Assembly (NCBI GenBank): GCA_937858705.1
Contig: CALLZM010000024.1
Span: forward strand, 1 to 64,000
Origin: an uncultured Candidatus Saccharibacteria bacterium
Lineage (GTDB): Bacteria; Patescibacteriota; Saccharimonadia; Saccharimonadales; Saccharimonadaceae
Direction of reading: 5' to 3'
Length of the DNA stretch: 64,000 nucleotides
Shown here: in pieces, positions 1-64,000 of the stretch
Layout of the letters: each line of letters opens with the position of its first letter
Position numbering within the stretch: position 1 is the first letter of the stretch
The notes under the pieces: generated by a model
What the model saw: the letters and a program-made list of their open reading frames with translations, nothing else
Database searches by the model: none
Told to the model about the DNA's origin: nothing
Made by a program: the position numbers and the translations under genes

Positions 1-35
1 ACTAAATTATTATAGAAACCTAACGCATTTGGATA

Positions 36-68
36 GTTGTACAATCCTTACTTAAGGGACTGTACAAC
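36..68. repeat. 33-bp imperfect inverted repeat
   Basis: Arms of 8 bp (GTTGTACA at 36-43, TGTACAAC at 61-68) continue inward with one mismatch and three more pairs, around a loop near CTTAA. It lies just downstream of the minus-strand ATPase gene that ends at 101. There is no T-run on either side, so it is not a clear intrinsic terminator. The rest of 1-100 holds nothing else that I recognise. Confidence 0.4.
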
Positions 69-100
69 CATTATACCTCATCTGTCATATGGCGCAACTT

Positions 101-2698
101 TTAATGCCGAATAAACAACGAACCGTCGCTTGCGCTATTAGTTTGCTTTTTCCGACGGCTTCGGCTGCGGCGCTTGCGTGGATGTGTTGGAATAGTAGAG
201 GCACTGGGAGCTTGAGTATGCTCCTCTCTATCGAAAACAGGGGGTGCTGCCTGCACTAGTGGCGTTAGGGCGGGCGCCGGCGTTACCTCAACTGGCCGTA
301 GCAGTACTTTCTCACGAATTTCTGCTTCAACTTCAGCCTTTGGTCGGCTATATTTTTGACGAGCTTCAGCGATGATTTGTGTCAAAAGACTCGTTTGCTC
401 TGGTGGTAAATTGAGCGTTCTGCCACTAAAGGCCGGCTGCTTTTCGCCGTCAATCACCATGTTGATGACAAAATCCCGATTATGCAGCTGTAATAAATCG
501 TTCGCCTCAAATGTGGGTGCAAACTGTTTGACGAGGCTTGTCGAATCGTCTGGCGACACCCGAAACGACATGATAGTACCAACATTGCCGAACACTGCAT
601 CGCGAACCGCCTCGTTCATCTGGCTAATATATTGGTTGGCGACGGTCAAATTCAGGCCGTATTTTCGTGCTTCTGAAAGAATGGTTGCAAAAGAATCGGT
701 AGCGAAGTTTTGAAATTCATCGACATATAGATAAAACGGTCGTCGATCTTCGATGTTTGGTATATCAGAGCGGCTCATGGCGGCAAGCTGAATCTTTGTG
801 ATGACAAAAGCGCCCAAAACAGCGGCGTTATCTTCGCCGATGAGCCCTTTCGATAGGTTGACGACCAAAATCTTACCGCTATCCATTATCTCGCGAATAT
901 TGAAGCTACTTTTTGGCTGGCCAACGATGTTGCGGATAATCGGATTAGCCGTAAAAGCCCCCACTTTATTCAGGACGGGCGCTATAGCCTCTGTCTGGAA
1001 GCGGTCACTCCACGACGCAAACTCGACCCGCCAAAACTGCAATACAACAGCGTCGGTACAATACACGAGTGTCTCTTCTCGAAACTCTTTATCTGTGAGC
1101 ATTCGGGTGATGTCGAGAAGCGTTGGATCGGGCCTATCGAGTAACGCCAAAATGGTGTAGCGCAAAATATATTCAAGTCGTGGGCCCCACGAGTCACCAA
1201 ACATTCGCTTGAACACACCTATGAGCTCTGATGAAACAATTGATTTTTGGTTGGGGTCAGTTATTTCCAGCGGATTAAAACCAAGCGGGTGCTCGGTATC
1301 GGCTGGATTAAAATACACGACATCGTTCAATCGTGAGGCAGGAATAAATTTCAGATTATTGATAGCAAAATCACCATGCGGATCAATAATGGCATAGCCC
1401 TGCTTGTGAAAAATATCACTCAGCGCTAATAGCTCGAGCGTTCCCGTCTTCCCTGCTCCCGTATGACCAATGATGTACATATGCCTTGAACGGTCTTGTC
1501 GTAAGATACCAAACTGATGATTCAGCCCACGAAAGTTCGTCATACCAAACGCACTGATATGTTGATCGATAGTCTGGTCGCCCGAAATAACCGGCAACGA
1601 CGCAGGTGGTTCGGCCGTTTTGCTGCCCGCCCACGATATATTTGGAGCTGCCGCGGCAGTATGTGGCAGATGAAAAATACTTGCTAACTCTTCGATATTC
1701 AGCAGGTATCCCCTATCGGAAAAGAGTCGTACCTTGTAGCGCCCTAAATCTTCCTTATTGAAGCTATCGTTTACCATCTTAAAGCCATTGAGCCCCGTTT
1801 GATTAAACTGCTTGAAAGTACTGACGATTGACTGCATTTTTAGTCTAGCATTTGACTGATTATTACTGAGCACAGCGATACGAATTTTTGCCTGATAGCC
1901 CAATTTGCCAGCTTTTTTAGCCACCGCATCGGCTATAGCAGTATCTTGGCTAGTCGTTCTAGTGCCACTTCCCTGTTGAGGCGGTTTCCAGAGGGCTTCA
2001 AAGAGTCCGGCAAACCATCGCAGGTTAAAGCCGCCAGAGTTGATAAGTGCCAGCGGACTGCTCATGTTAGCCGAACCACCCCAATTTTCAGCCGCTCGCT
2101 GCCAATCATTGCCCACTGGACGAACTAATAGCTGAATCCATATCTCATCTTTGGTATTTTCTAGTTTTGACAGAGTGTTCGTAATGCCAGCTAGTGGGTC
2201 TGCGTCAAATTCCGAGTAGGTCTTTATGGGTAAAAATTCATTGCCTGTGAGAGTAACTTCAGAGGTATAGACAATAGAGTGCTGTCGTTCGTGGCTGACA
2301 TAATCTTCAGTAGTGGCAGTCACCTGTATGTCGGGATACTGTGCATACAACTGTCCTTCGACGAATCCTTGGAGATTTTTCGGTGTCCAAATGAGAAAAC
2401 GAATTTTACCACCAACAGAGATGATTTCGAAGCTTAAATGCTCTTGCATGCCGTCGTTGAGCTTTAATTCTTTGGCATCTCTTAGAATACCGTGTAAACT
2501 AGCGAATAATTGCTCGGCGGTTGGCTCTTTTTTGTCGTTTGATCGAGGTATTTCGAGCGATAACAGAGTGCTGTCTATCGATTTAATGGCTTCAACTTGT
2601 TTGGTATTGCGCCATGCGAGATACAGCAATATAACAGTGATGGGCACCCAAACATACCACTGGGTTATGATGCTGAAAAACCACTGTAATACATTCAT
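101..2698 (-). CDS. VirD4/TraG/HerA-like membrane-anchored ATPase
   Basis: 865 residues. An N-terminal membrane segment (residues about 5-27) is followed by a family-specific domain (about 30-370) and an AAA-type DNA-translocase core. Walker A is GHTGAGKT near residue 410, with DPHGDFA shortly after, and Walker B is YLYVDEFQNFA near 654. The core resembles type IV secretion coupling proteins and FtsK/HerA pumps, which move DNA or protein across membranes. The C-terminus is proline-rich and ends in a basic RKRRSRSRRKK stretch. No relaxase or VirB genes sit beside it, so a conjugative role cannot be shown here. Related proteins are common as stand-alone genes in Patescibacteria, where DNA uptake or pilus-linked transport has been suggested. 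Family assignment is firm and the substrate is unknown. Confidence 0.8.
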   Translation of the reverse strand: MNVLQWFFSIITQWYVWVPITVILLYLAWRNTKQVEAIKSIDSTLLSLEIPRSNDKKEPTAEQLFASLHGILRDAKELKLNDGMQEHLSFEIISVGGKIRFLIWTPKNLQGFVEGQLYAQYPDIQVTATTEDYVSHERQHSIVYTSEVTLTGNEFLPIKTYSEFDADPLAGITNTLSKLENTKDEIWIQLLVRPVGNDWQRAAENWGGSANMSSPLALINSGGFNLRWFAGLFEALWKPPQQGSGTRTTSQDTAIADAVAKKAGKLGYQAKIRIAVLSNNQSNARLKMQSIVSTFKQFNQTGLNGFKMVNDSFNKEDLGRYKVRLFSDRGYLLNIEELASIFHLPHTAAAAPNISWAGSKTAEPPASLPVISGDQTIDQHISAFGMTNFRGLNHQFGILRQDRSRHMYIIGHTGAGKTGTLELLALSDIFHKQGYAIIDPHGDFAINNLKFIPASRLNDVVYFNPADTEHPLGFNPLEITDPNQKSIVSSELIGVFKRMFGDSWGPRLEYILRYTILALLDRPDPTLLDITRMLTDKEFREETLVYCTDAVVLQFWRVEFASWSDRFQTEAIAPVLNKVGAFTANPIIRNIVGQPKSSFNIREIMDSGKILVVNLSKGLIGEDNAAVLGAFVITKIQLAAMSRSDIPNIEDRRPFYLYVDEFQNFATDSFATILSEARKYGLNLTVANQYISQMNEAVRDAVFGNVGTIMSFRVSPDDSTSLVKQFAPTFEANDLLQLHNRDFVINMVIDGEKQPAFSGRTLNLPPEQTSLLTQIIAEARQKYSRPKAEVEAEIREKVLLRPVEVTPAPALTPLVQAAPPVFDREEHTQAPSASTIPTHPRKRRSRSRRKKQTNSASDGSLFIRH

Positions 2699-2845
2699 AT
2701 CTATTTTATCATACCACGAATGGTGAAAAAAAGCAAGAGGTACTGAGAAATAATGACAGCTATTCTACTATCCGATACGATCGATGCGCGTAGTGAGCTC
2801 CTGGATTGCTACTGTGTGCTCGCGACTGGTCTGTGTGAGCAATAG

Positions 2846-3901
2846 CTATTTGTCGGCTGGTTTCATGGGCGCGTAGGTCGCTTTGGCGACGCGCTTGAAC
2901 TCTGGTTTGCTTTGTAGGTTTAGCAAGATAGTCGTTTCCTTTACCTGTCGTTTGTCGAGAACTCGTTTGACAATTTCGTCACGGTGGAGCGGCTCGTCTG
3001 CCTCTTCGAGGACGCTGCGAATCACATCAGTGACAGTACCTCGGGTGTATCCCCATGATTCGAGGGCATAAATGCCGCGGCCAATGAGTACGAAGCGCTT
3101 GTCTTTGATGAGTTCGTTGTGAATAGCCTGAGTAGTGACATTTCGTCGCTTGAAATCACTTTCTTTTATACGAGCGGCAATGTCTGAAAAATGAAGTGGT
3201 TTGCCGTTTTCTGCTAAGATAACGAAGATTTTGTCGCGAATATTTTTTGGGTTTACCGTTGGCCATTTGTTGAGGCCCCACACATCTTTCAGGGTCGATA
3301 GCTTCTTGGATACGCTTGCAAGACCAGCTACATGGCTAGGATGTTCATATGAGAGGCTATCATGCAAAGCTTCGATGTGGATTGGTTCGCCGTGCTTTTT
3401 GATGGCCTTCACGATATCTTCGACATGTTGCTTGATATCTTTGTCGTTGCCATATTCGGTGATACCAATCGCTTGGTAAAAATCGTCGTTTTCGGTTACG
3501 ACGGTGAGTTTTGGTGAAAGTTCAGCTACGAATGCTATTTGTGATTTGAGGCTTTTGGCAAGCTTTGCTCCAACAATTCGTTCGGCGGCTGCATCTACTC
3601 TCGATACACGGCCATTTTCGCTGAGGTCGCGAACGATCAGTTTTTCTGCTTCGGGTAGTCCTGCGATATCGCCTTTTTCAGCAGCAAGCTTTATTCGAAT
3701 GAGAATGGCTTTCTCTAACTGTCGTACGCGCTCTCTGGTGATGCCGAGCATTTCACCAATTTGCTCAAGCGTTTCTTTGCGATCAAAAAGTCCAAATCGA
3801 CGAGATATGATCTCTCGCTCTCTCTCTTGTTCGATTGTTTTCAGAACCTCATCAGTCGCTTGCTTTACGATTGAAGAATTGTTATCTGCCGGTTGTTCCA
3901 T
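2846..3901 (-). CDS. Sigma-70 region 4-like / HARE-HTH regulatory protein
   Basis: 351 residues. Residues about 25-75 form a sigma-70 region 4-type helix-turn-helix (SRRFGLFDRKETLEQIGEM, then GITRERVRQLEKA), the part of a sigma factor that reads a -35 element. No sigma region 2 is present, so it is not a complete sigma factor. The C-terminal half carries two or three winged-helix units of HARE-HTH type (IRDKIFVILAENGKPLHFSDI near 220 and VTDVIRSVLEEADEPLHRDEI near 290), a fold also found in the RNA polymerase delta subunit. A role as an RNA-polymerase-associated or promoter-binding regulator is inferred. It is a single gene behind a consensus promoter that contains a perfect palindrome (3963-3991), so it is probably repressed, possibly by itself. 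Confidence 0.75.
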   Translation of the reverse strand: MEQPADNNSSIVKQATDEVLKTIEQEREREIISRRFGLFDRKETLEQIGEMLGITRERVRQLEKAILIRIKLAAEKGDIAGLPEAEKLIVRDLSENGRVSRVDAAAERIVGAKLAKSLKSQIAFVAELSPKLTVVTENDDFYQAIGITEYGNDKDIKQHVEDIVKAIKKHGEPIHIEALHDSLSYEHPSHVAGLASVSKKLSTLKDVWGLNKWPTVNPKNIRDKIFVILAENGKPLHFSDIAARIKESDFKRRNVTTQAIHNELIKDKRFVLIGRGIYALESWGYTRGTVTDVIRSVLEEADEPLHRDEIVKRVLDKRQVKETTILLNLQSKPEFKRVAKATYAPMKPADK

Positions 3902-3962
3902 CGCTGGTTACGCCCTTCTGCCTCACCGCTATTACTTCATTTATATTGATTAACTTGTTTTC

Positions 3963-3991
3963 ATTATAGAACAAAATTTGTTCTATGTCAA
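3963..3991 (-). promoter_or_regulatory. Consensus promoter with embedded 19-bp palindrome
   Basis: On the minus strand TTGACA (3991-3986), a 17-bp spacer and TATAAT (3968-3963) match the sigma-70 consensus exactly. A perfect 9-1-9 palindrome, TAGAACAAA / TTTGTTCTA, covers 3967-3985 and fills the spacer up to the -10 box. A dimeric repressor bound there would block polymerase. The predicted start near 3956 leaves a 5' leader of about 55 nt before the gene at 3901. Confidence 0.8.
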
Positions 3992-4115
3992 ACATAATGG
4001 TGGATAATCTTATTATAGCACATCTTTGGCGCTTATGGTAAATGATTTTTTGAGACTTTTTGTATTTGAGATATATGGTTAAGATAACACTATATTTGAC
4101 GATAGATACATAAAC

Positions 4116-6617
4116 TTATGATTTTTTAGAGGTAGATTTTTTTGTTGCGGTCTTTTTTGTGGTTGTTTTCTTGCCAGTGTTACGAACTCTCCCTCGTTTA
4201 GCAGGGGCATTTGCGAGTAATTCTTTGGCTTGCGTATGAGTAATGGATTTTGGGTCGGTATCTTTTGGAACTTTAGCATTTTTCTTACCATCGGTGGCGT
4301 ACGGGCCAAAACGGCCGTTCAGGACTTTGATGCCATCGCCAAAGTCTGCGATGTTCTTCTCGGCTTCGGCTTTCAGCTTTTCGGCATAGAGTTCAAGAGC
4401 TCGCTCGAGCGTGATGTCGTGCGGGTCATCTTCTTTGAGGCTAACATACAGTGGTGTGGTGGTCTTTGTTTTGGTGCCAATCTGGATAAATGGGCCAAAC
4501 CGGCCAACATTGGCACGGATATCGACGCCATCTGGTGTTTGACCGACGATTCGTGGCAGCTTAAATGCTTCGAGGGCTCGCTCGAGCGTGATAGTCTCAA
4601 TCTTCGTACCCTTTGGCAGCGGCGCAAACTGTGGCTTTTCATCATCTTCGGTGGTGCCCAGTTGTAGCATGGGCCCAAAACGGCCAAAGCGGGCGATGAT
4701 TGGCTTGCTGGATTTCGGGTCGATACCAACTTCGCGGTTTGTGCCAACTTTCGAGCGGTCAATGTTGTCAGATTGTTCGATCAATCCGTGAAATGGCGTG
4801 TAAAATGCACGCAGCATGTCGCTTTTGGCCAGTTTAGCGTCAGCGATTTGGTCAAATTCCTTCTCGACATTGGCAGTAAAATCGTAGTCGATAACTTGGG
4901 TAAAGTGGTTGCCGAGGAAGCCGGCGATGAGCTCGCCGCTTGGAGTTGGCAGGAGTTTGCCTTTGTTGGAGCCAGTTTTTTCTTGGACGACTTCCCTGTC
5001 GACCGTTTCGCCGTTGTAGGTGATGACGATGATGTCGCGCGGTTCACCCTCACCCATGCCCTTTTCGGCGTAGCCGCGGGTTTGGATGGTGTCGATGATG
5101 GTGGCGTAGGTGCTTGGGCGGCCGATGCCGAGGTCTTCCAGTTTTTTGACGAGCGAACCTTCGGTGTAGCGGGCTGGTGGGCGGGCAAAGGTTTGGCGGG
5201 CTTCGATGTGGTGGGTGGAGAGTGTGTCGCCAGAGGTTACTTTTGGCAGTAGTTCTTCCTTACCACCGCCGTAGACACGGAGAAATCCGTCGAAGATGAT
5301 GACTTCGCCTTTTGCTTCAAATATGAGAGTGGTTTTTGCGGTTGCCTTCTTGCTACCGTCTTTTTCAGAATCGGCTTCGCTCCGGGTTTCGGCCGAGGCC
5401 CCGGCGCTCGGAGAAACTCGGGCTGCAGAGGCTTCTGAAAAAGAGGTAGCAAGCGGCTCTACCGATGTAATATCGATGGTGATCGTCGTTTTCTCGAGCT
5501 TAGCTGGGCTCATCTGGCTGGCTAGTGTGCGACGGCGGATGAGATCGTAAAGCCTTTGGTCGTATTCGTTCGAGGAGACTGACTCTCGGGTGATGTCGGT
5601 TGGTCGGATGGCTTCGTGAGCTTCTTGGGCGGAGGCGGACTTGGTTTTGAACTTGCGAACGGTTGAGTACTCTGGGCCGTAGAGTTGTTTGATGAAGTCG
5701 GTTGCAGCGGCGATGGCTTGGCCGCTGAGGTTGACTGAATCGGTTCGCATGTAGGTAATTTTACCGGCTTGGTAGAGTTTTTGGGCCGCCGCCATGGTAG
5801 CTTTGGAGCTGAAGCCGAGCTTTGCGTTGGCCTCTTGTTGTAAAGTTGAGGTGGTAAATGGCGCGGCTGGGTTGCGTGTTCCAGGTGATTTCGTGATGTC
5901 CGCCACTGTAAAGGATGAACCTTTGAGGTGTTCGAGGAACTCGGTTGCTTCCTTCTCGGTGTCGAATCGCTGATTGAGCTCTGCTTTGAACTCTTGATTG
6001 TCGTGGATAAACAGCGCGACAACCTTGAACTGCGAGCTGCCTTCAAACGCCGTGATTTCTTGTTCGCGCTCGACAAGCAGTCGTACGGCCGGACTCTGCA
6101 CGCGTCCCGCCGACTTGCCGCCGGGGACCTTCTGCCACACGACTGGGCTCAGCTCGAACCCGACGATGCGGTCGAGGATTTGCCGTGCTTGCTGCGCTTG
6201 AACGAGGTTCATGTCGACGGTTCGCGGGTGTTTCACCGCTTCTTCGATGGCGCTTTTGGTGATTTCGTGAAAGACGATGCGCCTGGTTGTTTCGGGTGGT
6301 AAATCGAGCACTTTACAGAGGTGCCAGGCAATTGCCTCCCCTTCGCGGTCTTCATCGGTCGCCAGCCAGACATGTTCTTTGCCAACGGCTTTGACGGCCT
6401 TTTTCAGTTCGGTAATGACCTTCTTTTTCTCGGGGTCAACTTCGTACTGAGTGTAAAAATCATTCTTAATATCAATTGGTGGCGTGCCGTCCTTGGTTTT
6501 CTTCACAATAGAGCGGATATGGCCAATGCTTGAGAGCACCTGAAAATCCTTACCGAGGTACTTCTCTATGGTTTTAGCTTTTGCTGGGCTCTCAACGATA
6601 ACTAGATTTTTGCTCAT
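4116..6617 (-). CDS. topA: DNA topoisomerase I
   Basis: 833 residues from the ATG at 6617; this start is preferred because it opens with the Toprim motif MSKNLVIVESPAKAKTIEKY, while an upstream in-frame ATG only adds 13 unconserved residues. The enzyme relaxes negative supercoils by a type IA mechanism. The active-site region GKITYMRTDS holds the catalytic tyrosine. Three C-terminal topoisomerase repeats (RFGRFGPMLQLG, VGRFGPFIQIG, LNGRFGPYATDG) replace zinc fingers, and the tail is rich in lysine, threonine and serine. Between ITIDIT and the conserved FEAKGEVIIFDGFL region sits an extra Ser/Ala/Glu-rich stretch of about 50 residues encoded by a large DNA palindrome (5349-5453). The insert stays in frame. 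Single gene convergent with nothing nearby. Confidence 0.95.
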   Translation of the reverse strand: MSKNLVIVESPAKAKTIEKYLGKDFQVLSSIGHIRSIVKKTKDGTPPIDIKNDFYTQYEVDPEKKKVITELKKAVKAVGKEHVWLATDEDREGEAIAWHLCKVLDLPPETTRRIVFHEITKSAIEEAVKHPRTVDMNLVQAQQARQILDRIVGFELSPVVWQKVPGGKSAGRVQSPAVRLLVEREQEITAFEGSSQFKVVALFIHDNQEFKAELNQRFDTEKEATEFLEHLKGSSFTVADITKSPGTRNPAAPFTTSTLQQEANAKLGFSSKATMAAAQKLYQAGKITYMRTDSVNLSGQAIAAATDFIKQLYGPEYSTVRKFKTKSASAQEAHEAIRPTDITRESVSSNEYDQRLYDLIRRRTLASQMSPAKLEKTTITIDITSVEPLATSFSEASAARVSPSAGASAETRSEADSEKDGSKKATAKTTLIFEAKGEVIIFDGFLRVYGGGKEELLPKVTSGDTLSTHHIEARQTFARPPARYTEGSLVKKLEDLGIGRPSTYATIIDTIQTRGYAEKGMGEGEPRDIIVITYNGETVDREVVQEKTGSNKGKLLPTPSGELIAGFLGNHFTQVIDYDFTANVEKEFDQIADAKLAKSDMLRAFYTPFHGLIEQSDNIDRSKVGTNREVGIDPKSSKPIIARFGRFGPMLQLGTTEDDEKPQFAPLPKGTKIETITLERALEAFKLPRIVGQTPDGVDIRANVGRFGPFIQIGTKTKTTTPLYVSLKEDDPHDITLERALELYAEKLKAEAEKNIADFGDGIKVLNGRFGPYATDGKKNAKVPKDTDPKSITHTQAKELLANAPAKRGRVRNTGKKTTTKKTATKKSTSKKS
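5349..5453. repeat. 105-bp palindromic element inserted in frame in topA
   Basis: Outer arms are CTTGCTACC (5349-5357) plus CTTTTTCAGAA (5360-5370), pairing perfectly with TTCTGAAAAAG (5433-5443) plus GGTAGCAAG (5445-5453). Inner GC-rich segments also pair (CCGAG with CTCGG, GGGTTTC with GAAAC-type arms), giving one long imperfect hairpin. Length is 35 codons, so the reading frame is kept. It encodes a low-complexity Ser/Ala/Glu segment absent from ordinary TopA. The layout resembles Rickettsia palindromic elements in form; no sequence relation is claimed. Confidence 0.75.
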
Positions 6618-6841
6618 ATCGTTTACTATAGTAACGGTAATGCCTGGAAAAAACAAATATATTGACTGTCGTCGTAGTTATAATGCTTCAAAACGAGGTA
6701 ATAAATCTTGTATTCCATCGCTAAATTCGGTCCGAATCCTCTCATGTGCGGCTGTTTGCAATGCTTTTGAGTGTGAATTCGATACGCCTCATCTTTATAT
6801 TCGAGAAAAGTCCAGCTTTGTGAAAGAAGCGTGCGAAAAGC

Positions 6842-6869
6842 TTGTACTTATAGCGAATAAGAGTATACT
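6842..6869 (+). promoter_or_regulatory. Promoter of the small gene at 6909
   Basis: TTGTAC (6842-6847), a 16-bp spacer and TATACT (6864-6869) precede a leader of about 33 nt. A Shine-Dalgarno site AAGGAG (6896-6901) lies 7 nt before the ATG at 6909. The rest of 6618-6841 holds no gene I can support. Confidence 0.6.
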
Positions 6870-6908
6870 ACGCATATAGATAATATTATTGCCGGAAGGA
6901 GAAATAGT

Positions 6909-7118
6909 ATGGATAGTGGCTATGGTGAAGTCAATGGCGTGGGAACAAGCAATGCATATGACCCCAGTAAGGCTATGATTCCGAGAGATCCAGAGTATTT
7001 CCTTCCGCAAATGACTGAAGCAGGGATGGACTTTTTGCGACCCGAAGATGTATTGCGCGAGGAGGTGCCAGCTGGCATCGGTGCTGCTGCCGCTGAAGCC
7101 CCTTCATGGGAACACTAG
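6909..7118 (+). CDS. Small hypothetical protein (69 aa)
   Basis: 69 residues, acidic and soluble, with no membrane segment, cysteine or known motif. The middle (MIPRDPEYFLPQMTEAGMDF) looks globular and the C-terminus is Ala/Glu-rich. The protein is not recognised. Reality as a gene is supported by a recognisable promoter (6842-6869) and a well-placed Shine-Dalgarno site, AAGGAG, 7 nt before the ATG. It converges on dprA and the two coding regions overlap by 4 nt at their stops. Confidence 0.6.
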   Translation: MDSGYGEVNGVGTSNAYDPSKAMIPRDPEYFLPQMTEAGMDFLRPEDVLREEVPAGIGAAAAEAPSWEH

Positions 7119-7975
7119 CTCAATGCCCACTGATTCGCCCCGAGGGCTTTGATGACACCGTTTATCTCGAGCATAGTGAGGGCGGTATTAAACTCGCTTG
7201 GATTGGCACCTAGTGTTTGCAATATGGCATCGCCATCTCGTATGCCTTTTTGCAGGGACTTGAGGATATCATTTTCCAGAGGAGTAGAGCCTATTGGCAA
7301 TAGTGTTTGCTTGGTGTTGTCGAGGAGGCCGAGGGCTTCTAGAATATCTTGAGTGTCTAGCACGGGTATCGCACCTTGCTTGATGAGTTGGTTGCAGCCT
7401 GCGCTCATGGGGCTGGTGATATTTCCTGGCACGGCGAACACTATTTTTCCTTGATTCAGCGCATGGGCGGCAGTATTGAGCGTACCGCTACGGCTTGCGG
7501 CTTCCGTCACGATAACGATATCTGATAGTCCACTGACAATTCGATTTCGCTCGAGAAACCGATGCTGCATTGGCTCAACCCCAGGCTCATATTCGCTCAA
7601 AATAGCACCATTTTTAGCTAGGATGGTTTTGGCAAGCTCGCGGTTAGTGTTCGGATATATACGATGCAGCCCATTTGCGAGAACTGCGATAGTGGTACCG
7701 CTTGCCGCCAGCGCTGCCTTATGAGCTAACGCATCTACTCCGATGGCCAGTCCACTAATGATAACCACTCCTTTTTTTGCCAGCTCCCCAGCAATTCTTT
7801 CGGTTATTTCTTTACCGTAGGCAGTCGGCTTCCGTGAGCCAACAATTGCCACGGACGGCTGCCTGGTAGCGGGTAATTCTCCCATAACATACAACTTATC
7901 TGATAAATCAGCAATACACTCGCTTATCTTGAGGTAGTCGTGCTCTTGGGGGTTGATTATATTGATATTATCCAT
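7115..7975 (-). CDS. dprA: DNA-processing protein DprA/Smf
   Basis: 286 residues. DprA binds incoming single-stranded DNA and loads RecA during natural transformation. The Rossmann-like core shows VAIVGSRKPTAYGKEIT near residue 43, then ISGLAIGVDALAHKAAL, and GTLNTAAHALNQGKIVFAVPG near 165, the conserved Smf signature. The C-terminus ends in a small winged-helix-like region (DAILQTLGANPSEFNTALTM). The length is typical for a DprA lacking the N-terminal SAM domain. Its presence agrees with DNA uptake capacity, which is known in cultivated Saccharibacteria. No clear consensus promoter is visible; an inverted repeat (TTGAC / GTCAA) lies about 20 nt upstream. The upstream 400 bp contain a plus-strand RNA gene transcribed away from it. 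Confidence 0.92.
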   Translation of the reverse strand: MDNINIINPQEHDYLKISECIADLSDKLYVMGELPATRQPSVAIVGSRKPTAYGKEITERIAGELAKKGVVIISGLAIGVDALAHKAALAASGTTIAVLANGLHRIYPNTNRELAKTILAKNGAILSEYEPGVEPMQHRFLERNRIVSGLSDIVIVTEAASRSGTLNTAAHALNQGKIVFAVPGNITSPMSAGCNQLIKQGAIPVLDTQDILEALGLLDNTKQTLLPIGSTPLENDILKSLQKGIRDGDAILQTLGANPSEFNTALTMLEINGVIKALGANQWALS

Positions 7976-7992
7976 AAATGTTTCAAAAAGTG

Positions 7993-8021
7993 TTGACTAA
8001 ATGTCAATTGTGTGCTAATAT
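7993..8021 (+). promoter_or_regulatory. Promoter of the structured RNA
   Basis: TTGACT (7993-7998), a 17-bp spacer and TAATAT (8016-8021) point rightwards and predict a transcription start near 8028, immediately before an 11-bp hairpin (8031-8056). No open reading frame follows in the 350 nt before the terminator. Confidence 0.55.
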
Positions 8022-8027
8022 TGAAAG

Positions 8028-8376
8028 TGATTGATTATTCCTGCGAGGATAATCAAGCACCTTATACCCCCTATTTTAACAAGAATTCCTATTTTAGGAA
8101 TCTCGTTAGGTTGCATATAATGTGCCATAAAGAGTAACTACCCTCCACTTTCTATGGCTCCTTTCTCTGGAAAGAAGCATTATATGTATACTAACCCCTT
8201 TAACACCCCTTTTTCAAAGGCTGAACTTTAGGGTTTGACTATCCAGTAGTGAGCTGTTACGGCTCAGGCGACCATCTTCGTGGAGTTAGATGCGATCGCT
8301 TCAAACACTCAAGCCCAGGGTGGGTTGAAGGGTAATATGGCGCCAGGTGATGCCCACCCTTACCTGGCGCTTTTTT
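8028..8376 (+). ncRNA. Unassigned structured RNA, about 350 nt
   Basis: The 399-bp gap between dprA and fur holds no credible ORF but many paired segments on the plus strand. They include a 5' hairpin (TTGATTAT-CCT with AGG-ATAATCAA, 8031-8056), a possible closing helix joining 8060-8069 with 8330-8340, a hairpin at 8078-8107, and a perfect 9-bp long-range helix, CATATAATG (8114-8122) with CATTATATG (8178-8186). That helix encloses GCCATA/TATGGC and CTTTC/GAAAG hairpins. Further on are AACCC/GGGTT, GAGC/GCTC (8251-8265), CCA-TCTTCG-TGG (8272-8283) and CTTCAA/TTGAAG (8299-8330). A promoter (7993-8021) and a terminator (8340-8376) bracket it. I find no tmRNA ends or tag, no RNase P core and no SRP motif, so the family is unknown. 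Pairing was judged by eye. Confidence 0.6.
8340..8376 (+). terminator. Intrinsic terminator of the structured RNA
   Basis: GCGCCAGGT (8340-8348) pairs perfectly with ACCTGGCGC (8362-8370) and is followed by TTTTTT (8371-8376). The T-run is on the plus strand only, so it cannot serve fur, which runs the other way. The nearest plus-strand gene upstream ends 1.2 kb away, which implies a transcript starting in between. Confidence 0.9.
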
Positions 8377-8779
8377 AGTTTCGACAATTCTGGCACAGCC
8401 CTTCGAGTTCGAAATGGTGATTGGTCAATGCGTAATGATGCTCACGGACGATACGGTCTATTAGCTGTTCTAGCTGAGGATTTTTTACCTCGATAAGTTC
8501 TTTGCAGCGAGTGCACTGTAAATGATGATGGTGTGGCTTGAATGGATCCGCTAGCTCGTATTGCTTTTTCCAACCAGTATGGATAACGCGGACGATGTTC
8601 AGCTGAACGAACAATTCGAGCGTGCGGTATAGGCTGGTGCGATCGATTGCAGGAACCGAGCGAGTGAGCTGCTGAAGCGACAATGGTTGCTGTGCTTTTT
8701 TAAGAGCTGTAAATACTTGTTTGCGCGGCGCGGTCAGGCGATGTTTGCTGGTGCGGAGTAATGTTTCGAGGCGTTCCAT
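8375..8779 (-). CDS. Fur-family metal-dependent repressor
   Basis: 134 residues from the ATG at 8779, which fits the family's usual length; an upstream in-frame start would add 51 unconserved residues across the promoter. The N-terminal winged helix (HRLTAPRKQVFTALKKAQQP, RTSLYRTLELFVQL) is followed by a His-rich dimer/metal domain (PHHHHLQCTRCKELIEV) and a second CxxC (CQNC), giving a structural zinc site. Whether it senses iron, zinc or peroxide cannot be told from the sequence. It is divergent from the four-gene PLP/sulfur operon and shares with it a control region of TTGCAAT half-sites (8780-8838). The -10 box TATAAT ends 6 nt before the ATG, so the message is probably leaderless. Autorepression and control of the operon are inferred. 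Confidence 0.9.
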   Translation of the reverse strand: MERLETLLRTSKHRLTAPRKQVFTALKKAQQPLSLQQLTRSVPAIDRTSLYRTLELFVQLNIVRVIHTGWKKQYELADPFKPHHHHLQCTRCKELIEVKNPQLEQLIDRIVREHHYALTNHHFELEGLCQNCRN

Positions 8780-8838
8780 GTTGCAATTATACTTACTATT
8801 GCAACAAATTTGCAATAGATTGGCGCGGCCTATAAAAT
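8780..8838. promoter_or_regulatory. Divergent operator/promoter between the Fur gene and the PLP operon
   Basis: Three TTGCAAT half-sites lie at 8781-8787, 8798-8804 (inverted) and 8810-8816. The last two form a 19-bp near-palindrome, ATTGCAA-N5-TTGCAAT, the usual size of a Fur-type box; the outer pair is a perfect 8-bp inverted repeat with a 10-bp spacer. The palindromic hexamer TTGCAA (8810-8815) can be the -35 box for both directions: 18 bp to TATAAT (8791-8786) for the Fur gene and 17 bp to TAAAAT (8833-8838) for the operon. Confidence 0.7.
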
Positions 8839-8846
8839 GATGAGTT

Positions 8847-9791
8847 ATGAGAATAGCATTTTTAGGAAAAGGTGGCAGTGGCAAGAGCACTATATCTGGG
8901 TTATTCACTCTGTACGCTGCCGAAAAAAACAAGCGAGTGGCGCTGCTCGATGTCGATGTTAATAGCCATACGGCAAGTATGCTAGGGGTGACGGAGCCAG
9001 TTATCGAGCTAGCGGGTAGTGAGTCGGTGCACGATATTCGGAGTCATCTGAAAGGCGCAAATCCTAGAGTAGAGGTGCACGAGTTCCTCAATACTACCCC
9101 TCCGGGTCGCGAGAGCGGTGTATGGACACTCGATGAGAATAATCCTATCACCCGGGCGTTCGGTGTTGTAGTGAAGCATGGCGCACGAGTATTTACCGTC
9201 GGGTCGTATAGTGTCGATCGAATAGGTATAGACTGTCATCACGGCGCACAAGAAATCGCGGAGAATATGCTATCTCACGCTCAGTTGGCAGATGATGATA
9301 TGGTGGTGATTGATAGCGTGGCGGGTAATGATACATTCGGTAATACGCTGTTTATGCAGGATATGTTGATTTTCGTGGTCAAGCCAGAGCGCGAGGGCAT
9401 TGATGTGTTTCAGCGATTTTTGCAACTGGCGACGGAGGCCGGTGTTGGCGAGCGGGTTTTTGCGATCGGTAACCAAGTTTCTTCTGACCGGCAAGAAGCG
9501 TATCTGCGCGAGCATGTGCCCGATAGTGCTCTTTTGGGGGTTATTCGGGCCAATCAAGTTATCGTTGACGATCGGCTCGACGATATGCCTCTTGGACTTA
9601 AGCATATTCGTCCAGCCGACAAAGAAGTGTTCGATACTATTCTGGCCAAAGCGCAGACTTGTGTTCAGCCCCCCGAGGAGCGACATAGAGAGTCGATAGC
9701 GATGCACCGCAAAGTGGCGAGCCAGAGTTGGGTGGCTGGTGCGTACCGTAAAGGACTAGAGGATCAAATCGACGAGGAGTATCGGCCGTGA
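8847..9791 (+). CDS. CooC/MinD-type ATPase (SIMIBI family)
   Basis: 314 residues. A deviant Walker A motif GKGGSGKST at residues 7-15 carries the signature lysine of the ParA/MinD/NifH/CooC class. ALLDVDVNSHTASMLG follows at about 31-47, and MVVIDSVAGNDTFGN near 152 is the switch/Walker B region. CooC-type members drive metal insertion into enzymes and others carry Fe-S clusters or position complexes; which applies here is not known. No partner ParB or MinE is nearby. It is the first gene of a four-gene operon under a predicted Fur-type operator, and its stop overlaps the next start by 4 nt (GTGA). The ATG lies 8 nt after the -10 box and has no Shine-Dalgarno site, so translation is probably leaderless. 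Confidence 0.8.
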   Translation: MRIAFLGKGGSGKSTISGLFTLYAAEKNKRVALLDVDVNSHTASMLGVTEPVIELAGSESVHDIRSHLKGANPRVEVHEFLNTTPPGRESGVWTLDENNPITRAFGVVVKHGARVFTVGSYSVDRIGIDCHHGAQEIAENMLSHAQLADDDMVVIDSVAGNDTFGNTLFMQDMLIFVVKPEREGIDVFQRFLQLATEAGVGERVFAIGNQVSSDRQEAYLREHVPDSALLGVIRANQVIVDDRLDDMPLGLKHIRPADKEVFDTILAKAQTCVQPPEERHRESIAMHRKVASQSWVAGAYRKGLEDQIDEEYRP

Positions 9792-11167
9792 CTATGCCTC
9801 CTATGCTCACGCCACTGATGCAGGAGTTGGTGGATAAATCGGACGACATGGCTGAGCTGATGCGGGTCGAAAGAAGAGCGTTGGCGATAAGTCTGCCAGA
9901 TGAAGCAGTGCTAGCAACGCAGAAATTCCAACGGGAACTTGATGACCTGTCGCTAGCTTATCGGATATTCGTAGTGCATAAAGCGACCGATCGCACGCAT
10001 GTGGTAAAACGGCTAACGAGAGAGCTCGGCGTCGGTGTTGATGTGGCATCGCTGGGCGAACTAGAGGCGGCGCTGGCTTGTGGTATTAATCCTGCCGATA
10101 TCATTGTTACGGGTCCGAAATCGACTCGGTTGTTGGAGCGAGCCGTTGAGGTGCGATGTCGAGCTATCGTCATCGATAGTCTGGGCGAACTGGAGCGCTT
10201 ATTGGTGATTGAATCTACGGAGTTACCAGAAGTGTTGTTGCGACTGTCGCGCACTATGACGAATATGCCAGGCATTACTAAAGTTGGTCGATTTGGCCTG
10301 GACATGGCTGGCTATAAATCCGCTCTTGCTCTGTTACGGGATACTCATCGGGTGACGCTCCGTGGTTTGGCGTTTCATCTTGATTCTATAGATGTGAACG
10401 AAAAGTCGTATGCTATAAAAGTTGCTTTGGGCTTGTTGTCGGAGCTTTCTTTGGATGGTTTTGATGCCACGGTGCTTGATATTGGTGGTGGTTACGGCGC
10501 AAGCTATGGTCTGTCGCCCGAGTTGGTGAGTCAATTTGAGACGACTATTCGGCGTGACTTGCAAGAAAACCGGCTCGACACTTGGCAGCAAACGGCGTTT
10601 GGCTTCAAAAAGCAAGCGGATGGCAGCATTACGGGCAACTGGAACGGTATGGACATACCAGTGTCTCCGAATGGCCCTGACCGAGTTCGCGCTTTGTTTG
10701 AGGCAAATTATGATGGCAGCACCTTGTCCGAGCAAGTAAACGAGCGACTGATTGAGATATGGTGTGAACCAGGAAGTGCCATATTTACAAACGCTGGTGT
10801 AGTAGCGACGGAAATCATCGACAGCAGTGAGCGCGATGGCGTCGGTGCGGTGGTGACCAATGCGTCGTATATGCAGCTACAATTTGATGGCAATGAAGTG
10901 CCGATTGATCCCGTGTTTATACCGCGCACCAAAGATGAAAACGGAGATACCTATGCTGCGTACATTCACGGACAGCTCTGTATGGAACGCGATGTGCTAT
11001 CGCGGCGGTTGATGTCATTTTCTCAGCGACCGCAACCGGGCGATCTGCTGCTGTGGCCCTACGCTGGCGCCTATCGTATGCATATGAGCCAATCGAACGC
11101 TATTATGCACCCAGACTTGGCCCGGTATCGCTATGAACAAGGAAAGCTAATAAAGGACGAAGTATGA
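9788..11167 (+). CDS. Fold-type III PLP decarboxylase-like protein
   Basis: 459 residues from GTG at 9788; ATG at 9794 is the alternative. It belongs to the alanine racemase/diaminopimelate-ornithine decarboxylase superfamily. The PLP lysine is K65 in FVVHKATD. The glycine-rich phosphate-binding loop is VLDIGGGYGASYG near residue 228, and CEPGSAIF near 325 corresponds to the EPGR motif but has Ser in place of Arg. The C-terminal beta domain ends with GDLLLWPYAGAYRMHMS. The changed motifs and the lack of a clear CxSxD-like catalytic cysteine suggest a substrate other than diaminopimelate. SbnH of staphyloferrin B synthesis and the Y4yA-type enzymes belong to the same superfamily. Second gene of the operon, overlapping both neighbours by 4 nt. 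Confidence 0.75.
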   Translation: MTMPPMLTPLMQELVDKSDDMAELMRVERRALAISLPDEAVLATQKFQRELDDLSLAYRIFVVHKATDRTHVVKRLTRELGVGVDVASLGELEAALACGINPADIIVTGPKSTRLLERAVEVRCRAIVIDSLGELERLLVIESTELPEVLLRLSRTMTNMPGITKVGRFGLDMAGYKSALALLRDTHRVTLRGLAFHLDSIDVNEKSYAIKVALGLLSELSLDGFDATVLDIGGGYGASYGLSPELVSQFETTIRRDLQENRLDTWQQTAFGFKKQADGSITGNWNGMDIPVSPNGPDRVRALFEANYDGSTLSEQVNERLIEIWCEPGSAIFTNAGVVATEIIDSSERDGVGAVVTNASYMQLQFDGNEVPIDPVFIPRTKDENGDTYAAYIHGQLCMERDVLSRRLMSFSQRPQPGDLLLWPYAGAYRMHMSQSNAIMHPDLARYRYEQGKLIKDEV

Positions 11168-12486
11168 TTTATAACAGAATAGAAGATATTATCGGCGACA
11201 CTCCCTTGCTGCGGCTCAATGCCGCAGACTATGGCGTGCAACATGTCGATATATATGTAAAGTTGGAATATCTCAACCCATTTGGGTCGATTAAGGACCG
11301 AACGGCGAAGTATCTAGTGCAAAATATTGATTTCGCAGAACTACGCCACAACAAAGCAAAACTCATCGAAAGTTCGAGTGGTAATACTGCCAAAGCCTTG
11401 CAAATGATCGCCCATCGCGAGGGTGTTGGGTTTACCTCGGTGACGAATCGCATCAAGATCCCAGAAGTCGAAGATGTATTGCGCTATCTTGGCACCGATA
11501 TTGTGTCGCTGCCTGGTCGTTCAGAGTGTCCCGATCCAAATGATTCAGATAATGCAATCGCAACGATTGAGCATATGGTGAATGTTGAGCCCGAAAAGTA
11601 CCACCACACTTCGCAGTATACCAATCTGGATAACCCAAAGGCGCATCGGGAGACTACAGCCAAGGAATTATATGCAGATCTTGAAACTATCGACTATATT
11701 GTCACTGGTGTTGGCACTGGCGGCTCGAGCGGTGGGGTGCTGGAATATATCAAAGAGCACGATCTATCGACTGAATGCGTTGGCGTGGTGGCGCACCCGA
11801 GCGATTTTTTGCCGGGTATTCGTACCAAGAACGAACTGTTTGAGACGCCGCTGTTTCAAGAACGATGGTTTGCTGATATCACAGAAGTCACTACCGAAGC
11901 GGCGCTCGAAGCACTTGATATATTAGTGCGGCGCGAGGGCGTGTTGGCTGGGCCGACGACCGGTGCTAATTTTGCGGCGGCGCTGGAGTGGTCGAAAGCA
12001 CATGATGCGTTGCGCGAGGACGGTTCGCGAAAAACTTTGGTGTTGGTTGCTTGCGATCGGCTGGAGCCGTATATGTCGTATCTCAAAAAGCGGTTGCCAG
12101 AGCGGTTTGGTTTGACCAGCCGCAATGATGTGTATCAGTTGAGCGAATATGGTGAAGTGCCAGACATCGAGGTGGCAGAGCTGGCTAAAAAACTGGCTTC
12201 ACCTACGCCGCCGCTAGTTATTGATACTAGGGGTGTGAAGGCTTATGGTTTATTCCACATTGCAGGGTCGCTTTGCTATCCCGAGCAGCTATTGCAGGAA
12301 TTGTTCGAAGATGGCGCACCTTTTGCGGCCGATGAAGTGGTTTTTGTGTGTCCGAAGGGCGATCGAAGCAAGCTATATGCTGGCTTATTACAACAGCGAG
12401 GGGTGACGGCCTATAGTCTTAAAGGTGGCTTGATGGAGTGGCGGCAGTCGGGCCAACCGCTAGAACGAGTAAAGGTTGGTAACTGA
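11164..12486 (+). CDS. Cysteine synthase-like PLP enzyme fused to rhodanese
   Basis: 440 residues with two domains. Residues 1 to about 320 are a fold-type II PLP enzyme of the O-acetylserine sulfhydrylase/cystathionine beta-synthase family. The PLP lysine is K44 in NPFGSIKDRT, the substrate loop SSSGNT is at 70-75, and the phosphate loop GTGGSSGG lies near 182. Residues about 335-435 form a rhodanese domain (LVIDTRGVKAYGLFHIAG) with an active-site cysteine in FVCPKGDRS. Such a fusion could feed persulfide sulfur to an aminoacrylate intermediate or release sulfur from cysteine. The SbnA-type (O-phosphoserine) relatives that make diaminopropionate precursors are another possibility. It sits directly before a cysteine desulfurase-like gene, sharing one base (TGATG), which supports a sulfur-handling role. 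Confidence 0.82.
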   Translation: MIYNRIEDIIGDTPLLRLNAADYGVQHVDIYVKLEYLNPFGSIKDRTAKYLVQNIDFAELRHNKAKLIESSSGNTAKALQMIAHREGVGFTSVTNRIKIPEVEDVLRYLGTDIVSLPGRSECPDPNDSDNAIATIEHMVNVEPEKYHHTSQYTNLDNPKAHRETTAKELYADLETIDYIVTGVGTGGSSGGVLEYIKEHDLSTECVGVVAHPSDFLPGIRTKNELFETPLFQERWFADITEVTTEAALEALDILVRREGVLAGPTTGANFAAALEWSKAHDALREDGSRKTLVLVACDRLEPYMSYLKKRLPERFGLTSRNDVYQLSEYGEVPDIEVAELAKKLASPTPPLVIDTRGVKAYGLFHIAGSLCYPEQLLQELFEDGAPFAADEVVFVCPKGDRSKLYAGLLQQRGVTAYSLKGGLMEWRQSGQPLERVKVGN

Positions 12487-13565
12487 TGGAACGACATCGC
12501 TATCCTGTGCTGCGAGATCGCCCAGAATTGATCTATCTCGATGCTTCGAACGGCTTTCCGCTGCATGAAGTCATCATTAACAGCGTATCGGCGCTAGCGA
12601 GTTCGCTGGTGGGCATGCCGGGCAAGGCGCAGTATGGCGATGGCTATCAGGCCTCGGCAATTGTTGAGCAAACCCGCCAGAAGATAGCGAAATATATCAA
12701 CGCCGATAGCTCGGAAGTATTTTTCGTCAGCAGTGCCACTGAAGCAGCACGCTTGCTGGCCGAAGAGTGGTGTTTGCGGGATACAACAGCGACAGTTGCT
12801 TATTCGCCTGAAGATCACACCGCAACGAGTCGAGCGTTGGCGAATATGGCACCTGATCGCTTGCGTCTGCTGGCGTATAACGAAACTGGTCAGTATCAAA
12901 ATCTTGCAGAAGCTTCGGTATACTTTGTAAACCATCTGCATCATTTGTATGGCACAGATATTGTACCGAGCGACATAAAGGAGCGATATCCGAATTCTCG
13001 GCTGGTGGTCGATGCTTCGCAATCAATCTCACGATTAGAAGTAGATGTGAAAGCCATGCAGGCAGACGCGCTCTATTTCTCTGGCCACAAGCTCGGTGCA
13101 ATGGGCGGGTCTGGCGTGTTATTCGTTGCAAAAGCCCATCATGGCCGGTGGAAACCTACGGATTTTGGTGGTGCGTCGTTACCGCTGCTCGCGATAGCTT
13201 CTATGGGCAGGGCTATTGATATTTTGGCGAGTCAATCTATGTTCGAGCGAGATAAGTATCTTGCGGAGCTGACGGGCTATGCTATCAGTGTGCTCGAAAC
13301 GGTGCCAGGCGTAGTATTTTCTAAGGGCATCACTCAGGCACTCGATATGTGTACTGGCAGCGGTATTGTGTCATTCAAACTGCGCGGGTTGTCATCGACC
13401 GATGTCATGCTATTTCTTGATGAGCACAACATCTCAGTCCGTGGCGGCGACCACTGTGTGTCGCCAGAGTTCGCCGATCAAGACTTCGTCCGTATCAGCA
13501 TGCAGGCCTATACGACGCATGACGATATTGATCGACTAGTAGAAGTTATTCGGCAGATGGTCTAG
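12486..13565 (+). CDS. Cysteine desulfurase-like class V aminotransferase
   Basis: 359 residues of the NifS/SufS/IscS fold (fold-type I PLP). LVVDASQSISRLEVDVKAMQ is the cofactor aspartate region near 175, and ALYFSGHKLGAMGGSG near 200 holds the PLP lysine after His. RGGDHC near residue 318 matches the catalytic cysteine loop of SufS-type desulfurases (usual form RxGxHC). It is somewhat short for the family (about 400). The reaction is probably removal of sulfur from cysteine as a persulfide, here perhaps passed to the neighbouring rhodanese domain. It ends the operon and overlaps pth convergently by 20 nt. No SufU/IscU scaffold is in the window, so Fe-S assembly is only one option. Confidence 0.8.
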   Translation: MERHRYPVLRDRPELIYLDASNGFPLHEVIINSVSALASSLVGMPGKAQYGDGYQASAIVEQTRQKIAKYINADSSEVFFVSSATEAARLLAEEWCLRDTTATVAYSPEDHTATSRALANMAPDRLRLLAYNETGQYQNLAEASVYFVNHLHHLYGTDIVPSDIKERYPNSRLVVDASQSISRLEVDVKAMQADALYFSGHKLGAMGGSGVLFVAKAHHGRWKPTDFGGASLPLLAIASMGRAIDILASQSMFERDKYLAELTGYAISVLETVPGVVFSKGITQALDMCTGSGIVSFKLRGLSSTDVMLFLDEHNISVRGGDHCVSPEFADQDFVRISMQAYTTHDDIDRLVEVIRQMV

Positions 13566-14121
13566 TTTCTCTATGAGTAGTGGTTTCGAAGTTTCCAGCG
13601 ATGAAATTTCGTATATTGTCGGCGATTTTTGACGCAAGATTATCGAGCATTTTGAGCTCCTCTAGTGATAGACGGCTCAGAACGAAGTCGGCATTGTCCA
13701 TCTCGGCAGGTCGTTCACGGTTGATACCGATGCGGAGTCGTGCAGTGTGTGGTCCAAGGTGGGCGGTGATCGATTTTATGCCTTTGTTTCCAGCGTCAGA
13801 GCCACCGAGGCGAGTGCGAATGGTGCCAAAATCGAGCGCGAGCTCGTCGTGTATGATGAGCGTATCTTCGGGGGGTATTTTATAAAAATTGGCAATTGCT
13901 TGAGCTGATTCGCCCGTTTGGTTGTAATAAGTAGTTGGCTTGGCACATAGTACCTTCTCCCCTGCTATGGTGAGTTCGGCGATGTCGGCTTTACATTTAG
14001 GCATAGCGCGAAAGGAGCCATTACTATCTGATATAAATCGATCGAGCACCAACCAACCAGCATTATGCCGAGTATTGGCGTATTCTGGTCCGGGGTTGCC
14101 TTGGGCGACAATGAGTTTCAT
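13546..14121 (-). CDS. pth: Peptidyl-tRNA hydrolase
   Basis: 191 residues, the usual length. Pth recycles peptidyl-tRNA released from stalled ribosomes. Motifs are VAQGNPGPEYANTRHNAGW (with the catalytic histidine), IIHDELALDFGTIR and GGSDAGNKGIKSI. The -10 box TATTAT (14133-14128) ends 6 nt before the ATG, so this is a probable leaderless message. Its 3' end overlaps the desulfurase-like gene by 20 nt in the opposite direction. Confidence 0.96.
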   Translation of the reverse strand: MKLIVAQGNPGPEYANTRHNAGWLVLDRFISDSNGSFRAMPKCKADIAELTIAGEKVLCAKPTTYYNQTGESAQAIANFYKIPPEDTLIIHDELALDFGTIRTRLGGSDAGNKGIKSITAHLGPHTARLRIGINRERPAEMDNADFVLSRLSLEELKMLDNLASKIADNIRNFIAGNFETTTHRETRPSAE

Positions 14122-14176
14122 GACTGTATAATATTGACTTTTATTTAATAATATGCTACAATGAAAGGATACGGTG

Positions 14177-15643
14177 TTACTTTTCTTCTTCTGGAGGCAT
14201 GAGTTTAGCAGCTTCCTTGGCTTGCTTATAGGCTTTAGTGACTGGCTCTAGCCCTTTGGCGACGCGTTCTTTATTCATTTTGATCTGTTTTTCATCACGG
14301 AAACTAAAACGGATTGGGGTACCACTGTAGTTGTAGGTCTCACGGACTAATCGCTCGAGGTAGCGCTTGTAGCTCCAGTGAACAAATTTGAGGTTGCTAC
14401 CGTAGATAACGAACCATGGTGGCATAGTGTCGGTTTGTACGATATAACGAAGTTTTGGGTGAGTGTTTTTCAGGCCAGCGGGCGGATGTTTTTGGGTAGC
14501 TTTTTGCAAAAGGTCGTTTAGCACACGGGTTTTGGTTGGTTGTTCACGACGGTTGATGATGTCGAGAGCGAGATCGAACAGCTTGGTGACATTTTGCCCA
14601 GTGACAGAGCTAGTGAAAATGAGCGGTGCCCATGGCACAAAGTCGAAATTGTAGGCGATTTTCGGTGCAAGAGCATCTCTAGTGTACGCATCTTTACCTT
14701 CGACGCTGTCCCATTTGCTGACAACCAACACGAGACCCTTCCCTGCTTCGGCTATCATGCCGGCGAGTTTTTGGTCGAGGGCGACATTGAGTTCATTGAC
14801 ATCCATCAATAAAAAGCAAACGGACGATTCTTCAATAGCCTGGAGAGTTCGGAGTACTGAGAATTTTTCGATACCAACTTCTTGCTTGCCTTGGCGGCGA
14901 ATGCCAGCGGTGTCGATGAGTTCGATGGATTGTTTGTGATAGTTGATGCTGACGCGGTTGAGATCACGGGTAGTGCCAGCGACATTGGCGACGATAGCCT
15001 GTTGTTTGCCAGCGAGCGTGTTGAACAGATAGCTTTTGCCAACATTTGGGCGGCCGATGAGGGCGATGCGCACGATATCGTCTGGTTCGCTATCATGAGC
15101 CGCTGGTAGTATGTCGGCCAGCTTGTCGAGCAGCTCAGATATGCCAATGTTATGTTCGGCGCTGGTGCGGATGATGTTTTTGATACCAAGGCGGCGGAAT
15201 TCGTCGGCTGGGAGTGAATTTTTGAGGTCGGCTTTGTTGAGTAGTAGAAATACTGGCTTGCGTGATTTGAGGGCTTTTTTGGCAACGAGCTTGTCTTCGT
15301 CGCTGGGGTATTCGGTGCTGTCAACCGTGACCAAGATAACATCGGCGGCTTCGGTAGCTTCGATAATCTGTTCTTGGATGCCAGCCTCGAACTCATCTTC
15401 AGGGTCTTTTAGGCCAGCCGTATCAACTAACCAGAATTCTGAATAGGGGTCTGCCTCTCCAGTTGAAGAGGGCTCGAGGACATCTCTACGAAGATACTGG
15501 ACTTTGCCAACTACGCTATCTCGAGTAGTGCCAGCTTCCCTCGCAACAATTGCCTGCTGTGACCGAACCAAACGGTTAAAAAGCGAGCTTTTGCCTGCAT
15601 TTGCTCGGCCAATAACTGCGACGGTAGGTAATTTTGATGCCAT
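14177..15643 (-). CDS. der: Ribosome biogenesis GTPase Der (EngA)
   Basis: 488 residues with two tandem GTPase domains and a C-terminal KH-like domain, the hallmark of Der, which acts in 50S subunit assembly. G1 motifs are GRANAGKSSLFN near residue 12 and GRPNVGKSYLFN near 200; NKAD and SKWD are the two specificity motifs. The KH region contains RYIVQTDTMPPWFVIYG and GTPIRFSFRD. The first domain has about 18 extra residues (LEPSSTGEADPYSE) between switch I and LVDTAGL, encoded over a small CCTCT/AGAGG hairpin at 15454-15471. The TATAAT box lies 9 nt before the ATG. Confidence 0.95.
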   Translation of the reverse strand: MASKLPTVAVIGRANAGKSSLFNRLVRSQQAIVAREAGTTRDSVVGKVQYLRRDVLEPSSTGEADPYSEFWLVDTAGLKDPEDEFEAGIQEQIIEATEAADVILVTVDSTEYPSDEDKLVAKKALKSRKPVFLLLNKADLKNSLPADEFRRLGIKNIIRTSAEHNIGISELLDKLADILPAAHDSEPDDIVRIALIGRPNVGKSYLFNTLAGKQQAIVANVAGTTRDLNRVSINYHKQSIELIDTAGIRRQGKQEVGIEKFSVLRTLQAIEESSVCFLLMDVNELNVALDQKLAGMIAEAGKGLVLVVSKWDSVEGKDAYTRDALAPKIAYNFDFVPWAPLIFTSSVTGQNVTKLFDLALDIINRREQPTKTRVLNDLLQKATQKHPPAGLKNTHPKLRYIVQTDTMPPWFVIYGSNLKFVHWSYKRYLERLVRETYNYSGTPIRFSFRDEKQIKMNKERVAKGLEPVTKAYKQAKEAAKLMPPEEEK

Positions 15644-15751
15644 GATTACTTAATTATATCAGAGGTGGTGAGATTTTGCGAGCGTAAGCGGCATCAAGAA
15701 CTTTTCGTGGGAATGGCACTTATGATCTCATTTTTGAGTCTTGATGGCTTA

Positions 15752-16324
15752 CTACAACGGCTTCTTGGTGTAAATCTTCAGAGAAGATTCGGTATAGGTA
15801 AAGTAGAGGTCCTTCCAGTACTGACCGTAGCCTGCCGTGATGTATCCTAGATCATAGTCTTTCAGTTTGCCGGCTTTGCCGTAGTTGAGATATACGGGCC
15901 CGGCGTAATATTTATAATATCCTGCGTCGTGGTTTGTTTTTGACCATTTATACTGCCATAACTCTTTTAACTTCGGGCGCATTATATTAATTCTCACCGA
16001 GAGAATGTTGTCTGTTTTCTTGCCGATATCTTTTAACTTGTAGTTGACGATGCAAAGCTTACGCTCGGTCTTGTGGTGGTATACATGGACTTCGGCTATA
16101 TTTCTATTCACCTTGCCCTTGGTGGGAGACCCTTGTAGGTAATCGATAAAATCGCGATATCTTGCGATAAATTTATACTTTTTACCACATTTTTCTGGTG
16201 CGGCTGGCTGTGATGGGCTTGTAGCTACGGCCGCGTGCGCTGTGTTAGCAAAGCCGACAGTGTTCGTAATCGCAAGGACTATAATTGTGGCGACAGTGAG
16301 TGCGCGCATGGTAAGATGATTCAT
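15752..16324 (-). CDS. Secreted hypothetical protein (190 aa)
   Basis: 190 residues from the ATG at 16324; an in-frame TTG one codon upstream is less likely. A Shine-Dalgarno site GGGAG lies 9-10 nt before this ATG. A Sec signal peptide covers residues 1 to about 32 (hydrophobic core ALTVATIIVLAITNTVGFA, cleavage near AHA-AV). The mature part is rich in Lys and Tyr (KNDHAGYYKYYAGPVYLNYG-like content), with two cysteines that could form one disulfide, and predicted pI is high. No family is recognised. A cationic exported protein could bind the cell wall or the host surface, but this is only a guess. Confidence 0.7.
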   Translation of the reverse strand: MNHLTMRALTVATIIVLAITNTVGFANTAHAAVATSPSQPAAPEKCGKKYKFIARYRDFIDYLQGSPTKGKVNRNIAEVHVYHHKTERKLCIVNYKLKDIGKKTDNILSVRINIMRPKLKELWQYKWSKTNHDAGYYKYYAGPVYLNYGKAGKLKDYDLGYITAGYGQYWKDLYFTYTESSLKIYTKKPL

Positions 16325-16394
16325 CAATGTTATTCTCCCGTTAACTCATGTTCTATACACACAGTATACCATATTGAACACGGCAATATATCAC

Positions 16395-17075
16395 CTATAG
16401 CATTTTTATTATTTCGAATTTACCACACTTTATATCACCAAGTGAATAATTGCCGAAGTCTGTACGGTGGAGTTTTATGACTGTGTAGCCTAGGGCGGCA
16501 AAGGTGCGGCGAATTTGGCGATTGCGGCCTTCGTGCATAGTGAGATTCCAATGTATGCTGTCGCCCTCTTTTTGTCGTGTCAGGTGAAGTTGGCTTACGC
16601 CATCATCTAGCTGAATGCCAAAGTCACTGATCATTTGTTGATGCAATGGTGCCAGGGGCTGGTCGAGCTCCACCTGGTATGCCTTGGTTTTGTGAAATTG
16701 CGGATGCATCATCTGGTGTGCTAAATCGCCATTATTCGTAAGAAGTATGATGCCAGAGCTGTCACGATCAAGTCGTCCTACGGTTTTGAGGGAATGATAG
16801 TGTTCTGGTAGCAGCGAATAGATAGTGGGACTGTCCCCTTGTTGCCTGCGGGAACAGACAAAGCCAATTGGTTTATGGAGTGCTAATAAAGTTGTTTGTT
16901 GTGTGGTGACAGATTGGTCATCTACGCTAATGTGATCGTTCGGTCCAACCGTTTGCCCTATCCTGGCGGCTATACCGTTTACGAGAACTTCCCCACTAGC
17001 AATTTTCTCATCAGCTTGACGACGAGAGAGGCCGTGATGTGTGGCGAGAAACTTATTGAGACGAACGGAGGTCAT
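16395..17075 (-). CDS. RluB/RsuA-family pseudouridine synthase
   Basis: 226 residues from the ATG at 17075. AGGAG sits 6 nt before this ATG and abuts the alternative ATG at 17081, so the internal one is preferred. An S4 RNA-binding domain (RLNKFLATHHGLSRRQADEK) occupies residues 3-60. The synthase domain follows, with VGRLDRDSSGIILLTNNGDL near 95 holding the catalytic aspartate and EGRNRQIRRTFAALGY near 180. It modifies uridine in rRNA (RluB/RluE/RsuA group); the exact site cannot be assigned. Confidence 0.9.
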   Translation of the reverse strand: MTSVRLNKFLATHHGLSRRQADEKIASGEVLVNGIAARIGQTVGPNDHISVDDQSVTTQQTTLLALHKPIGFVCSRRQQGDSPTIYSLLPEHYHSLKTVGRLDRDSSGIILLTNNGDLAHQMMHPQFHKTKAYQVELDQPLAPLHQQMISDFGIQLDDGVSQLHLTRQKEGDSIHWNLTMHEGRNRQIRRTFAALGYTVIKLHRTDFGNYSLGDIKCGKFEIIKML

Positions 17076-17167
17076 TGTCATCTCCTTATTATACCACTAT
17101 AGTGGGATATATGTCAATAGCGTAAGCTCTGAATGAAGAGGATCGTACCAGTATGGTGGTGATTTTT

Positions 17168-18340
17168 TTAATTGCGAGGAGTTTCTTCAAATTCAAGATT
17201 GGGTGCGGGAACAGTAGCTTGCGGTTGTTGTGGCGCGGGGGCTGGAGGCGGCATAGGTTGCGCTTGGGGTGTAGCTGGATTTAGCTGTTCAGACTGAGGA
17301 GCAGGCATGCTTGGTTGTGCCTGTGGCGCTGCTGGCATTGGAGGCATCTGTGGTACTTGCGGTGTCGATGCTACTGGTGCTACAGGTTGAGGTGGCGCGG
17401 GTACAGCTGGTGGAGGCGTTGGAAGAGGCGCAGTAGAGGTTGGAGCTGGTGGAGTGGGTATTTGGATATTTCCAGACAGTTCGAGAGACATTCTGTCTGC
17501 TAGGTCGCTTGGTGGCCCGATTTGGGTGTCAGTGAGTGGTTGAATGATACGGTCGCCGAGATTGCTTGGTCGTGGCGAGGAAAATGGTGCCATTGGTTCT
17601 GGTAAATGTGGTTCGGTTATAGGATTTGCTTGCGGTGCGGGTGTTGGAGCAGGAGGTGCGATATTTGGTTGAGGCGGCGCTGCTGCTGGCATTTGCGGTA
17701 GTTGTGGTGCGGGTGTTGGTTGTGCCATGGGTTGAGGTTGTGGTGGGACGGGTGCTACTGGAACCATAGGAGGCGGTGTTGGGGTAGCGGGCATACTTGG
17801 AGCGGGCTGCTGCGGTGGTTGTGTTGGTTGTGGTGGAGTTGGCTGAATTGGTGCGGCTGTCGGGGCAATATACTGAGAAGGCACTGCGGGCTCTGGTGCC
17901 GCTACTGGTACTGGAGTGGTTGTCTGACCGACTGGATGTGGTTGCTGTGAAGCGGCTGCATTGGCACCCGGAAGATCACCTAGCACCTCGTGAACGGTGC
18001 GGACAACATCTTCGATACCCACCTGGGACTTTACTAAGTAGCGGTCGGCACCCAAGGCCTCACCTCTTTGCCGTTGATCTTCTGATCCAAGGGCTGTCAT
18101 CATAATTACGCGTATATCTTTTGTCTCTGTGGTAGAACGAAGGATATCTAGCATATCGAAGCCAGATATTTTTGGCATCATAACATCACTGATGATAAGA
18201 TTTGGTCGTTCTTTTATGGCGAGAGCTAGGGCTTCCTCGCCATTGCCAGCGGAAGTTATTTCATATCCTTCAGCTTGCAGCCGAACACCGTATATTTCGC
18301 GCAGGCTTTTGTCGTCTTCTACCAGTAAAATCTTGGTCAT
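17168..18340 (-). CDS. Response regulator with long proline-rich tail
   Basis: 390 residues. Residues 1-125 are a CheY-like receiver: VEDD acidic pair, phosphoacceptor Asp in IISDVMMPKISGFDM near 53, Thr in MMTALG and Lys in RYLVKSQV. There is no DNA-binding domain. Residues about 130-390 are a low-complexity Pro/Ala/Gln region of repeated P-Q-P-A-type units, probably disordered. The gene lies 54 bp downstream of a hybrid-free histidine kinase with a similar tail and is probably co-transcribed or coupled with it. TACAAT lies 10 nt before the ATG. Output may be by protein binding, as in pole or pilus control, but no partner is visible. Confidence 0.85.
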   Translation of the reverse strand: MTKILLVEDDKSLREIYGVRLQAEGYEITSAGNGEEALALAIKERPNLIISDVMMPKISGFDMLDILRSTTETKDIRVIMMTALGSEDQRQRGEALGADRYLVKSQVGIEDVVRTVHEVLGDLPGANAAASQQPHPVGQTTTPVPVAAPEPAVPSQYIAPTAAPIQPTPPQPTQPPQQPAPSMPATPTPPPMVPVAPVPPQPQPMAQPTPAPQLPQMPAAAPPQPNIAPPAPTPAPQANPITEPHLPEPMAPFSSPRPSNLGDRIIQPLTDTQIGPPSDLADRMSLELSGNIQIPTPPAPTSTAPLPTPPPAVPAPPQPVAPVASTPQVPQMPPMPAAPQAQPSMPAPQSEQLNPATPQAQPMPPPAPAPQQPQATVPAPNLEFEETPRN

Positions 18341-18394
18341 TATGATTCCTATTGTACTTAATGTATCTTTAAAAAGCTAGTGGTTATTTAAAAT

Positions 18395-20455
18395 TTAGGC
18401 TAAAGGTGCTGAGTTTGAGGTTGGAGGCTGTGGTGTCGGGGCTGGCGGTGAGGTATTTTGTATAGGCATAGGCTGAATAGCTAGTGCTTGGGCTGTGGGG
18501 GCAGGACTTGGCGGGAGGACAGTTTGGTTTGGTGCTGTGGATTGATATATGGCAGGGTTTGGCTGCGGTGATTGAGCGTATTGGTGTATTGGCTGAGGCG
18601 CTGGTTGTAGTGGTTGAGGCTGAGCTACGGGTATCATCTCGGGTGCAGCGACTGCAACTGGTTGGACCGATGATTGCATAGGTGTAGCAATAGGCTGTAG
18701 TGCTTCGGCAGGAGCAGGACTTGTCGGCTGAGATGGTGCAAAATTTATAGGGGTCTCAGCTGCCACTGTCGTCGGGGCTGGCGGTAAGACGCCTTCAAGG
18801 GCGGGTTCTGGTATAACGGCTTCTATCTCGTGTTTCGCAGCAATAGTGTCGAGACGAGGTAGTTTTATGAAAAAGGTACTTCCCTGTTTATAGGTACTTT
18901 CAACCCAAATTGTACCGCCGATGGCTTCAATGAGCTTGCGCGATAAGTAAAGGCCAAGACCAGTTCCGCCAATTTCCCTAGTATCTGAGTTGTCGACACG
19001 GTAGAATTTTTGAAATAAGTGACCGATATCTTCTTTCGGGATACCGATACCAGAATCCTGTATGCTGACTACGATGGAATTATCGTCGCCTTTTACATCG
19101 ATAACCACCCCGCCTTCAAGAGTGTATTTAATGGCATTTTCAACAAGATTATTGAGTATTTCTCGAAGATGATCTGCATCGGCTTTAGTGTAGTAAACAG
19201 GTGTTACTGTGCGGTCATCTCGTTTATCGGCAGTATCGTAAAGGTCTGGACGAGGCTTAAAATCAATCCGAAGACCTTTGGCATTTGCTTGGGGCAATAG
19301 CCCTTCAGCGACATTGTGAGTGAGTTCTACGATATCGATGACGGTGGGGTTATTGGACAATCGACCATCGTCAGCCTTACTGACATCAAGTAAATCTTGA
19401 AATAATCGCCCAAGATGCTGAGCGGATTGATGCGCTTTGGTGATGAAATCGCGAGCTTTGTCGTCTATTTGAGCAGTTGATGGATTGAGCGCAAGTCCCA
19501 AATATCCTTCGATGGAGGCAACTGGTGTACGCATCTCGTGACTAGCGGTCGAGATAAACTCGGCTTGTTCTCGCTCTTCAGCTTTGGCGTTCGTGATGTC
19601 ACGGAAAACGACAATAGCACCTGAACCAGCTGCACCAACAGGCGATACGCTTATCGATAAGAGCACTTTGCGGTTTGAGTCGGCGGTAAGAATGGAATAG
19701 TGATCACTGGAATTTTCTTTTTGTTCTGAAAGTGCTTGCTCGATTGGATTATTACTATCTTCAACAAGTTTATCTTGCGAGTCAAGTAATTGTAGCACCG
19801 ACTTGTAGTCGAGGCCTAGGGCATCATCACTTCCCCATCCAATAATTTTTTGAGCGGCTGGGTTGATGAGCTTGATAGTCCCTTTTTGGTCGAGTGCGAG
19901 GACGCCATCGGAAATGGCCGAAATGACGACTTCTGATTGACCAGATACAGTACTGAGCTTACTCGCTAGCTCGCTAAACGACCGATCTTCTTTATTTTCC
20001 GTAGTTTGTGTTCGTCGCCATAACAATAACCCTATACCGAGCGGCATGATAACGAACAAGAGCATCGCTGAAATAGTGCCGAAGTCTGCCTGCTGATCGA
20101 CAATCTGTCGCACAACGAAAGCTGCCGCAGGAATGCTGATGGCTGCGATGCCATTTTTGCCAAATACTGGTGCAAAAAAGACTGCAAGCATCCATAGGGC
20201 AATAAATGGCGAGCTACTGATGCCAGAATCAAGCAAGAGCAGAATGATCATTGCTAATACAAGGCAGTATTCGATAAAGGCACTTAGCTCCATTTTTGAT
20301 CGAGGTGTCCACAAGTAGGTGCCGGCGGCACCTAGGAATGCCAGACCAGCTACGATAGCTGCTGCATTGCTAATGAATAGCGCACCAGGGATGTTGCTGA
20401 GCCCTGAAAAAAAGGTCCAACCAAAGAGGGCTAAGATAAGCCCAGATATGAGCAT
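18395..20455 (-). CDS. Membrane sensor histidine kinase with PAS domain and proline-rich tail
   Basis: 686 residues. Five to six membrane segments fill residues 1 to about 155. A PAS domain lies near 190-300 (VISAISDGVLALDQKGTIK), followed by HisKA with the phosphoacceptor in STASHEMRTPVASIEGYLG near 315. The HATPase core shows the N box NNLVENAIKYT, G1 DSGIGIPKED and G2 GTGLGLYLSRK. From about 545 to the end the protein is Pro/Ala/Gln-rich, like the tail of the downstream response regulator (17168-18340). The pair therefore seems to share a linker or binding style. No DNA-binding output is encoded beside it. Confidence 0.88.
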   Translation of the reverse strand: MLISGLILALFGWTFFSGLSNIPGALFISNAAAIVAGLAFLGAAGTYLWTPRSKMELSAFIEYCLVLAMIILLLLDSGISSSPFIALWMLAVFFAPVFGKNGIAAISIPAAAFVVRQIVDQQADFGTISAMLLFVIMPLGIGLLLWRRTQTTENKEDRSFSELASKLSTVSGQSEVVISAISDGVLALDQKGTIKLINPAAQKIIGWGSDDALGLDYKSVLQLLDSQDKLVEDSNNPIEQALSEQKENSSDHYSILTADSNRKVLLSISVSPVGAAGSGAIVVFRDITNAKAEEREQAEFISTASHEMRTPVASIEGYLGLALNPSTAQIDDKARDFITKAHQSAQHLGRLFQDLLDVSKADDGRLSNNPTVIDIVELTHNVAEGLLPQANAKGLRIDFKPRPDLYDTADKRDDRTVTPVYYTKADADHLREILNNLVENAIKYTLEGGVVIDVKGDDNSIVVSIQDSGIGIPKEDIGHLFQKFYRVDNSDTREIGGTGLGLYLSRKLIEAIGGTIWVESTYKQGSTFFIKLPRLDTIAAKHEIEAVIPEPALEGVLPPAPTTVAAETPINFAPSQPTSPAPAEALQPIATPMQSSVQPVAVAAPEMIPVAQPQPLQPAPQPIHQYAQSPQPNPAIYQSTAPNQTVLPPSPAPTAQALAIQPMPIQNTSPPAPTPQPPTSNSAPLA

Positions 20456-20585
20456 GACCGACTCGCAAATGCGATGATGCCAAAAACGACTGAGTGTAAC
20501 TGGCTGAATATGCGCCCCCTATTTATCTATAGACTACTGGTAATAATTGTAGCATATCGCTTATGGTCCTGGGAATAATGAAGTG

Positions 20586-21137
20586 CTATGATTGTTCGGT
20601 TATTCTTTGACGAAATTTATCAGTCGTAGTGTCGGTTGATAGGAAGTTTTGTTCATGCTTCAATAGCTCTTCTTTTATGTCGCTCCCGTATAAATAACTG
20701 CCGACACTGCCGTCGCTTTTGAGAATGCGATGACACGGTATGAGCAGTGCTAGGCGATTTTTTCCGCATATCGTGCCAGCAGCACGGATAGCGGCGGGTT
20801 TGCCTGCTATGTTCGCGAGTTGTTTATATGAAATAGTGTGGCCGAATGGGACGGTACCGATAGCATGCCAGCAGGCTTTTTGGAATTCCGTACCTGGCTG
20901 AGTGCGAGGAATGGTATCGAGCGCAGTTCGGTCGCCACGAAAATATGCTTGAACGAGTGTGGCGTATTTGTGGTTGTCTATCGACTCAATTGCCATACTC
21001 CGTACATCTTCAGGTAACCATGCTGTGAGATTTGCGAGTGTTCCGAAACCAGAGGCTCGAGCTATCTCCGCGGTATCGATGATGATATGAAAATCACCTA
21101 CAGGTGTCTCGACAGTGACACTTCGTAAAGGGCTCAT
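20586..21137 (-). CDS. ogt: Methylated-DNA-protein cysteine methyltransferase
   Basis: 183 residues. This suicide DNA-repair protein moves methyl groups from O6-methylguanine to its own cysteine. The active-site motif [21 protein letters not shown] near 145 contains PCHR, and the helix-turn-helix [17 protein letters not shown] precedes it. The ATG overlaps the stop of the DUF2200 gene by 4 nt, so the two are translationally coupled. It may be grouped functionally with the glycosylase and Nudix genes nearby as nucleic-acid damage defence. Confidence 0.93.
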
Positions 21138-21493
21138 GCTATGTCCTTTCGCAATATCTTCTCCATAGGTTTGCCTTTTGCTAGCTCGTCAATGAGCTTA
21201 TCGAGATAGCGAATTTCGCGCATGAGAGGGTCCTCGATATTTTCAATTCGTACTCCACAAATAACTCCAGAAATATGGATTCGCTTTGGATGTAGGCGTG
21301 GTGCATTTGTGAAAAATGCTTCAAGAGTAGTGTTTTTTACTACCTCTGCTTCAAGTTCTGCTTGGCTATACCCAGTGAGCCAACAAATAATCTCATCTAC
21401 TTCGGCTTTTGTTCGTTGTTTCCGCTCGGCTTTATTGATGTAGAGCGGGTATACGGCTGCGATAGAGATAGTATATATACGGTGACCTGCCAT
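21134..21493 (-). CDS. DUF2200-family protein
   Basis: 119 residues with no signal peptide or membrane segment. The sequence [20 protein letters not shown] and the middle [14 protein letters not shown] match the DUF2200 family, whose function is unknown. It is the first gene of a two-gene unit with ogt, overlapping it by 4 nt. Its -10 box TATACT (21505-21500) ends 6 nt before the ATG and overlaps the -10 box of the divergent tspO gene. Confidence 0.75.
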
Positions 21494-21499
21494 AAGTAT

Positions 21500-21507
21500 A
21501 GTATACT
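21500..21507. promoter_or_regulatory. Overlapping divergent -10 boxes
   Basis: The minus-strand TATACT (21505-21500) and plus-strand TATACT (21502-21507) share four base pairs inside a palindrome, TATAGTATACTATA. Each ends 6 nt before its own ATG (21493 and 21514). Only one polymerase can open the region at a time, so the two leaderless transcripts should be mutually exclusive. Confidence 0.65.
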
Positions 21508-21513
21508 ATAGTT

Positions 21514-21981
21514 ATGGTACGGAAGGTCGTTGTCTTTATTGTTTCGATTCTCATTTCGTTGGCTGCAGGCGGTATTGGTTCAGTCGCAACCGTACCAAAT
21601 ATTCCATCATGGTACGCAGGGCTAGATAAACCACCATTGCTTCCACCAAATGAACTATTTGGGCCAGTGTGGACAGCACTGTATATTTTGATGGGTATTG
21701 CTTTGGCACTAGTCATATTGCACCAGGCAAATAGCAAGAAATACGCGTATATATGGTTTGGTGTGCAGTTGGTGTTGAATACGCTTTGGTCAATTGTCTT
21801 TTTTGGTTTGCATCAACCATGGGTGGCAGTAGCGGTCATCATCGCTCTCATTGCTTCGATTGTTATGACTATGAAGGAATTCCGTCGGTTTGTGCCAGCG
21901 TCGTTGTGGCTTTTCGTTCCCTATCTTGCGTGGGTGCTCTTTGCGACCTACCTCAATGTTGGTGTTGCTGTTCTCAACTGA
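21514..21981 (+). CDS. tspO: TspO/MBR family tryptophan-rich sensory protein
   Basis: 155 residues with five membrane helices, the standard TspO fold and length. Motifs include VPNIPSWYAGLDKPPLLPPN, FGPVWTALYILMGIAL and LVLNTLWSIVFFGLH. Bacterial TspO binds tetrapyrroles and related ligands and is linked to stress responses; this genome region shows no heme pathway, so the ligand may come from a host. It converges on the glycosylase gene with a 2-nt gap. The start is leaderless by position (TATACT, then 6 nt, then ATG). Confidence 0.93.
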   Translation: MVRKVVVFIVSILISLAAGGIGSVATVPNIPSWYAGLDKPPLLPPNELFGPVWTALYILMGIALALVILHQANSKKYAYIWFGVQLVLNTLWSIVFFGLHQPWVAVAVIIALIASIVMTMKEFRRFVPASLWLFVPYLAWVLFATYLNVGVAVLN

Positions 21982-21983
21982 CC

Positions 21984-22556
21984 CTATCTTTTTGAGATAT
22001 ATGGATTGTTGGTGATATAGAATCGTCGTAGCTCATGTATAGCTTTCGATATGCCAATGCGCTTGCTGACGGTGATTTGCTCGTCTGCAAGCGCTGGTTT
22101 CTTAATGAGTCGTATGGGTGACTTGGCAAGATCATGTCCACTTAGTTGTCGATCGATATCGAGTGCTGAGCAGATTTTCCCTGGGCCATTTGTTACGGAA
22201 ACGCCCGTCATGGCGCGGTGTGTTTCGATGATATCTAAGCCTTCAAGTGGCTCGACTGCACGGATCAGTACACCTGAACCATAGCCTTCTGGGCCGCACA
22301 CAACATTGCAGCAATGATGCATACCATAGGTGGAGTAGACATATAAATGTCCAGCGCTTTTAAACATTGCCTGGTTACGCGCGCTACGACCATTGAAGGT
22401 ATGGCTAGCTTCGTCTGTCTGGTCATACGCTTCTGTTTCGACAATTCTTACGCGAATATGCTGTTCATTAATGTCTCGTATCAACTCACATCCCAGCAAT
22501 CGTCGTGCTGCTTCTTCGGCAGGTATGTCGAGCCATCTGAAATTGTCTAGCTTCAC
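21984..22556 (-). CDS. DNA-3-methyladenine glycosylase (AAG/MPG type)
   Basis: 190 residues, typical of bacterial AAG homologues. It removes alkylated purines in base excision repair. The conserved strand RIVETEAYDQTDEASHTFNG contains the catalytic Glu, followed by RNQAMF, GHLYVYSTYGMHHCCNVVCG and VTNGPGKICSALDI. The start overlaps the stop of the Nudix gene by 4 nt (ATGA), so they form an operon. Confidence 0.95.
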   Translation of the reverse strand: MKLDNFRWLDIPAEEAARRLLGCELIRDINEQHIRVRIVETEAYDQTDEASHTFNGRSARNQAMFKSAGHLYVYSTYGMHHCCNVVCGPEGYGSGVLIRAVEPLEGLDIIETHRAMTGVSVTNGPGKICSALDIDRQLSGHDLAKSPIRLIKKPALADEQITVSKRIGISKAIHELRRFYITNNPYISKR

Positions 22557-23095
22557 TCTTTTCCTGATTCTTGCATCAGGGCGCTGTTGAGTATGGCTAC
22601 TTCACGGAGCTTCATCATCTCTAGGCCAGCTATGCTGCCATCTTCGTCGGCGATTGAACTCCGTTGAACGGCTGCAATTGCTTGATCGATAGAGCCAAAC
22701 CACGCCAATTCCATACCTCTCGCTAGCTCCTTGTCGGTTAGCTCGGTTCCCACGAATGCGTCGGTAAGCGCGCTAAAGCAATAGGAGGTTTGATGCATAC
22801 CGCAGAAATAGCGGTCTTCTTCGATGATACCGAGGGGCTGCATGGAAGATATGGTGTAGCCTGTTTCTTCACGAATTTCCCGAGCCAGTGCTGCTTCTAC
22901 AGATTCACCCTCATCAATACCTCCTCCAGGTAGCTTGTATGAGCCAGTGGTCGAGAAGCGCATTAAGGCAATTTGACCACTCTCATTACGCAACACTGCC
23001 CTGGCAGCTCGACGGGTTCGGTCAATTGGTCGGTCGTCTTCTTCGTAAAAACCCAATGCGTGTTGGTCGAGTGAGATGATGTGTTTCATCCTCAT
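22553..23095 (-). CDS. Nudix hydrolase
   Basis: 180 residues. The Nudix box is complete: GGGIDEGESVEAALAREIRE continues EETGYT, matching GX5EX7REUXEEXGU. The protein hydrolyses a nucleoside diphosphate-linked compound; residues outside the box do not identify the substrate. ATG at 23095 is used here; a second ATG at 23089 is possible. A TATGCT box ends 5 nt before the first ATG. It is the first gene of the operon with the methyladenine glycosylase, which supports a damaged-nucleotide role. Confidence 0.9.
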   Translation of the reverse strand: MRMKHIISLDQHALGFYEEDDRPIDRTRRAARAVLRNESGQIALMRFSTTGSYKLPGGGIDEGESVEAALAREIREETGYTISSMQPLGIIEEDRYFCGMHQTSYCFSALTDAFVGTELTDKELARGMELAWFGSIDQAIAAVQRSSIADEDGSIAGLEMMKLREVAILNSALMQESGKE

Positions 23096-23107
23096 ATGAT
23101 AGCATAA

Positions 23108-24475
23108 TTACTCATATCGCAATGCTTCCACTGGGTCGAGGCGAGATGCCTTAAGCGCCGGGAAGAGTCCGAAGAGGATACCGATGCCCATAGAAATGCC
23201 AACGGCGAGTAGAATGGTCGACAGATCGATGACCACCTGTGTGCCTGCGCCTCCTGCACCCATGCCACCGCCAAAACCAGTGCTGACGAGACTTGTGACA
23301 TTTGAGCCGAAAGCGATACCGATTGCTACACCCATGAGTCCACCGATGAGAGTGAGTAAGAGCGATTCTAGTAAGAATTGATAGACGATATGCCTACTTT
23401 TTGCACCCAATGCTCGACGCAAGCCAATTTCACGAGTTCGTTCAGTAACGGTCACGAGCATGATGTTCATGATGCCGATACCACCAACCAAGAGTGATAT
23501 GGCTGCGATGCCAGTGAGTGTTGAAGTAAAGCTGGTTGCGACGCTACTAACTGTGCTGAGCAGGTCTTCACTGGTTGTTACGGCAACAGTTGCCTTCTCT
23601 GCATCGGTGACACCGCGGTTTTCGAATAGCTTTGTCTCGATAGCCGAGGATACCTCTTCAACGACATCTTCACTCTCAGCACGAGCCGACACGCTACTGA
23701 GTTTTTCTTTGTCTGTTTGAGCAAGCCATGTATTGTAGCCAGTGACAAAGCTGCTTGTTATGCGTCCAACGCCACCAGGACCACCACGCATACCGCCCAT
23801 TTGTCCGCCTTGCCCTTCATCTTCGGATTCTTTTTGTTGCAGTACGCCGACGATTGTATACTTGGTTTCGTCGAACAAAATTGTTTTGCCAACCGCTGAT
23901 TCGTCTTTAAATAACTCTTCAGCCGCATTCTTCCCGATCAAGGCAACCTTTTCGCTATTGTCTATTTGTGCTTGTGTCAGCATTGCCCCCTCGGTAATTT
24001 CGAGGTCGTTTAACTCCAGATAATCTGCGTCGATACCATATAACTGGTATTGCGATGCCATGTCGCTATCGGCAGACTTGGTGACTGCTACTTGTACCGA
24101 TTCGCTTGGTGATGCCAGCGAAATGCCGTCATGGTTTTTAATGAAACTATACTCATCAAGTGTGATGGATGCAGTATTGCCGCCACCAAAGCTAAAGCCA
24201 CCTCGCGCCCCACTGCTACCTGGTATGCCACCACCTCTAGCACCAGGACCTCGTTGGCTGGTTTGTCGTTCAGGGTCTTGTGACTGGATAGTAATATCAG
24301 TGGTGCCGAGGTTGCTGATGCTGTTTGTGACATTGTTTTGCAAACCCTTGCCAAGTCCGACCAGCGATATCACTGCTGCAATGCCGATGACAATGCCAAG
24401 AATAGTCAGTGAACTTCGCACCTTGTTTGACAAAATACTCTTCAGACTCTGTTTTATGAGCGCAGTGACTTTCAT
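23108..24475 (-). CDS. MacB/FtsX-type ABC transporter permease
   Basis: 455 residues. One N-terminal membrane helix (SSLTILGIVIGIAAVISLVG) is followed by an extracytoplasmic MacB-PCD domain (about 50-310) and three C-terminal helices with the FtsX signature (LLVGGIGIMNIMLVTVTERT, EIGLRRALGAK). The periplasmic-type domain carries two Gly-rich insertions, near residue 75 (PGARGGGIPGSSGARGG) and near 225 (GGQMGGMRGGPGG). It couples by a 4-nt overlap to the ATPase gene. MacB-type pumps act as mechanotransmitters for peptides or macrolides; the substrate here is unknown. Confidence 0.9.
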   Translation of the reverse strand: MKVTALIKQSLKSILSNKVRSSLTILGIVIGIAAVISLVGLGKGLQNNVTNSISNLGTTDITIQSQDPERQTSQRGPGARGGGIPGSSGARGGFSFGGGNTASITLDEYSFIKNHDGISLASPSESVQVAVTKSADSDMASQYQLYGIDADYLELNDLEITEGAMLTQAQIDNSEKVALIGKNAAEELFKDESAVGKTILFDETKYTIVGVLQQKESEDEGQGGQMGGMRGGPGGVGRITSSFVTGYNTWLAQTDKEKLSSVSARAESEDVVEEVSSAIETKLFENRGVTDAEKATVAVTTSEDLLSTVSSVATSFTSTLTGIAAISLLVGGIGIMNIMLVTVTERTREIGLRRALGAKSRHIVYQFLLESLLLTLIGGLMGVAIGIAFGSNVTSLVSTGFGGGMGAGGAGTQVVIDLSTILLAVGISMGIGILFGLFPALKASRLDPVEALRYE

Positions 24476-25173
24476 TGGTCGCTTCCTTTCTTGAATAATC
24501 CGTCGTATAGTTCATATCGCTGCTTTGCATAAGCGGCGATATCGTCTTCGTGAGTAATGAGAACGATGGTCGTACCTTGTTTATTGATCGTTGTGAACAA
24601 GTCCATGATCTCATGTGCTGTTTTATGGTCGAGATTTCCTGTTGGCTCGTCTGCTAGTAAAATACTCGGGTTCATCATCAGCGCCCTGGCAATTGCTACT
24701 CGCTGCATTTGTCCGCCAGACAGTTGATTTGTATGATTATCGATATATTGTTCAAGGCCAACTTGCTTAATGGCATTGAGCGCACGAATTTCGTCGTCTG
24801 GACGACTGCGATAAGTTGTTGGTAGGAGTACATTTTCTAGAACCGTTGTGCGTTTCAAGAGATTGAATTGCTGAAAAATAAACCCAATACTTTTGCTACG
24901 AAGCTCCGACATGGTTCCATCGGACAGCTCAGAAATATCTTTCCCTTCCAGTTTATAGGTGCCTTCGAAGTGTTTATCGAGGAGTCCGATGATGCTCATC
25001 AGGCTCGACTTGCCGGAGCCGCTTGCACCCATGATAGCCACAAAGTCACCCTCGTGGATAGTAAGATTGACACCCCGTAAGGCCCTTGTCTCAACACCAG
25101 CGGAAGTAGTATAAGTCTTTTTTATGTCGGTAAGTTCAATGACTGGATATTTCTTGTTAGGCTTCATTCGCAT
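24472..25173 (-). CDS. ABC transporter ATP-binding protein (MacB/LolD type)
   Basis: 233 residues from the ATG at 25173. GGAG lies 4 nt before this codon, while the longer in-frame start at 25206 is well inside the upstream gene and lacks a site. Walker A GASGSGKSSL near 45, ABC signature LSGGQMQRVAIARAL near 148 and Walker B ILLADEPTGNLD follow in order. It energises the FtsX-type permease downstream (4-nt overlap) and overlaps the small membrane protein upstream by 17 nt. Confidence 0.93.
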   Translation of the reverse strand: MRMKPNKKYPVIELTDIKKTYTTSAGVETRALRGVNLTIHEGDFVAIMGASGSGKSSLMSIIGLLDKHFEGTYKLEGKDISELSDGTMSELRSKSIGFIFQQFNLLKRTTVLENVLLPTTYRSRPDDEIRALNAIKQVGLEQYIDNHTNQLSGGQMQRVAIARALMMNPSILLADEPTGNLDHKTAHEIMDLFTTINKQGTTIVLITHEDDIAAYAKQRYELYDGLFKKGSDQ

Positions 25174-25621
25174 TGTTCTCCGCTTCGAATGCGTCCATGA
25201 GAGCATTTCCCTGGTCTTCGGTAATGTCGCCTTTTTCTACTGATTGGTCGATCATTTCCTTAAAACGGTCCAGGAAATTAAAGCCAGAATTGCCGGCTTG
25301 TCCACCCGAAGGCATTCTGCTCATAAATGAGTCAACGGCGCTCGTATCGACCGAACCGTCATCTTTGAAGAATTGTTTTATATTCATATTCATGCCACCC
25401 CTCATGCCTCCTCTAGGACTATTTTGCCCATCAAACCCCTGTCCTTGGAAGTCGGACGGCCTGTTCGATGGATTGCTTGTAGTAGTTTTGCTCATTCCCC
25501 ATGCGACGCTCCCGGCAGTAGTTACCGCGAGTACTATGACGGCAATGAGCAGCATTGAACTCTTTTTTCTTTGTTGCAAATACAGTTCTTCAAATGTACT
25601 GCCTTTACCTTGATCCGACAT
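25157..25621 (-). CDS. Small membrane-anchored protein of the ABC operon
   Basis: 154 residues. A single membrane helix (SSMLLIAVIVLAVTTAGSVAWG, about residues 21-42) is followed by an extracytoplasmic region. That region has a Gly/Arg/Met-rich stretch (RGGMRGGMNMN, near 70-82) and an acidic helical C-terminus (about 110-154). No family is recognised. The GGMRGG motif recurs in the periplasmic-type insertion of the permease in the same operon, so the two may interact or bind the same ligand. AGGAGG lies about 12 nt before the ATG. The operon promoter is interrupted by the IS dimer (see 25670 and 27526). Confidence 0.7.
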   Translation of the reverse strand: MSDQGKGSTFEELYLQQRKKSSMLLIAVIVLAVTTAGSVAWGMSKTTTSNPSNRPSDFQGQGFDGQNSPRGGMRGGMNMNIKQFFKDDGSVDTSAVDSFMSRMPSGGQAGNSGFNFLDRFKEMIDQSVEKGDITEDQGNALMDAFEAENNANEA

Positions 25622-25669
25622 AGTATGTGTTATCCTCCTTATCGTTTAATAGTTACCATATCGCGTGTC

Positions 25670-25675
25670 ATTATG
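25670..25675 (-). promoter_or_regulatory. -10 box of the ABC operon (CATAAT), cut from its upstream element
   Basis: With the IS dimer and one copy of its target repeat removed in thought, CATAAT stands 12 bp after the second half of a TTTTAAG-N4-TTTTAAT repeat now at 27526-27542. The response-regulator promoter at 27904-27938 has the same spacing. The expected start near 25663 gives a 42-nt leader with a Shine-Dalgarno site. Confidence 0.55.
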
Positions 25676-25684
25676 ACGGAGCAA

Positions 25685-25691
25685 TCATTAA
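25685..25691. repeat. Left copy of 7-bp target-site duplication (TCATTAA)
   Basis: TCATTAA abuts the left end of IS copy 1 and recurs directly right of IS copy 2 (27522-27528). It is absent between the copies. Confidence 0.75.
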
Positions 25692-26603
25692 ACCTGAGTC
25701 TCAAAACCTCCCCATCTGGTAACTCACCAGCACTCGCAGGTAGTGGACGGCGTAGCCGTCTACACTCCGTGGGAAGCTGGTTTCAAGGTGCAGGTGTTCT
25801 TTGAGGTAGTCAAAGGTGCACTCTACTTTTGTGCGTTTCTTGAGGAGGAGGTGCTGCCAGTCTGCCATGAGCTTCTTCTTTTGTTTGGGATGAGGTGGCG
25901 CCAGAATGTAGGCTTTATGCTTTTGCCACATCTTACGTCGCATAACGCTGGCACCGTAGGTGCCATCGCCCACAGCGATGGTGGTGTGGTCATTCACGAG
26001 GTACGGTATCTGCTGGGCATCATGCTCGTTGGCAGGCGTAAAATGAACGGCCGCCAACCTGCCTTCGGGCGTAACGGCTACATGCAGCTTAAAGCCAAAG
26101 TGCCAGCCCTGCCAGTTCTTGCCAAAGGTGGCCAGCCCTTTGGCGACTCGATGTCTGTTGGCACGCACCAGCCTGCAGACATGCAGCATACTGCTGTCGA
26201 GGAGGCGGATGGTGGCGGTTTTCTCGAGCAGTCGGTCCAACAGCTCGAGAAGTATAGGGAGTGCCTGATGGCACTTCCTAACCCATGACTTGTAGCTACA
26301 GAGATGAAACCGGCGGTAGTAAAACGTCTGTGCCCACATATACACTCCCTTTAACGTGTGTTGTGGACTCACGAAGCACGAGAAGACAAGCAGTGAGATG
26401 ACTTCGTTTTGGCGCAGCACTACCGGCCGGCCACCCAAGGGGTTGGCCGGCAAAGGTGGCACCATACTATCTACCACTGCCAGCAATTTTGTTATATGAT
26501 GAGAACGTAAAAAGCGCATACTTTTTCCTCCGTATTTGTTTATGGGTTTACAGGGAAATTGTAGCGCTTTTTTACTTGTTTGGGGAGGTTTTGAGACTCA
26601 GGT
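25692..26603 (-). mobile_element. IS982-like insertion sequence, copy 1 (912 bp)
   Basis: The element runs from ACCTGAGTCTCAAAACCTCC at the left to the matching inverted repeat ending CTCAGGT at the right, about 22 bp each. It contains one transposase gene. Its neighbour, copy 2, is in the same orientation 6 bp away (ATAAAT). The two copies appear identical apart from one base in the outer right repeat of copy 2. Confidence 0.9.
25701..26519 (-). CDS. IS982-family-like DDE transposase, copy 1
   Basis: 272 residues, slightly short for IS982 family members (about 290). The catalytic region shows LLDSSMLHVCRLVRANRHR (first Asp; the DSxxxxVC pattern is typical of IS982), then GWHFGFKLHVAV, VGDGTYGASVMRRK (second Asp) and KRTKVECTFDYLKEHLHLE (Glu). 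The N-terminus resembles the family helix region. It is intact and identical to copy 2, so the element may still be active. Confidence 0.85.
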   Translation of the reverse strand: MRFLRSHHITKLLAVVDSMVPPLPANPLGGRPVVLRQNEVISLLVFSCFVSPQHTLKGVYMWAQTFYYRRFHLCSYKSWVRKCHQALPILLELLDRLLEKTATIRLLDSSMLHVCRLVRANRHRVAKGLATFGKNWQGWHFGFKLHVAVTPEGRLAAVHFTPANEHDAQQIPYLVNDHTTIAVGDGTYGASVMRRKMWQKHKAYILAPPHPKQKKKLMADWQHLLLKKRTKVECTFDYLKEHLHLETSFPRSVDGYAVHYLRVLVSYQMGRF

Positions 26604-26609
26604 ATAAAT
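26604..26609. other. 6-bp IS-IS junction
   Basis: ATAAAT separates the abutted right and left inverted repeats of the two IS copies. Such short spacers are characteristic of tandem IS dimers made as transposition intermediates in several families (for example IS30, IS21, IS911). Confidence 0.7.
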
Positions 26610-27521
26610 ACCTGAGTCTCAAAACCTCCCCATCTGGTAACTCACCAGCACTCGCAGGTAGTGGACGGCGTAGCCGTCTACACTCCGTGGGAAGCTGGTT
26701 TCAAGGTGCAGGTGTTCTTTGAGGTAGTCAAAGGTGCACTCTACTTTTGTGCGTTTCTTGAGGAGGAGGTGCTGCCAGTCTGCCATGAGCTTCTTCTTTT
26801 GTTTGGGATGAGGTGGCGCCAGAATGTAGGCTTTATGCTTTTGCCACATCTTACGTCGCATAACGCTGGCACCGTAGGTGCCATCGCCCACAGCGATGGT
26901 GGTGTGGTCATTCACGAGGTACGGTATCTGCTGGGCATCATGCTCGTTGGCAGGCGTAAAATGAACGGCCGCCAACCTGCCTTCGGGCGTAACGGCTACA
27001 TGCAGCTTAAAGCCAAAGTGCCAGCCCTGCCAGTTCTTGCCAAAGGTGGCCAGCCCTTTGGCGACTCGATGTCTGTTGGCACGCACCAGCCTGCAGACAT
27101 GCAGCATACTGCTGTCGAGGAGGCGGATGGTGGCGGTTTTCTCGAGCAGTCGGTCCAACAGCTCGAGAAGTATAGGGAGTGCCTGATGGCACTTCCTAAC
27201 CCATGACTTGTAGCTACAGAGATGAAACCGGCGGTAGTAAAACGTCTGTGCCCACATATACACTCCCTTTAACGTGTGTTGTGGACTCACGAAGCACGAG
27301 AAGACAAGCAGTGAGATGACTTCGTTTTGGCGCAGCACTACCGGCCGGCCACCCAAGGGGTTGGCCGGCAAAGGTGGCACCATACTATCTACCACTGCCA
27401 GCAATTTTGTTATATGATGAGAACGTAAAAAGCGCATACTTTTTCCTCCGTATTTGTTTATGGGTTTACAGGGAAATTGTAGCGCTTTTTTACTTGTTTG
27501 GGGAGGTTTTGAGACCCAGGT
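26610..27521 (-). mobile_element. IS982-like insertion sequence, copy 2 (912 bp)
   Basis: Same length, orientation and gene as copy 1, offset by 918 bp. The right inverted repeat differs at one base (C at 27516 where copy 1 has T at 26598). The right flank is TCATTAA, matching the left flank of copy 1. Confidence 0.9.
26619..27437 (-). CDS. IS982-family-like DDE transposase, copy 2
   Basis: 272 residues, identical in protein sequence to copy 1 (25701-26519), with the same catalytic Asp, Asp and Glu motifs. The abutted repeats upstream of copy 1 could form a hybrid promoter for it, as seen in IS dimers of other families; this is not shown here. Confidence 0.85.
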   Translation of the reverse strand: MRFLRSHHITKLLAVVDSMVPPLPANPLGGRPVVLRQNEVISLLVFSCFVSPQHTLKGVYMWAQTFYYRRFHLCSYKSWVRKCHQALPILLELLDRLLEKTATIRLLDSSMLHVCRLVRANRHRVAKGLATFGKNWQGWHFGFKLHVAVTPEGRLAAVHFTPANEHDAQQIPYLVNDHTTIAVGDGTYGASVMRRKMWQKHKAYILAPPHPKQKKKLMADWQHLLLKKRTKVECTFDYLKEHLHLETSFPRSVDGYAVHYLRVLVSYQMGRF

Positions 27522-27528
27522 TCATTAA
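27522..27528. repeat. Right copy of 7-bp target-site duplication (TCATTAA)
   Basis: Matches 25685-25691. Because the duplication flanks the pair and not each copy, the dimer probably inserted as one unit. Confidence 0.75.
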
Positions 27529-27542
27529 AACTTGCTTAAAAG
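27526..27542 (-). promoter_or_regulatory. Predicted response-regulator box of the ABC operon, displaced by IS
   Basis: On the minus strand the sequence reads TTTTAAG-N4-TTTTAAT with an 11-bp repeat period. The same pattern precedes the adjacent response-regulator gene. It now lies 1.85 kb from the ABC operon's -10 box. Confidence 0.55.
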
Positions 27543-27639
27543 TTTATTTTTTTGCTTTAAGGCTTGTTTCAGGTTTTTTAAATGATGAAGATTCATAGTA
27601 AAAAGCGTTCATATAACATAACTGCAAAGGAGGGCTCTC

Positions 27640-27894
27640 ATGAACCAACTTACAGCAACCATTTCGACAAGCGACGCGCTCATATTACAACAACTGAGCG
27701 AGGCTGGCGAAGAAGAAGTAAACGATATTGTAGAAGAATTGCGTGAGCCGCGAGGGCGTATTATGCAGCAATTGACGGCACTGAAGCGGCGAGGTTTAGT
27801 ACATATCTACAATAAGTATGGCGAAATTATCATTACGCTGACCAGCCAAGGTAGACAGGCTATTCACTATCTTTGGCCAGAGGCCTATGCGTAA
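27640..27894 (+). CDS. Small winged-helix regulator
   Basis: 84 residues. It has the layout of a compact MarR/ArsR-like winged helix: LILQQLSEAGEEEVNDIVEE (helices 1-2), RGRIMQQLTALKRRGLVHIY (recognition helix) and GEIIITLTSQGRQAI (wing). No ligand-binding domain is present. AAGGAGGG lies 6-7 nt before the ATG. It precedes the two-component system by 51 bp and may act with it on the ABC operon. The right flank of the IS lies 110 bp upstream, so its own promoter may be affected. Confidence 0.75.
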   Translation: MNQLTATISTSDALILQQLSEAGEEEVNDIVEELREPRGRIMQQLTALKRRGLVHIYNKYGEIIITLTSQGRQAIHYLWPEAYA

Positions 27895-27903
27895 GAGGCG
27901 CTG

Positions 27904-27938
27904 TTTTAAGGATTTTTTAAGAGTTTACGCGATATAAT
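27904..27938 (+). promoter_or_regulatory. Predicted autoregulated promoter of the response regulator
   Basis: Direct repeats TTTTAAG (27904-27910) and TTTTAAG (27915-27921), 11 bp apart, replace a good -35 box. TATAAT (27933-27938) follows 12 bp after the second TTTTAA. Tandem sites with about one helical turn of spacing are typical for OmpR/PhoB-family activators. Confidence 0.65.
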
Positions 27939-27945
27939 GAATGAT

Positions 27946-28623
27946 ATGAGAATATTAGTTGTCGAAGATGAACGCCGGATAGCACGAGCTATCAAGGAAG
28001 GGTTGGAGCAAGAATCGTACGCGGTCGACATTGTTCATGATGGCGAGGAAGGATACAATACGGCGCGCACCGACGAGTATGACCTTATCATTCTCGATGT
28101 CATGCTGCCGTCGATGAATGGCAACGATATATGCAAAAAGCTACGAGATGACGGTAGCCGTACGATTATTCTGATGCTCACCGCCAAAGATCAAGATCGC
28201 GACATAGTAGCAGGACTCGATAGTGGTGCCGATGATTATCTCGCAAAGCCATTTTCTTTCGATGTATTATTGGCGCGCATTCGAGCGTTATTGCGTCGTC
28301 CTCACGAGACTTTAGGTGAAATGTTGCAGGTAGAGGATCTCACTCTCGATCCTGCTGCCAAAAAAGTGACTCGTGGCGGCACGGTTATTCAACTATCGGC
28401 CAAAGAATTTGCGATTTTAGAATATATGATGCGAAATCCTGGGCGAATACTCAGTAAAAATAATATCATGACGCATGTATGGGATTTTGATGCGGATATT
28501 TTGCCGAATACAGTGGAGGTGTTCATCACCTATCTGCGAGCTAAAATAGACAAGCCATTTACGACACCACCACTCATACAAACCGTACGAGGCTTTGGCT
28601 ATAGAATGGGAGATACGCTATGA
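27946..28623 (+). CDS. OmpR-family response regulator
   Basis: 225 residues from ATG at 27946; the upstream in-frame ATG at 27937 lies inside the -10 box and is rejected. The receiver domain opens MRILVVEDERR, with phosphoacceptor Asp in LIILDVMLPSMNGND and the Lys in DDYLAKPFSFDVLL. The C-terminal OmpR-type winged helix has LSAKEFAILEYMMRNPGRI and YLRAKIDKPFTTPPLIQTVR. The start is 7 nt after TATAAT, so it is probably leaderless. It overlaps the kinase gene by 4 nt. Repeats in its own promoter match a box near the ABC operon, so that operon is the likely target. Confidence 0.93.
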   Translation: MRILVVEDERRIARAIKEGLEQESYAVDIVHDGEEGYNTARTDEYDLIILDVMLPSMNGNDICKKLRDDGSRTIILMLTAKDQDRDIVAGLDSGADDYLAKPFSFDVLLARIRALLRRPHETLGEMLQVEDLTLDPAAKKVTRGGTVIQLSAKEFAILEYMMRNPGRILSKNNIMTHVWDFDADILPNTVEVFITYLRAKIDKPFTTPPLIQTVRGFGYRMGDTL

Positions 28624-29654
28624 CAGTCGAACACATAAAACGATTTTTTAGCACGCCGACTATTCGTTTGGCGGCTATCCACCTGGCCATTATCATGCTC
28701 ATGAGTGTTTCCTTTAGTGTTGTGTTGTACCACACATCGGACCGCCAGTTTGCTCGACCATTGCCGCAATTTGGCGGCATAAACGATGGCGTGATGGGAC
28801 GATTCAATGGCGATATAAGAAGTGCTATCGAAGAGCGGTTCAATCAGACGCGACAAGAACTTGCCGTAAGACTAGTCTGGATAAACCTCATGGCACTGCT
28901 GCTGGGTGGTGTTGTGAGCTATCTTTTGGCTCGTTGGTCGCTTCGGCCAATTGAAGAAAGTATGGAAGCGCAGATGCAATTCGTGTCCGACGCATCACAT
29001 GAGCTCCGTACCCCGCTGACTGTGCTGCAAACGAGTAACGAGGTGGCTCTCCGAAAAAAGAAGCTGACGGAAAAAGAGGCTCGGGTGCTTGTGGAGCATA
29101 ATGTTGAGGAGGTGAAGAAACTGCGAGATTTGTCAAATTCTCTGCTCGATTTATTGAAAGATTCCAACGCACCAATTGCGCTACAGCCGGTTGATGTACA
29201 GGAAGTTGTGAGCGATGCGTTGGCTTCGGTCGTTGAAATTGCACAAGAAAAAGATATCGTCATTGAAGATACGGTTCCGACGATGACGATACAAACAGAT
29301 CGAGTATTGTTGACAAGAATTATCGTTATTCTTCTCGATAATGCGGTGAAGTATAGTTATGAGTCGACAAAAGTCGTAGTATCGGCTAAAAAGAGCGGCA
29401 AGAAAATTATGATACAAGTTGCCGATCAGGGCATGGGCATTCATGCGTCTGACTTGCCTTCTGTTTTCGATCGATTTTATCGTGCAGATAAATCTCGAGC
29501 CACGATCGACACATCTGGATATGGTCTAGGACTGTCTATTGCTAAGAAAATGGCCGAGCAGCTCGGAGCAGTGTTGTCGGTGAAGAGCACTGTTGGCAAG
29601 GGGTCTGTTTTTACGGTAGAGTTGCCAAGTGCTATTTCTGAAAACCACCAGTGA
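28620..29654 (+). CDS. Membrane sensor histidine kinase
   Basis: 344 residues. Two membrane helices (about 17-37 and 88-108) bracket a short external loop of about 50 residues that ends before LVWINLMALLLGGVVSYLLA. HisKA follows with VSDASHELRTPLTVLQTSNE, then the HATPase domain: LLDNAVKYSYEST, DQGMGIHASDLPSV and GYGLGLSIAKKM. It forms an operon with the response regulator (ATGA overlap). The short sensor loop and ABC exporter context recall peptide- or envelope-stress systems. Its stop codon lies inside the bidirectional terminator (29646-29690). Confidence 0.92.
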   Translation: MTVEHIKRFFSTPTIRLAAIHLAIIMLMSVSFSVVLYHTSDRQFARPLPQFGGINDGVMGRFNGDIRSAIEERFNQTRQELAVRLVWINLMALLLGGVVSYLLARWSLRPIEESMEAQMQFVSDASHELRTPLTVLQTSNEVALRKKKLTEKEARVLVEHNVEEVKKLRDLSNSLLDLLKDSNAPIALQPVDVQEVVSDALASVVEIAQEKDIVIEDTVPTMTIQTDRVLLTRIIVILLDNAVKYSYESTKVVVSAKKSGKKIMIQVADQGMGIHASDLPSVFDRFYRADKSRATIDTSGYGLGLSIAKKMAEQLGAVLSVKSTVGKGSVFTVELPSAISENHQ

Positions 29655-29690
29655 AAACACCCCAGATACACTGGGGTGCTTTCACTGGTG
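29646..29690. terminator. Bidirectional terminator-like hairpin shared by the kinase and tRNA-Glu
   Basis: CACCAGTGAAA (29646-29656) pairs with TTTCACTGGTG (29680-29690), and CACCCCAG (29658-29665) pairs with CTGGGGTG (29671-29678); one mismatch separates the two helices. The helix includes the kinase stop codon on one side and the tRNA CCA end plus position 72 on the other. There are no long T-runs, so termination strength is uncertain. Confidence 0.6.
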
Positions 29691-29760
29691 ACCTCACCGG
29701 GAATCGAACCCGGATTGCCAGGATGAAAACCTGGTGTCCTAACCGTTAGACGATGAGGCC
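29686..29760 (-). tRNA. tRNA-Glu (UUC)
   Basis: The cloverleaf is complete: acceptor GGCCTCA/TGAGGTC, with wobble at position 2-71; anticodon stem CCAGG/CCTGG around loop TTTTCAT gives anticodon TTC; the T loop is GTTCGATTC. The CCA end is encoded at 29688-29686. It reads GAA and GAG codons and supplies the substrate of the GltX encoded at 32797-34350. Confidence 0.95.
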
Positions 29761-29805
29761 ATAATAAATGACTTATCTGATAGTAACATATAGGGTATGA
29801 AAAAT

Positions 29806-30189
29806 CTAGTCTTCGTGGCCTAGTTCGGCGATAGTTTCGAGCAGTTTATGCGGGGTGATTTCAGCCTTTACGAGATAGGCATCAACTTTCAAACGCATGG
29901 CCATGCGAGTTTCTTCATCTTGGTCGAAGTTGGTCAGTATAATGACCTTGGTGTTCGGTATATTATCTTCCTCGCCGCTTCGTAGTGCATCAAGTATTTC
30001 GTTGCCACGCATCTCTGGCAGCATGATATCGAGAATAATGAGGTCGTATGGTTTATTTTGCGCCGCAACCAGTCCATCTTGGCCGTCAACTACCCAGTCG
30101 ATAGTATATCCAGCTTTCTGGAGACTGCGAACATACATTTCGCCAATAAATCGGTCGTCTTCAATGCACAGAATTGTTTTTATAGCCAT
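29806..30189 (-). CDS. Single-domain response regulator
   Basis: 127 residues, a receiver with no output domain. EDD at residues 10-12, phosphoacceptor in LIILDIMLPEMRGNE, Thr in VIILTNFD and Lys in DAYLVKAEI are all present. The start follows the kinase stop by 1 nt, with GGGGAT upstream, so it is translated with the kinase. It probably signals through protein contact, as CheY or Spo0F do. Confidence 0.9.
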   Translation of the reverse strand: MAIKTILCIEDDRFIGEMYVRSLQKAGYTIDWVVDGQDGLVAAQNKPYDLIILDIMLPEMRGNEILDALRSGEEDNIPNTKVIILTNFDQDEETRMAMRLKVDAYLVKAEITPHKLLETIAELGHED

Positions 30190-30190
30190 A

Positions 30191-31711
30191 TTATCCCCTA
30201 AATTTTGCGTGATTTTTGATGTAATTATCGTTATTTCTCATAATGCCGCTTGTTACATTATCGCCTGTGGCGATGGTTTTGGCAACCGTTGCATAGATAG
30301 GAAGCGTAAAGCTAAAGATCGATCCTTTTCCTTCTTCACTCTTGACTTCAATAGTGCCTCCGTGCGATTCGATGACAGCCTTCGTGATATAGAGCCCGAT
30401 ACCCGTACCAGCGACAGTCTCTCGGCTACGATGCGAGCGATAGAACTTGTGAAATAGATTATTTACGACATTTGCCGGCATACCGATGCCATGGTCGGTT
30501 ACATCTACCCTCACGAAATCACCTTCTGGGGTGGCGCCGACCTGAATAAGCCCGCCATCATTGGAATATTTTATAGCATTGTCAATGAGGTTCGAGAAAA
30601 CTTCACCGATGCTCGATAAGTCTGCTGCTACAGTCGGTAGGTCGTCTGGTATAGAGATAGAGAGCGTACGATTCTGAGTAGAGGCACGAAGTTGCATGTC
30701 GTCGTTGATTGAGTCATAAATATGCGAGAGTGATTGTTCGGCTAGGTTGACTTTGAGGTGTCGTCGATCAAATCGAGAAGTATTGAGGATGTTGTTGATA
30801 TACCCGCTGAGACGATTTGCCGAGACGGTGATGCGGCTAAGCAAGAGATGCTGCTCTCTGAACTGCGGTTCTTCGGATATTTCGCGCGACAACACATCGA
30901 GATATCCGCGAATGACAGTGATTGGCCCTCGTAACTCGTGAGCGGCAAAGGCGATAAAATCAAGCTGGTTATCTTCTGGCTGGTAGACGGTTGTTCTATC
31001 GAAGAGTACCAATACTACTTCGGCCGGATTGCCTTTTTCAAAAGAAGCAGTCATGTCGAATATGCGACGGCCTTCACTGCCAACAATCTTGTTGGGAATA
31101 CGGAGCCATGACTTTTCGGCTCGAATTTGATCGTGGCAACTGGCAAGCCAATCGCTGAATGATTCGGCATCATCAAATAGTAGCTCCAAGACTTTCGTAT
31201 TGTCACTCGTCACAGTGATAGGCGCTTTGGGGCTAGCATATTGAATGGTGCCATGGTGATCGAGGATAACGATACTTGCCGAAGTATTCGTCATGGCTGT
31301 ATCGAGCAAACTTGGTGCATTCTCGCTTGTTGGTGACTGTTTGTCGGTGGCGAGTGTATAGAGATATTGAAGTAGTGGTTTCAGTCCATTGCGTTCATTG
31401 TACTGCGTATTTGGATTTGGCATGATAAGGTCGGTTGGTTCGCCAGAAACAACGGTGATGGCGGTCGTGAGCGTCTCGAGCGGCAACACAACGATACTAA
31501 ATACAAGGAGCAGATTTGCTAAGAGAGTGGTAATAAACGCGACGAGCATAACTATTCCGTATTCAAAGGACAGCGGAGGTATGCCGGCGATGATAAGCGC
31601 AACGCCAACAATAACAGTGACGATGATCTGCATAGAAATAGTCGCGAGCATCATTTGTCGGCGATAACGAGGCCAGTAGTCTTTGATTGTACTTTTGCGT
31701 TTTTTTACCAT
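30191..31711 (-). CDS. Membrane sensor histidine kinase with PAS domain
   Basis: 506 residues. Two membrane helices lie at about 18-72 (MLATISMQIIVTVIVGVALI; MLVAFITTLLANLLLVFSIV). A PAS-like domain near 145-250 (ASIVILDHHGTIQYAS) leads to HisKA with DFIAFAAHELRGPITVIRGY and a HATPase domain (FSNLIDNAIKYSND, DHGIGMPANVV, GTGIGLYITKAV). It is coupled to the single-domain regulator and overlaps the DUF3048 gene upstream by 7 nt, so envelope signalling is plausible. Confidence 0.9.
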   Translation of the reverse strand: MVKKRKSTIKDYWPRYRRQMMLATISMQIIVTVIVGVALIIAGIPPLSFEYGIVMLVAFITTLLANLLLVFSIVVLPLETLTTAITVVSGEPTDLIMPNPNTQYNERNGLKPLLQYLYTLATDKQSPTSENAPSLLDTAMTNTSASIVILDHHGTIQYASPKAPITVTSDNTKVLELLFDDAESFSDWLASCHDQIRAEKSWLRIPNKIVGSEGRRIFDMTASFEKGNPAEVVLVLFDRTTVYQPEDNQLDFIAFAAHELRGPITVIRGYLDVLSREISEEPQFREQHLLLSRITVSANRLSGYINNILNTSRFDRRHLKVNLAEQSLSHIYDSINDDMQLRASTQNRTLSISIPDDLPTVAADLSSIGEVFSNLIDNAIKYSNDGGLIQVGATPEGDFVRVDVTDHGIGMPANVVNNLFHKFYRSHRSRETVAGTGIGLYITKAVIESHGGTIEVKSEEGKGSIFSFTLPIYATVAKTIATGDNVTSGIMRNNDNYIKNHAKFRG

Positions 31712-32778
31712 GTTATACTTCCTTGCCCATTTGGCACGGCCGCTATCCAGGTTTGTCCACGAACGAGCGGGATTGACTTTCCTTCTTTATTTTTAAATGT
31801 AATGGAATCTTTGCGAGAAGGTTTTGACCAAGCTGCTTTGGTTGCTGTGCCATTTTGAAAAATGATTGCTTCACCCGTACCGATTGTTTCGATCGATTCG
31901 CGATAGCCATCTTCCATGACTATTTTTTGGTTTACCTTCATAGCAATGACGGCATCTGGAGCTATGGCACCCTTCTCGCGGTCTATATGTTTTTCTCCTG
32001 CTAAGTATCGTTCATAGTTGTTTTTCTTAGCGTTATACTTATACTGAGTATTAAATAGGTTTGATGAAAAATTGATAGTGATGGTAGTGGCGGTAGGTTT
32101 TTCGGCCGACTCACCGTCTACTCGGTCAAAGCCAGTAAAGGTTGAGTTAGTGTATTTTTTGGCTTTATTTAACGCATCGATTCGATTGAAATTTGTATAG
32201 ACATTGTGCGGTGCATAGCGGTCGGTTGAGCGCCAATAAGTACTGGCATTGAAAAACTGATCAATATCGCGGTATTCACCATTACGAATTCGCTTCAAGG
32301 CGGCTGAACTTCCACCGACATGAACAACGCTCGCATTGTATGGCGTGAGCCAGTCGACGAAATAAGGGCGCAATGAACGAACTGGTCCGATAAGCGTCGG
32401 CTTATCTTCCTGGTACAGTGCGAGAAATCGCGTAATGCCGCCTTCGGCGATAGCTTCGTAGACGACACCGGCTTGTTTGAGGCCAGATTGTGGCCTGGCA
32501 TCGGGACTGTTTTCGATCATAATAGCAGCTGTCGGCCAGGTTGTCATAGCTTCATCTTTCACTTTTTTGCCAGTGAGCGTCGAATAATACACTGGATCTG
32601 GTTTTTTCACTACGATATCTGGTGTTTCTACGGGAGGGAGAGGCTGCAATATCGGCCATAGCATGAGCCAACCGAGGAGAAAAACGAGCACACTGCTACA
32701 TATAAGCATGGTAGCGATACGATGGCGGTCAATAAATGACCTACAGGCGATAACTTTCGGAGATTTGAGTATGTTCAT
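31705..32778 (-). CDS. DUF3048 family membrane-anchored protein (YerB-like)
   Basis: 357 residues. An N-terminal membrane anchor (ATMLICSSVLVFLLGWLML, about 20-42) precedes the extracytoplasmic domain. IMIENSPDARPQSGLKQAGV and IGPVRSLRPYFVDWLTPYNA are diagnostic of DUF3048, the family of B. subtilis YerB. The anchor is not a lipobox. The function is unknown; the family is cell-envelope associated. It overlaps the PAS kinase by 7 nt, so they are probably expressed together. A TATACT box lies 10 nt before the ATG. Confidence 0.87.
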   Translation of the reverse strand: MNILKSPKVIACRSFIDRHRIATMLICSSVLVFLLGWLMLWPILQPLPPVETPDIVVKKPDPVYYSTLTGKKVKDEAMTTWPTAAIMIENSPDARPQSGLKQAGVVYEAIAEGGITRFLALYQEDKPTLIGPVRSLRPYFVDWLTPYNASVVHVGGSSAALKRIRNGEYRDIDQFFNASTYWRSTDRYAPHNVYTNFNRIDALNKAKKYTNSTFTGFDRVDGESAEKPTATTITINFSSNLFNTQYKYNAKKNNYERYLAGEKHIDREKGAIAPDAVIAMKVNQKIVMEDGYRESIETIGTGEAIIFQNGTATKAAWSKPSRKDSITFKNKEGKSIPLVRGQTWIAAVPNGQGSITW

Positions 32779-32796
32779 GCTTATGTTTAGTATACC

Positions 32797-34350
32797 CTAT
32801 TGCACAGTTTTTTTCATGCGCTCTATCACTCGGTCTTTGCCGAGAAGTGCGAGAGTGTCGTTTAGTTGCGGGCTGAAATCCGCCCAAGTGACAACGATGC
32901 GAATGAGGCTAAATAAGGTGCCTGGTTTTTGGCCGGTCATTTCTAGTAGTTGATTGAGGCAGTCTTGAAGGGCATGACTTGTCCAGTCGGGTAGTTTTTC
33001 GAATTCTTGTAGGCTGGTATGAAGCAGTTGGTTTTTCTCTTGCTCAGATAGTTTTTTTAGCTGTTTGTTGTCGGAGATGAGTTCTGGACGAGGAGAAGGT
33101 TCCTCGAAGAAATATTCGGTGAGCCCGTTGAGGTCACGGAGTGTTTTGAGGCGATCTTGGGCTAAGTGTAACACTTGTTTTTTGTATTCTTCTGGGTATT
33201 TGCCGGCAGCTTCTGGCCAGAAAAACTCTACCCTGTGATAGAGTTCATCGAGGGGCAATTCTCGAATGAAATGACCATTGACCCAGAGCAGTCGCTTTTC
33301 GTCGAATCGTGCACCAGACCGTTGTACTCTGTCGAGGCTGAATTTATCTATCAGCTCTTGCATGGTGAAAATTTCCTGCTCGGTGCCGTCGTTCCAGCCG
33401 AGGGTGGCGATGAAGCTGTCGAGTGCTTCGGGGAGGTAGCCATCGCGAATGTAGTCGAGCACATCTTTGGCGCCGTCTCGTTTACCAAGTTTCTTGTTTC
33501 CTTGTTCGTTCATGATGTGGGGCATATGCGCGAACTTAGGTAGTTGAACCCCGCTCCCGTCATACGCTTCGCTATGTAGGTCGCTGCCCTCGGGTCCTGT
33601 CACTCGGTCCGCCCCTACTTCTCGTAAACTCGAAGTGGGTGCTGCCCCGCCTCGTGCCACCCGAGCTGGCGCAAGGCGAAACCCTAAAGCTTCATAAAGT
33701 GCCAGGTAGTTCGGCATACTAGAAATGAACTCTTGCCCGCGAATCACATGAGTAATCTCCATTTCGGCATCGTCGACAATGTGCGCAAAGTTATAAGTTG
33801 GGTAGCCGTCAGACTTGATGAGAATGAAGTCGTCGACAACTTCTGGGCTGGTGGTGATGTCGCCCATTACTTCATCATGATAGGTATAGCTTTTTGGTGT
33901 ACTTTTGAAACGAAGGGGTTGTGTGCCATCCCAAACGGGTGGATGTTCTGGGCGATGGTCGCGATAACGGAACGCCCGTTTTTCGGCTTGAGCTTTTTCG
34001 CGAAATGCTTGCATTTGTTCGGAAGTATATGGGTCGGCATATGCTAGGCCTTGGTCGATGAGCTTCTGGGCATATGTTTTGTAGATATCGAGTCGTTCGG
34101 ACTGAACATACGGCCCATATTCGCCGCCAATATCTGGTCCTTCGTCATAATCCAATCCTAATGCTTTCAGGCTAGCGATAAGATGTTCACGACTGCCTGG
34201 TACTTCTCTTGCCTTGTCGGTATCTTCCAGTCGTAACACAAACTGTCCATCAGACTGCTTTGCGACTAAATACGCAAAAAGTGCAGTACGGATACCGCCA
34301 ACATGCAAAAAACCAGTAGGACTAGGAGCGAAACGAGTACGAATATTCAT
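32797..34350 (-). CDS. gltX: Glutamyl-tRNA synthetase with in-frame insert
   Basis: 517 residues. Class I synthetase that charges tRNA-Glu. RFAPSPTGFLHVGGIRTAL holds the HIGH-type motif (HVGG) and KKLGKRDGAKDV the KMSKS-type motif, here LGKRD. Before the latter, a 44-residue Ala/Gly/Arg-rich segment (starting APARVARGGAAPTSS, positions 33541-33672) splits ALGFRL from PKFAHMPHIM, which are adjacent in ordinary GltX. The insert is in frame and GC-rich with internal hairpins. The C-terminal anticodon-binding part ends SPQLNDTLALLGKDRVIERM. TATACT (34363-34358) ends 7 nt before the ATG, so the message is probably leaderless. Confidence 0.95.
   Translation of the reverse strand: MNIRTRFAPSPTGFLHVGGIRTALFAYLVAKQSDGQFVLRLEDTDKAREVPGSREHLIASLKALGLDYDEGPDIGGEYGPYVQSERLDIYKTYAQKLIDQGLAYADPYTSEQMQAFREKAQAEKRAFRYRDHRPEHPPVWDGTQPLRFKSTPKSYTYHDEVMGDITTSPEVVDDFILIKSDGYPTYNFAHIVDDAEMEITHVIRGQEFISSMPNYLALYEALGFRLAPARVARGGAAPTSSLREVGADRVTGPEGSDLHSEAYDGSGVQLPKFAHMPHIMNEQGNKKLGKRDGAKDVLDYIRDGYLPEALDSFIATLGWNDGTEQEIFTMQELIDKFSLDRVQRSGARFDEKRLLWVNGHFIRELPLDELYHRVEFFWPEAAGKYPEEYKKQVLHLAQDRLKTLRDLNGLTEYFFEEPSPRPELISDNKQLKKLSEQEKNQLLHTSLQEFEKLPDWTSHALQDCLNQLLEMTGQKPGTLFSLIRIVVTWADFSPQLNDTLALLGKDRVIERMKKTVQ
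33541..33672. repeat. 132-bp GC-rich hairpin element inserted in frame in gltX
   Basis: CTCGGGT (33589-33595) pairs with ACCCGAG (33659-33665), and CCTACTTC pairs with GAAGTGGG inside it (33614-33639). Its length is 44 codons, preserving the frame. The encoded peptide has no counterpart in the family. Base content and layout recall the topA palindrome, although arms are less perfect. Confidence 0.55.
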
Positions 34351-34363
34351 AGGTATCAGTATA

Positions 34364-37303
34364 TCATGAATATATTCGGCTGAAACTGTCGCTGTGCTTT
34401 TGGAGTTGCCTCATGGCTTCGATGGTTGGTTGTGGCAATTCAACTCCATTTTCTTTTGCTTGCCGAACAATATCATCAACCGATATGTCTGCGCCAATCT
34501 CGGTGACATTATGATGGTACCATTCACCTGGAGCGCCGTCTATTTTTTTCGATATGTCAAAAGGTACGCCTGGCCTACCATATAGCGCTTGCGACAACAG
34601 AGCGGCGGCTCGTCGTCCCTCAGTTGTGTTGGTTGACTTCACGGCTTGCTTATCGGATATTTCTTGATACTTCTTTTGGAGTTGTTTTCGTCTGCGATAC
34701 AACACGACTGTAGCGAGTGCAGCAGTCAAAGCCCCTGCCCCAGTCAGGAGTATATTCGTTGGATCAATATCTTTTCTCTCCCGTTGGGTGGTCGTTGCCT
34801 CTACAGTCCCGGAGGGTGTAGGGTCGAGGATAGTGCCATCCGTCATAGTAGACCATGCGTGCTGTTCATCATTGGCCAATATGTCATCGCCATCGTTATA
34901 AAATCCGACCGTTGCGCCGATAAAATCTTTGTCGGCGGTAGCGATGAGTGCCAACAGCTGTGCAGTGTTACAATTGTGCGTTTCCATTGCAGCAAGAGCC
35001 TGACCAACTTGCTTCAATGCTTCCATATCGCTCGCATTTGATTGTACTGTATCATTCACTTCTTTCATGCCTGCATCTTTGAGCGGCGTAAAAGAATAGC
35101 TGTAATTATTTCGTATAGCGGCATAAATCTCTTCTACGGTTGCGTCGTTTGGCAGGCCGAGCGCCCGTCTTGTAGCGGCGGCTACTTCTTGAAGTTCGGC
35201 CGTCACAACCCTATCTCTTTCATCGTCTTCAAGAAAACTTGTTTCACGATACGAAACAGATTGTTCGTCTGGTGCAACTGCTCGTGCATAATATCGTGTG
35301 GTCCAATTCTTTTCATACCAGGTGCGCGCCAGGTTTGTGTCTAGTATAAAAAGAATCTTGTTATTTTTATTTCTCGATAGCTTTAGAGGAATTCTTTCTT
35401 CGGTGGTGGTATTGTAACCTTCTGCGTACACTATTTCTGTACCAGCCTTAACTGGCAGTTCTGCTATTCCTATGGTATTGCTCTCTATCATAAAGTCCGC
35501 ATCGCTGGATGGATCGAAGCTATCGTCAAATACGATTGTTTCATCCGAAGGGTCACGGTATTCGATTATTGGGTATTTCTTTATGCCGAAATTCAGGTTA
35601 CGCAAAGCTAGTGTGCCGCCACTGCCCGCAGGCCAATACCCTTGGGTCGACTTGCCACCCAAAGAAGTGACAGTGAACATAGGTGTGTTATCAGGCTCTG
35701 TATCTCCAAACGCCATGGAAGCACCATAATATATTGGTTCAACGCCTGAATTCCCGCGGGCTTCAGGGTCGAAGAAAGATCTTATTATGCGCTCTTTCCA
35801 CTCACGGTATGCCTTGTCTCCTGACCGTATTGTCTCGACAGCTTCAGCTATCTGCCTATCGCGTACTCCACTATCGCCATATTTCTCTTGTAAGAATTGT
35901 CGATAGTTTTCTTCACCGCCCTGCTCTTCATTTTCAGAGATGGCGAATCCGTACTGCCGCGCCCGTTGGTCGTCGTCGAACTGTATCCGACTAGCCTCGG
36001 CTCCTAATGCAGAAGCACCAGAGATACACGCTATACCTAGTAGTCCTGCGCCAAGCTTCTTCAACTTAGGAAAGGGTTTCCGTAGAGAATACGATCGCTC
36101 TCGGCGTTTCGTTTGTGCTATGGTGTCTTTCGCCACTCGTGCATGGAGCGATTGTGGCAGAGTGTTGTGGTGAAGCTGTTGCTGAGTACGAGCGCTTTGT
36201 ATAGTCGCGGCCGTGTCGTCCAAGAGTAGCAGGTAGAGTGCGGCCAGCTGGTCCTGCCGAGCCCCAGCCTGTGAGTCATCGGTGCCGATGCGCTGTAATA
36301 GTTCTTCTAGTGATGGTGCTTTGAGATGTCGTAAGATAGCCACTCGCTCACCCGTCTCTGTGGATTCACCAGCAACAGGATGCCTGCTATAACTCATTTG
36401 TTGTAGACGGCCTTTATGTATTTGCATGGTTGGATAAGAGCGACCACCATCACTAGTCCTTTGAGGGACTAGCTCACCGTTGATGCTTTGCTCTAGTGCA
36501 TTCTTGACCGCCATCTGTAGCTGCCGCATAAGCAGTGGGTCACCGTTTTTGGCAGCATCGTAAAGCGCATTCCAGTCGCTATTTCCTATGCGAGCCAGTA
36601 ATTCTTGCTTGGCATCGTGTTCGGCAAGTGCTAGTGTGCGGAGCTCGTCGGGGCTCAGCAACGCAACTAACTCTGACGCATCCGTATCAGTGAGTGCTGG
36701 ACTATGCTTGCCTTCGCCCCACTTTTGTGTGCCTAAAATAGTTGAGCCGTCGTGCAGTGCACCGGCTGCTTCAAGTTGCGCTACTGTATCATCGTTCATC
36801 CATGCAGTACCAACAGCTATGGTGGCATTGTGTTGATCGGACCATTCAGACATTTTTCGCACTCGAGCAATGTCGGCTATGGAAAGTTTGTCTGTATGAT
36901 CGAGCCCGTACCAACGGACTGTTGTTGATTCTTGGTGCTTTGTCACCGATCGAACGATGTCGATCGGTTCTCCCAGTTCTTCTTCTGCCTGTCGAATTGC
37001 TTCTAGTTGTTTTTGAATCTTTCGATCGGAATTGATGGAAACTATGATGCCTATCCCAGCTAATGCAATCATAGGCGGAGAGGCATAAGCCGTATAGTCG
37101 GCTATTCCTTCGAGAGTCCTGCGATTGGTCCGGAGATTATGGAAGAAGCCTGCCGTACTAGCACCGACGATACTGCCTAGTGCCACAATGCCGTACGGTA
37201 GACGATCGTAGAACTTGTGCTGCTTTACAACATCCACAATATCCCGCTCTGGCAAAGAGGCCGCGTCGTTTTCTATCAGGGGTGGATACTGTGAATACTC
37301 CAT
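34364..37303 (-). CDS. Large membrane protein with transglutaminase-like domain
   Basis: 979 residues. Two membrane helices near 38-60 and 75-95 precede a cytoplasmic-type helical region (100-410). A third helix near 415-437 (LGAGLLGIACISGASALGAE) starts an external region, and a fourth near 865-885 returns to a basic tail. The external part contains a transglutaminase-like core: Cys in THNCNTAQLLALIATAD near 785, His in NDEQHAWSTMTDG near 822 and Asp in ILDPTPSG. Such folds can be peptidases, cross-linking enzymes or inactive binding domains. No close family is recognised. The promoter is TTGCTT-17-TATAAT (37338-37310), 6 nt before the ATG. Confidence 0.65.
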   Translation of the reverse strand: MEYSQYPPLIENDAASLPERDIVDVVKQHKFYDRLPYGIVALGSIVGASTAGFFHNLRTNRRTLEGIADYTAYASPPMIALAGIGIIVSINSDRKIQKQLEAIRQAEEELGEPIDIVRSVTKHQESTTVRWYGLDHTDKLSIADIARVRKMSEWSDQHNATIAVGTAWMNDDTVAQLEAAGALHDGSTILGTQKWGEGKHSPALTDTDASELVALLSPDELRTLALAEHDAKQELLARIGNSDWNALYDAAKNGDPLLMRQLQMAVKNALEQSINGELVPQRTSDGGRSYPTMQIHKGRLQQMSYSRHPVAGESTETGERVAILRHLKAPSLEELLQRIGTDDSQAGARQDQLAALYLLLLDDTAATIQSARTQQQLHHNTLPQSLHARVAKDTIAQTKRRERSYSLRKPFPKLKKLGAGLLGIACISGASALGAEASRIQFDDDQRARQYGFAISENEEQGGEENYRQFLQEKYGDSGVRDRQIAEAVETIRSGDKAYREWKERIIRSFFDPEARGNSGVEPIYYGASMAFGDTEPDNTPMFTVTSLGGKSTQGYWPAGSGGTLALRNLNFGIKKYPIIEYRDPSDETIVFDDSFDPSSDADFMIESNTIGIAELPVKAGTEIVYAEGYNTTTEERIPLKLSRNKNNKILFILDTNLARTWYEKNWTTRYYARAVAPDEQSVSYRETSFLEDDERDRVVTAELQEVAAATRRALGLPNDATVEEIYAAIRNNYSYSFTPLKDAGMKEVNDTVQSNASDMEALKQVGQALAAMETHNCNTAQLLALIATADKDFIGATVGFYNDGDDILANDEQHAWSTMTDGTILDPTPSGTVEATTTQRERKDIDPTNILLTGAGALTAALATVVLYRRRKQLQKKYQEISDKQAVKSTNTTEGRRAAALLSQALYGRPGVPFDISKKIDGAPGEWYHHNVTEIGADISVDDIVRQAKENGVELPQPTIEAMRQLQKHSDSFSRIYS

Positions 37304-37309
37304 CCTTTC

Positions 37310-37338
37310 ATTATAGCATATTTTTCTATAAAAAGCAA
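37310..37338 (-). promoter_or_regulatory. Promoter of the transglutaminase-like gene
   Basis: TTGCTT (37338-37333), a 17-bp spacer and TATAAT (37315-37310) precede the ATG at 37303 by 6 nt. This is one of the clearest leaderless promoters in the window. Confidence 0.75.
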
Positions 37339-37408
37339 ATAGCTACCAGTATAATTGTAGCGTTTTGCTTTTTTCGACAGCTTTTCACAAGACGCTATAT
37401 CTAGTGTA

Positions 37409-37430
37409 CCTACGCTATATGTAGCGTAGG
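37409..37430. repeat. 9-bp hairpin downstream of the DUF4367-like gene
   Basis: CCTACGCTA (37409-37417) and TAGCGTAGG (37422-37430) flank TATG. It follows the stop of the minus-strand gene at 37438 by 8 nt. No T-run follows on the minus strand, so it may slow or protect the 3' end without being a canonical terminator. Confidence 0.45.
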
Positions 37431-37437
37431 TCTAGTA

Positions 37438-38403
37438 CTACATACTACTAGCGATGCGCTGAATCTGCTCTGGTGATAGTGGTGCGTCGCCACTGACGGT
37501 ATAGAGGATACCGTTATTTACCCAAGCGGCGTTATTGTCGTAGGTGTAAATAGTGATGCCGTTGCTGCGGGTAGTTGTATAATCATCGCCCACCTTCGGC
37601 TTGACGAAATTTTCATAGACGGCGCTGGAGTCCCAGCCAGATTTTGTTTGGTCGAGATTGAACGATCGATCAGATCCGTTCATGGCGAACCGCATACGGA
37701 CCTGGCCATTGTCATAGGCAATTGGGCCAGACAAGCTGTAGCCTGTTGGTTGATATGACGGATAACTGGCATCAATACCGGCTTGTGCAGCGGCGATACG
37801 GACAGAGAGGCTTGGCATATTGAGGTAAGTAAAGTATGCGCCGACGAGCACCAGCGTAGCGCCAGCTGTGGCAAGTCGTGCAAATGACCATTTCGACTTC
37901 TTCGGACTCTTATGTCGTTTTACTTGCTCTCTGGAAGTATGACTTGGCGCAGCTTTGAGGGATGTTTCGATGGCTTCTCTTTTGAGGACATCTGAAGGCT
38001 TTGGCATAGTGTGCATAGCTTGCGGGGCTTGTTTGTGCTGCTGTTTGGCGATAGCTCGCTCAACGGTTGGGTGTGGTATGCTTGGGCGAATGTCGCTAAA
38101 GACAGCGGTGGTTTTTGGCCGCGGCGCACTCACTGGCTTTGCTGGTTCGCGGTAAAACTTGGTAATAGCTGGGGTCGTTTGGGGTGCGGCAACTGCCTGA
38201 GGGGTTGGAGCGGCTTGTGATGGGCTGGCGTAAGGATTGTGCACAAAGCGACGGTTGAGCGTTTGCGACCTCTGAGTTGACTGATGGAGAACGGTCGAGT
38301 GTGCCGTGGCGTGTTTGCTCGGTGCGGCAACTTTTTGCACGACCGGTAGACCAGTCCGTGTATCGTAGTCTCGTCCGTTGATAGTAACTATTCGTTTTTG
38401 CAT
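37438..38403 (-). CDS. Membrane protein with DUF4367-like external domain
   Basis: 321 residues. A long cytoplasmic N-terminal region (1-185) is rich in Pro, Ala, Gln and His and probably disordered. One membrane helix (LATAGATLVLVGAYFTYLNM, near 200) leads to an external domain of about 110 residues. That domain (SYQPTGYSLSGPIAYDNGQV, ITIYTYDNNAAWVNNGILYT) has the look of DUF4367/anti-sigma-like external modules. This resemblance is weak. AGAGGGG lies 5 nt before the ATG. The partner of the long tail is unknown. Confidence 0.6.
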   Translation of the reverse strand: MQKRIVTINGRDYDTRTGLPVVQKVAAPSKHATAHSTVLHQSTQRSQTLNRRFVHNPYASPSQAAPTPQAVAAPQTTPAITKFYREPAKPVSAPRPKTTAVFSDIRPSIPHPTVERAIAKQQHKQAPQAMHTMPKPSDVLKREAIETSLKAAPSHTSREQVKRHKSPKKSKWSFARLATAGATLVLVGAYFTYLNMPSLSVRIAAAQAGIDASYPSYQPTGYSLSGPIAYDNGQVRMRFAMNGSDRSFNLDQTKSGWDSSAVYENFVKPKVGDDYTTTRSNGITIYTYDNNAAWVNNGILYTVSGDAPLSPEQIQRIASSM

Positions 38404-38501
38404 GATATCCCCTCTTATTTACCCTAGATACATTCATCTTACTATAAGCACTACCTAAAAATCAATAAGCTATCGCGAGCGAAATAGTATACAATGATAC
38501 T

Positions 38502-39956
38502 ATGCACCGACCACCGAATAAAAAAGCCATGCGGTATCGTTTGACCGCACTCTATATTATCACGCCAATATTGATCCTTTTGGTGTCGGCACTCCTTATG
38601 CTGCATATTCTCGGCTATCGTTTTAACTTGAATGACCGCGAAATAACTCAAGGGGGTTTATTGCAACTCGACTCACGGCCTGCTGGTGCTACGGTAACGG
38701 TAGATAGCAAAAAAATCGATGGCAGAACGCCAAATCGGACTGATTTATCTTCGGGATTACATACGGTGATGATGCAACTCGATGGCTATCGACCGTGGCA
38801 AAAAACGGTCAATATAGACCCGGGCAGAATATTGTGGCTCAACTATGCTCGACTCTTTCCAAAAGAACTACAAGTGGCAGAGCTGAATGAGTTTCCGCTC
38901 ACTGCCGCTTCCCTTGCGGCGCGTAATGGTAAAGTGATTGCGGTCATGCCACGACCCGACCAGGCACGCATAACCCTTCTGAAAATTCAGGGCGATACGG
39001 TGAAGCCGACAGAATTGGATTTGCCAGAGGATCTGTATGCCGATAAAGCCAAGAGCTCATTCCAAATGGTTGCATGGAGTGAAGATGGTCGATATATACT
39101 CATGAAGCATCGATACACAAATGGCTCAGAGTGGCTGAGTATTGACACTGAAGCAATCGACCAATCAGTGAATGCAACAAATATCGCTGGCCAGGCCATA
39201 TCGCAGGTTGACTTTATGGCAAAAAATCCACGGCAGCTATATGTGCTGGCGAACCAATCGGTACGAATTATCGATACCCGCTCGATGACGATCTCAGCGC
39301 CCATCATTAATGGCGTCTCAGAATTTAGCCAAAGCAGTCAAGGCATCTTAGCGTATACTTCAGTTCGTGACGCAAAAACAAATCAACGAACAGTTGGCTA
39401 CTATACAAAAGGAGCTGCCAAGCCGTACCCTATTCGAACGGTGTACGACGATGGTTCGAAAGTGTTGAGAATACGAATTGGCGAATATGTGAGAAAACAG
39501 TACATTGCCTTGCAGTATGGTTCGACGGTTGAAGTTAATCTTGTAGCGTTGGGGACGAGCGACAGTACGCAAGCACTTACTCAGTCGAGTCTGGTGACTA
39601 TTGCAGTGCCCGATACGACGAGTACGGTATCTTTTTCACCTGCGAATCGGTTTGTTCTCATGGTGCATCAGGGAGGATTCATGACCTACGACCTCGAACT
39701 GGGGGCGCTTGCGAGCACACCTTTAAGAGGGCTCGACAAAACCTACCAGCTTGATTGGCTCGATGGAGCGATGCTATGGAGCGATCGAGGGGGTGAAATC
39801 GTGACTTATGAATTTGATGGCAATAATATCCAGGAGATAACGCCAGTTGCTACCGGTCAAGCGGTAGTGTTATCGAACAACCAAAAGTCTCTCTATGGGT
39901 TTCGACAAGTTGATGGTGTTTTGCGACTTGTTCAAGTTAGCTTGATCGCCAGCTAA
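38502..39956 (+). CDS. PEGA-domain membrane-anchored protein
   Basis: 484 residues. One N-terminal membrane helix (YIITPILILLVSALLMLHIL, about 18-37) is followed by a PEGA domain (LQLDSRPAGATVTVDSKKID, GLHTVMMQLDGYRPWQKTV) that probably contacts surface-layer or wall components. The rest (about 130-484) resembles a beta-propeller with WD-like blades (VAWSEDGRYILMKHR, VSFSPANRFVLMVHQGG). It is an external structural or scaffold protein by inference. TACAAT (38490-38495) ends 6 nt before the ATG, so it is a leaderless candidate. It converges on the sortase gene and overlaps it by 4 nt. Confidence 0.78.
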   Translation: MHRPPNKKAMRYRLTALYIITPILILLVSALLMLHILGYRFNLNDREITQGGLLQLDSRPAGATVTVDSKKIDGRTPNRTDLSSGLHTVMMQLDGYRPWQKTVNIDPGRILWLNYARLFPKELQVAELNEFPLTAASLAARNGKVIAVMPRPDQARITLLKIQGDTVKPTELDLPEDLYADKAKSSFQMVAWSEDGRYILMKHRYTNGSEWLSIDTEAIDQSVNATNIAGQAISQVDFMAKNPRQLYVLANQSVRIIDTRSMTISAPIINGVSEFSQSSQGILAYTSVRDAKTNQRTVGYYTKGAAKPYPIRTVYDDGSKVLRIRIGEYVRKQYIALQYGSTVEVNLVALGTSDSTQALTQSSLVTIAVPDTTSTVSFSPANRFVLMVHQGGFMTYDLELGALASTPLRGLDKTYQLDWLDGAMLWSDRGGEIVTYEFDGNNIQEITPVATGQAVVLSNNQKSLYGFRQVDGVLRLVQVSLIAS

Positions 39957-41212
39957 AAACCGAGTGCTGACCCTATTTTTTCAAAGACAGTTTGCCCTTT
40001 TCCTGGCATTTCGGCTTCGGCCGTTTCTACGGGCTCAACTTCGCTCGGCTTTGCTTCGGCTGGGCTGGGGCTGATTTGCTCAGCGGTAACGAGGAGTCGC
40101 TTATCGGCCGTACCGAGTGGCGTACAGGTGATAAGGGTGACTTCTGGTTTGTCGGTCTTGTAAGTGAGCGAAGCGACATTATCTGGCATAACAATTCTTT
40201 TTTTGGTAACGGTGTAGGCATATCGAACACCTTCGTAGTTGATGAAGAAGGTATCTCCTACCGTAAGGCGATCGAGCCGCGCAAATACAAATTTATGCTC
40301 GCCAGTTTCGGTCCAGTCGTTACTTGAGTGCCCCGATAGAACGGTGTTGCCTACCTGCCCTGGCTTGCTGTTCGCTCCTGGTATGCCAAACCATGCCACT
40401 CCTTTTTCCATGGCTTTCATCTGTGAATCGTGATCTGGCTTAGTGTTCCAGACGACTGGCACATCGACGCCAATTTTCGGGATGATTAGTCGAGGGTCTG
40501 GGCCAACATCGATACTTTCGGTTGGGTCGACAATGAGATTCGTAGGGTCTGAGCCCGCAGGTTCGATATAGGCATGATATGCGGCGAGTGCGACCGAGTT
40601 GTATTGCAGCACGGCAAATACCAGCATGACCATGCATGCAGCAAAAATAGGTCTGAAGTGGCGGCTTTTGCGGACTTCGGTTGCTTTTTTTTGAACGGTC
40701 TGCCGGAGTTTTGAGCGCAAGTCCGTCAAAGCTTCTTCTGGCGTTTGTTCACTGGCTTTTTGCTCGTATTCTTTCAGTCTGGCATCTTTCTCACTGACGA
40801 TCTGTTGAGCTTGCTGCATATGGCCAGCATAGTAACGATAAAAATACTGCTGGTAATAATTTTGCCAAGAACTATGATATTTTTTCCAGGCATCTGGATC
40901 GACTTGCGGCTGTTTGTCGCCAAGAGTTTTGTCATAGATGGCAGCTGCTTGTTGTTCTGGCTGGGGTGTGGGGGTGGACTGAGGTGGTGGTAGTGCGGAG
41001 CCGCTGGTTGTTGGGCCTTGGTTATCTGTTACTGCTGGTTGTGGCACGGGCATTTGGTGATGCGGGTCTTGGCTGTAGAGCTGATCGATGTGCCCTCTGG
41101 TCATATCGGCCACAGCCGCCTGCGAAACCGCATGCCGCTGGGCAGTCGAAACAGCACCCGCTGCGCGCGAGCGAGTATATGGATGAACTGAGGGGCGATT
41201 ATTTGGCTGCAT
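39953..41212 (-). CDS. Sortase family transpeptidase
   Basis: 419 residues. A proline/glutamine-rich cytoplasmic N-terminus (1-185) precedes a membrane helix (FAACMVMLVFAVLQYNSVAL, near 192-212). The sortase barrel is at about 245-390. Catalytic residues are His in NTVLSGHSSND, Cys in TLITCTPLG and Arg in DKRLLVTAE. It would attach surface proteins to the envelope. No LPxTG substrate is seen in this window. The C-terminal tail has extra Pro/Glu-rich sequence (KPSEVEPVETAEAE). The ATG is preceded by a leader of about 20 nt after TATACT. Confidence 0.88.
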   Translation of the reverse strand: MQPNNRPSVHPYTRSRAAGAVSTAQRHAVSQAAVADMTRGHIDQLYSQDPHHQMPVPQPAVTDNQGPTTSGSALPPPQSTPTPQPEQQAAAIYDKTLGDKQPQVDPDAWKKYHSSWQNYYQQYFYRYYAGHMQQAQQIVSEKDARLKEYEQKASEQTPEEALTDLRSKLRQTVQKKATEVRKSRHFRPIFAACMVMLVFAVLQYNSVALAAYHAYIEPAGSDPTNLIVDPTESIDVGPDPRLIIPKIGVDVPVVWNTKPDHDSQMKAMEKGVAWFGIPGANSKPGQVGNTVLSGHSSNDWTETGEHKFVFARLDRLTVGDTFFINYEGVRYAYTVTKKRIVMPDNVASLTYKTDKPEVTLITCTPLGTADKRLLVTAEQISPSPAEAKPSEVEPVETAEAEMPGKGQTVFEKIGSALGF

Positions 41213-41355
41213 ACGAAATTTCTACTTATATCTAAGTATACAATATCTGGCGATTTTGCGACAGCATAAGCAGTTTTTTACATGAACTCTATCGCCTAAT
41301 GTGCGCCGTCGATAGAGATTGCCACCGTCAGCATGACGGCCAGAATACATATAAA

Positions 41356-41397
41356 AAGAGACGCGGCCCAAGCTGTGCAGCAAGAGCGGCGCCTCTT
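41356..41397 (-). terminator. Possible minus-strand terminator
   Basis: AAGAG-N-CGC (41356-41364) pairs with GCG-N-CTCTT (41389-41397). On the minus strand the hairpin is followed by TTTTT (41357-41353, partly in the stem). No recognised minus-strand gene ends just before it apart from the ORF remnant at 41430. Confidence 0.4.
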
Positions 41398-41429
41398 ATC
41401 TATCAATATGGCAAACTACTTATGAAAAA

Positions 41430-41584
41430 TCAAGCATTCGCCGTCAAATCTGACGATTGCAATAAGACCTCTCCATTTACCCAGATCACTTTTTTTAAGC
41501 GTGGATCGCTCACCGTTTCGCCTATGTGTAATTTGGGTTTTGCTGCGCGAAGCGATAGAAAAAGAGGGGTGATTTTTGTTTAAT
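41430..41584 (-). pseudogene. Possible gene remnant
   Basis: An open minus-strand frame of about 50 codons ends with TGA at 41432-41430. Its sequence (KPKLHIGETVSDPRLKKVIW, then VNGEVLLQSSDLTANA) has the composition of a real protein, but there is no ATG; a GTG inside would give only 28 residues. An in-frame TAA lies just upstream. A terminator-like hairpin follows 33 nt later. It may be the 3' remnant of a lost gene or a very small protein. Confidence 0.25.
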
Positions 41585-41598
41585 TTTGAATAAAACGC

Positions 41599-41627
41599 TT
41601 GCGTTTTACAGCATTTTATGCTACAAT
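41599..41627 (+). promoter_or_regulatory. Promoter of the metallopeptidase-like gene
   Basis: TTGCGT (41599-41604), a 17-bp spacer and TACAAT (41622-41627) predict a start near 41634, four bases before a GTG at 41638. Confidence 0.55.
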
Positions 41628-41637
41628 AAGTCTTATA

Positions 41638-42855
41638 GTGGAACGACCGGAATCTACATCTGTACTAGGCCAAATGCATGTTCGTGGTCAATACGAAAGA
41701 CTGCCGACAGATACGGCTCATCTTGCATCTGAGCTATCAGCTCCCCAAGATGTTGCTCGGCTCGCACGAGATTTTGACGATGGCGTTACGCCACTGCGTG
41801 ATGTGGGCAGGATGTTCACGGCACAGCGGACGGCAATCCTTGAGGCGTATCAAGCCGGTACTGTTGGTGATATTGCCACTACTTATCCAGAGATACTTTC
41901 TAGGCCTGTACAAAACCTACACGAACGAGTTGCGTCAGGACCTCAAGACCAGCCGATCGGCCATAACTTCTTTGTAAACGCTACTGGCTTTCTTGACGCT
42001 CGCTTGCCTTGGGCAAGACAATTTGATGAACTATTGCGTCGTCGCACAGGTGCTTCAATATATGACATAGCCGGGTCAAATGACAGCGTAGGCAAAGACC
42101 GCCTTTTGGCTGCCATTACTGAAAACCCAGACACAGAACTCATGACAACGCTTGCTGTGTATTTGGCTGGCCGCTCTCTTGAGGGCGAAAAATACCTGAA
42201 GCAACAGTATGGTGAAGTATTAGAGCGTGCCAAAGGTAATGTTTACGCGACCACGCAAAGAATTGGCGCAACAACCGGTCTCGGCATTGATATGCTGGAG
42301 CGTGCAGCAGGACAGCTACAACGATCAACCTTCGGCAGTTTTGACCACTTGGAAGGCTTGGTAACTTCAGACAATAGCGGTGCTGCTGGTGATTATCGAA
42401 TAGGCTCATTGCGCGTAGAAGTACAATTTGACGGTAGTGTTCGCTCGGCAAGATTACGCAGCGGTTCAGACGCTTATCATGTCGTAGCACATGAGTTGCA
42501 TCATGCTGGTTCGGCTCAGACGCAAGAAAATTATCGTTGTGGGCTTCAGATAAATGGCGAGGGGCTAGAAGCAAACGAGGGCATGACGGAATACCTTGCG
42601 CAACTATCGGTTGGTAGCCCTGGTATTGAGCGACTGGCAGACGGCAGCATGCGCATTCGACAAGATGTGCCGTATAGAGTGCCTGTGTTTGCCGTGCTTG
42701 CGCTTCATGAGCAATTCAAAGCTGGCAAGAATAATCACTTTGCTGTACTCTTTAACGCCTACCATGGAGATGTGCGCGGGCAAGCGCAACTTGAACAAGC
42801 TCTCGACGCCTTTTACAGACATGATGTTGCCATATCTGGTCAATTAAGTAGATAG
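41638..42855 (+). CDS. Putative zinc metallopeptidase (HExxH)
   Basis: 405 residues from GTG at 41638, chosen because the promoter's start lies about four bases upstream; ATG at 41674 is the alternative. There is no signal peptide or membrane helix. The N-terminal two thirds is helical and unrecognised. VVAHELHHAGSAQ near 285 is an HExxH zinc-binding motif, and ANEGMTEYLAQLS about 30 residues later supplies a third ligand (Glu) in gluzincin style. The substrate is unknown. The gene stands alone, and the base composition is similar to its neighbours. Confidence 0.62.
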   Translation: MERPESTSVLGQMHVRGQYERLPTDTAHLASELSAPQDVARLARDFDDGVTPLRDVGRMFTAQRTAILEAYQAGTVGDIATTYPEILSRPVQNLHERVASGPQDQPIGHNFFVNATGFLDARLPWARQFDELLRRRTGASIYDIAGSNDSVGKDRLLAAITENPDTELMTTLAVYLAGRSLEGEKYLKQQYGEVLERAKGNVYATTQRIGATTGLGIDMLERAAGQLQRSTFGSFDHLEGLVTSDNSGAAGDYRIGSLRVEVQFDGSVRSARLRSGSDAYHVVAHELHHAGSAQTQENYRCGLQINGEGLEANEGMTEYLAQLSVGSPGIERLADGSMRIRQDVPYRVPVFAVLALHEQFKAGKNNHFAVLFNAYHGDVRGQAQLEQALDAFYRHDVAISGQLSR

Positions 42856-42943
42856 CTGCTCCAAAAAATTAAAACAAATTTTTTTCTTTGGGCGAGCAAC
42901 GCCCGCGCCTTGTATTCTTTAGTATTTTTTCGCAAAACGCTAG

Positions 42944-42965
42944 AAAAAACCGCCCCAGAGGGCGG
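42944..42965 (-). terminator. Intrinsic terminator after tRNA-Leu
   Basis: On the minus strand CCGCCC-TCTG-GGGCGG is followed by TTTTTT (42949-42944). It lies 24 nt after the tRNA 3' end. Confidence 0.88.
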
Positions 42966-42988
42966 CAATTTCCCGAAAAGTTCGTTTT

Positions 42989-43076
42989 TGGTACCGCGAG
43001 CCGGACTTGAACCGGCACGAGCGTAATGCTCAAGGGATTTTGAGTCCCTCATGTCTACCAATTCCATCACCGCGGC
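42989..43076 (-). tRNA. tRNA-Leu (CAA)
   Basis: Eighty-eight nucleotides including an encoded CCA. The anticodon stem AGGGA/TCCCT holds loop CTCAAAA, giving anticodon CAA for UUG codons. A long variable arm (TGAGC...GCTCG) is typical of class II leucine tRNAs, and the T loop is GTTCAAGTC. The acceptor stem has two wobble pairs. TATAAT at 43103-43098 on the minus strand is its likely -10 box. Confidence 0.93.
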
Positions 43077-43164
43077 ATAGGTATTTGTGCAAGATGTATT
43101 ATAGCATAGAGTCACGAAGTGATATATATTTTGAGCGGCAATATGGGGTGAACGGGTATCGAAA

Positions 43165-43194
43165 TTGACAAATACCCATGAAGTATGATATAAT
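43165..43194 (+). promoter_or_regulatory. Consensus promoter of the broken gene
   Basis: TTGACA (43165-43170), an 18-bp spacer and TATAAT (43189-43194) match the consensus. The ATG at 43201 follows after 6 nt. Confidence 0.8.
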
Positions 43195-43200
43195 GAAAAG

Positions 43201-44728
43201 ATGAGTCAGGAATCTTTGAGGGGGCGTGAACTTGATCGCTCACCATCCCCTATCGAGTAGCTGGTTAAGAATGGGTTTATGGATGAGTTGGGTAATTTGA
43301 CCGATGAAGCGAAGTTGGCAATTCGTCGTGCAGGTAAGAACCTCGAGATATATACCTTGGGAGGCTTGGTGTTTCGCGAAGAAGAGAACAGTTATCTCCG
43401 CCGCTATGATGGTCCTTGGATCTCAAATAAGAAGTTAACTTTCTTTGACAACTCCACTCTCGTTGCTATAGTTGGACAGTGGCGAGGCGAGATCGAGGCG
43501 GCAAAGGACGGTGAGCAAACCTTACCAGGGCGCTATGGTTTGCACCGCATTATTGCACTGGGCACAGGAGCTGTTATTTGTGGATTGGCGGGGGCTAATT
43601 CTCATTTGGCGAGCGGCGGTAGTATTTGGCCGGCACTTGTTACGGGGACGGCGGGAGTTCTGGGCGGGATGCTTATTGAAGAGCAGGCTCGCCCATCGCA
43701 TATCCGAGATCCTGCCTTGTGGGCCAAGGAACAAGCTGTTATGGTGTATGAGTTGGCGAAGTGCAATGTATTGAGTGAGTTGAGTGTGGGTAGCATCTGC
43801 AACCCCAATAGGTCAATCACTCCAGTGACAGAATCTGACTATAAGGTTCAACCCCGAATCGGGGAAGGAACTGCCTTCGGGGGGACCAATAAACGAATAC
43901 TCTGCAGAGAAGCTTGGGGTTGAATTGGGCTTGAGTGAGTATGGCCGTTTTTCTAATTTGGTTACGATGTTGTCTCTGTCTGTAGGTCCGCATGAGATGT
44001 GGGAGCCATTGCGTGATCTGCTACATGCTCGTGAACAGGCAAAACAAGAAGAAGATGAACTAAACAAGCACATGCATGCAGCAGAAACTCGGAAAAATAT
44101 GGGTGCGGACAATGAGGGTGTTTCTATATTACTCGGCGCAACTGTTGACGACTCAAATGGCATGACTCAGCAGCAAGAGGGCCCGTTCGTACATGGTCCT
44201 GATCCTCACGACTATAAGTTTCTAGGAAAAATAGCAAGATCTTTGAGATTTTCGAAACAACATGGCGTAAAAAATGATGGGCTATCTCATGGGTTGGTGG
44301 ATGAATCTGTGCCTAACTCACTTCAAGCAATAGAGCAGAAATATCAGCAGGCTTGGATTGATTTTATTGATACGATTGCTCCTATCTATAATCAACATAA
44401 GGTAGACAGCGAGCAATCTGCACTGGCTAAAAGATGGGCTAAGATCGAAGCGGAGCTCGTGAGAGTCGAGGAGGACGAGCTTTATACTGGTGCTTTTCTC
44501 GACAGTCTACGAGAGGCTCTTGGCAAGCACTCAGAACCGAGTGAAGAAATACTAAGTACAGCAGAAAGTGCCATTCGTTTTATCGGAGCAATTCCTGAAA
44601 TGCTTCCAGGTAGCGGTGTGTATGAGATTTATGCGGCGTTTCATGATAAATACAAAAATATCGGCATAGCTACTTTAGGTGATTTCCAGAAAAAACACCC
44701 CACGATTGATGTAAATATTCCATCGTGA
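43201..44728 (+). pseudogene. Membrane protein gene broken by an amber codon and a frameshift
   Basis: The leaderless ATG at 43201 opens MSQESLRGRELDRSPSPIE and meets TAG at 43258; the same frame resumes with LVKNGFMDELGNL and runs to 43923. At a run of six G (43879-43884) the coding signal moves to another frame: removing one G joins GEGTAFGG directly to PINEYSAEKLGVELGLSEYG and on to the stop at 44728. Whole length would be about 508 residues. Two membrane helices lie near HRIIALGTGAVICGLAGA and IWPALVTGTAGVLGGMLI. The rest is soluble and helical with coiled-coil-like parts. The protein is not recognised. Decay, sequencing error at the G run, or recoding could each explain the pattern. Confidence 0.6.
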
Positions 44729-44729
44729 C

Positions 44730-45527
44730 CTATTGCGAATCAGTGAGGCTTGTCGCAATAGCCTCCAATTTTTGACTAGGTGACCAAAGAAGATAGCTCG
44801 CGATGCGAGTAGCGGTGTCGCCTCGCCAAATACGCATAGGATTATCCCAGGCTTGAGTAACTACCTGTCCATTATCGGCAATGATGATGTGGTCTTGGTG
44901 GAGTGTGACGATGGTGACGGGATATGAAATGGTGAATTTGTGCAGTGCTTCGACAAGTTGCAGCAACTGCATGCTAAATACCAGAATCTTTGGGTAGTAG
45001 ACTGCTTGAAACAGCTTTTGCACTTGTGCAAAGCTAGCGACTAGTACGGTTTGTTCTCGCTCGACGATGGCTTTGGTATCGTTCTTGATGAGATCGATGG
45101 CATCGCGAGTCATAACCACCAACGCATCCGACTTTTGAAGAACGGTTTCGTAGCATATAGCAGTCTGGCTATTCCTGCCAGCATCGCCGATGAACAGCGA
45201 GGTATCTGCCCAGGCAAGGCTCGCCAGCATATCGTTTGTCGCCTCGCTTGAAACGCCGCCGCTCTGCGTGCTGGCAACATACAGAGTGTTGGGGATGGTT
45301 TTTGGAATAATGGGCTTTAGGGCTGAAGGCAATACGACACGAATTGCACCGACACCAAGCTCGCTGGCTATGCTATATGCTTCGGCGACCCCTGCGAAGC
45401 CGAGTTTGTTGCCGCCGATGATAGCAAGGTTACCAGCTTGGTCACGGCGCTCTGGTTTATTCCATAGCATAGCGGGAAAGAGTGGTTGATTGGGCTGTTG
45501 CTTTTGCCAATAGGGGTAATCTTGCAT
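44730..45527 (-). CDS. ADP/ATP-dependent NAD(P)H-hydrate dehydratase-like (YjeF C-terminal domain)
   Basis: 265 residues of the ribokinase-like fold. NLAIIGGNKLGFAGVAEAYS near 33 is the family's N-terminal signature. LFIGDAGRNSQ near 112 and VVMTRDAIDLI near 137 follow. The usual NGTGD-like catalytic motif near the C-terminus is replaced by RIWRGDTATRIASYLL, so activity is less certain. It would repair damaged NAD(P)H. The N-terminal epimerase partner is missing here. The stop abuts the pseudogene's stop, 1 bp apart. Confidence 0.7.
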   Translation of the reverse strand: MQDYPYWQKQQPNQPLFPAMLWNKPERRDQAGNLAIIGGNKLGFAGVAEAYSIASELGVGAIRVVLPSALKPIIPKTIPNTLYVASTQSGGVSSEATNDMLASLAWADTSLFIGDAGRNSQTAICYETVLQKSDALVVMTRDAIDLIKNDTKAIVEREQTVLVASFAQVQKLFQAVYYPKILVFSMQLLQLVEALHKFTISYPVTIVTLHQDHIIIADNGQVVTQAWDNPMRIWRGDTATRIASYLLWSPSQKLEAIATSLTDSQ

Positions 45528-45547
45528 ATGACTCTACTATAAAAGAA

Positions 45548-46333
45548 TTATGGTTTTTTCTCAAGGATCGATGGTACAACTTGGTCGAGTACTAGCCCTT
45601 CCCTGTCGAGATATGTTGCGAGCCGTTTGCCAACGAAACGAAAATGCCATGATTCGTGCGATACTCCTGTGATGGCGACTTTATCTTCTGGGTATCGTAC
45701 AATAAATCCGTATTGCGGGGCGTGTGTGGCTAGCCACTGGGCGGTAGGTTCACCAAGGTTACAGTTGGAAAAATTTGCTTTGCAAGCTGGCGTGTAGCTT
45801 GATAAATCGACGGCTAGTCCAAGCTGATGTTCGCTATGACCTGGTGTGGCGATAAATTCGTTGGCCCAGGCGGCGCCATATTCGGCTACGGACGATTCTA
45901 GTAGTTCTTGCTGGTCACTACTGGAACGAAAACTACTCGTGACGATAATGGGATATCCGGCTTTTTCGGCAGCATGTGCGAGCTCGGCAAGCTGCTTGTT
46001 GGCGGCCGTTTGTAAGCGGTTATCGATGATCCAATCTCCGTACGGAATACTGAGCGTTTCGAGACTTTTTGGGGTAAATCCTATGTCTATCGGTGCTGTT
46101 TTGGAGACCAATTGCCATTGACCGCCATTTTCAAGCCATCGCCAAGTTGGTACTACTAGGCCATATCGAGCGTCTTCTGGATGAACGATTGTAGCATATG
46201 GCAGTGGTTGATTAGCCATATCTTGATAGTGTTTGTCGATAGTATCGCCAAGAGTGCCCAATGCGCCAACAAACCAGCAAACAAACACTGCATAGCTTGC
46301 TAGTGCTACCGCTATCGCCAATCTCACCTTCAT
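45548..46333 (-). CDS. D-alanyl-D-alanine carboxypeptidase (VanY/M15B)
   Basis: 261 residues from the ATG at 46333; TATACT (46345-46340) ends 6 nt before it. A signal anchor (LAIAVALASYAVFVCWFVGA) covers residues 4-25. The M15B catalytic domain shows VTSSFRSSSDQQELLE, EFIATPGHSEHQLGLAVDLS (zinc ligands His and Asp) and GVSHESWHFRFVGKRLA (catalytic Glu and third zinc ligand). It trims the terminal D-Ala of peptidoglycan stem peptides. It is divergent from the CapA gene and has a paralogue at 47562. Confidence 0.92.
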   Translation of the reverse strand: MKVRLAIAVALASYAVFVCWFVGALGTLGDTIDKHYQDMANQPLPYATIVHPEDARYGLVVPTWRWLENGGQWQLVSKTAPIDIGFTPKSLETLSIPYGDWIIDNRLQTAANKQLAELAHAAEKAGYPIIVTSSFRSSSDQQELLESSVAEYGAAWANEFIATPGHSEHQLGLAVDLSSYTPACKANFSNCNLGEPTAQWLATHAPQYGFIVRYPEDKVAITGVSHESWHFRFVGKRLATYLDREGLVLDQVVPSILEKKP

Positions 46334-46378
46334 GACAATAGTATATACCACTTACGGCAATTTTGTTACACTAATGAT

Positions 46379-47575
46379 ATGAAGCTTCGTAGGAATAGTC
46401 GAGGTATGCGGTGGCTTATCATCGTGCTTGTTTTGGCTGCCGCGATAGTGGTGACTTATAGTGTGCTGAGTAAGCAAAACTCTCGTACGCCTGAGGAAAA
46501 AACTGACCAGCAAGCAAATATACCAAAAGAACATGAACCCCAGTCTGAGCCGTCACTACAGTTTGCGGCCATGGGTGATATGCTAGCGCATGATTCGGTG
46601 GTCAACCAAGCAAAAACTGCCAGCAGCTATGATTTTTTGCCGTACTTTGCCAGCATTCGGCAATTATATAAAGACAGCGAGGTTGTATTTTGCAATCCTG
46701 AAACACCAGCGGCAGGATCTGAATTTGGCATAAGCGGCTATCCGACATTCAATGCTCCGCTAGAGTTTTCGCGCGACCTGAGTGAAGCTGGCTGCAATCT
46801 TATAAATTTTGCCAATAATCACATTGCTGATAAGGGCGCCGCTGCCCTTAAAGCGACGCTCGACGCCTGGGATAAGTTGCAACCACTTGCTATAACAGGG
46901 GCAAATCGCACGCAGGCCGAGCAAAATACTGTTCGTTATTTCGAAAAAAATGGGCTCAAAGTAGCATTTGTGGCGTTCGCCGATTTTAGCAATGCTCCCT
47001 TGCCGCATTCTTATAGCGTCAATTTGTATCATGACGAAACGGTGGTGACGCAATTGCTCACGGAAGCTCGTAAAAATGCCGACGCTGTGGTAGTGTCGGC
47101 GCACTGGGGTACTGAAGATTCGCATGAGGTCAATCAAGACCAGAAAGAGGCGGCTCGTTTGTTTTCTCGCCTGGGAGCCGATGTTGTCATCGGTACTGGT
47201 CCGCATGTATTGCAGGGCACGGAGATGATCACTCGTGATGATGGGCAGTCGACTTTGGTGTGGTATTCGATTGGCAATATGCTTTCGAGCCAATTGCAAG
47301 TCGATCAGCTAACAGGTGGTATCGCCAAGTTTACGCTCACGAAAAAAGAAGGAAAAATGACCATCTCGGATATCGTTTTTGAGCCAACACTCATGAGCTA
47401 TGAATGGTCGGCGGCCGATAAAGCAGCCGATAGATTAGATAAACGGTCCAATCTCAAGCTACAACCACTGCGAACTGCAAAGGAAGAAGCAGTACTCTTT
47501 GGCGTGACAGTTGAAGAGCGATATAGCAAAGTACGCCAGTGGCTTGGTGGTTCTGCTGGGGTCAAGATTCTTTAG
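46379..47575 (+). CDS. CapA-family (PGA_cap) metallophosphoesterase-like protein
   Basis: 398 residues. One membrane anchor (LIIVLVLAAAIVVTYSVLS, about 13-31) precedes an external CapA domain. AAMGDMLAHDSVV, CNLINFANNHIADKGAAAL and VVSAHWGTEDSHEV carry the expected metal ligands, and LGADVVIGTGPHVLQGTEM follows. CapA is needed for poly-gamma-glutamate capsule synthesis in Bacillus, but most family members elsewhere have unknown roles in the envelope. No capB/C genes are present. TACACT (46367-46372) ends 6 nt before the ATG. It lies between two VanY genes, pointing to wall metabolism. Confidence 0.88.
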   Translation: MKLRRNSRGMRWLIIVLVLAAAIVVTYSVLSKQNSRTPEEKTDQQANIPKEHEPQSEPSLQFAAMGDMLAHDSVVNQAKTASSYDFLPYFASIRQLYKDSEVVFCNPETPAAGSEFGISGYPTFNAPLEFSRDLSEAGCNLINFANNHIADKGAAALKATLDAWDKLQPLAITGANRTQAEQNTVRYFEKNGLKVAFVAFADFSNAPLPHSYSVNLYHDETVVTQLLTEARKNADAVVVSAHWGTEDSHEVNQDQKEAARLFSRLGADVVIGTGPHVLQGTEMITRDDGQSTLVWYSIGNMLSSQLQVDQLTGGIAKFTLTKKEGKMTISDIVFEPTLMSYEWSAADKAADRLDKRSNLKLQPLRTAKEEAVLFGVTVEERYSKVRQWLGGSAGVKIL

Positions 47576-48383
47576 TCATATATGGCCATGCTTCATCGAG
47601 CGTGAGACCAGATTCGTAGAGTGCTGTCGCGAGATTTTTGCCAACGAAACGAAAATGCCACGGTTCGTAAATGAAATCGGTAATGCCGTTTTTATCTTTA
47701 GGATAGCGCAAAATGAATCCGTATACATGAGCGTGAGTTGCTAACCATTTGCCCGCAGGTGTATCGCCGAAACACTCTTCGAGGTAGCATTTCATATCGC
47801 GAGTTGATAAGTCCATGACGAGGCCTGTTTGATGTTCGCTGTAGCCCGGCTTGGTGCTAAAAGTGTCGGCAGCTTCTTGTCCGTAGGTGTTGCTGTAGTT
47901 TGTGTAATACAAGTTTTGCAAGTCACGGCTTCTGAAGCCGCTGCCAATGATGAGATCGAACCCCTCCTTTTTGGCATCAGCAAATAGTTGCTCGGCATAC
48001 GGGGCAATATCCGAGCGAATAGATCGTTCGTCGTTACTTTTGTCGGTTCGGGAATGTTCTGCAAATAGGGTGAGTTCTGCTGGCCGATAATTCGAGTTTG
48101 TCAGCGGGTGGCTTTTGTTGACTAAACGCCAGATATGATCGTCTGCCGTGTAGTCGCCCGTCATTTTCTCGATGGGTATTGCACCCGGCAATTCAAGTTT
48201 ATTCGTGGCTGGTTCTACTGCCTTTTGGACTGGTGCTTCTTGCGCTACTTCAGGAGCCTTCTTCTTGCTTTTTTCACTACTGAACTGATGAGATATAAGA
48301 GCAATGACACCGATAGTTATGACAAAGACAACGACAATAGCGATGAATAACGCCAGATGATTGGTCGACTTACGAATACGCAT
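47562..48383 (-). CDS. D-alanyl-D-alanine carboxypeptidase (VanY/M15B), paralogue
   Basis: 273 residues with an N-terminal anchor (ALFIAIVVVFVITIGVIALI, about 11-30) and a KKAPE linker. Catalytic motifs are IIGSGFRSRDLQNLY, TKPGYSEHQTGLVMDLSTRD and DFIYEPWHFRFVGKNLA. It shares the VanY fold with the protein at 45548 but differs in the linker and in one Cys pair (CYLEECFG). It overlaps capA convergently by 14 nt and is third in a unit with xthA. Confidence 0.92.
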   Translation of the reverse strand: MRIRKSTNHLALFIAIVVVFVITIGVIALISHQFSSEKSKKKAPEVAQEAPVQKAVEPATNKLELPGAIPIEKMTGDYTADDHIWRLVNKSHPLTNSNYRPAELTLFAEHSRTDKSNDERSIRSDIAPYAEQLFADAKKEGFDLIIGSGFRSRDLQNLYYTNYSNTYGQEAADTFSTKPGYSEHQTGLVMDLSTRDMKCYLEECFGDTPAGKWLATHAHVYGFILRYPKDKNGITDFIYEPWHFRFVGKNLATALYESGLTLDEAWPYMTKES

Positions 48384-48388
48384 GGGCG

Positions 48389-49192
48389 CTACCGCTCCCC
48401 TATTTCAATACTGACCGGGCAATGATCTGAGCCCATTTGCTCGGCATGGATGCGTGGTCGTTTCACTCTATCGGCGATAGCACTACTTGCCAGCCAATAA
48501 TCGATCCGCCAGCCGACATTGCGTGCCCTTGCATTTGCCCAGTGCGTCCACCAAGAATACGCCTCAGTCTTGTCTGGGTATGCCTGCCGAAAAGTATCCA
48601 CGAAGCCTGCATGAAGAAATTGTTGAAATCCACTCCGTTCTTCATCGGTAAAACCATGTTTTCCGATATTCGCTTTAGGATTCGCCAAGTCAATATCTTG
48701 GTGGGCAACATTGAGGTCGCCGCAAAAGAGCACTGGCTTCACTTTTTCGAGCTCCTTGACATGCTCTAGAAATGCTGGATCCCACTGCTTGTGGCGCAAG
48801 CCGAGTCGTGACAAATCGCCCTTAGAATTTGGCGTATATACAGTGACTATCCAAAAATCATCGAACTCCGCAGAAATCACCCTCCCCTCCTTGGTGGGAT
48901 CGCCATAGCCGTCTGCTATCAGGCCATATTTCGCAGCGATTGCGTCAACGAAGCCGTATAACACTGAGAGCGGCTTTACTTTAGTAAAGATGGCAGTGCC
49001 GCTATAGCCTGCCTTATCGGCACTATTCCAAAACTCTTCGTATTGTGGCATGTCTATGACCGCTTGGCCTTGCTTGGCTTTGGTTTCTTGCAGGCATATG
49101 ATATCGGGGTCGTAGGTCTCGACGAACTTCGAAAATTCACCTTTATTGATGACAGCACGAATTCCGTTTACATTCCAAGAAAAGAGTTTCAT
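48389..49192 (-). CDS. xthA: Exodeoxyribonuclease III
   Basis: 267 residues. It is an AP endonuclease/3'-exonuclease of the EEP fold acting in base excision repair. Motifs are FSWNVNGIRAVI, ICLQETKA, FCGDLNVAHQDID, WWTHWANARARNVGWRID and MGSDHCPVSIE. Its ATG overlaps the stop of the small coiled-coil gene by 4 nt, and the VanY gene follows after 5 bp. Confidence 0.95.
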   Translation of the reverse strand: MKLFSWNVNGIRAVINKGEFSKFVETYDPDIICLQETKAKQGQAVIDMPQYEEFWNSADKAGYSGTAIFTKVKPLSVLYGFVDAIAAKYGLIADGYGDPTKEGRVISAEFDDFWIVTVYTPNSKGDLSRLGLRHKQWDPAFLEHVKELEKVKPVLFCGDLNVAHQDIDLANPKANIGKHGFTDEERSGFQQFLHAGFVDTFRQAYPDKTEAYSWWTHWANARARNVGWRIDYWLASSAIADRVKRPRIHAEQMGSDHCPVSIEIGER

Positions 49193-49422
49193 GAGGCATT
49201 TTCGAGTTTGGTAACGCGGCGGTCAAGAAGGCGAAGATCGGCGTTGGTGTCTTTGACGGCTTGTTTGATGATTTTAATATCTGTTTTTAGCTCGGCGATA
49301 TCTTCTTTCATGGCTGGTATGTATTGGACTTGCTCCTGCATACCAACAACGATTTCAAACACCGCTTGTATTTGCCCGCGCATTTCCTCTAAGATGACAT
49401 TTGTATATCGATCTTCATTCAT
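49189..49422 (-). CDS. Small coiled-coil protein (77 aa)
   Basis: 77 residues from the ATG at 49422, which lies 6 nt after TACAAT (49434-49429) and therefore fits a leaderless start. It is a single amphipathic helix: NEDRYTNVILEEMRGQIQAV, then KEDIAELKTDIKIIKQAV and LRLLDRRVTKLENAS with heptad hydrophobics. Similar small proteins recur in Patescibacteria, function unknown. It is the first gene before xthA (4-nt overlap) and is divergent from the cytidylate-kinase-like gene. Confidence 0.7.
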   Translation of the reverse strand: MNEDRYTNVILEEMRGQIQAVFEIVVGMQEQVQYIPAMKEDIAELKTDIKIIKQAVKDTNADLRLLDRRVTKLENAS

Positions 49423-49463
49423 ATACATATTGTAGCATATAGTTCTATGGTATAGTGAGATGG

Positions 49464-50336
49464 ATGAACACACCACGCTACCGATATCCAGAGCCGCTTA
49501 CAACACCAAAACTCATCACTATTCAAGGTCAAGCCAGGGGTGGAAAAGGCAGCCTCGCCCGTGCACTGCAGACCTCGCTTGAACAAGATTTTCGGGTGTA
49601 CACTATCGACCAAGGACTAAAATTTCGGGTGTTTGCTCGTATGGCTATCGACCAAGGATTTGACTATGAAAATACCGATGCTATACAGGATTTCGTGCTG
49701 AACGCAGATCATCAGGCGGAAGTCGTCGAGCGGTTACTCGCGGGTGCGAATATGCCAGACGATGAGTTCAAAGATACCTATTATCAGCATAAAGTTTCAA
49801 ATGTTTCTGGTATGTTTGGTAAAGTGTCGGCAACGCATGATGTGGTGATCGACCTGCTATTTAAAGAAGTCCAGGCGGCAGTTGGTCTGTACGATGTCAT
49901 CATGATAGATGGTCGTGCCATGCAAAAATATGGAGATCGGTTGGCGGCAGATGGTGTTGTAGATCACATTCTGGCTATCGATGTGGTGTGTGAACCACTG
50001 GTGGCTGCTCGAAGAGTGACGCAGCTTTTTGCGCCTGTCGAGGAACTGTCGAATGAAGACCTCATTCGTCTTATTTATACCACCGAAGATATTTCGCGTC
50101 GCAATAGTTCCGACGCGAGGCGCAAGCGCGACCCATCAGTCTTCCTTCATGAGGCATTTGAGCTCGATGTATTGCGACCAATTGAGTCGGACGAGCAATT
50201 CGATAAAATGTCTGCCAAGGCGGCTGAAGTAGGTGTGCTATCCATCGACAATTCTTTCACTCGCACTCTTGAACAATTTACCGAACCGAGCATTCGTCTC
50301 ATTCGATCAGTCATCGAGCGATCATTGGCTATATAG
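49464..50336 (+). CDS. Cytidylate kinase-like P-loop protein
   Basis: 290 residues from ATG at 49464, 7 nt after TATAGT; GTG at 49455 is an alternative that overlaps the -10 box. The P-loop is ITIQGQARGGKGSLARAL near residue 20, an altered form of GxxGxGKS. IDGRAMQKYGDRLAADGVVD and EDISRRNSSDARRKRDPSVF correspond to the CMP-binding and lid regions of cytidylate kinases. It is longer than the standard enzyme (about 225), so the substrate may differ. The two glycosyltransferases follow it on the same strand with short gaps. Confidence 0.75.
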   Translation: MNTPRYRYPEPLTTPKLITIQGQARGGKGSLARALQTSLEQDFRVYTIDQGLKFRVFARMAIDQGFDYENTDAIQDFVLNADHQAEVVERLLAGANMPDDEFKDTYYQHKVSNVSGMFGKVSATHDVVIDLLFKEVQAAVGLYDVIMIDGRAMQKYGDRLAADGVVDHILAIDVVCEPLVAARRVTQLFAPVEELSNEDLIRLIYTTEDISRRNSSDARRKRDPSVFLHEAFELDVLRPIESDEQFDKMSAKAAEVGVLSIDNSFTRTLEQFTEPSIRLIRSVIERSLAI

Positions 50337-50348
50337 AAGGAGCTATTG

Positions 50349-51386
50349 ATGAATCTTAAAAAAACCCAACCCAAAAAAATTCGCGTTAACCTTATTTCTG
50401 AGAGTGAATTTACAGTGCAAGGCCATGGCGTTCACACTGCGTTTGTAGAAATGAAACGAGCACTTTCGGAGCATAGTGCCATAGAGCTCTCAGTGAATTC
50501 AAAGCAACGCGATTTTGACATCGTGCATGTCCATACTGTTGGGTTATTCTCTCTTCGTCGATTACTATCGGCTAAAGGCAAAAAAGTCATCACTGCTCAT
50601 CTGGTTCCCGATAGCTTTATCGGCTCATTACGGGGTGCTATATATTGGAAACCCCTTGCTCGGCTCTGGCTGAAGCTATTCTATCGTCAGGGTGATTTGG
50701 TAGTTGGCTGTTCGGCTATGGTGCGCGATGAGCTACATGACGATATGGGTCTTCAGCATGTCGATCTGCTCTATAACACGATTGATATGCGTCGATATGA
50801 TGCAACGCCAGCCGAACGAGTTGCTGCTAGAAAAAAACTTGGTTTGGACAAAAACGACTTCGTAGTGGTTGGTAACGGACAGGTCCAGCCCAGGAAGCGG
50901 CTTGACACTTTTTTTGCCATCGCGAAAGCTATGCCTGATGCGAAATTCTTTTGGGTGGGAGGTACGCCATTTGGTAAGATCGGTGCTGAATATGAAAAAA
51001 TGCAAAAACTAGTAAAAGAAGCACCAGAGAATGTCACCATGACAGGGCTTATACCTCTTGAGGAAGTTCGTGATTATTATACGGTAGCTGATACATTCGT
51101 ACTCCCTGCGAGCCAAGAAAATCATCCCATGTGCGTGTTAGAGGCGGCTGGCGCAAATTTGCCGATTGTCTTGAGAGATATTCCACAGTACAGCGACTCT
51201 TTTAAGGGCCACGCGATAATGGCTTCGACTGATACAGAATTCGTGAGTGCCGTGCGAAACATTAGAAATGATGCGGCGTTTCGTGAAGAAGCACTTGCTG
51301 GCTCCAGGCGTATTCGTGACCGTTTCGATAGTCGTCATGGCGCTGAACTGGCAGTTGCTTTTTATCGGCAGCTTCTCGAAAAATAA
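50349..51386 (+). CDS. Glycosyltransferase family 4 protein
   Basis: 345 residues from ATG at 50349; AAGGAG stands 6-7 nt upstream. The GT-B fold has an N-terminal acceptor domain (SEFTVQGHGVHTAFVEMKRA) and a C-terminal donor domain with VVGNGQVQPRKRLDTFFAIA and the ExFxxxxxE-like site ASQENHPMCVLEAAGANLPI. It probably adds a sugar to a membrane lipid or glycan. It is followed by a second GT after 34 bp, so the two form a glycolipid or glycan unit. Confidence 0.85.
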   Translation: MNLKKTQPKKIRVNLISESEFTVQGHGVHTAFVEMKRALSEHSAIELSVNSKQRDFDIVHVHTVGLFSLRRLLSAKGKKVITAHLVPDSFIGSLRGAIYWKPLARLWLKLFYRQGDLVVGCSAMVRDELHDDMGLQHVDLLYNTIDMRRYDATPAERVAARKKLGLDKNDFVVVGNGQVQPRKRLDTFFAIAKAMPDAKFFWVGGTPFGKIGAEYEKMQKLVKEAPENVTMTGLIPLEEVRDYYTVADTFVLPASQENHPMCVLEAAGANLPIVLRDIPQYSDSFKGHAIMASTDTEFVSAVRNIRNDAAFREEALAGSRRIRDRFDSRHGAELAVAFYRQLLEK

Positions 51387-51420
51387 GAAGCCTATGCTCG
51401 TGATACAATAGGAGAGGCTT

Positions 51421-52704
51421 ATGCGTATTGGATTATTTACCGACACCTATCGACCATCTATCAATGGCATCGTTTTTGTTGTCGAGTCGCTGAAGCGAGA
51501 GCTTGAAGCGCTTGGTCACGAAGTGTTTATCGTCTGCCCCGCAAAATCTATCATGCCAAATAAACATGCTGAAGCTCTCGACGAAGACGACTATATCATC
51601 CGTCTTCCTTCTATTAAAGGAGCTTTTTTTGATGATTATGATACCTCTATTTTTTTCCCGCCAAAAGTTCAGGCGAATATAAAAAAGCTCGAGCTTGATA
51701 TTATCCATATTTTTACGCCGTCACAAATTGGTCTTGCTGGCGTGCGGGCTGCCAAAAAGAATGATATTCCCTTAGTGATCCAGCATTGTACTGATATGTA
51801 CGAATTTGCCGAGCACTACCCTGCTGTCTTACCCGGAGTATTGGCACTCGCTGGCGTGGTATTTCCTATGTCGGTCAAACTTGATGGTCGAGAATTGTTA
51901 GAAATTGTGAAGTTACATCGTCCGCGACGGGGAGTTACGCGGTGGAACAGAGATATTATCGAAAAGGTCATCACTATGCTGTATTCAAAAGCCGATGCAG
52001 TTATCGCGCTCAGTCGCAAAAGTGCTGAGCAGCTCGATTCTTGGCAAGATGAAGAATACAATTACCCCATTGATATTTTGCCGAATGGCGTCGATGCCCT
52101 GCCTCGCCCGACCAAGCAGCAAGTTGCGGCATTTCGCGAGCTATGGGGGCTGAATGATACAGATGAAGTCTTTGGATTTGTGGGTCGGCTCGGTGAAGAG
52201 AAAAACTTACCAATTCTCATAGAAGCCTTCGATGATTATATCGCAGAGGCTCGACCACGATCAAAATTGCTTTTTGTTGGTGATTTTGAATATAAGGAAA
52301 CGCTAGAAGAGATGGCGGCAGCGACGCACTATGCAGATAGGATTATTTTCACCGGAGCTTTGCCTCGTGAGGAGCTGGGCGTTGCCTATGCGGTACTCGA
52401 TATTTTTTGTTTTCCTTCGCTCAAAGACACGCAAGGCTGGGTCTTACACGAGGCTGCTCAAGCGAAGAGACCGATTGTGCTGATTGACCAAAAAGTATCA
52501 GAGGTAGCGGTGAACGGCGAAAGCGGTATATTTGTCGAAGATACGCCAAGAAGTATGGCCGACGGCGTCATCGAGCTACTAGAAGACCCCAAAAAAAGAC
52601 GACAATATGGCGAAACAGCCAAAAAAATAGCCTCAAAGTATACCGAGAAACGCCAAGTTGCGAAGCTCGAAAAACTCTATCGGCGCATCATCGACGAGAG
52701 ATAG
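51421..52704 (+). CDS. Glycosyltransferase family 4 (glycolipid synthase-like)
   Basis: 427 residues. RIGLFTDTYRPSINGIVFVV and DIIHIFTPSQIGLAGVRAA are typical of family 4 enzymes that glycosylate diacylglycerol or phosphatidylinositol. The donor site appears in FVGRLGEEKNLPILIEAF and PSLKDTQGWVLHEAAQAK. AGGAGAGG lies 3-4 nt before the ATG. It overlaps smpB convergently by 17 nt. A glucosyl- or mannosyl-lipid product is inferred; the acceptor is unknown. Confidence 0.88.
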   Translation: MRIGLFTDTYRPSINGIVFVVESLKRELEALGHEVFIVCPAKSIMPNKHAEALDEDDYIIRLPSIKGAFFDDYDTSIFFPPKVQANIKKLELDIIHIFTPSQIGLAGVRAAKKNDIPLVIQHCTDMYEFAEHYPAVLPGVLALAGVVFPMSVKLDGRELLEIVKLHRPRRGVTRWNRDIIEKVITMLYSKADAVIALSRKSAEQLDSWQDEEYNYPIDILPNGVDALPRPTKQQVAAFRELWGLNDTDEVFGFVGRLGEEKNLPILIEAFDDYIAEARPRSKLLFVGDFEYKETLEEMAAATHYADRIIFTGALPREELGVAYAVLDIFCFPSLKDTQGWVLHEAAQAKRPIVLIDQKVSEVAVNGESGIFVEDTPRSMADGVIELLEDPKKRRQYGETAKKIASKYTEKRQVAKLEKLYRRIIDER

Positions 52705-53167
52705 ACCGCTTAGCTTCGCGATCTTGGTCGCGGCGCTTGATGGTCTCTCGTTTGTCGTAGCGTTTTTTGCCCTTGCCGAGTGCGATGACAATCTTTATAT
52801 ATTTCCCGTTTGTGAGCAGTTTTGTTGGGACAATCGTCATGCCTTGTTGTTTGGCAGCCATACAATGTTCAATCTGGCGGCGGCTGGCGAGCAATTTACG
52901 AGCACTGGTGTCGACTGTGCGAGCGTTCGCCTGCCCCTTCAGGTTGAGCCGCAGCGAAAAACTGGTGTTATTGAGCCATAGCTCGCCGTTTCGTATACTT
53001 ACAAAAGCGCCCTTCAGCTGGACATGCCCGTCTCTGGCGGCGCGTACTTCCTGCCCTGTCAGTATGAGTCCAGCGACAATTTCTTCACCCAATTGATAGT
53101 CGAACCGCGCTCGGCGGTTGACTATTTGGCTCGGTCTGGCTGTTTTTGCTTTGGGATTTTTGGACAT
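52688..53167 (-). CDS. smpB: SsrA-binding protein SmpB
   Basis: 159 residues. SmpB carries tmRNA into stalled ribosomes. Motifs are NRRARFDYQLGEEIVAGLIL, GQEVRAARDGHVQLKGAFV and the basic tail GKGKKRYDKRETIKRRD. It implies a tmRNA gene elsewhere; none is recognised in the window. TATAAT (53179-53174) ends 6 nt before the ATG. Confidence 0.96.
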   Translation of the reverse strand: MSKNPKAKTARPSQIVNRRARFDYQLGEEIVAGLILTGQEVRAARDGHVQLKGAFVSIRNGELWLNNTSFSLRLNLKGQANARTVDTSARKLLASRRQIEHCMAAKQQGMTIVPTKLLTNGKYIKIVIALGKGKKRYDKRETIKRRDQDREAKRSISRR

Positions 53168-53196
53168 AGTCCAATTATATCAGATGGAGGTAAAAC

Positions 53197-53514
53197 CTAT
53201 GCAGAGAGAGTGCCAAGGTATTGCTTGGTTTCTTCTTCTACGAGCTTTTCTGCCGCATCATTCACGGCGATTCTATTGAAACTAGGATTGTTGTAGTCAA
53301 TTCTGTCGCGGTATGCCAGTGCTCTGTCGCAAGTAATGAAGTCGCCGTTCATTGCCGCGTTGAAATAGAGATAATGCGCTAGTTCTCCAAATGCCTGTAT
53401 GCCTTCTATATCTTCGATGGACATTGCTGGGTGATCTATGTCGTGCCCTAAGTCTCGAAGCGCATCGGCTTCGCTTTGTATCACTTCTGGTTTCATGCAA
53501 TCAAATTCGTTCAT
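53197..53514 (-). CDS. Hypothetical protein (105 aa)
   Basis: 105 residues from the ATG at 53514, 6 nt after TATTAT (53526-53521); a longer in-frame start covers the promoter. It is acidic, helical and soluble, without known motifs (EADALRDLGHDIDHPAMSIE; ALAYRDRIDYNNPSFNRIAV). Function unknown. It stands between smpB (same strand, downstream) and the divergent ABC-F gene. Confidence 0.6.
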   Translation of the reverse strand: MNEFDCMKPEVIQSEADALRDLGHDIDHPAMSIEDIEGIQAFGELAHYLYFNAAMNGDFITCDRALAYRDRIDYNNPSFNRIAVNDAAEKLVEEETKQYLGTLSA

Positions 53515-53601
53515 ATTTACATAATAGCACACAATTGACAAAAAAGCAATAGTTTTATAAAAAATCAGCAAAATAAAGCGGTAGTTTGCTATACTAGACT
53601 A

Positions 53602-55275
53602 ATGTTAGTTGATATTTCTGTAACCGAAAAGAGTTTTGGCGATAAGTCTTTGATGAAAGATATCAAATTTTCGGTAAACGAGGGCGAAAAGGTGGGGGTG
53701 ATTGGGCGGAATGGCGTGGGAAAGTCGACACTATTCGGTATACTAGCTGGTCTTGACCACGATTTTACGGGCGAAATTATTTATCGGCGCGGCGTGACAG
53801 TGGTCAGTACTGCCCAGGAACATCATGGCCTGGGTGATCAGACGGTGATGAGCTATATTTTGAACGGTCTGCCGGAATATGCCAAGCTCAAAACTATTAT
53901 CGACACCTACCCCGACACGATGGGTGAAAATCTCACAATGATCCATGAATACACTGAGGCGCTTGAGCGGTTTAGCGCCAAAGATTTTTACTGGATAGAA
54001 GAAAAAATCCAGCAAGAACTGAGCAATTTTCAGTTGAGTGGATTGGCAGAGCGACCGCTGGCATCACTAAGTGGCGGGCAGAAACGATTGGTTGAAATTG
54101 TGAAAATCATGCATAGCGATGCTCATTTGGCACTCATCGACGAACCGACGAACCACATGGATTTTGTGGCTAAACAGCAGTTTATAGATTGGCTAAAAGC
54201 AAGTCATGACCAAGCGATGCTGGTGATCACGCACGATCGTGATGTGTTGCGAGAGGTTGATAGAATTGTTGAGCTAAAAGATGGCGGCTCCATCAGTTTC
54301 AAAGGCAATTATGACGCGTATTTGCGGCAAAATACCAGTTCGACCAGCGCTGCTATGACGGAATACGAGATGATTGAACGGCGGAAAGCCAATTTGCGTG
54401 ATAAGGTAGTACAATTTCGCCGCCTCAAAGAAAAAGCTCGCGACCCTGGTACGATTCAGCAGTTTAAGCGGCGCGAAAATCAGGCGGCGGTAGAGTTGGC
54501 TGAACTCGAAAAAACCGAAAAACCATCGTTTTGGATCGATAAAGATTCGGTGGGATCGCTGAATTATAAGGTGGCCGAAAAGTACGATAAGTTCAAGGCG
54601 CGAAATATTCGCATGATGGTTAAGGACAACAAAAGCCGGTCGCATCGTGTATTGGTGCGAGCGGAGAATCTAGCGCTTGGATATGGTGATACTCTTTTGT
54701 TTGAGGGTGTGCATATGGACCTTCGTGAGGGCGAGGCGGTTGAGCTACATGGGCGAAATGGTGCCGGGAAGACAACGCTGATACGGGCGTTGTTAGGGGG
54801 TGATGGTAGCACTGTCGAGCTGCCTGCTAACACCAGTAGAATAACAGTCTTTGATGGCGAGCTCTTTCTCGACCCTCAAGCAAGAGTGGGTATATATGAG
54901 CAGGAAATCGACGAGAAATATCTCGATAAGCCGCTTGGTGAAGCGATTGAGCGGCTGTATCTTGACCAGAGGTTGCCGATATCAGCTACCAAGGTACGGC
55001 AGCTCGCGAGCGACTACCTATTTGAGCTTTCCGACCTTGAAACTCCCCTATCTCGCCTGAGTGGCGGCCAAAAATCACGATTCCAGCTCATCAAGATGCT
55101 TGCGAATGATCCGCAGTTGCTTATTCTTGATGAGCCGACAAACCACCTCGACCTACCCAGTATCGAAGAGCTAGAGGCAGCGCTGCAAAAATATGGCGGC
55201 GCGATATTGTTTGTGAGTCACGACAATTATTTCCGGGAAAAAATGCGTGGTACGGTGGTAAAAATTGGTGCGTGA
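53602..55275 (+). CDS. ABC-F family ATPase
   Basis: 557 residues with two ABC domains and no membrane segments. First domain: GRNGVGKSTLFG near 34, LSGGQKRLVEI near 155. Second: GRNGAGKTTLIR near 388, LSGGQKSRFQLIKML near 490, and ILDEPTNHLDLPS. The linker (about 245-335) is rich in Lys and Arg, as in ribosome-associated ABC-F proteins that relieve stalling or antibiotic block. TATACT (53590-53595) ends 6 nt before the ATG. Confidence 0.93.
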   Translation: MLVDISVTEKSFGDKSLMKDIKFSVNEGEKVGVIGRNGVGKSTLFGILAGLDHDFTGEIIYRRGVTVVSTAQEHHGLGDQTVMSYILNGLPEYAKLKTIIDTYPDTMGENLTMIHEYTEALERFSAKDFYWIEEKIQQELSNFQLSGLAERPLASLSGGQKRLVEIVKIMHSDAHLALIDEPTNHMDFVAKQQFIDWLKASHDQAMLVITHDRDVLREVDRIVELKDGGSISFKGNYDAYLRQNTSSTSAAMTEYEMIERRKANLRDKVVQFRRLKEKARDPGTIQQFKRRENQAAVELAELEKTEKPSFWIDKDSVGSLNYKVAEKYDKFKARNIRMMVKDNKSRSHRVLVRAENLALGYGDTLLFEGVHMDLREGEAVELHGRNGAGKTTLIRALLGGDGSTVELPANTSRITVFDGELFLDPQARVGIYEQEIDEKYLDKPLGEAIERLYLDQRLPISATKVRQLASDYLFELSDLETPLSRLSGGQKSRFQLIKMLANDPQLLILDEPTNHLDLPSIEELEAALQKYGGAILFVSHDNYFREKMRGTVVKIGA

Positions 55276-55306
55276 AATAGATGCTTATGCTATAATCTAG
55301 TCTAGA

Positions 55307-57526
55307 ATGGCAGTTTCAAGAGGTTCGTTTGGTAAAGGTTTTGCGCTTCCGAGCGTACTGATCGCTAGTGTCGTAGCTATGATGGTTCTAATGGCTGCGT
55401 TATCTTCGACAGCTGGTATACAATCATCTCTCAGTCAGCAGTATTACGATAAACTTGCTCGTGAGGCCGCTGAGAGCGGTACTGCTATGGCGGAAGAATG
55501 TCTTGAGCGAAACAACTATGTTGTTACCTGGACAAATGCTAAGCCACTTACTCCAAAGACTAATTGTGATGGCGATCCTGTAACGACCTATCCAGAAAAT
55601 TTACTCGATGAGCCAAATCTGAAGGTTTCATTTAGCGTGAAGGCTCCTACGAACTCTTCAGACAACAAGTTCCTTCTCGTATCGCAAGGTATCACAAAGC
55701 TAGTTCGCGAGAGTGATGGCGGCGAATGGCGTACTTTTCTGTATGATGGTAGGAGCCTTGTAGGCGGACAGATTAGCTTTAGAACCCTCGCCTTTGGCTA
55801 CACTATTGCGGGAGGATCCTTTTTTGGTACGGTATATCCAGACGGTAGAGTAGCCGCTGTCGGCGCCAATAGTTATGGCCAACTAGGCAATGGTACAACC
55901 ACTGCCAGCACTCAGTTGACTTTCTTCGATCTACCGAATGGCGAAAAAGGATCCAGTATCTATAGTAGCTATCTATCTCTTGGTCGAGGTATGTTTGTTA
56001 TTACGGAAAAAGGTGACTTGTATGGTGCAGGTAAAAATAGCTACGGCGAGTTGGGCAATACGCCGATAATAGATGCTCGATCTGCTCCTCTAAAGTTCAA
56101 TCTACCAGCAGGAGTGAAAGCAAAGTTTGTATCGATGCTCATAGGTTCTACCTTTGTCTTGGGGGACGATAATAATATCTATGCTGCCGGAAGATGTGCA
56201 AGTGGCCAGTTGGGTATCAATAATTCTGGTTGTAGCTATCAGTCTACACCACAAAGAGTTTTGTTGCCAACACCGAGTACGAATAATCTGAACACGATTC
56301 CTGACCCTGTATCAAGAAATATTCAAGCTGATAATATTGTTGCCGATAGGGCTTCGGTATTTATTCGTATGAAGGGCGGAGCTGTATATGGATGGGGAAA
56401 TAATGACTATGGTCAACTAGGCAATGGCACAACTACAAGTCAAGACACTCCTGTAAAAGTGGGTCCTTTTGGTGATAATAGTGCCCCAAGGGCGACTCAG
56501 CTGGCATTTGATGGAAACACCTTGTACATTCTAACAGATAGAGGTACTCTATTTGTGGCTGGCGAGTCGGCGAGTGGCCAGCTCATGGGGGCTCCTGTGC
56601 GAATCAAACGCAAGTCTAATACTTCACAGTGTCTTACGCAAATGGGTGCGGGCGAAAACTATACCGTACAGGCTTGTGCCACAGATAATGCTAGTCAGCT
56701 ATTCAAACTAAGGCCTGATGGACGAGTTGAGACGGCAGGATTATGCATAGAAAGATACATTGGCGGAACAACTGATGGTACGATAATAGCCAGAGGTTCA
56801 TGTGGGTCAACTTTTATAGAGCGACAAGATTGGGAGCTGAGACCTGATGGTAAATTTTTCAATAGCCACACAAACAAATGCATTGATCTGGCAAGTGATA
56901 ACAAGGCGCAATTATGGAGTTGTTCTGCTGCGAGAGCTGCAGGACAGGAATGGGTTCTTGATGTCGCGACTGGTGTTACGGCTGTTCCTTTGCCGAGTGG
57001 CACCAAAGCTTTGCGTGTAACGACAGATCAGCGTTCGGCCTTAGTACTACTTGATAACGGCGAGGTGTGGGGGGCAGGCGCGAACGATAGTGGACAGCTT
57101 GGTATTGGTGGCGCAAGTAGTGCTGTTACAAGACTAAAGAAGATGGCTCTTCCTTCAGGGCGTACGGCAGTCGATGTTTATACCGCTATGGCTGGGTCGC
57201 ACGAATCGAGTAATCAATATTCCAACACCTTTGTAGTATTGGACAATGGTAGCGTTGTGGGCACTGGATCTAATCAACTAGGCACATTGGGGATAGGTAC
57301 TATGGGTGGGTACCACACTACTCCTCAGTTGATGTCTTTGCCTGCTGGCATACGGGCGAAGTCAGTTCAGACGGGATTGGGTACTACAATTATTTTGACA
57401 GAGTCGGGGCAAATATATACCGTCGGTAACAATGCTAATGGCCAACTTGGCGACGGTACTACTGTTAACCGCTCGGTACCGAAAGCGAGCCAATATACGA
57501 ATGATACACCTGCAGTTTTATTCTAA
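55307..57526 (+). CDS. Pilin-like N-terminus + RCC1 propeller + ricin-type lectin protein
   Basis: 739 residues. FGKGFALPSVLIASVVAM (residues 8-25) looks like a type IV prepilin leader and hydrophobic helix, with cleavage after G11; the usual Glu at position 5 is Ser. External RCC1-type repeats follow (VGANSYGQLGNGTTTAS, GAGKNSYGELGN, GWGNNDYGQLGNGTTTS, GNNANGQLGDGTTVN), about six or seven in total. A ricin B-like trefoil is inserted near residues 428-548 (SQCLTQMGAGENYTVQACA, KCIDLASDNKAQLWSCS). The combination suggests a minor-pilin-like adhesin presenting a sugar-binding propeller. TATAAT is 10 nt before the ATG. Confidence 0.8.
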   Translation: MAVSRGSFGKGFALPSVLIASVVAMMVLMAALSSTAGIQSSLSQQYYDKLAREAAESGTAMAEECLERNNYVVTWTNAKPLTPKTNCDGDPVTTYPENLLDEPNLKVSFSVKAPTNSSDNKFLLVSQGITKLVRESDGGEWRTFLYDGRSLVGGQISFRTLAFGYTIAGGSFFGTVYPDGRVAAVGANSYGQLGNGTTTASTQLTFFDLPNGEKGSSIYSSYLSLGRGMFVITEKGDLYGAGKNSYGELGNTPIIDARSAPLKFNLPAGVKAKFVSMLIGSTFVLGDDNNIYAAGRCASGQLGINNSGCSYQSTPQRVLLPTPSTNNLNTIPDPVSRNIQADNIVADRASVFIRMKGGAVYGWGNNDYGQLGNGTTTSQDTPVKVGPFGDNSAPRATQLAFDGNTLYILTDRGTLFVAGESASGQLMGAPVRIKRKSNTSQCLTQMGAGENYTVQACATDNASQLFKLRPDGRVETAGLCIERYIGGTTDGTIIARGSCGSTFIERQDWELRPDGKFFNSHTNKCIDLASDNKAQLWSCSAARAAGQEWVLDVATGVTAVPLPSGTKALRVTTDQRSALVLLDNGEVWGAGANDSGQLGIGGASSAVTRLKKMALPSGRTAVDVYTAMAGSHESSNQYSNTFVVLDNGSVVGTGSNQLGTLGIGTMGGYHTTPQLMSLPAGIRAKSVQTGLGTTIILTESGQIYTVGNNANGQLGDGTTVNRSVPKASQYTNDTPAVLF

Positions 57527-57748
57527 AGATTGCTTGGTGAGGTGCCAGCCTCTGCAATATTCACAGTGATATATAGTGAGGTCTGTTTGAAAGTTGCTCA
57601 ATGATAGTGCTTCGGCTTCTCTTTCGGCGGCTTGTTGATTGCTAAATCTTCGTTTGCTCGTGCATGTTGCAATGTGCTGTTCGGATTGCTCGTTCGCTTT
57701 GTCCGCAATTGGACGCGAAGGTTTTTTTGGGTAATTTCGTCGGGGCAT
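57518..57748 (-). CDS. Small zinc-ribbon-like protein (76 aa)
   Basis: 76 residues from the ATG at 57748, exactly 6 nt after TATACT (57760-57755). It is basic at the N-terminus and ends with IYHCEYCRGWHLTKQ, where Cys-x2-Cys and His residues could bind zinc; another Cys is in ATCTSKRRFSNQQAA. Function unknown. It converges on the RCC1 gene with a 9-nt overlap. Confidence 0.65.
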   Translation of the reverse strand: MPRRNYPKKPSRPIADKANEQSEQHIATCTSKRRFSNQQAAEREAEALSLSNFQTDLTIYHCEYCRGWHLTKQSLE

Positions 57749-57789
57749 ATAGACAGTATAGCTTATGAGATGGTACAATTGTAAAAGTA

Positions 57790-58068
57790 ATGGAGAGTAA
57801 GTCTGGGGTTTCTAATGCCCAAAAAACACCACGCAAAACTTCTGAAGTCGAAATGACTCAGATGATTTTGGTGACTTTGGGTGACACAACTTGGCGTATG
57901 TTTGTGCCAAGTATTGGATTCACTCTTTTAGGGGTGTGGTTGGACGGACAATTCGGCACGAAACCATGGCTGATGACGAGCGGTATTATACTTGGTTTGG
58001 CAGGAGCAGTATTGCTTGTAAGAAAGCAGTTGAGTGACCTGAAATCTCGTAAGGAGCTGAAGAAATGA
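57790..58068 (+). CDS. atpI: AtpI/AtpZ-like ATP synthase assembly protein
   Basis: 92 residues with two membrane helices (FVPSIGFTLLGVWLDGQFG and SGIILGLAGAVLLV) and a charged C-terminus. Proteins of this type help assemble the c-ring or carry Mg in F-type synthase operons. It heads the atp operon and overlaps atpB by 4 nt. TACAAT lies about 10 nt before the ATG. Confidence 0.8.
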   Translation: MESKSGVSNAQKTPRKTSEVEMTQMILVTLGDTTWRMFVPSIGFTLLGVWLDGQFGTKPWLMTSGIILGLAGAVLLVRKQLSDLKSRKELKK

Positions 58069-58892
58069 TAAACCTCTTTGCGTCGACAGGCCCACATATA
58101 TCAGTAAAAGCCGAGCAGCTATTCACCCTTGCTGGTGTACCAATTACTAATTCTCATTTACTTGGGGCACTTGGTGTCATTGTCCTGGCTTGGTTACTCT
58201 TTCGCACTCGAGCAGTAGCGCTTGGTCGACGAGCACCAAACTTTGCCACTCGGTTGACAATGTGGACATTTGAAGGGCTCTACGGTACAGTACGGCAAGT
58301 CATCCCCGATGAAAAGTGGGCGAAAAAAGTTGCCCCCGTCGCTATCACGATATTCTTCTTCGTTATATCACAATACTGGATGGGAATTTTGCCCATCGTT
58401 GGTCCTATTACCGTTGGTGAACACGGCACTCCCCTGTTTCGTCCGTTTGTGGCAGATCTCAATATGACTTTTGCGTTGGCTATTGTGACTATCGTCGCGG
58501 CACAGATTTACGCGTTCAAATACATGGGCTTCAAGGGCAACATGGGGCGTTATTTCATGAATCCGCTGAAAGATCCTATTATGGCGTTTGTTGGGCTGCT
58601 CGAGCTTATCGCGGAGTTTTCACGCCTGCTAGGGCTGAGTTTTCGTTTGTTCGGTAATGTATTGGCGGGTGAAGTGCTACTCATCATGATCGCATATCTG
58701 TCGCAATTTGTTTCGCCACTGGCGCTCCAGCCGTTTTACCTGTTCGAGCTATTTATTGGCGGCATACAGGCGTATATATTCTTTATGCTGACAACGGTGT
58801 TTATTTCCCTCGGTCTGAGCCATCACGGCGACGAGACCCATGACGATGCTCATTCCCCTGCTTTGACTAAAACGGCGGAGAATGAAACATAA
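58065..58892 (+). CDS. atpB: ATP synthase subunit a
   Basis: 275 residues with five or six membrane helices. The key arginine lies in SRLLGLSFRLFGNVLAGE near 200. FFVISQYWMGILPIVGP and IGGIQAYIFFMLTTVFISL are typical. It forms the ion half-channels facing the c-ring. The C-terminus is unusually His/Asp-rich (HHGDETHDDAHSP). Confidence 0.95.
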   Translation: MINLFASTGPHISVKAEQLFTLAGVPITNSHLLGALGVIVLAWLLFRTRAVALGRRAPNFATRLTMWTFEGLYGTVRQVIPDEKWAKKVAPVAITIFFFVISQYWMGILPIVGPITVGEHGTPLFRPFVADLNMTFALAIVTIVAAQIYAFKYMGFKGNMGRYFMNPLKDPIMAFVGLLELIAEFSRLLGLSFRLFGNVLAGEVLLIMIAYLSQFVSPLALQPFYLFELFIGGIQAYIFFMLTTVFISLGLSHHGDETHDDAHSPALTKTAENET

Positions 58893-58931
58893 TTAAGTAA
58901 AATCATTAAATAATTAAGGAGATATAAAACA

Positions 58932-59144
58932 ATGGAAGCACTAGCATTTTCACTCGCATACGCATTGCCAGCAGCATTTGCAGCAATCGGCGCAGGTTTG
59001 GTTGGCGCAGCAGCGATGAACGCAGCAGGCCGCAACCCAGAAAAAATCAACGATTTGCGCACACTAATGATTCTTGGCATTTCATTTATCGATGCCTTGG
59101 CCATCATCGGTTTCATTGTGGCTATTGTCGGAAAAGTTATGTAA
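58932..59144 (+). CDS. atpE: ATP synthase subunit c
   Basis: 70 residues forming a hairpin of two helices. The polar loop is AGRNPEKIND, and the ion-carrying carboxylate is Asp54 in ISFIDALAIIGFI. No Gln/Glu-Ser/Thr sodium-binding set is visible, so proton coupling is likelier. AAGGAG stands upstream. Confidence 0.95.
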   Translation: MEALAFSLAYALPAAFAAIGAGLVGAAAMNAAGRNPEKINDLRTLMILGISFIDALAIIGFIVAIVGKVM

Positions 59145-59174
59145 TTTTCACGAAAAGGGATAGAGAGGTATTTT

Positions 59175-59714
59175 GTGGATATTGCAATACTAACATTTGG
59201 AACGGCGGCGGTCGAGCAACAAGATCTATTTAGTTCGATTGGTATCAATTGGACGCTGCTTGGATTGCAAGTTGTTGCGTTTCTTATACTGCTGTTTATT
59301 TTGAGGCGTTTTGTCTATCCGCCGCTCGTAGCTATGCTGGATAAGCGAGACGAAGCAGTAAAAGCGAGCGCTGATGCTGCCATGGAAGCAGAGCGGCATG
59401 CAGCCGAAGCGGAGACGAGAACGGCCGAGCTGATAGATGAGGCTAAAAAGGAAGCAGCGGAGATTGTAGCAACGGCGCATGAGGAAGCAACGAGAACGGC
59501 CGAGACGATTCATAAAAAGGCCGAGCATCGAGCCGAAGCGCTTGTACAATCAGCGAAAGAAGAAATCGCTAAAGAAATTGATGGTGCCAAAAAAGCCATC
59601 AAGTCTGACGCGCTCGAGCTGGTCGCGATGGCGGCTGGTAAAGTGGCGGAGGTGAAGGTTGATGCTAAGGTCGACAAAGCTTTGATCCAGGAAGCACTGG
59701 AGGGCGGCCGCTGA
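59175..59714 (+). CDS. atpF: ATP synthase subunit b
   Basis: 179 residues from GTG at 59175, with AGAGAGG 6-7 nt upstream. One membrane helix (WTLLGLQVVAFLILLFILR) is followed by a long charged coiled coil (MEAERHAAEAETRTAELIDE, EEATRTAETIHKKAEHRAEA) forming the peripheral stalk. It shares one base with the next start (TGATG). Confidence 0.93.
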   Translation: MDIAILTFGTAAVEQQDLFSSIGINWTLLGLQVVAFLILLFILRRFVYPPLVAMLDKRDEAVKASADAAMEAERHAAEAETRTAELIDEAKKEAAEIVATAHEEATRTAETIHKKAEHRAEALVQSAKEEIAKEIDGAKKAIKSDALELVAMAAGKVAEVKVDAKVDKALIQEALEGGR

Positions 59715-60091
59715 TGCCGACTCGATTGCCTCGCCGAAAACTGGCAAAACACTCAGCACGGCTTATTATAGAGGGCAAGACAGAGATATTCGACCAGTTG
59801 GCTGCTCTATTGGTGAGCGAACACCGGACTCAGGAAACGAGTTTGTTGGTGCGAGATATCGAAGATCAGCTGGCTGAACTGGGCCATATAGTGGTGCGAG
59901 TTGAATCGGCGAAGCCAATCGATGAAGCAACAAGAACGAGTATTCGGCAGCTATTTGATGGACAGACGGTGTATATCGAGGAGACAGTCCGACCAGAACT
60001 GATAGGCGGCATTCGTCTTTCAACGCCCACGAAACGGCTAGATAGAACGGTATTGAAAAAGTTAAATGATCTTCGGTCGATGAGCGAATAA
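59714..60091 (+). CDS. atpH: ATP synthase subunit delta, short form
   Basis: 125 residues, about 50 fewer than usual. The conserved C-terminal part is present (VVRVESAKPIDEATRTSIRQ; YIEETVRPELIGGIRLSTPT), while the N-terminal helical domain that binds subunit alpha is much reduced (KLAKHSARLIIEGKTEIFDQ). The function in joining stalk and head is inferred from position between atpF and atpA. Confidence 0.85.
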   Translation: MPTRLPRRKLAKHSARLIIEGKTEIFDQLAALLVSEHRTQETSLLVRDIEDQLAELGHIVVRVESAKPIDEATRTSIRQLFDGQTVYIEETVRPELIGGIRLSTPTKRLDRTVLKKLNDLRSMSE

Positions 60092-60100
60092 GGAGAAAAT

Positions 60101-61627
60101 ATGAGCAAGATTGATGCAACAGAAATTTCAAAGAATCTACGGGATGCGATTGCTAGGTTAGAAAATTCCGAAGGTCTTGAAGATGTCGGTGTTGTGGTTC
60201 GTGTGGGCGACGGCGTGGCGTGGGTGCATGGCCTACGAAATGCCGGATACAGCGAGGTACTCGAAATTGAGTCATCTGATGGGCCTGTCGAGGCATTTGC
60301 ACTCAACCTCATGGAGGACGAAATTGGTGCGGTTATTTTGGGTGGTGAGACGAAAGTTGGTGCTGGCGCGAGAGTGACTCGTAAGGGCGAAGTCTTGACC
60401 GTGCCAGTTGGCGAAGAGCTCCTCGGTCGCGTAGTTGATCCGCTCGGGCGACCGCTTGATGGCGGTCCTGCAATTAAAACGAAAGAGCGCGGACTGATTG
60501 AGCGACCAGCGATTGGTGTAATGGGACGAAAGTCGGTGCATGAACCATTGATGACGGGTATCATGGCGATTGACGCGATGTTCCCTATTGGCCGTGGCCA
60601 GCGGGAACTGATTATTGGTGACCGTCAGACCGGCAAGACGGCAATTGCTATCGACACGATGATTAATCAAGCTAAGCAAAAGACGGGCGTGGTAAATGTC
60701 TATGTCGCCATAGGTCAGAAGCTCTCGAAGATTACTCGTTTGGTTGAGCGCCTGAAAGAGGAAGGCGTAATGGACCAGACTATCATCGTAGCAACCAGTC
60801 CGAGCGACGCCGCTTCCCTCCTTTTTCTTGCTCCGTACGCCGGTACGGCCATGGGCGAATATTTCCGTGACAAAGGTGAGCATGCCTTAATGATTTATGA
60901 CGATTTAACCAAGCATGCTGTCGCGTATCGCCAAATGTCATTGCTACTTCGTCGTCCGCCAGGCCGTGAGGCATATCCAGGTGATGTGTTTTATCTCCAC
61001 TCTCGCTTATTGGAACGATCGGCGAAGTTGTCTGATGCACTCGGTGCAGGTTCGCTGACCGCTTTGCCGATCATTGAGACACAGGCGGGTGACATCTCAG
61101 CATATATCCCAACCAATGTTATTTCGATTACGGATGGCCAGATTTTCCTTGAAACGGACTTATTCTACCAAGGTATTCGCCCGGCTATTTCTGCCGGTTT
61201 GTCGGTGAGTCGCGTGGGTGGTGCTGCACAAACAAAGGCCGTGAAGTCGGTTGGCGGCAACTTGAAGCTTGGTTTGAGCCAGTTCCGTGAACTTGCAGCA
61301 TTTGCCCAATTTGGTTCCGATCTCGACGCTAGCACAAAGGCACAAATTGACCGCGGACAACGCCTTACTGAGCTACTGAAACAACCGCAATACCAGCCAA
61401 TGAGCGTGTGGGAGCAATTCGTCAGTATTCATGCAGTAACAAGTGGTGCGTTCGATGAAGTGCCAACCGCACAGATCAAAGAAGCTCAGTCTTCCCTTCT
61501 TACGCGGCTCTGGAAAGACCACAAAGACGCGATGCGTGAGCTAAATAAAGGCGACAAGCCGACTGATGCGCACCTGAAGACGATCGATGAACTGACGAAA
61601 AAGGTCGCGAAAGGGTTTGAGGCGTAA
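60101..61627 (+). CDS. atpA: ATP synthase subunit alpha
   Basis: 508 residues, full length. Non-catalytic nucleotide-binding subunit of F1 with Walker [14 protein letters not shown] near 170 and the signature region [17 protein letters not shown] near 365. AAGGAG lies 7 nt before the ATG. It is followed by atpG after 3 bp. Confidence 0.97.
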
Positions 61628-61630
61628 CAC

Positions 61631-62512
61631 ATGGCATCGACGCAACAGCTAAAATCTCGCATCCGTTCGGTGGGAAACACCAAGCAGATTACTCGTGCCA
61701 TGCAAATGGTAGCGGCGAGCAAAATGCGGCGAGCACAGGAGGCCACTAAGGCTTCAGCGCCATATGTAGTTGCTGCCAACGAATTGCTAAAGCGATTTTC
61801 TGCTCAAACGGCGACCGATGAGCATCCACTGTTTGTGAAACGAAAAATCACAAAACGGTTGATCATTCTCATTGCTGCCGATAAGGGATTGGCTGGTGCA
61901 TATAATACAAATGTTTTCAGGGAGTATCTTGGGCTACTGAAACGAGATGATGAAAGAGGTGTTGTTAATCAAACGCTTACGGTTGGACGAAAGGCTTCAC
62001 AGTTTGCGAGTCGACTGAAAGACACGGAAATCGTTGGTGCGTTTGACGATGTGCCGGATAACCCTGGGGGTATCATATTCCGTACGATTCTTGATACGGC
62101 TGTTGATATGTATGCAAAGCATGAAGTCGACGCCGTGAATATTGTATACACCAATTTCATCAATAGTATCAATCAAGAAGCGGAGATTCTTCGATTGTTG
62201 CCAGCAGGAACCGAAGCGTTTTCAAACCCTGAAGAATTCCAAAATGACACAGAAGAAGTTCGTTATGAACCTTCAGCCAGCGAAGTACTGGATGGTGTGG
62301 CGCGACGCATGATCGGCGCGAAAATCTTCCAAGCATTGCTTGACGCAAGGGCTAGCGAGCATAGTATGCGTATGATTGCTATGAAAAATGCTACCGATAA
62401 TGCCAGTGACTTGGTTGATGATTTGAAACTAGCTATGAATAAAGCTCGACAAGGAGCTATCACCCAAGAGTTAGCTGAAATATCGGGCGGAGTGGAAGCG
62501 ATGGCGCAATAA
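61631..62512 (+). CDS. atpG: ATP synthase subunit gamma
   Basis: 293 residues. The central rotor, shown by the N-terminal helix LKSRIRSVGNTKQITRAMQM, the middle IAADKGLAGAYNTNVF and the C-terminal helix MKNATDNASDLVDDLKLAMN, AITQELAEISGG. The length is normal for the family. Confidence 0.96.
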   Translation: MASTQQLKSRIRSVGNTKQITRAMQMVAASKMRRAQEATKASAPYVVAANELLKRFSAQTATDEHPLFVKRKITKRLIILIAADKGLAGAYNTNVFREYLGLLKRDDERGVVNQTLTVGRKASQFASRLKDTEIVGAFDDVPDNPGGIIFRTILDTAVDMYAKHEVDAVNIVYTNFINSINQEAEILRLLPAGTEAFSNPEEFQNDTEEVRYEPSASEVLDGVARRMIGAKIFQALLDARASEHSMRMIAMKNATDNASDLVDDLKLAMNKARQGAITQELAEISGGVEAMAQ

Positions 62513-62532
62513 TAACCAGGAGGAATATGAAT

Positions 62533-62907
62533 ATGCAAGGAACAAAAGCAAAAAATTTCACCGAATTTAGGCCTTGGCATGAAGGTCACAAGTTGGTATT
62601 GACTACCTATCGATTTTTGCGGGCCTTTCCAGACGAAGGTCAATTTAGCCTTAGAGATGAAATGAAAAAAGCTGTTGTATCGGTAACGAACAATATCGCC
62701 GAAGGATACGCCTGTGATTCGGCTGCCGAAAGAATGAACTTTTTTGTGCTCGCAAACGCTGCCATGGTAGAATTTCAAAACTGCTTGTTAATAGCTCGAG
62801 ATGTCGGCTATCTCAAATCGGCTTATTTTGACGAGATTGCCAGACAGGCGGCGATAGTGAATAGGCAGCTTGCCGGATTAGTTTCTGCTACCAAAAAGGA
62901 AAGATAG
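62533..62907 (+). CDS. Four-helix bundle protein (S23/IVS family) inside the atp operon
   Basis: 124 residues from ATG at 62533, 9 nt after AGGAGG; ATG at 62527 is only 3 nt from that site. The sequence FRPWHEGHKLVLTTYRFLRA, SLRDEMKKAVVSVTNNIAEG and AAMVEFQNCLLIARDVGYL fits the four-helix bundle family first seen in 23S rRNA intervening sequences. The Avd protein of diversity-generating retroelements has a related fold. Function is unknown; these proteins form pentamers and may bind nucleic acid. It separates atpG from atpD, which are adjacent in most bacteria, and AGGAG precedes atpD in its 3' end. Nothing here indicates a retroelement or rRNA. Confidence 0.88.
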   Translation: MQGTKAKNFTEFRPWHEGHKLVLTTYRFLRAFPDEGQFSLRDEMKKAVVSVTNNIAEGYACDSAAERMNFFVLANAAMVEFQNCLLIARDVGYLKSAYFDEIARQAAIVNRQLAGLVSATKKER

Positions 62908-62916
62908 AGGAGATAG

Positions 62917-64000
<1,084 letters not shown>

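Follow-up and report, generated by a model that had tools for sequence, protein, structure and literature searches.

A candidate metal-ligand operon with a CooC-like ATPase beside a Fur-family gene in Candidatus Saccharibacteria

Because Saccharibacteria and other ultra-small Patescibacteria live on host cells and have only a minimal biosynthetic capacity, it is an open question how they acquire scarce metals. The window analyzed here, a 64,000-nucleotide stretch of a Candidatus Saccharibacteria genome, carries a Fur-family gene beside an operon for an ATPase and three PLP enzymes, and we asked what such a unit could make, and in response to which metal. We hypothesize, with a probability of about 0.5, that it is a metal-starvation response unit, most likely for zinc, that makes a small aminopolycarboxylate-type ligand of the aspergillomarasmine/EDDS type.

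The original prediction treated positions 8375-13565 as one Fur-linked, four-gene operon with three different PLP folds. The four-gene operon is real, as four plus-strand ORFs overlap end to end by 4, 4 and 1 bases, and Pfam domains confirm the three folds. However, the operon proper spans 8847-13565, and fur is a separate minus-strand gene with its ATG at 8779. The features are as follows.

8375-8779, minus strand: fur, Fur-family repressor gene, 134 aa (Pfam FUR, 1.5e-19), divergent from the operon and nearly leaderless
8798-8816, between fur and the operon: operator, a TTGCAA-N5-TTGCAA palindrome, ATTGCAACAAATTTGCAAT (given also as TTGCAACAAATTTGCAA, 8799-8815)
8831-8838, plus strand: TATAAA/TAAAAT, a -10-like promoter element of the operon, lying some 10 nt ahead of its ATG
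8847-9791, plus strand: CooC-like P-loop ATPase (Pfam CbiA, E = 4.8e-9; CooC by PDB sequence search)
9788-11167, plus strand: fold-type III PLP decarboxylase-like enzyme, GTG start (Pfam Orn_Arg_deC_N, 1.1e-27)
11164-12486, plus strand: PALP-rhodanese, fold-type II PLP enzyme (Pfam PALP, 2.4e-50; Rhodanese, 6.8e-12)
12486-13565, plus strand: SufS-like fold-type I PLP enzyme (Pfam Aminotran_5, 8.4e-47)

The four-gene order is kept in four further Saccharimonadales genomes (G033, locus L095; G006, L096; G292, L119; G378, L120), and a genome from another family of the phylum (G724, L159) has three of the operon genes, those for CooC, the decarboxylase and PALP-rhodanese, together with Fur. With five relatives showing the same order or the three-gene set, the association is more than chance. 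A scan of named genomes, using patterns from three sequences, returned ordinary cysteine synthases and a single true relative, L015 from Candidatus Saccharibacteria, whose contig is apparently that of G033. A plasmid origin was not supported, the plasmid collection having yielded only a misfiled Nonomuraea chromosome and an Acetoanaerobium chromosome. Scattering of the genes in relatives had been named in advance as evidence against the unit; the four genes stay together in five genomes, yet in other loci the CooC/Fur core is accompanied by very different genes. The exact four-gene set was not found described in the open-access literature, in agreement with the earlier statement that no described pathway has it.

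PALP-rhodanese consists of a PALP domain (residues 6-298) fused to a rhodanese domain (338-428), with PLP lysine K44, an SSSGNT motif, a CPDPND insertion and rhodanese cysteine C396, the last invariant in nine members. The top four structure matches of its model are all aspergillomarasmine A synthetase, at full length. The family profile scored 284 bits with that enzyme and 185 with the best cysteine synthase, and in a tree with 64 ordinary enzymes the two shared a clade with support of 0.865. The strength of this match is owed to the sister subfamily; the sequence of the window enzyme by itself scores 71 bits with aspergillomarasmine synthetase and is no nearer to it than are ordinary cysteine synthases, at 65-82 bits. 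Its best curated families are CysK/SbnA, although at 162 bits it misses the SbnA cut-off of 350. Aspergillomarasmine A synthetase (PDB 8h4h, 8h4q) and Fda4 of Fusarium poae share with the window enzyme a PALP domain with a C-terminal rhodanese and the motifs SSG[NS]T, P-x-P-x-D (insertion), PG.R[TS] and GP[TS][TS]G, and are its best structural match. They differ in being fungal and in belonging to a two-gene cluster, for which partners of CooC, decarboxylase or SufS type have not been described, and the window enzyme represents a sister subfamily to them. The class couples O-phosphoserine with L-Asp or L-Ala, and its products, the marasmines, are metal chelators (PMC12751119).

Structure, family profile and tree, though not the window sequence by itself, favor an aspergillomarasmine-synthase-like enzyme that may form C-N bonds; given this best match, a C-N route to an aminopolycarboxylate ligand is preferred over the sulfur reading. 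The rhodanese domain had been taken as a sign of a sulfur pathway, an argument that is not supported in that form: the same fusion is matched full length by an enzyme that forms C-N bonds from O-phosphoserine. The accompanying guess of a metallophore made by SbnA/SbnH-like chemistry fares better and is supported as a reading. The gene for cysE is absent from five genomes, leaving no O-acetylserine route, and a housekeeping cysteine synthase using that substrate was rejected as unlikely for this reason. PALP-rhodanese is nevertheless the sole PALP gene in the window genome, so it may still fill a cysteine-synthase role.

The decarboxylase-like enzyme has PLP lysine K65 and a C398-x-E-x-D motif, matches diaminopimelate decarboxylase (2e-31) and BtrK (9.1e-30), and is compatible with the C-N route. 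In the proposed pathway, PALP-rhodanese would form a PLP-aminoacrylate from activated serine (probably O-phosphoserine) and add the amine of an amino acid to it, giving a Dap-like C-N adduct, as in aspergillomarasmine A synthetase. The fold-III enzyme would next strip a carboxylate to leave an ethylenediamine-type core, and the SufS-like enzyme would carry out a third PLP step, which might be a desulfuration, lyase or transamination reaction. The latter scores under the curated SufS cut-off in bits. It also keeps the PLP lysine (K202), the catalytic cysteine (C324) and two substrate arginines (R319, R336), a full set of cysteine desulfurase catalytic residues that a C-N-only pathway would not need.

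Those residues, together with the invariant C396, the CysK/SbnA assignment and the lack of a second PALP enzyme in the genome, favor a pathway in which the SufS-like enzyme draws a persulfide from cysteine, the rhodanese carries it, PALP joins it to activated serine as a thiol or persulfide amino acid, and the decarboxylase converts this to an aminothiol metal ligand. We regard this alternative as rather unlikely, since fungal relatives with the same fusion make C-N bonds (PMC12751119), cysteine made from cysteine sulfur would be circular, and PALP-rhodanese occurs with only CooC and Fur, without SufS, at L121, L160 and L162, and with CooC at L134.

Control by a Fur-family repressor, as originally predicted, is supported by a common operator that overlaps the -35 hexamers of both divergent promoters (predicted -35/-10 pairs). 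A genome-wide search found this operator as a single exact match in the 0.91-Mb window genome (control, 0), with no further targets there. Versions of it lie upstream of CooC in 18/18 order-level loci scanned; among 10 held-out phylum-level loci, seven had it upstream of either CooC or a co-directional fur-CooC pair. In the PDB, the regulator matched entries that we take to be Fur of C. jejuni (9.5e-16) and Zur of S. coelicolor (1.4e-13). A metal-loaded repressor would shut both promoters, and zinc shortage would open both.

The signal is read as zinc shortage because of the genes that share the operator in relatives: a ZIP transporter (L130), a ZIP with a ZigA-like chaperone (L165, 500 bits) and an AztABC-like ABC operon (L200). 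In these three relatives the operator is thus common to zinc uptake and COG0523 genes, as in a zinc regulon; in the window genome it serves the operon alone. ZIP genes also lie in or adjacent to the operon at L119, L120, L124, L126, L131 and L162. Neither ZIP nor ZnuA was found in the window genome, and genes for export or import are missing from the operon, which leaves ligand secretion and re-uptake without explanation.

The CooC-like ATPase has a deviant Walker A motif (KGGSGK), and its AF2 model (pLDDT 92) best matches 3kje, the CO dehydrogenase nickel-insertion ATPase CooC. Fold, Walker A and metal-motif position are shared with CooC. In contrast to CooC, the window protein lacks a CO dehydrogenase context, has extra C-terminal helices, and in alignment to 3kje places C130-H131-H132 where CooC has CxC; C130 and H132 are invariant in 26/26 relatives (C-[YHFAG]-H). 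The ATPase would bind metal across its dimer and spend ATP either to load the ligand, or a client protein, with this metal or to release it again.

A similar ligand operon could instead answer to iron or nickel, under an Fe-Fur or Nur-like regulator and with the CooC-like ATPase handling nickel. The operator fits both the Nur box tTGCaa-N5-ttGCAA (PMC3919588) and the operator of MgFur, an iron Fur, TTGCAAATCATTTGCAA (PMC4506495); the regulator's metal site has a Fur-like glutamate (YEL) before HHHH, with its best named matches being Fur, above Zur; and CooC is a nickel ATPase (PMC9164220). We find this quite unlikely, as the operator-sharing genes (ZupT-like ZIP, ZigA-like chaperone, AztABC-like transporter) are of zinc type and the ATPase has C-x-H instead of CxC. 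A cofactor or Fe-S assembly unit of SufS-like desulfurase and NUBPL/CooC-like carrier ATPase, suggested by domain types alone, is very improbable and was dropped, since the SufB/SufD core is absent from all five operon-bearing genomes but present in 14/14 controls, the window genome has a second cysteine-desulfurase-family gene that is a better match, and sister clusters contain natural-product-type enzymes.

In these sister clusters the CooC-like ATPase and Fur, whose genes adjoin in most related loci, form a constant core while the partner genes vary: PALP-rhodanese on its own, a PvcA-like isonitrile synthase, an SbnB-like protein together with CobW (L132; SbnB-like, 4.5e-56), an SDR or SCO5389-family proteins. 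One candidate PvcA relative, U390 of L124, gave only a weak pairwise match and is not counted as one. The chances seem to us evenly balanced that Patescibacteria possess an undescribed modular metal-starvation system, in which the constant parts, the C-x-H CooC-like ATPase and a Fur/Zur-type repressor that has an operator of its own, are joined by interchangeable ligand-making modules, often exchanged in one chromosomal slot. Such modules would be PALP-rhodanese with or without the decarboxylase and SufS-like enzymes, the PvcA-like synthase, the SbnB-like/CobW set and the SCO5389 family, members of which carry a C-terminal cysteine.

Zur-regulated zincophore clusters (ethylenediamine-disuccinate in Amycolatopsis (PMC6103462), coelibactin, pseudopaline) likewise place a ligand-making operon under Fur-superfamily control, with zinc transporters and COG0523 within the same regulon. 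They differ from the window operon, which has a constant CooC-like ATPase gene, no exporter, an ultra-small Saccharibacterium as host and a product that is predicted only. Staphyloferrin B genes also combine an SbnA-like PALP with a fold-III decarboxylase (SbnH), and the SbnB-like gene of L132 extends the likeness, whereas the window operon has no NIS synthetase or SbnB and its PALP is fused to rhodanese.

If the zinc-ligand reading is true, these bacteria, which as a rule make almost nothing, would exceptionally have a dedicated, regulated metal-ligand operon and, in it, a metal-handling ATPase of a new class, and metal competition between epibiont and host would become testable. PF20704/SCO5389, a family formerly filed as spurious, gains a genomic context, and the analysis names bacterial candidates as relatives of aspergillomarasmine synthetase, an enzyme with metal-binding products.

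The genes at window 8847-13565 are read here as a zinc-starvation operon producing an aminopolycarboxylate-type ligand, at about even odds (roughly 0.5). The original prediction of four overlapping genes was borne out, and a Fur-family gene diverges from them:

8375-8779, strand opposite to the operon, Fur-family gene
8847-9791, + strand, ORF, CooC-like ATPase gene
9788-11167, + strand, ORF with GTG start, fold-III PLP decarboxylase-like gene
11164-12486, + strand, ORF, PALP-rhodanese fusion gene
12486-13565, + strand, ORF, SufS-like gene

These names were backed by Pfam and NCBIfam at the superfamily level. NCBIfam scores for the operon genes all fell far under the curated cut-offs, and thus no operon protein is a textbook member of its family. 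Conservation of the neighborhood, which the original prediction had proposed as a check, was found: the four-gene order is kept in genomes G033, G006, G292 and G378, and contig L015 (apparently from G033), deposited as Candidatus Saccharibacteria, has the same four genes. The first three genes occur with Fur in G724, from another family of the phylum, and G408 (locus L166, contig C23) carries a decayed copy with CooC, decarboxylase, PALP and SufS fragments containing internal stops. The four-gene set is rare and patchily distributed; the CooC-like ATPase itself occurs in 19/393 genomes of the order and in 13 of 380 sampled from the phylum.

The sequence ATTGCAACAAATTTGCAAT, located between fur and the operon, contains the palindromic operator TTGCAA-N5-TTGCAA and the -35 elements of both divergent promoters, with start codons a few bases 3' of the -10 elements. 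An exact copy of the 17-base operator core occurs once in the 910-kb window genome (reversed control, 0). All 18 order-level loci whose upstream region could be read have the same palindrome ahead of CooC. A matrix built from these 18 loci was scored on ten held-out phylum-level loci, where a site scoring at least 13.5 lay directly upstream of CooC in five (L157, L161, L162, L163, L165) and such a site lay 5' of a co-directional fur-CooC pair in two (L160, L164); a clear site was absent from the matrix scan of the remaining three. Background was taken from a single shuffle of the same DNA, giving 2 above-threshold matches in 524 kb.

Judged as sequence, the operator by itself leaves the metal undecided, matching the nickel Nur box tTGCaa-N5-ttGCAA (PMC3919588) and also the operator with which an iron Fur was crystallized (PMC4506495). 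Zinc is nevertheless the probable signal, because the genes that the operator also precedes are of zinc type: a ZIP gene at L130; a ZupT-like ZIP gene and a gene matching the zinc chaperone ZigA at 500 bits at L165; and, at L200:1-2969 (G025), an ABC operon whose nearest match is the zinc transporter AztABC, accompanied by a second Fur-family gene. ZIP genes also lie within or adjoining the CooC cluster at L119, L120, L124, L126, L131 and L162. Counting against zinc, the regulator is more Fur-like than Zur-like, and ZIP and ZnuA were not found in the window genome.

When a profile of 16 ATPase relatives was compared with solved structures, CooC (3kje) ranked top (2.1e-28), and 3kje was again the best match to the predicted structure (pLDDT 92). 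The family has C-[YH]-H in place of the C-Y-C metal motif of CooC, with which it aligns; C130 and H132 are invariant in 26/26 relatives. In a dimer, two Cys and two His would be available, a combination resembling a zinc site.

For the PALP-rhodanese enzyme, the four best PDB matches to the predicted structure were all aspergillomarasmine A synthetase chains (8h4h, 8h4q), and a profile of nine family members matched that synthetase over its whole length at 284 bits (best cysteine synthase, 185), although by single-sequence score the window enzyme does not surpass ordinary cysteine synthases in closeness to the fungal enzyme. The window type, the type at L121, L134, L160 and L162, and the fungal enzyme group together in a tree (0.865), separate from 64 ordinary enzymes, and share SSG[NS]T, a P-x-P-x-D insertion, PG.R[TS] and GP[TS][TS]G. 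Fungal enzymes couple O-phosphoserine with Asp or Ala, and marasmines are metal chelators (PMC12751119). No cysE was found in the five genomes examined, and PALP-rhodanese is the sole PALP gene in four of them, the window's included.

The decarboxylase family, with PLP lysine and catalytic cysteine retained, has matches in diaminopimelate decarboxylase and BtrK. In staphyloferrin B synthesis, SbnH is a fold-III decarboxylase acting after the Dap-forming step; by this logic, decarboxylation after such a step would yield an ethylenediamine-type core. The SufS-like enzyme keeps its lysine, cysteine and both arginines, yet SUF machinery is lacking and the genome has a second cysteine desulfurase-family gene. 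It is at this enzyme that the proposed pathway has its main gap. The leading rival to the aminopolycarboxylate reading, a thiol or persulfide route, appears unlikely.

Around the usual core of Fur and ATPase, accompanying genes differ among loci. Partners include PALP-rhodanese alone (L121, L134, L160, L162), an SDR (L122, L123), two aminotransferases (L124), a protein resembling DIT1/PvcA isonitrile synthases with, after it, a membrane protein read by eye as YibE/F-like (L125), an SbnB-like dehydrogenase together with a GTPase of CobW type and no Fur nearby (L132), and YibE/F proteins (L156, L157). Small SCO5389/PF20704-family proteins, in which N-C is invariant and the C terminus is exactly Asp-Cys, are encoded just 3' of the CooC-like gene at L126, L128, L129, L131, L156, L157, L158 and L161; another lies at L218:11025-11411. 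In Nonomuraea the gene likewise follows the ATPase gene. This family, formerly in AntiFam and later reinstated (PMC9710616), is a conserved ATPase partner in Patescibacteria and one actinomycete. A different Saccharibacteria cluster, at L097:3323-8577 (G005), consists of consecutive LysA-like decarboxylase, SbnA-like, agmatinase-like, D-Ala-D-Ala ligase-like and KamA-type radical SAM genes and seems to encode a further small-molecule pathway.

The CooC cluster, with differing gene content, occupies one shared chromosomal slot in at least ten Saccharibacteria loci; in four genomes with the ATPase elsewhere this slot contains ZIP only. Beside it lies a noncoding element:

4116-15643 in the window, also L095, L119, L120, L126, L128-L133 and L207-L210, slot der-pth / cluster or ZIP / dprA-topA
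8012-8376, + strand, noncoding element of ~360 nt ending in a terminator-like hairpin

The element is kept in 11 other genomes between dprA and the metal slot. Of its 52 predicted pairs, 21 show changes at both positions; it has no match in Rfam and is a candidate new structured RNA.

No description of the gene set was found in open-access papers. The known parallel to the proposed zinc-starvation operon is the Zur-controlled metallophores, e.g. ethylenediamine-disuccinate (PMC6103462), from which it differs in its host group, in the C-x-H CooC-like ATPase as the constant gene, and in the gene set.
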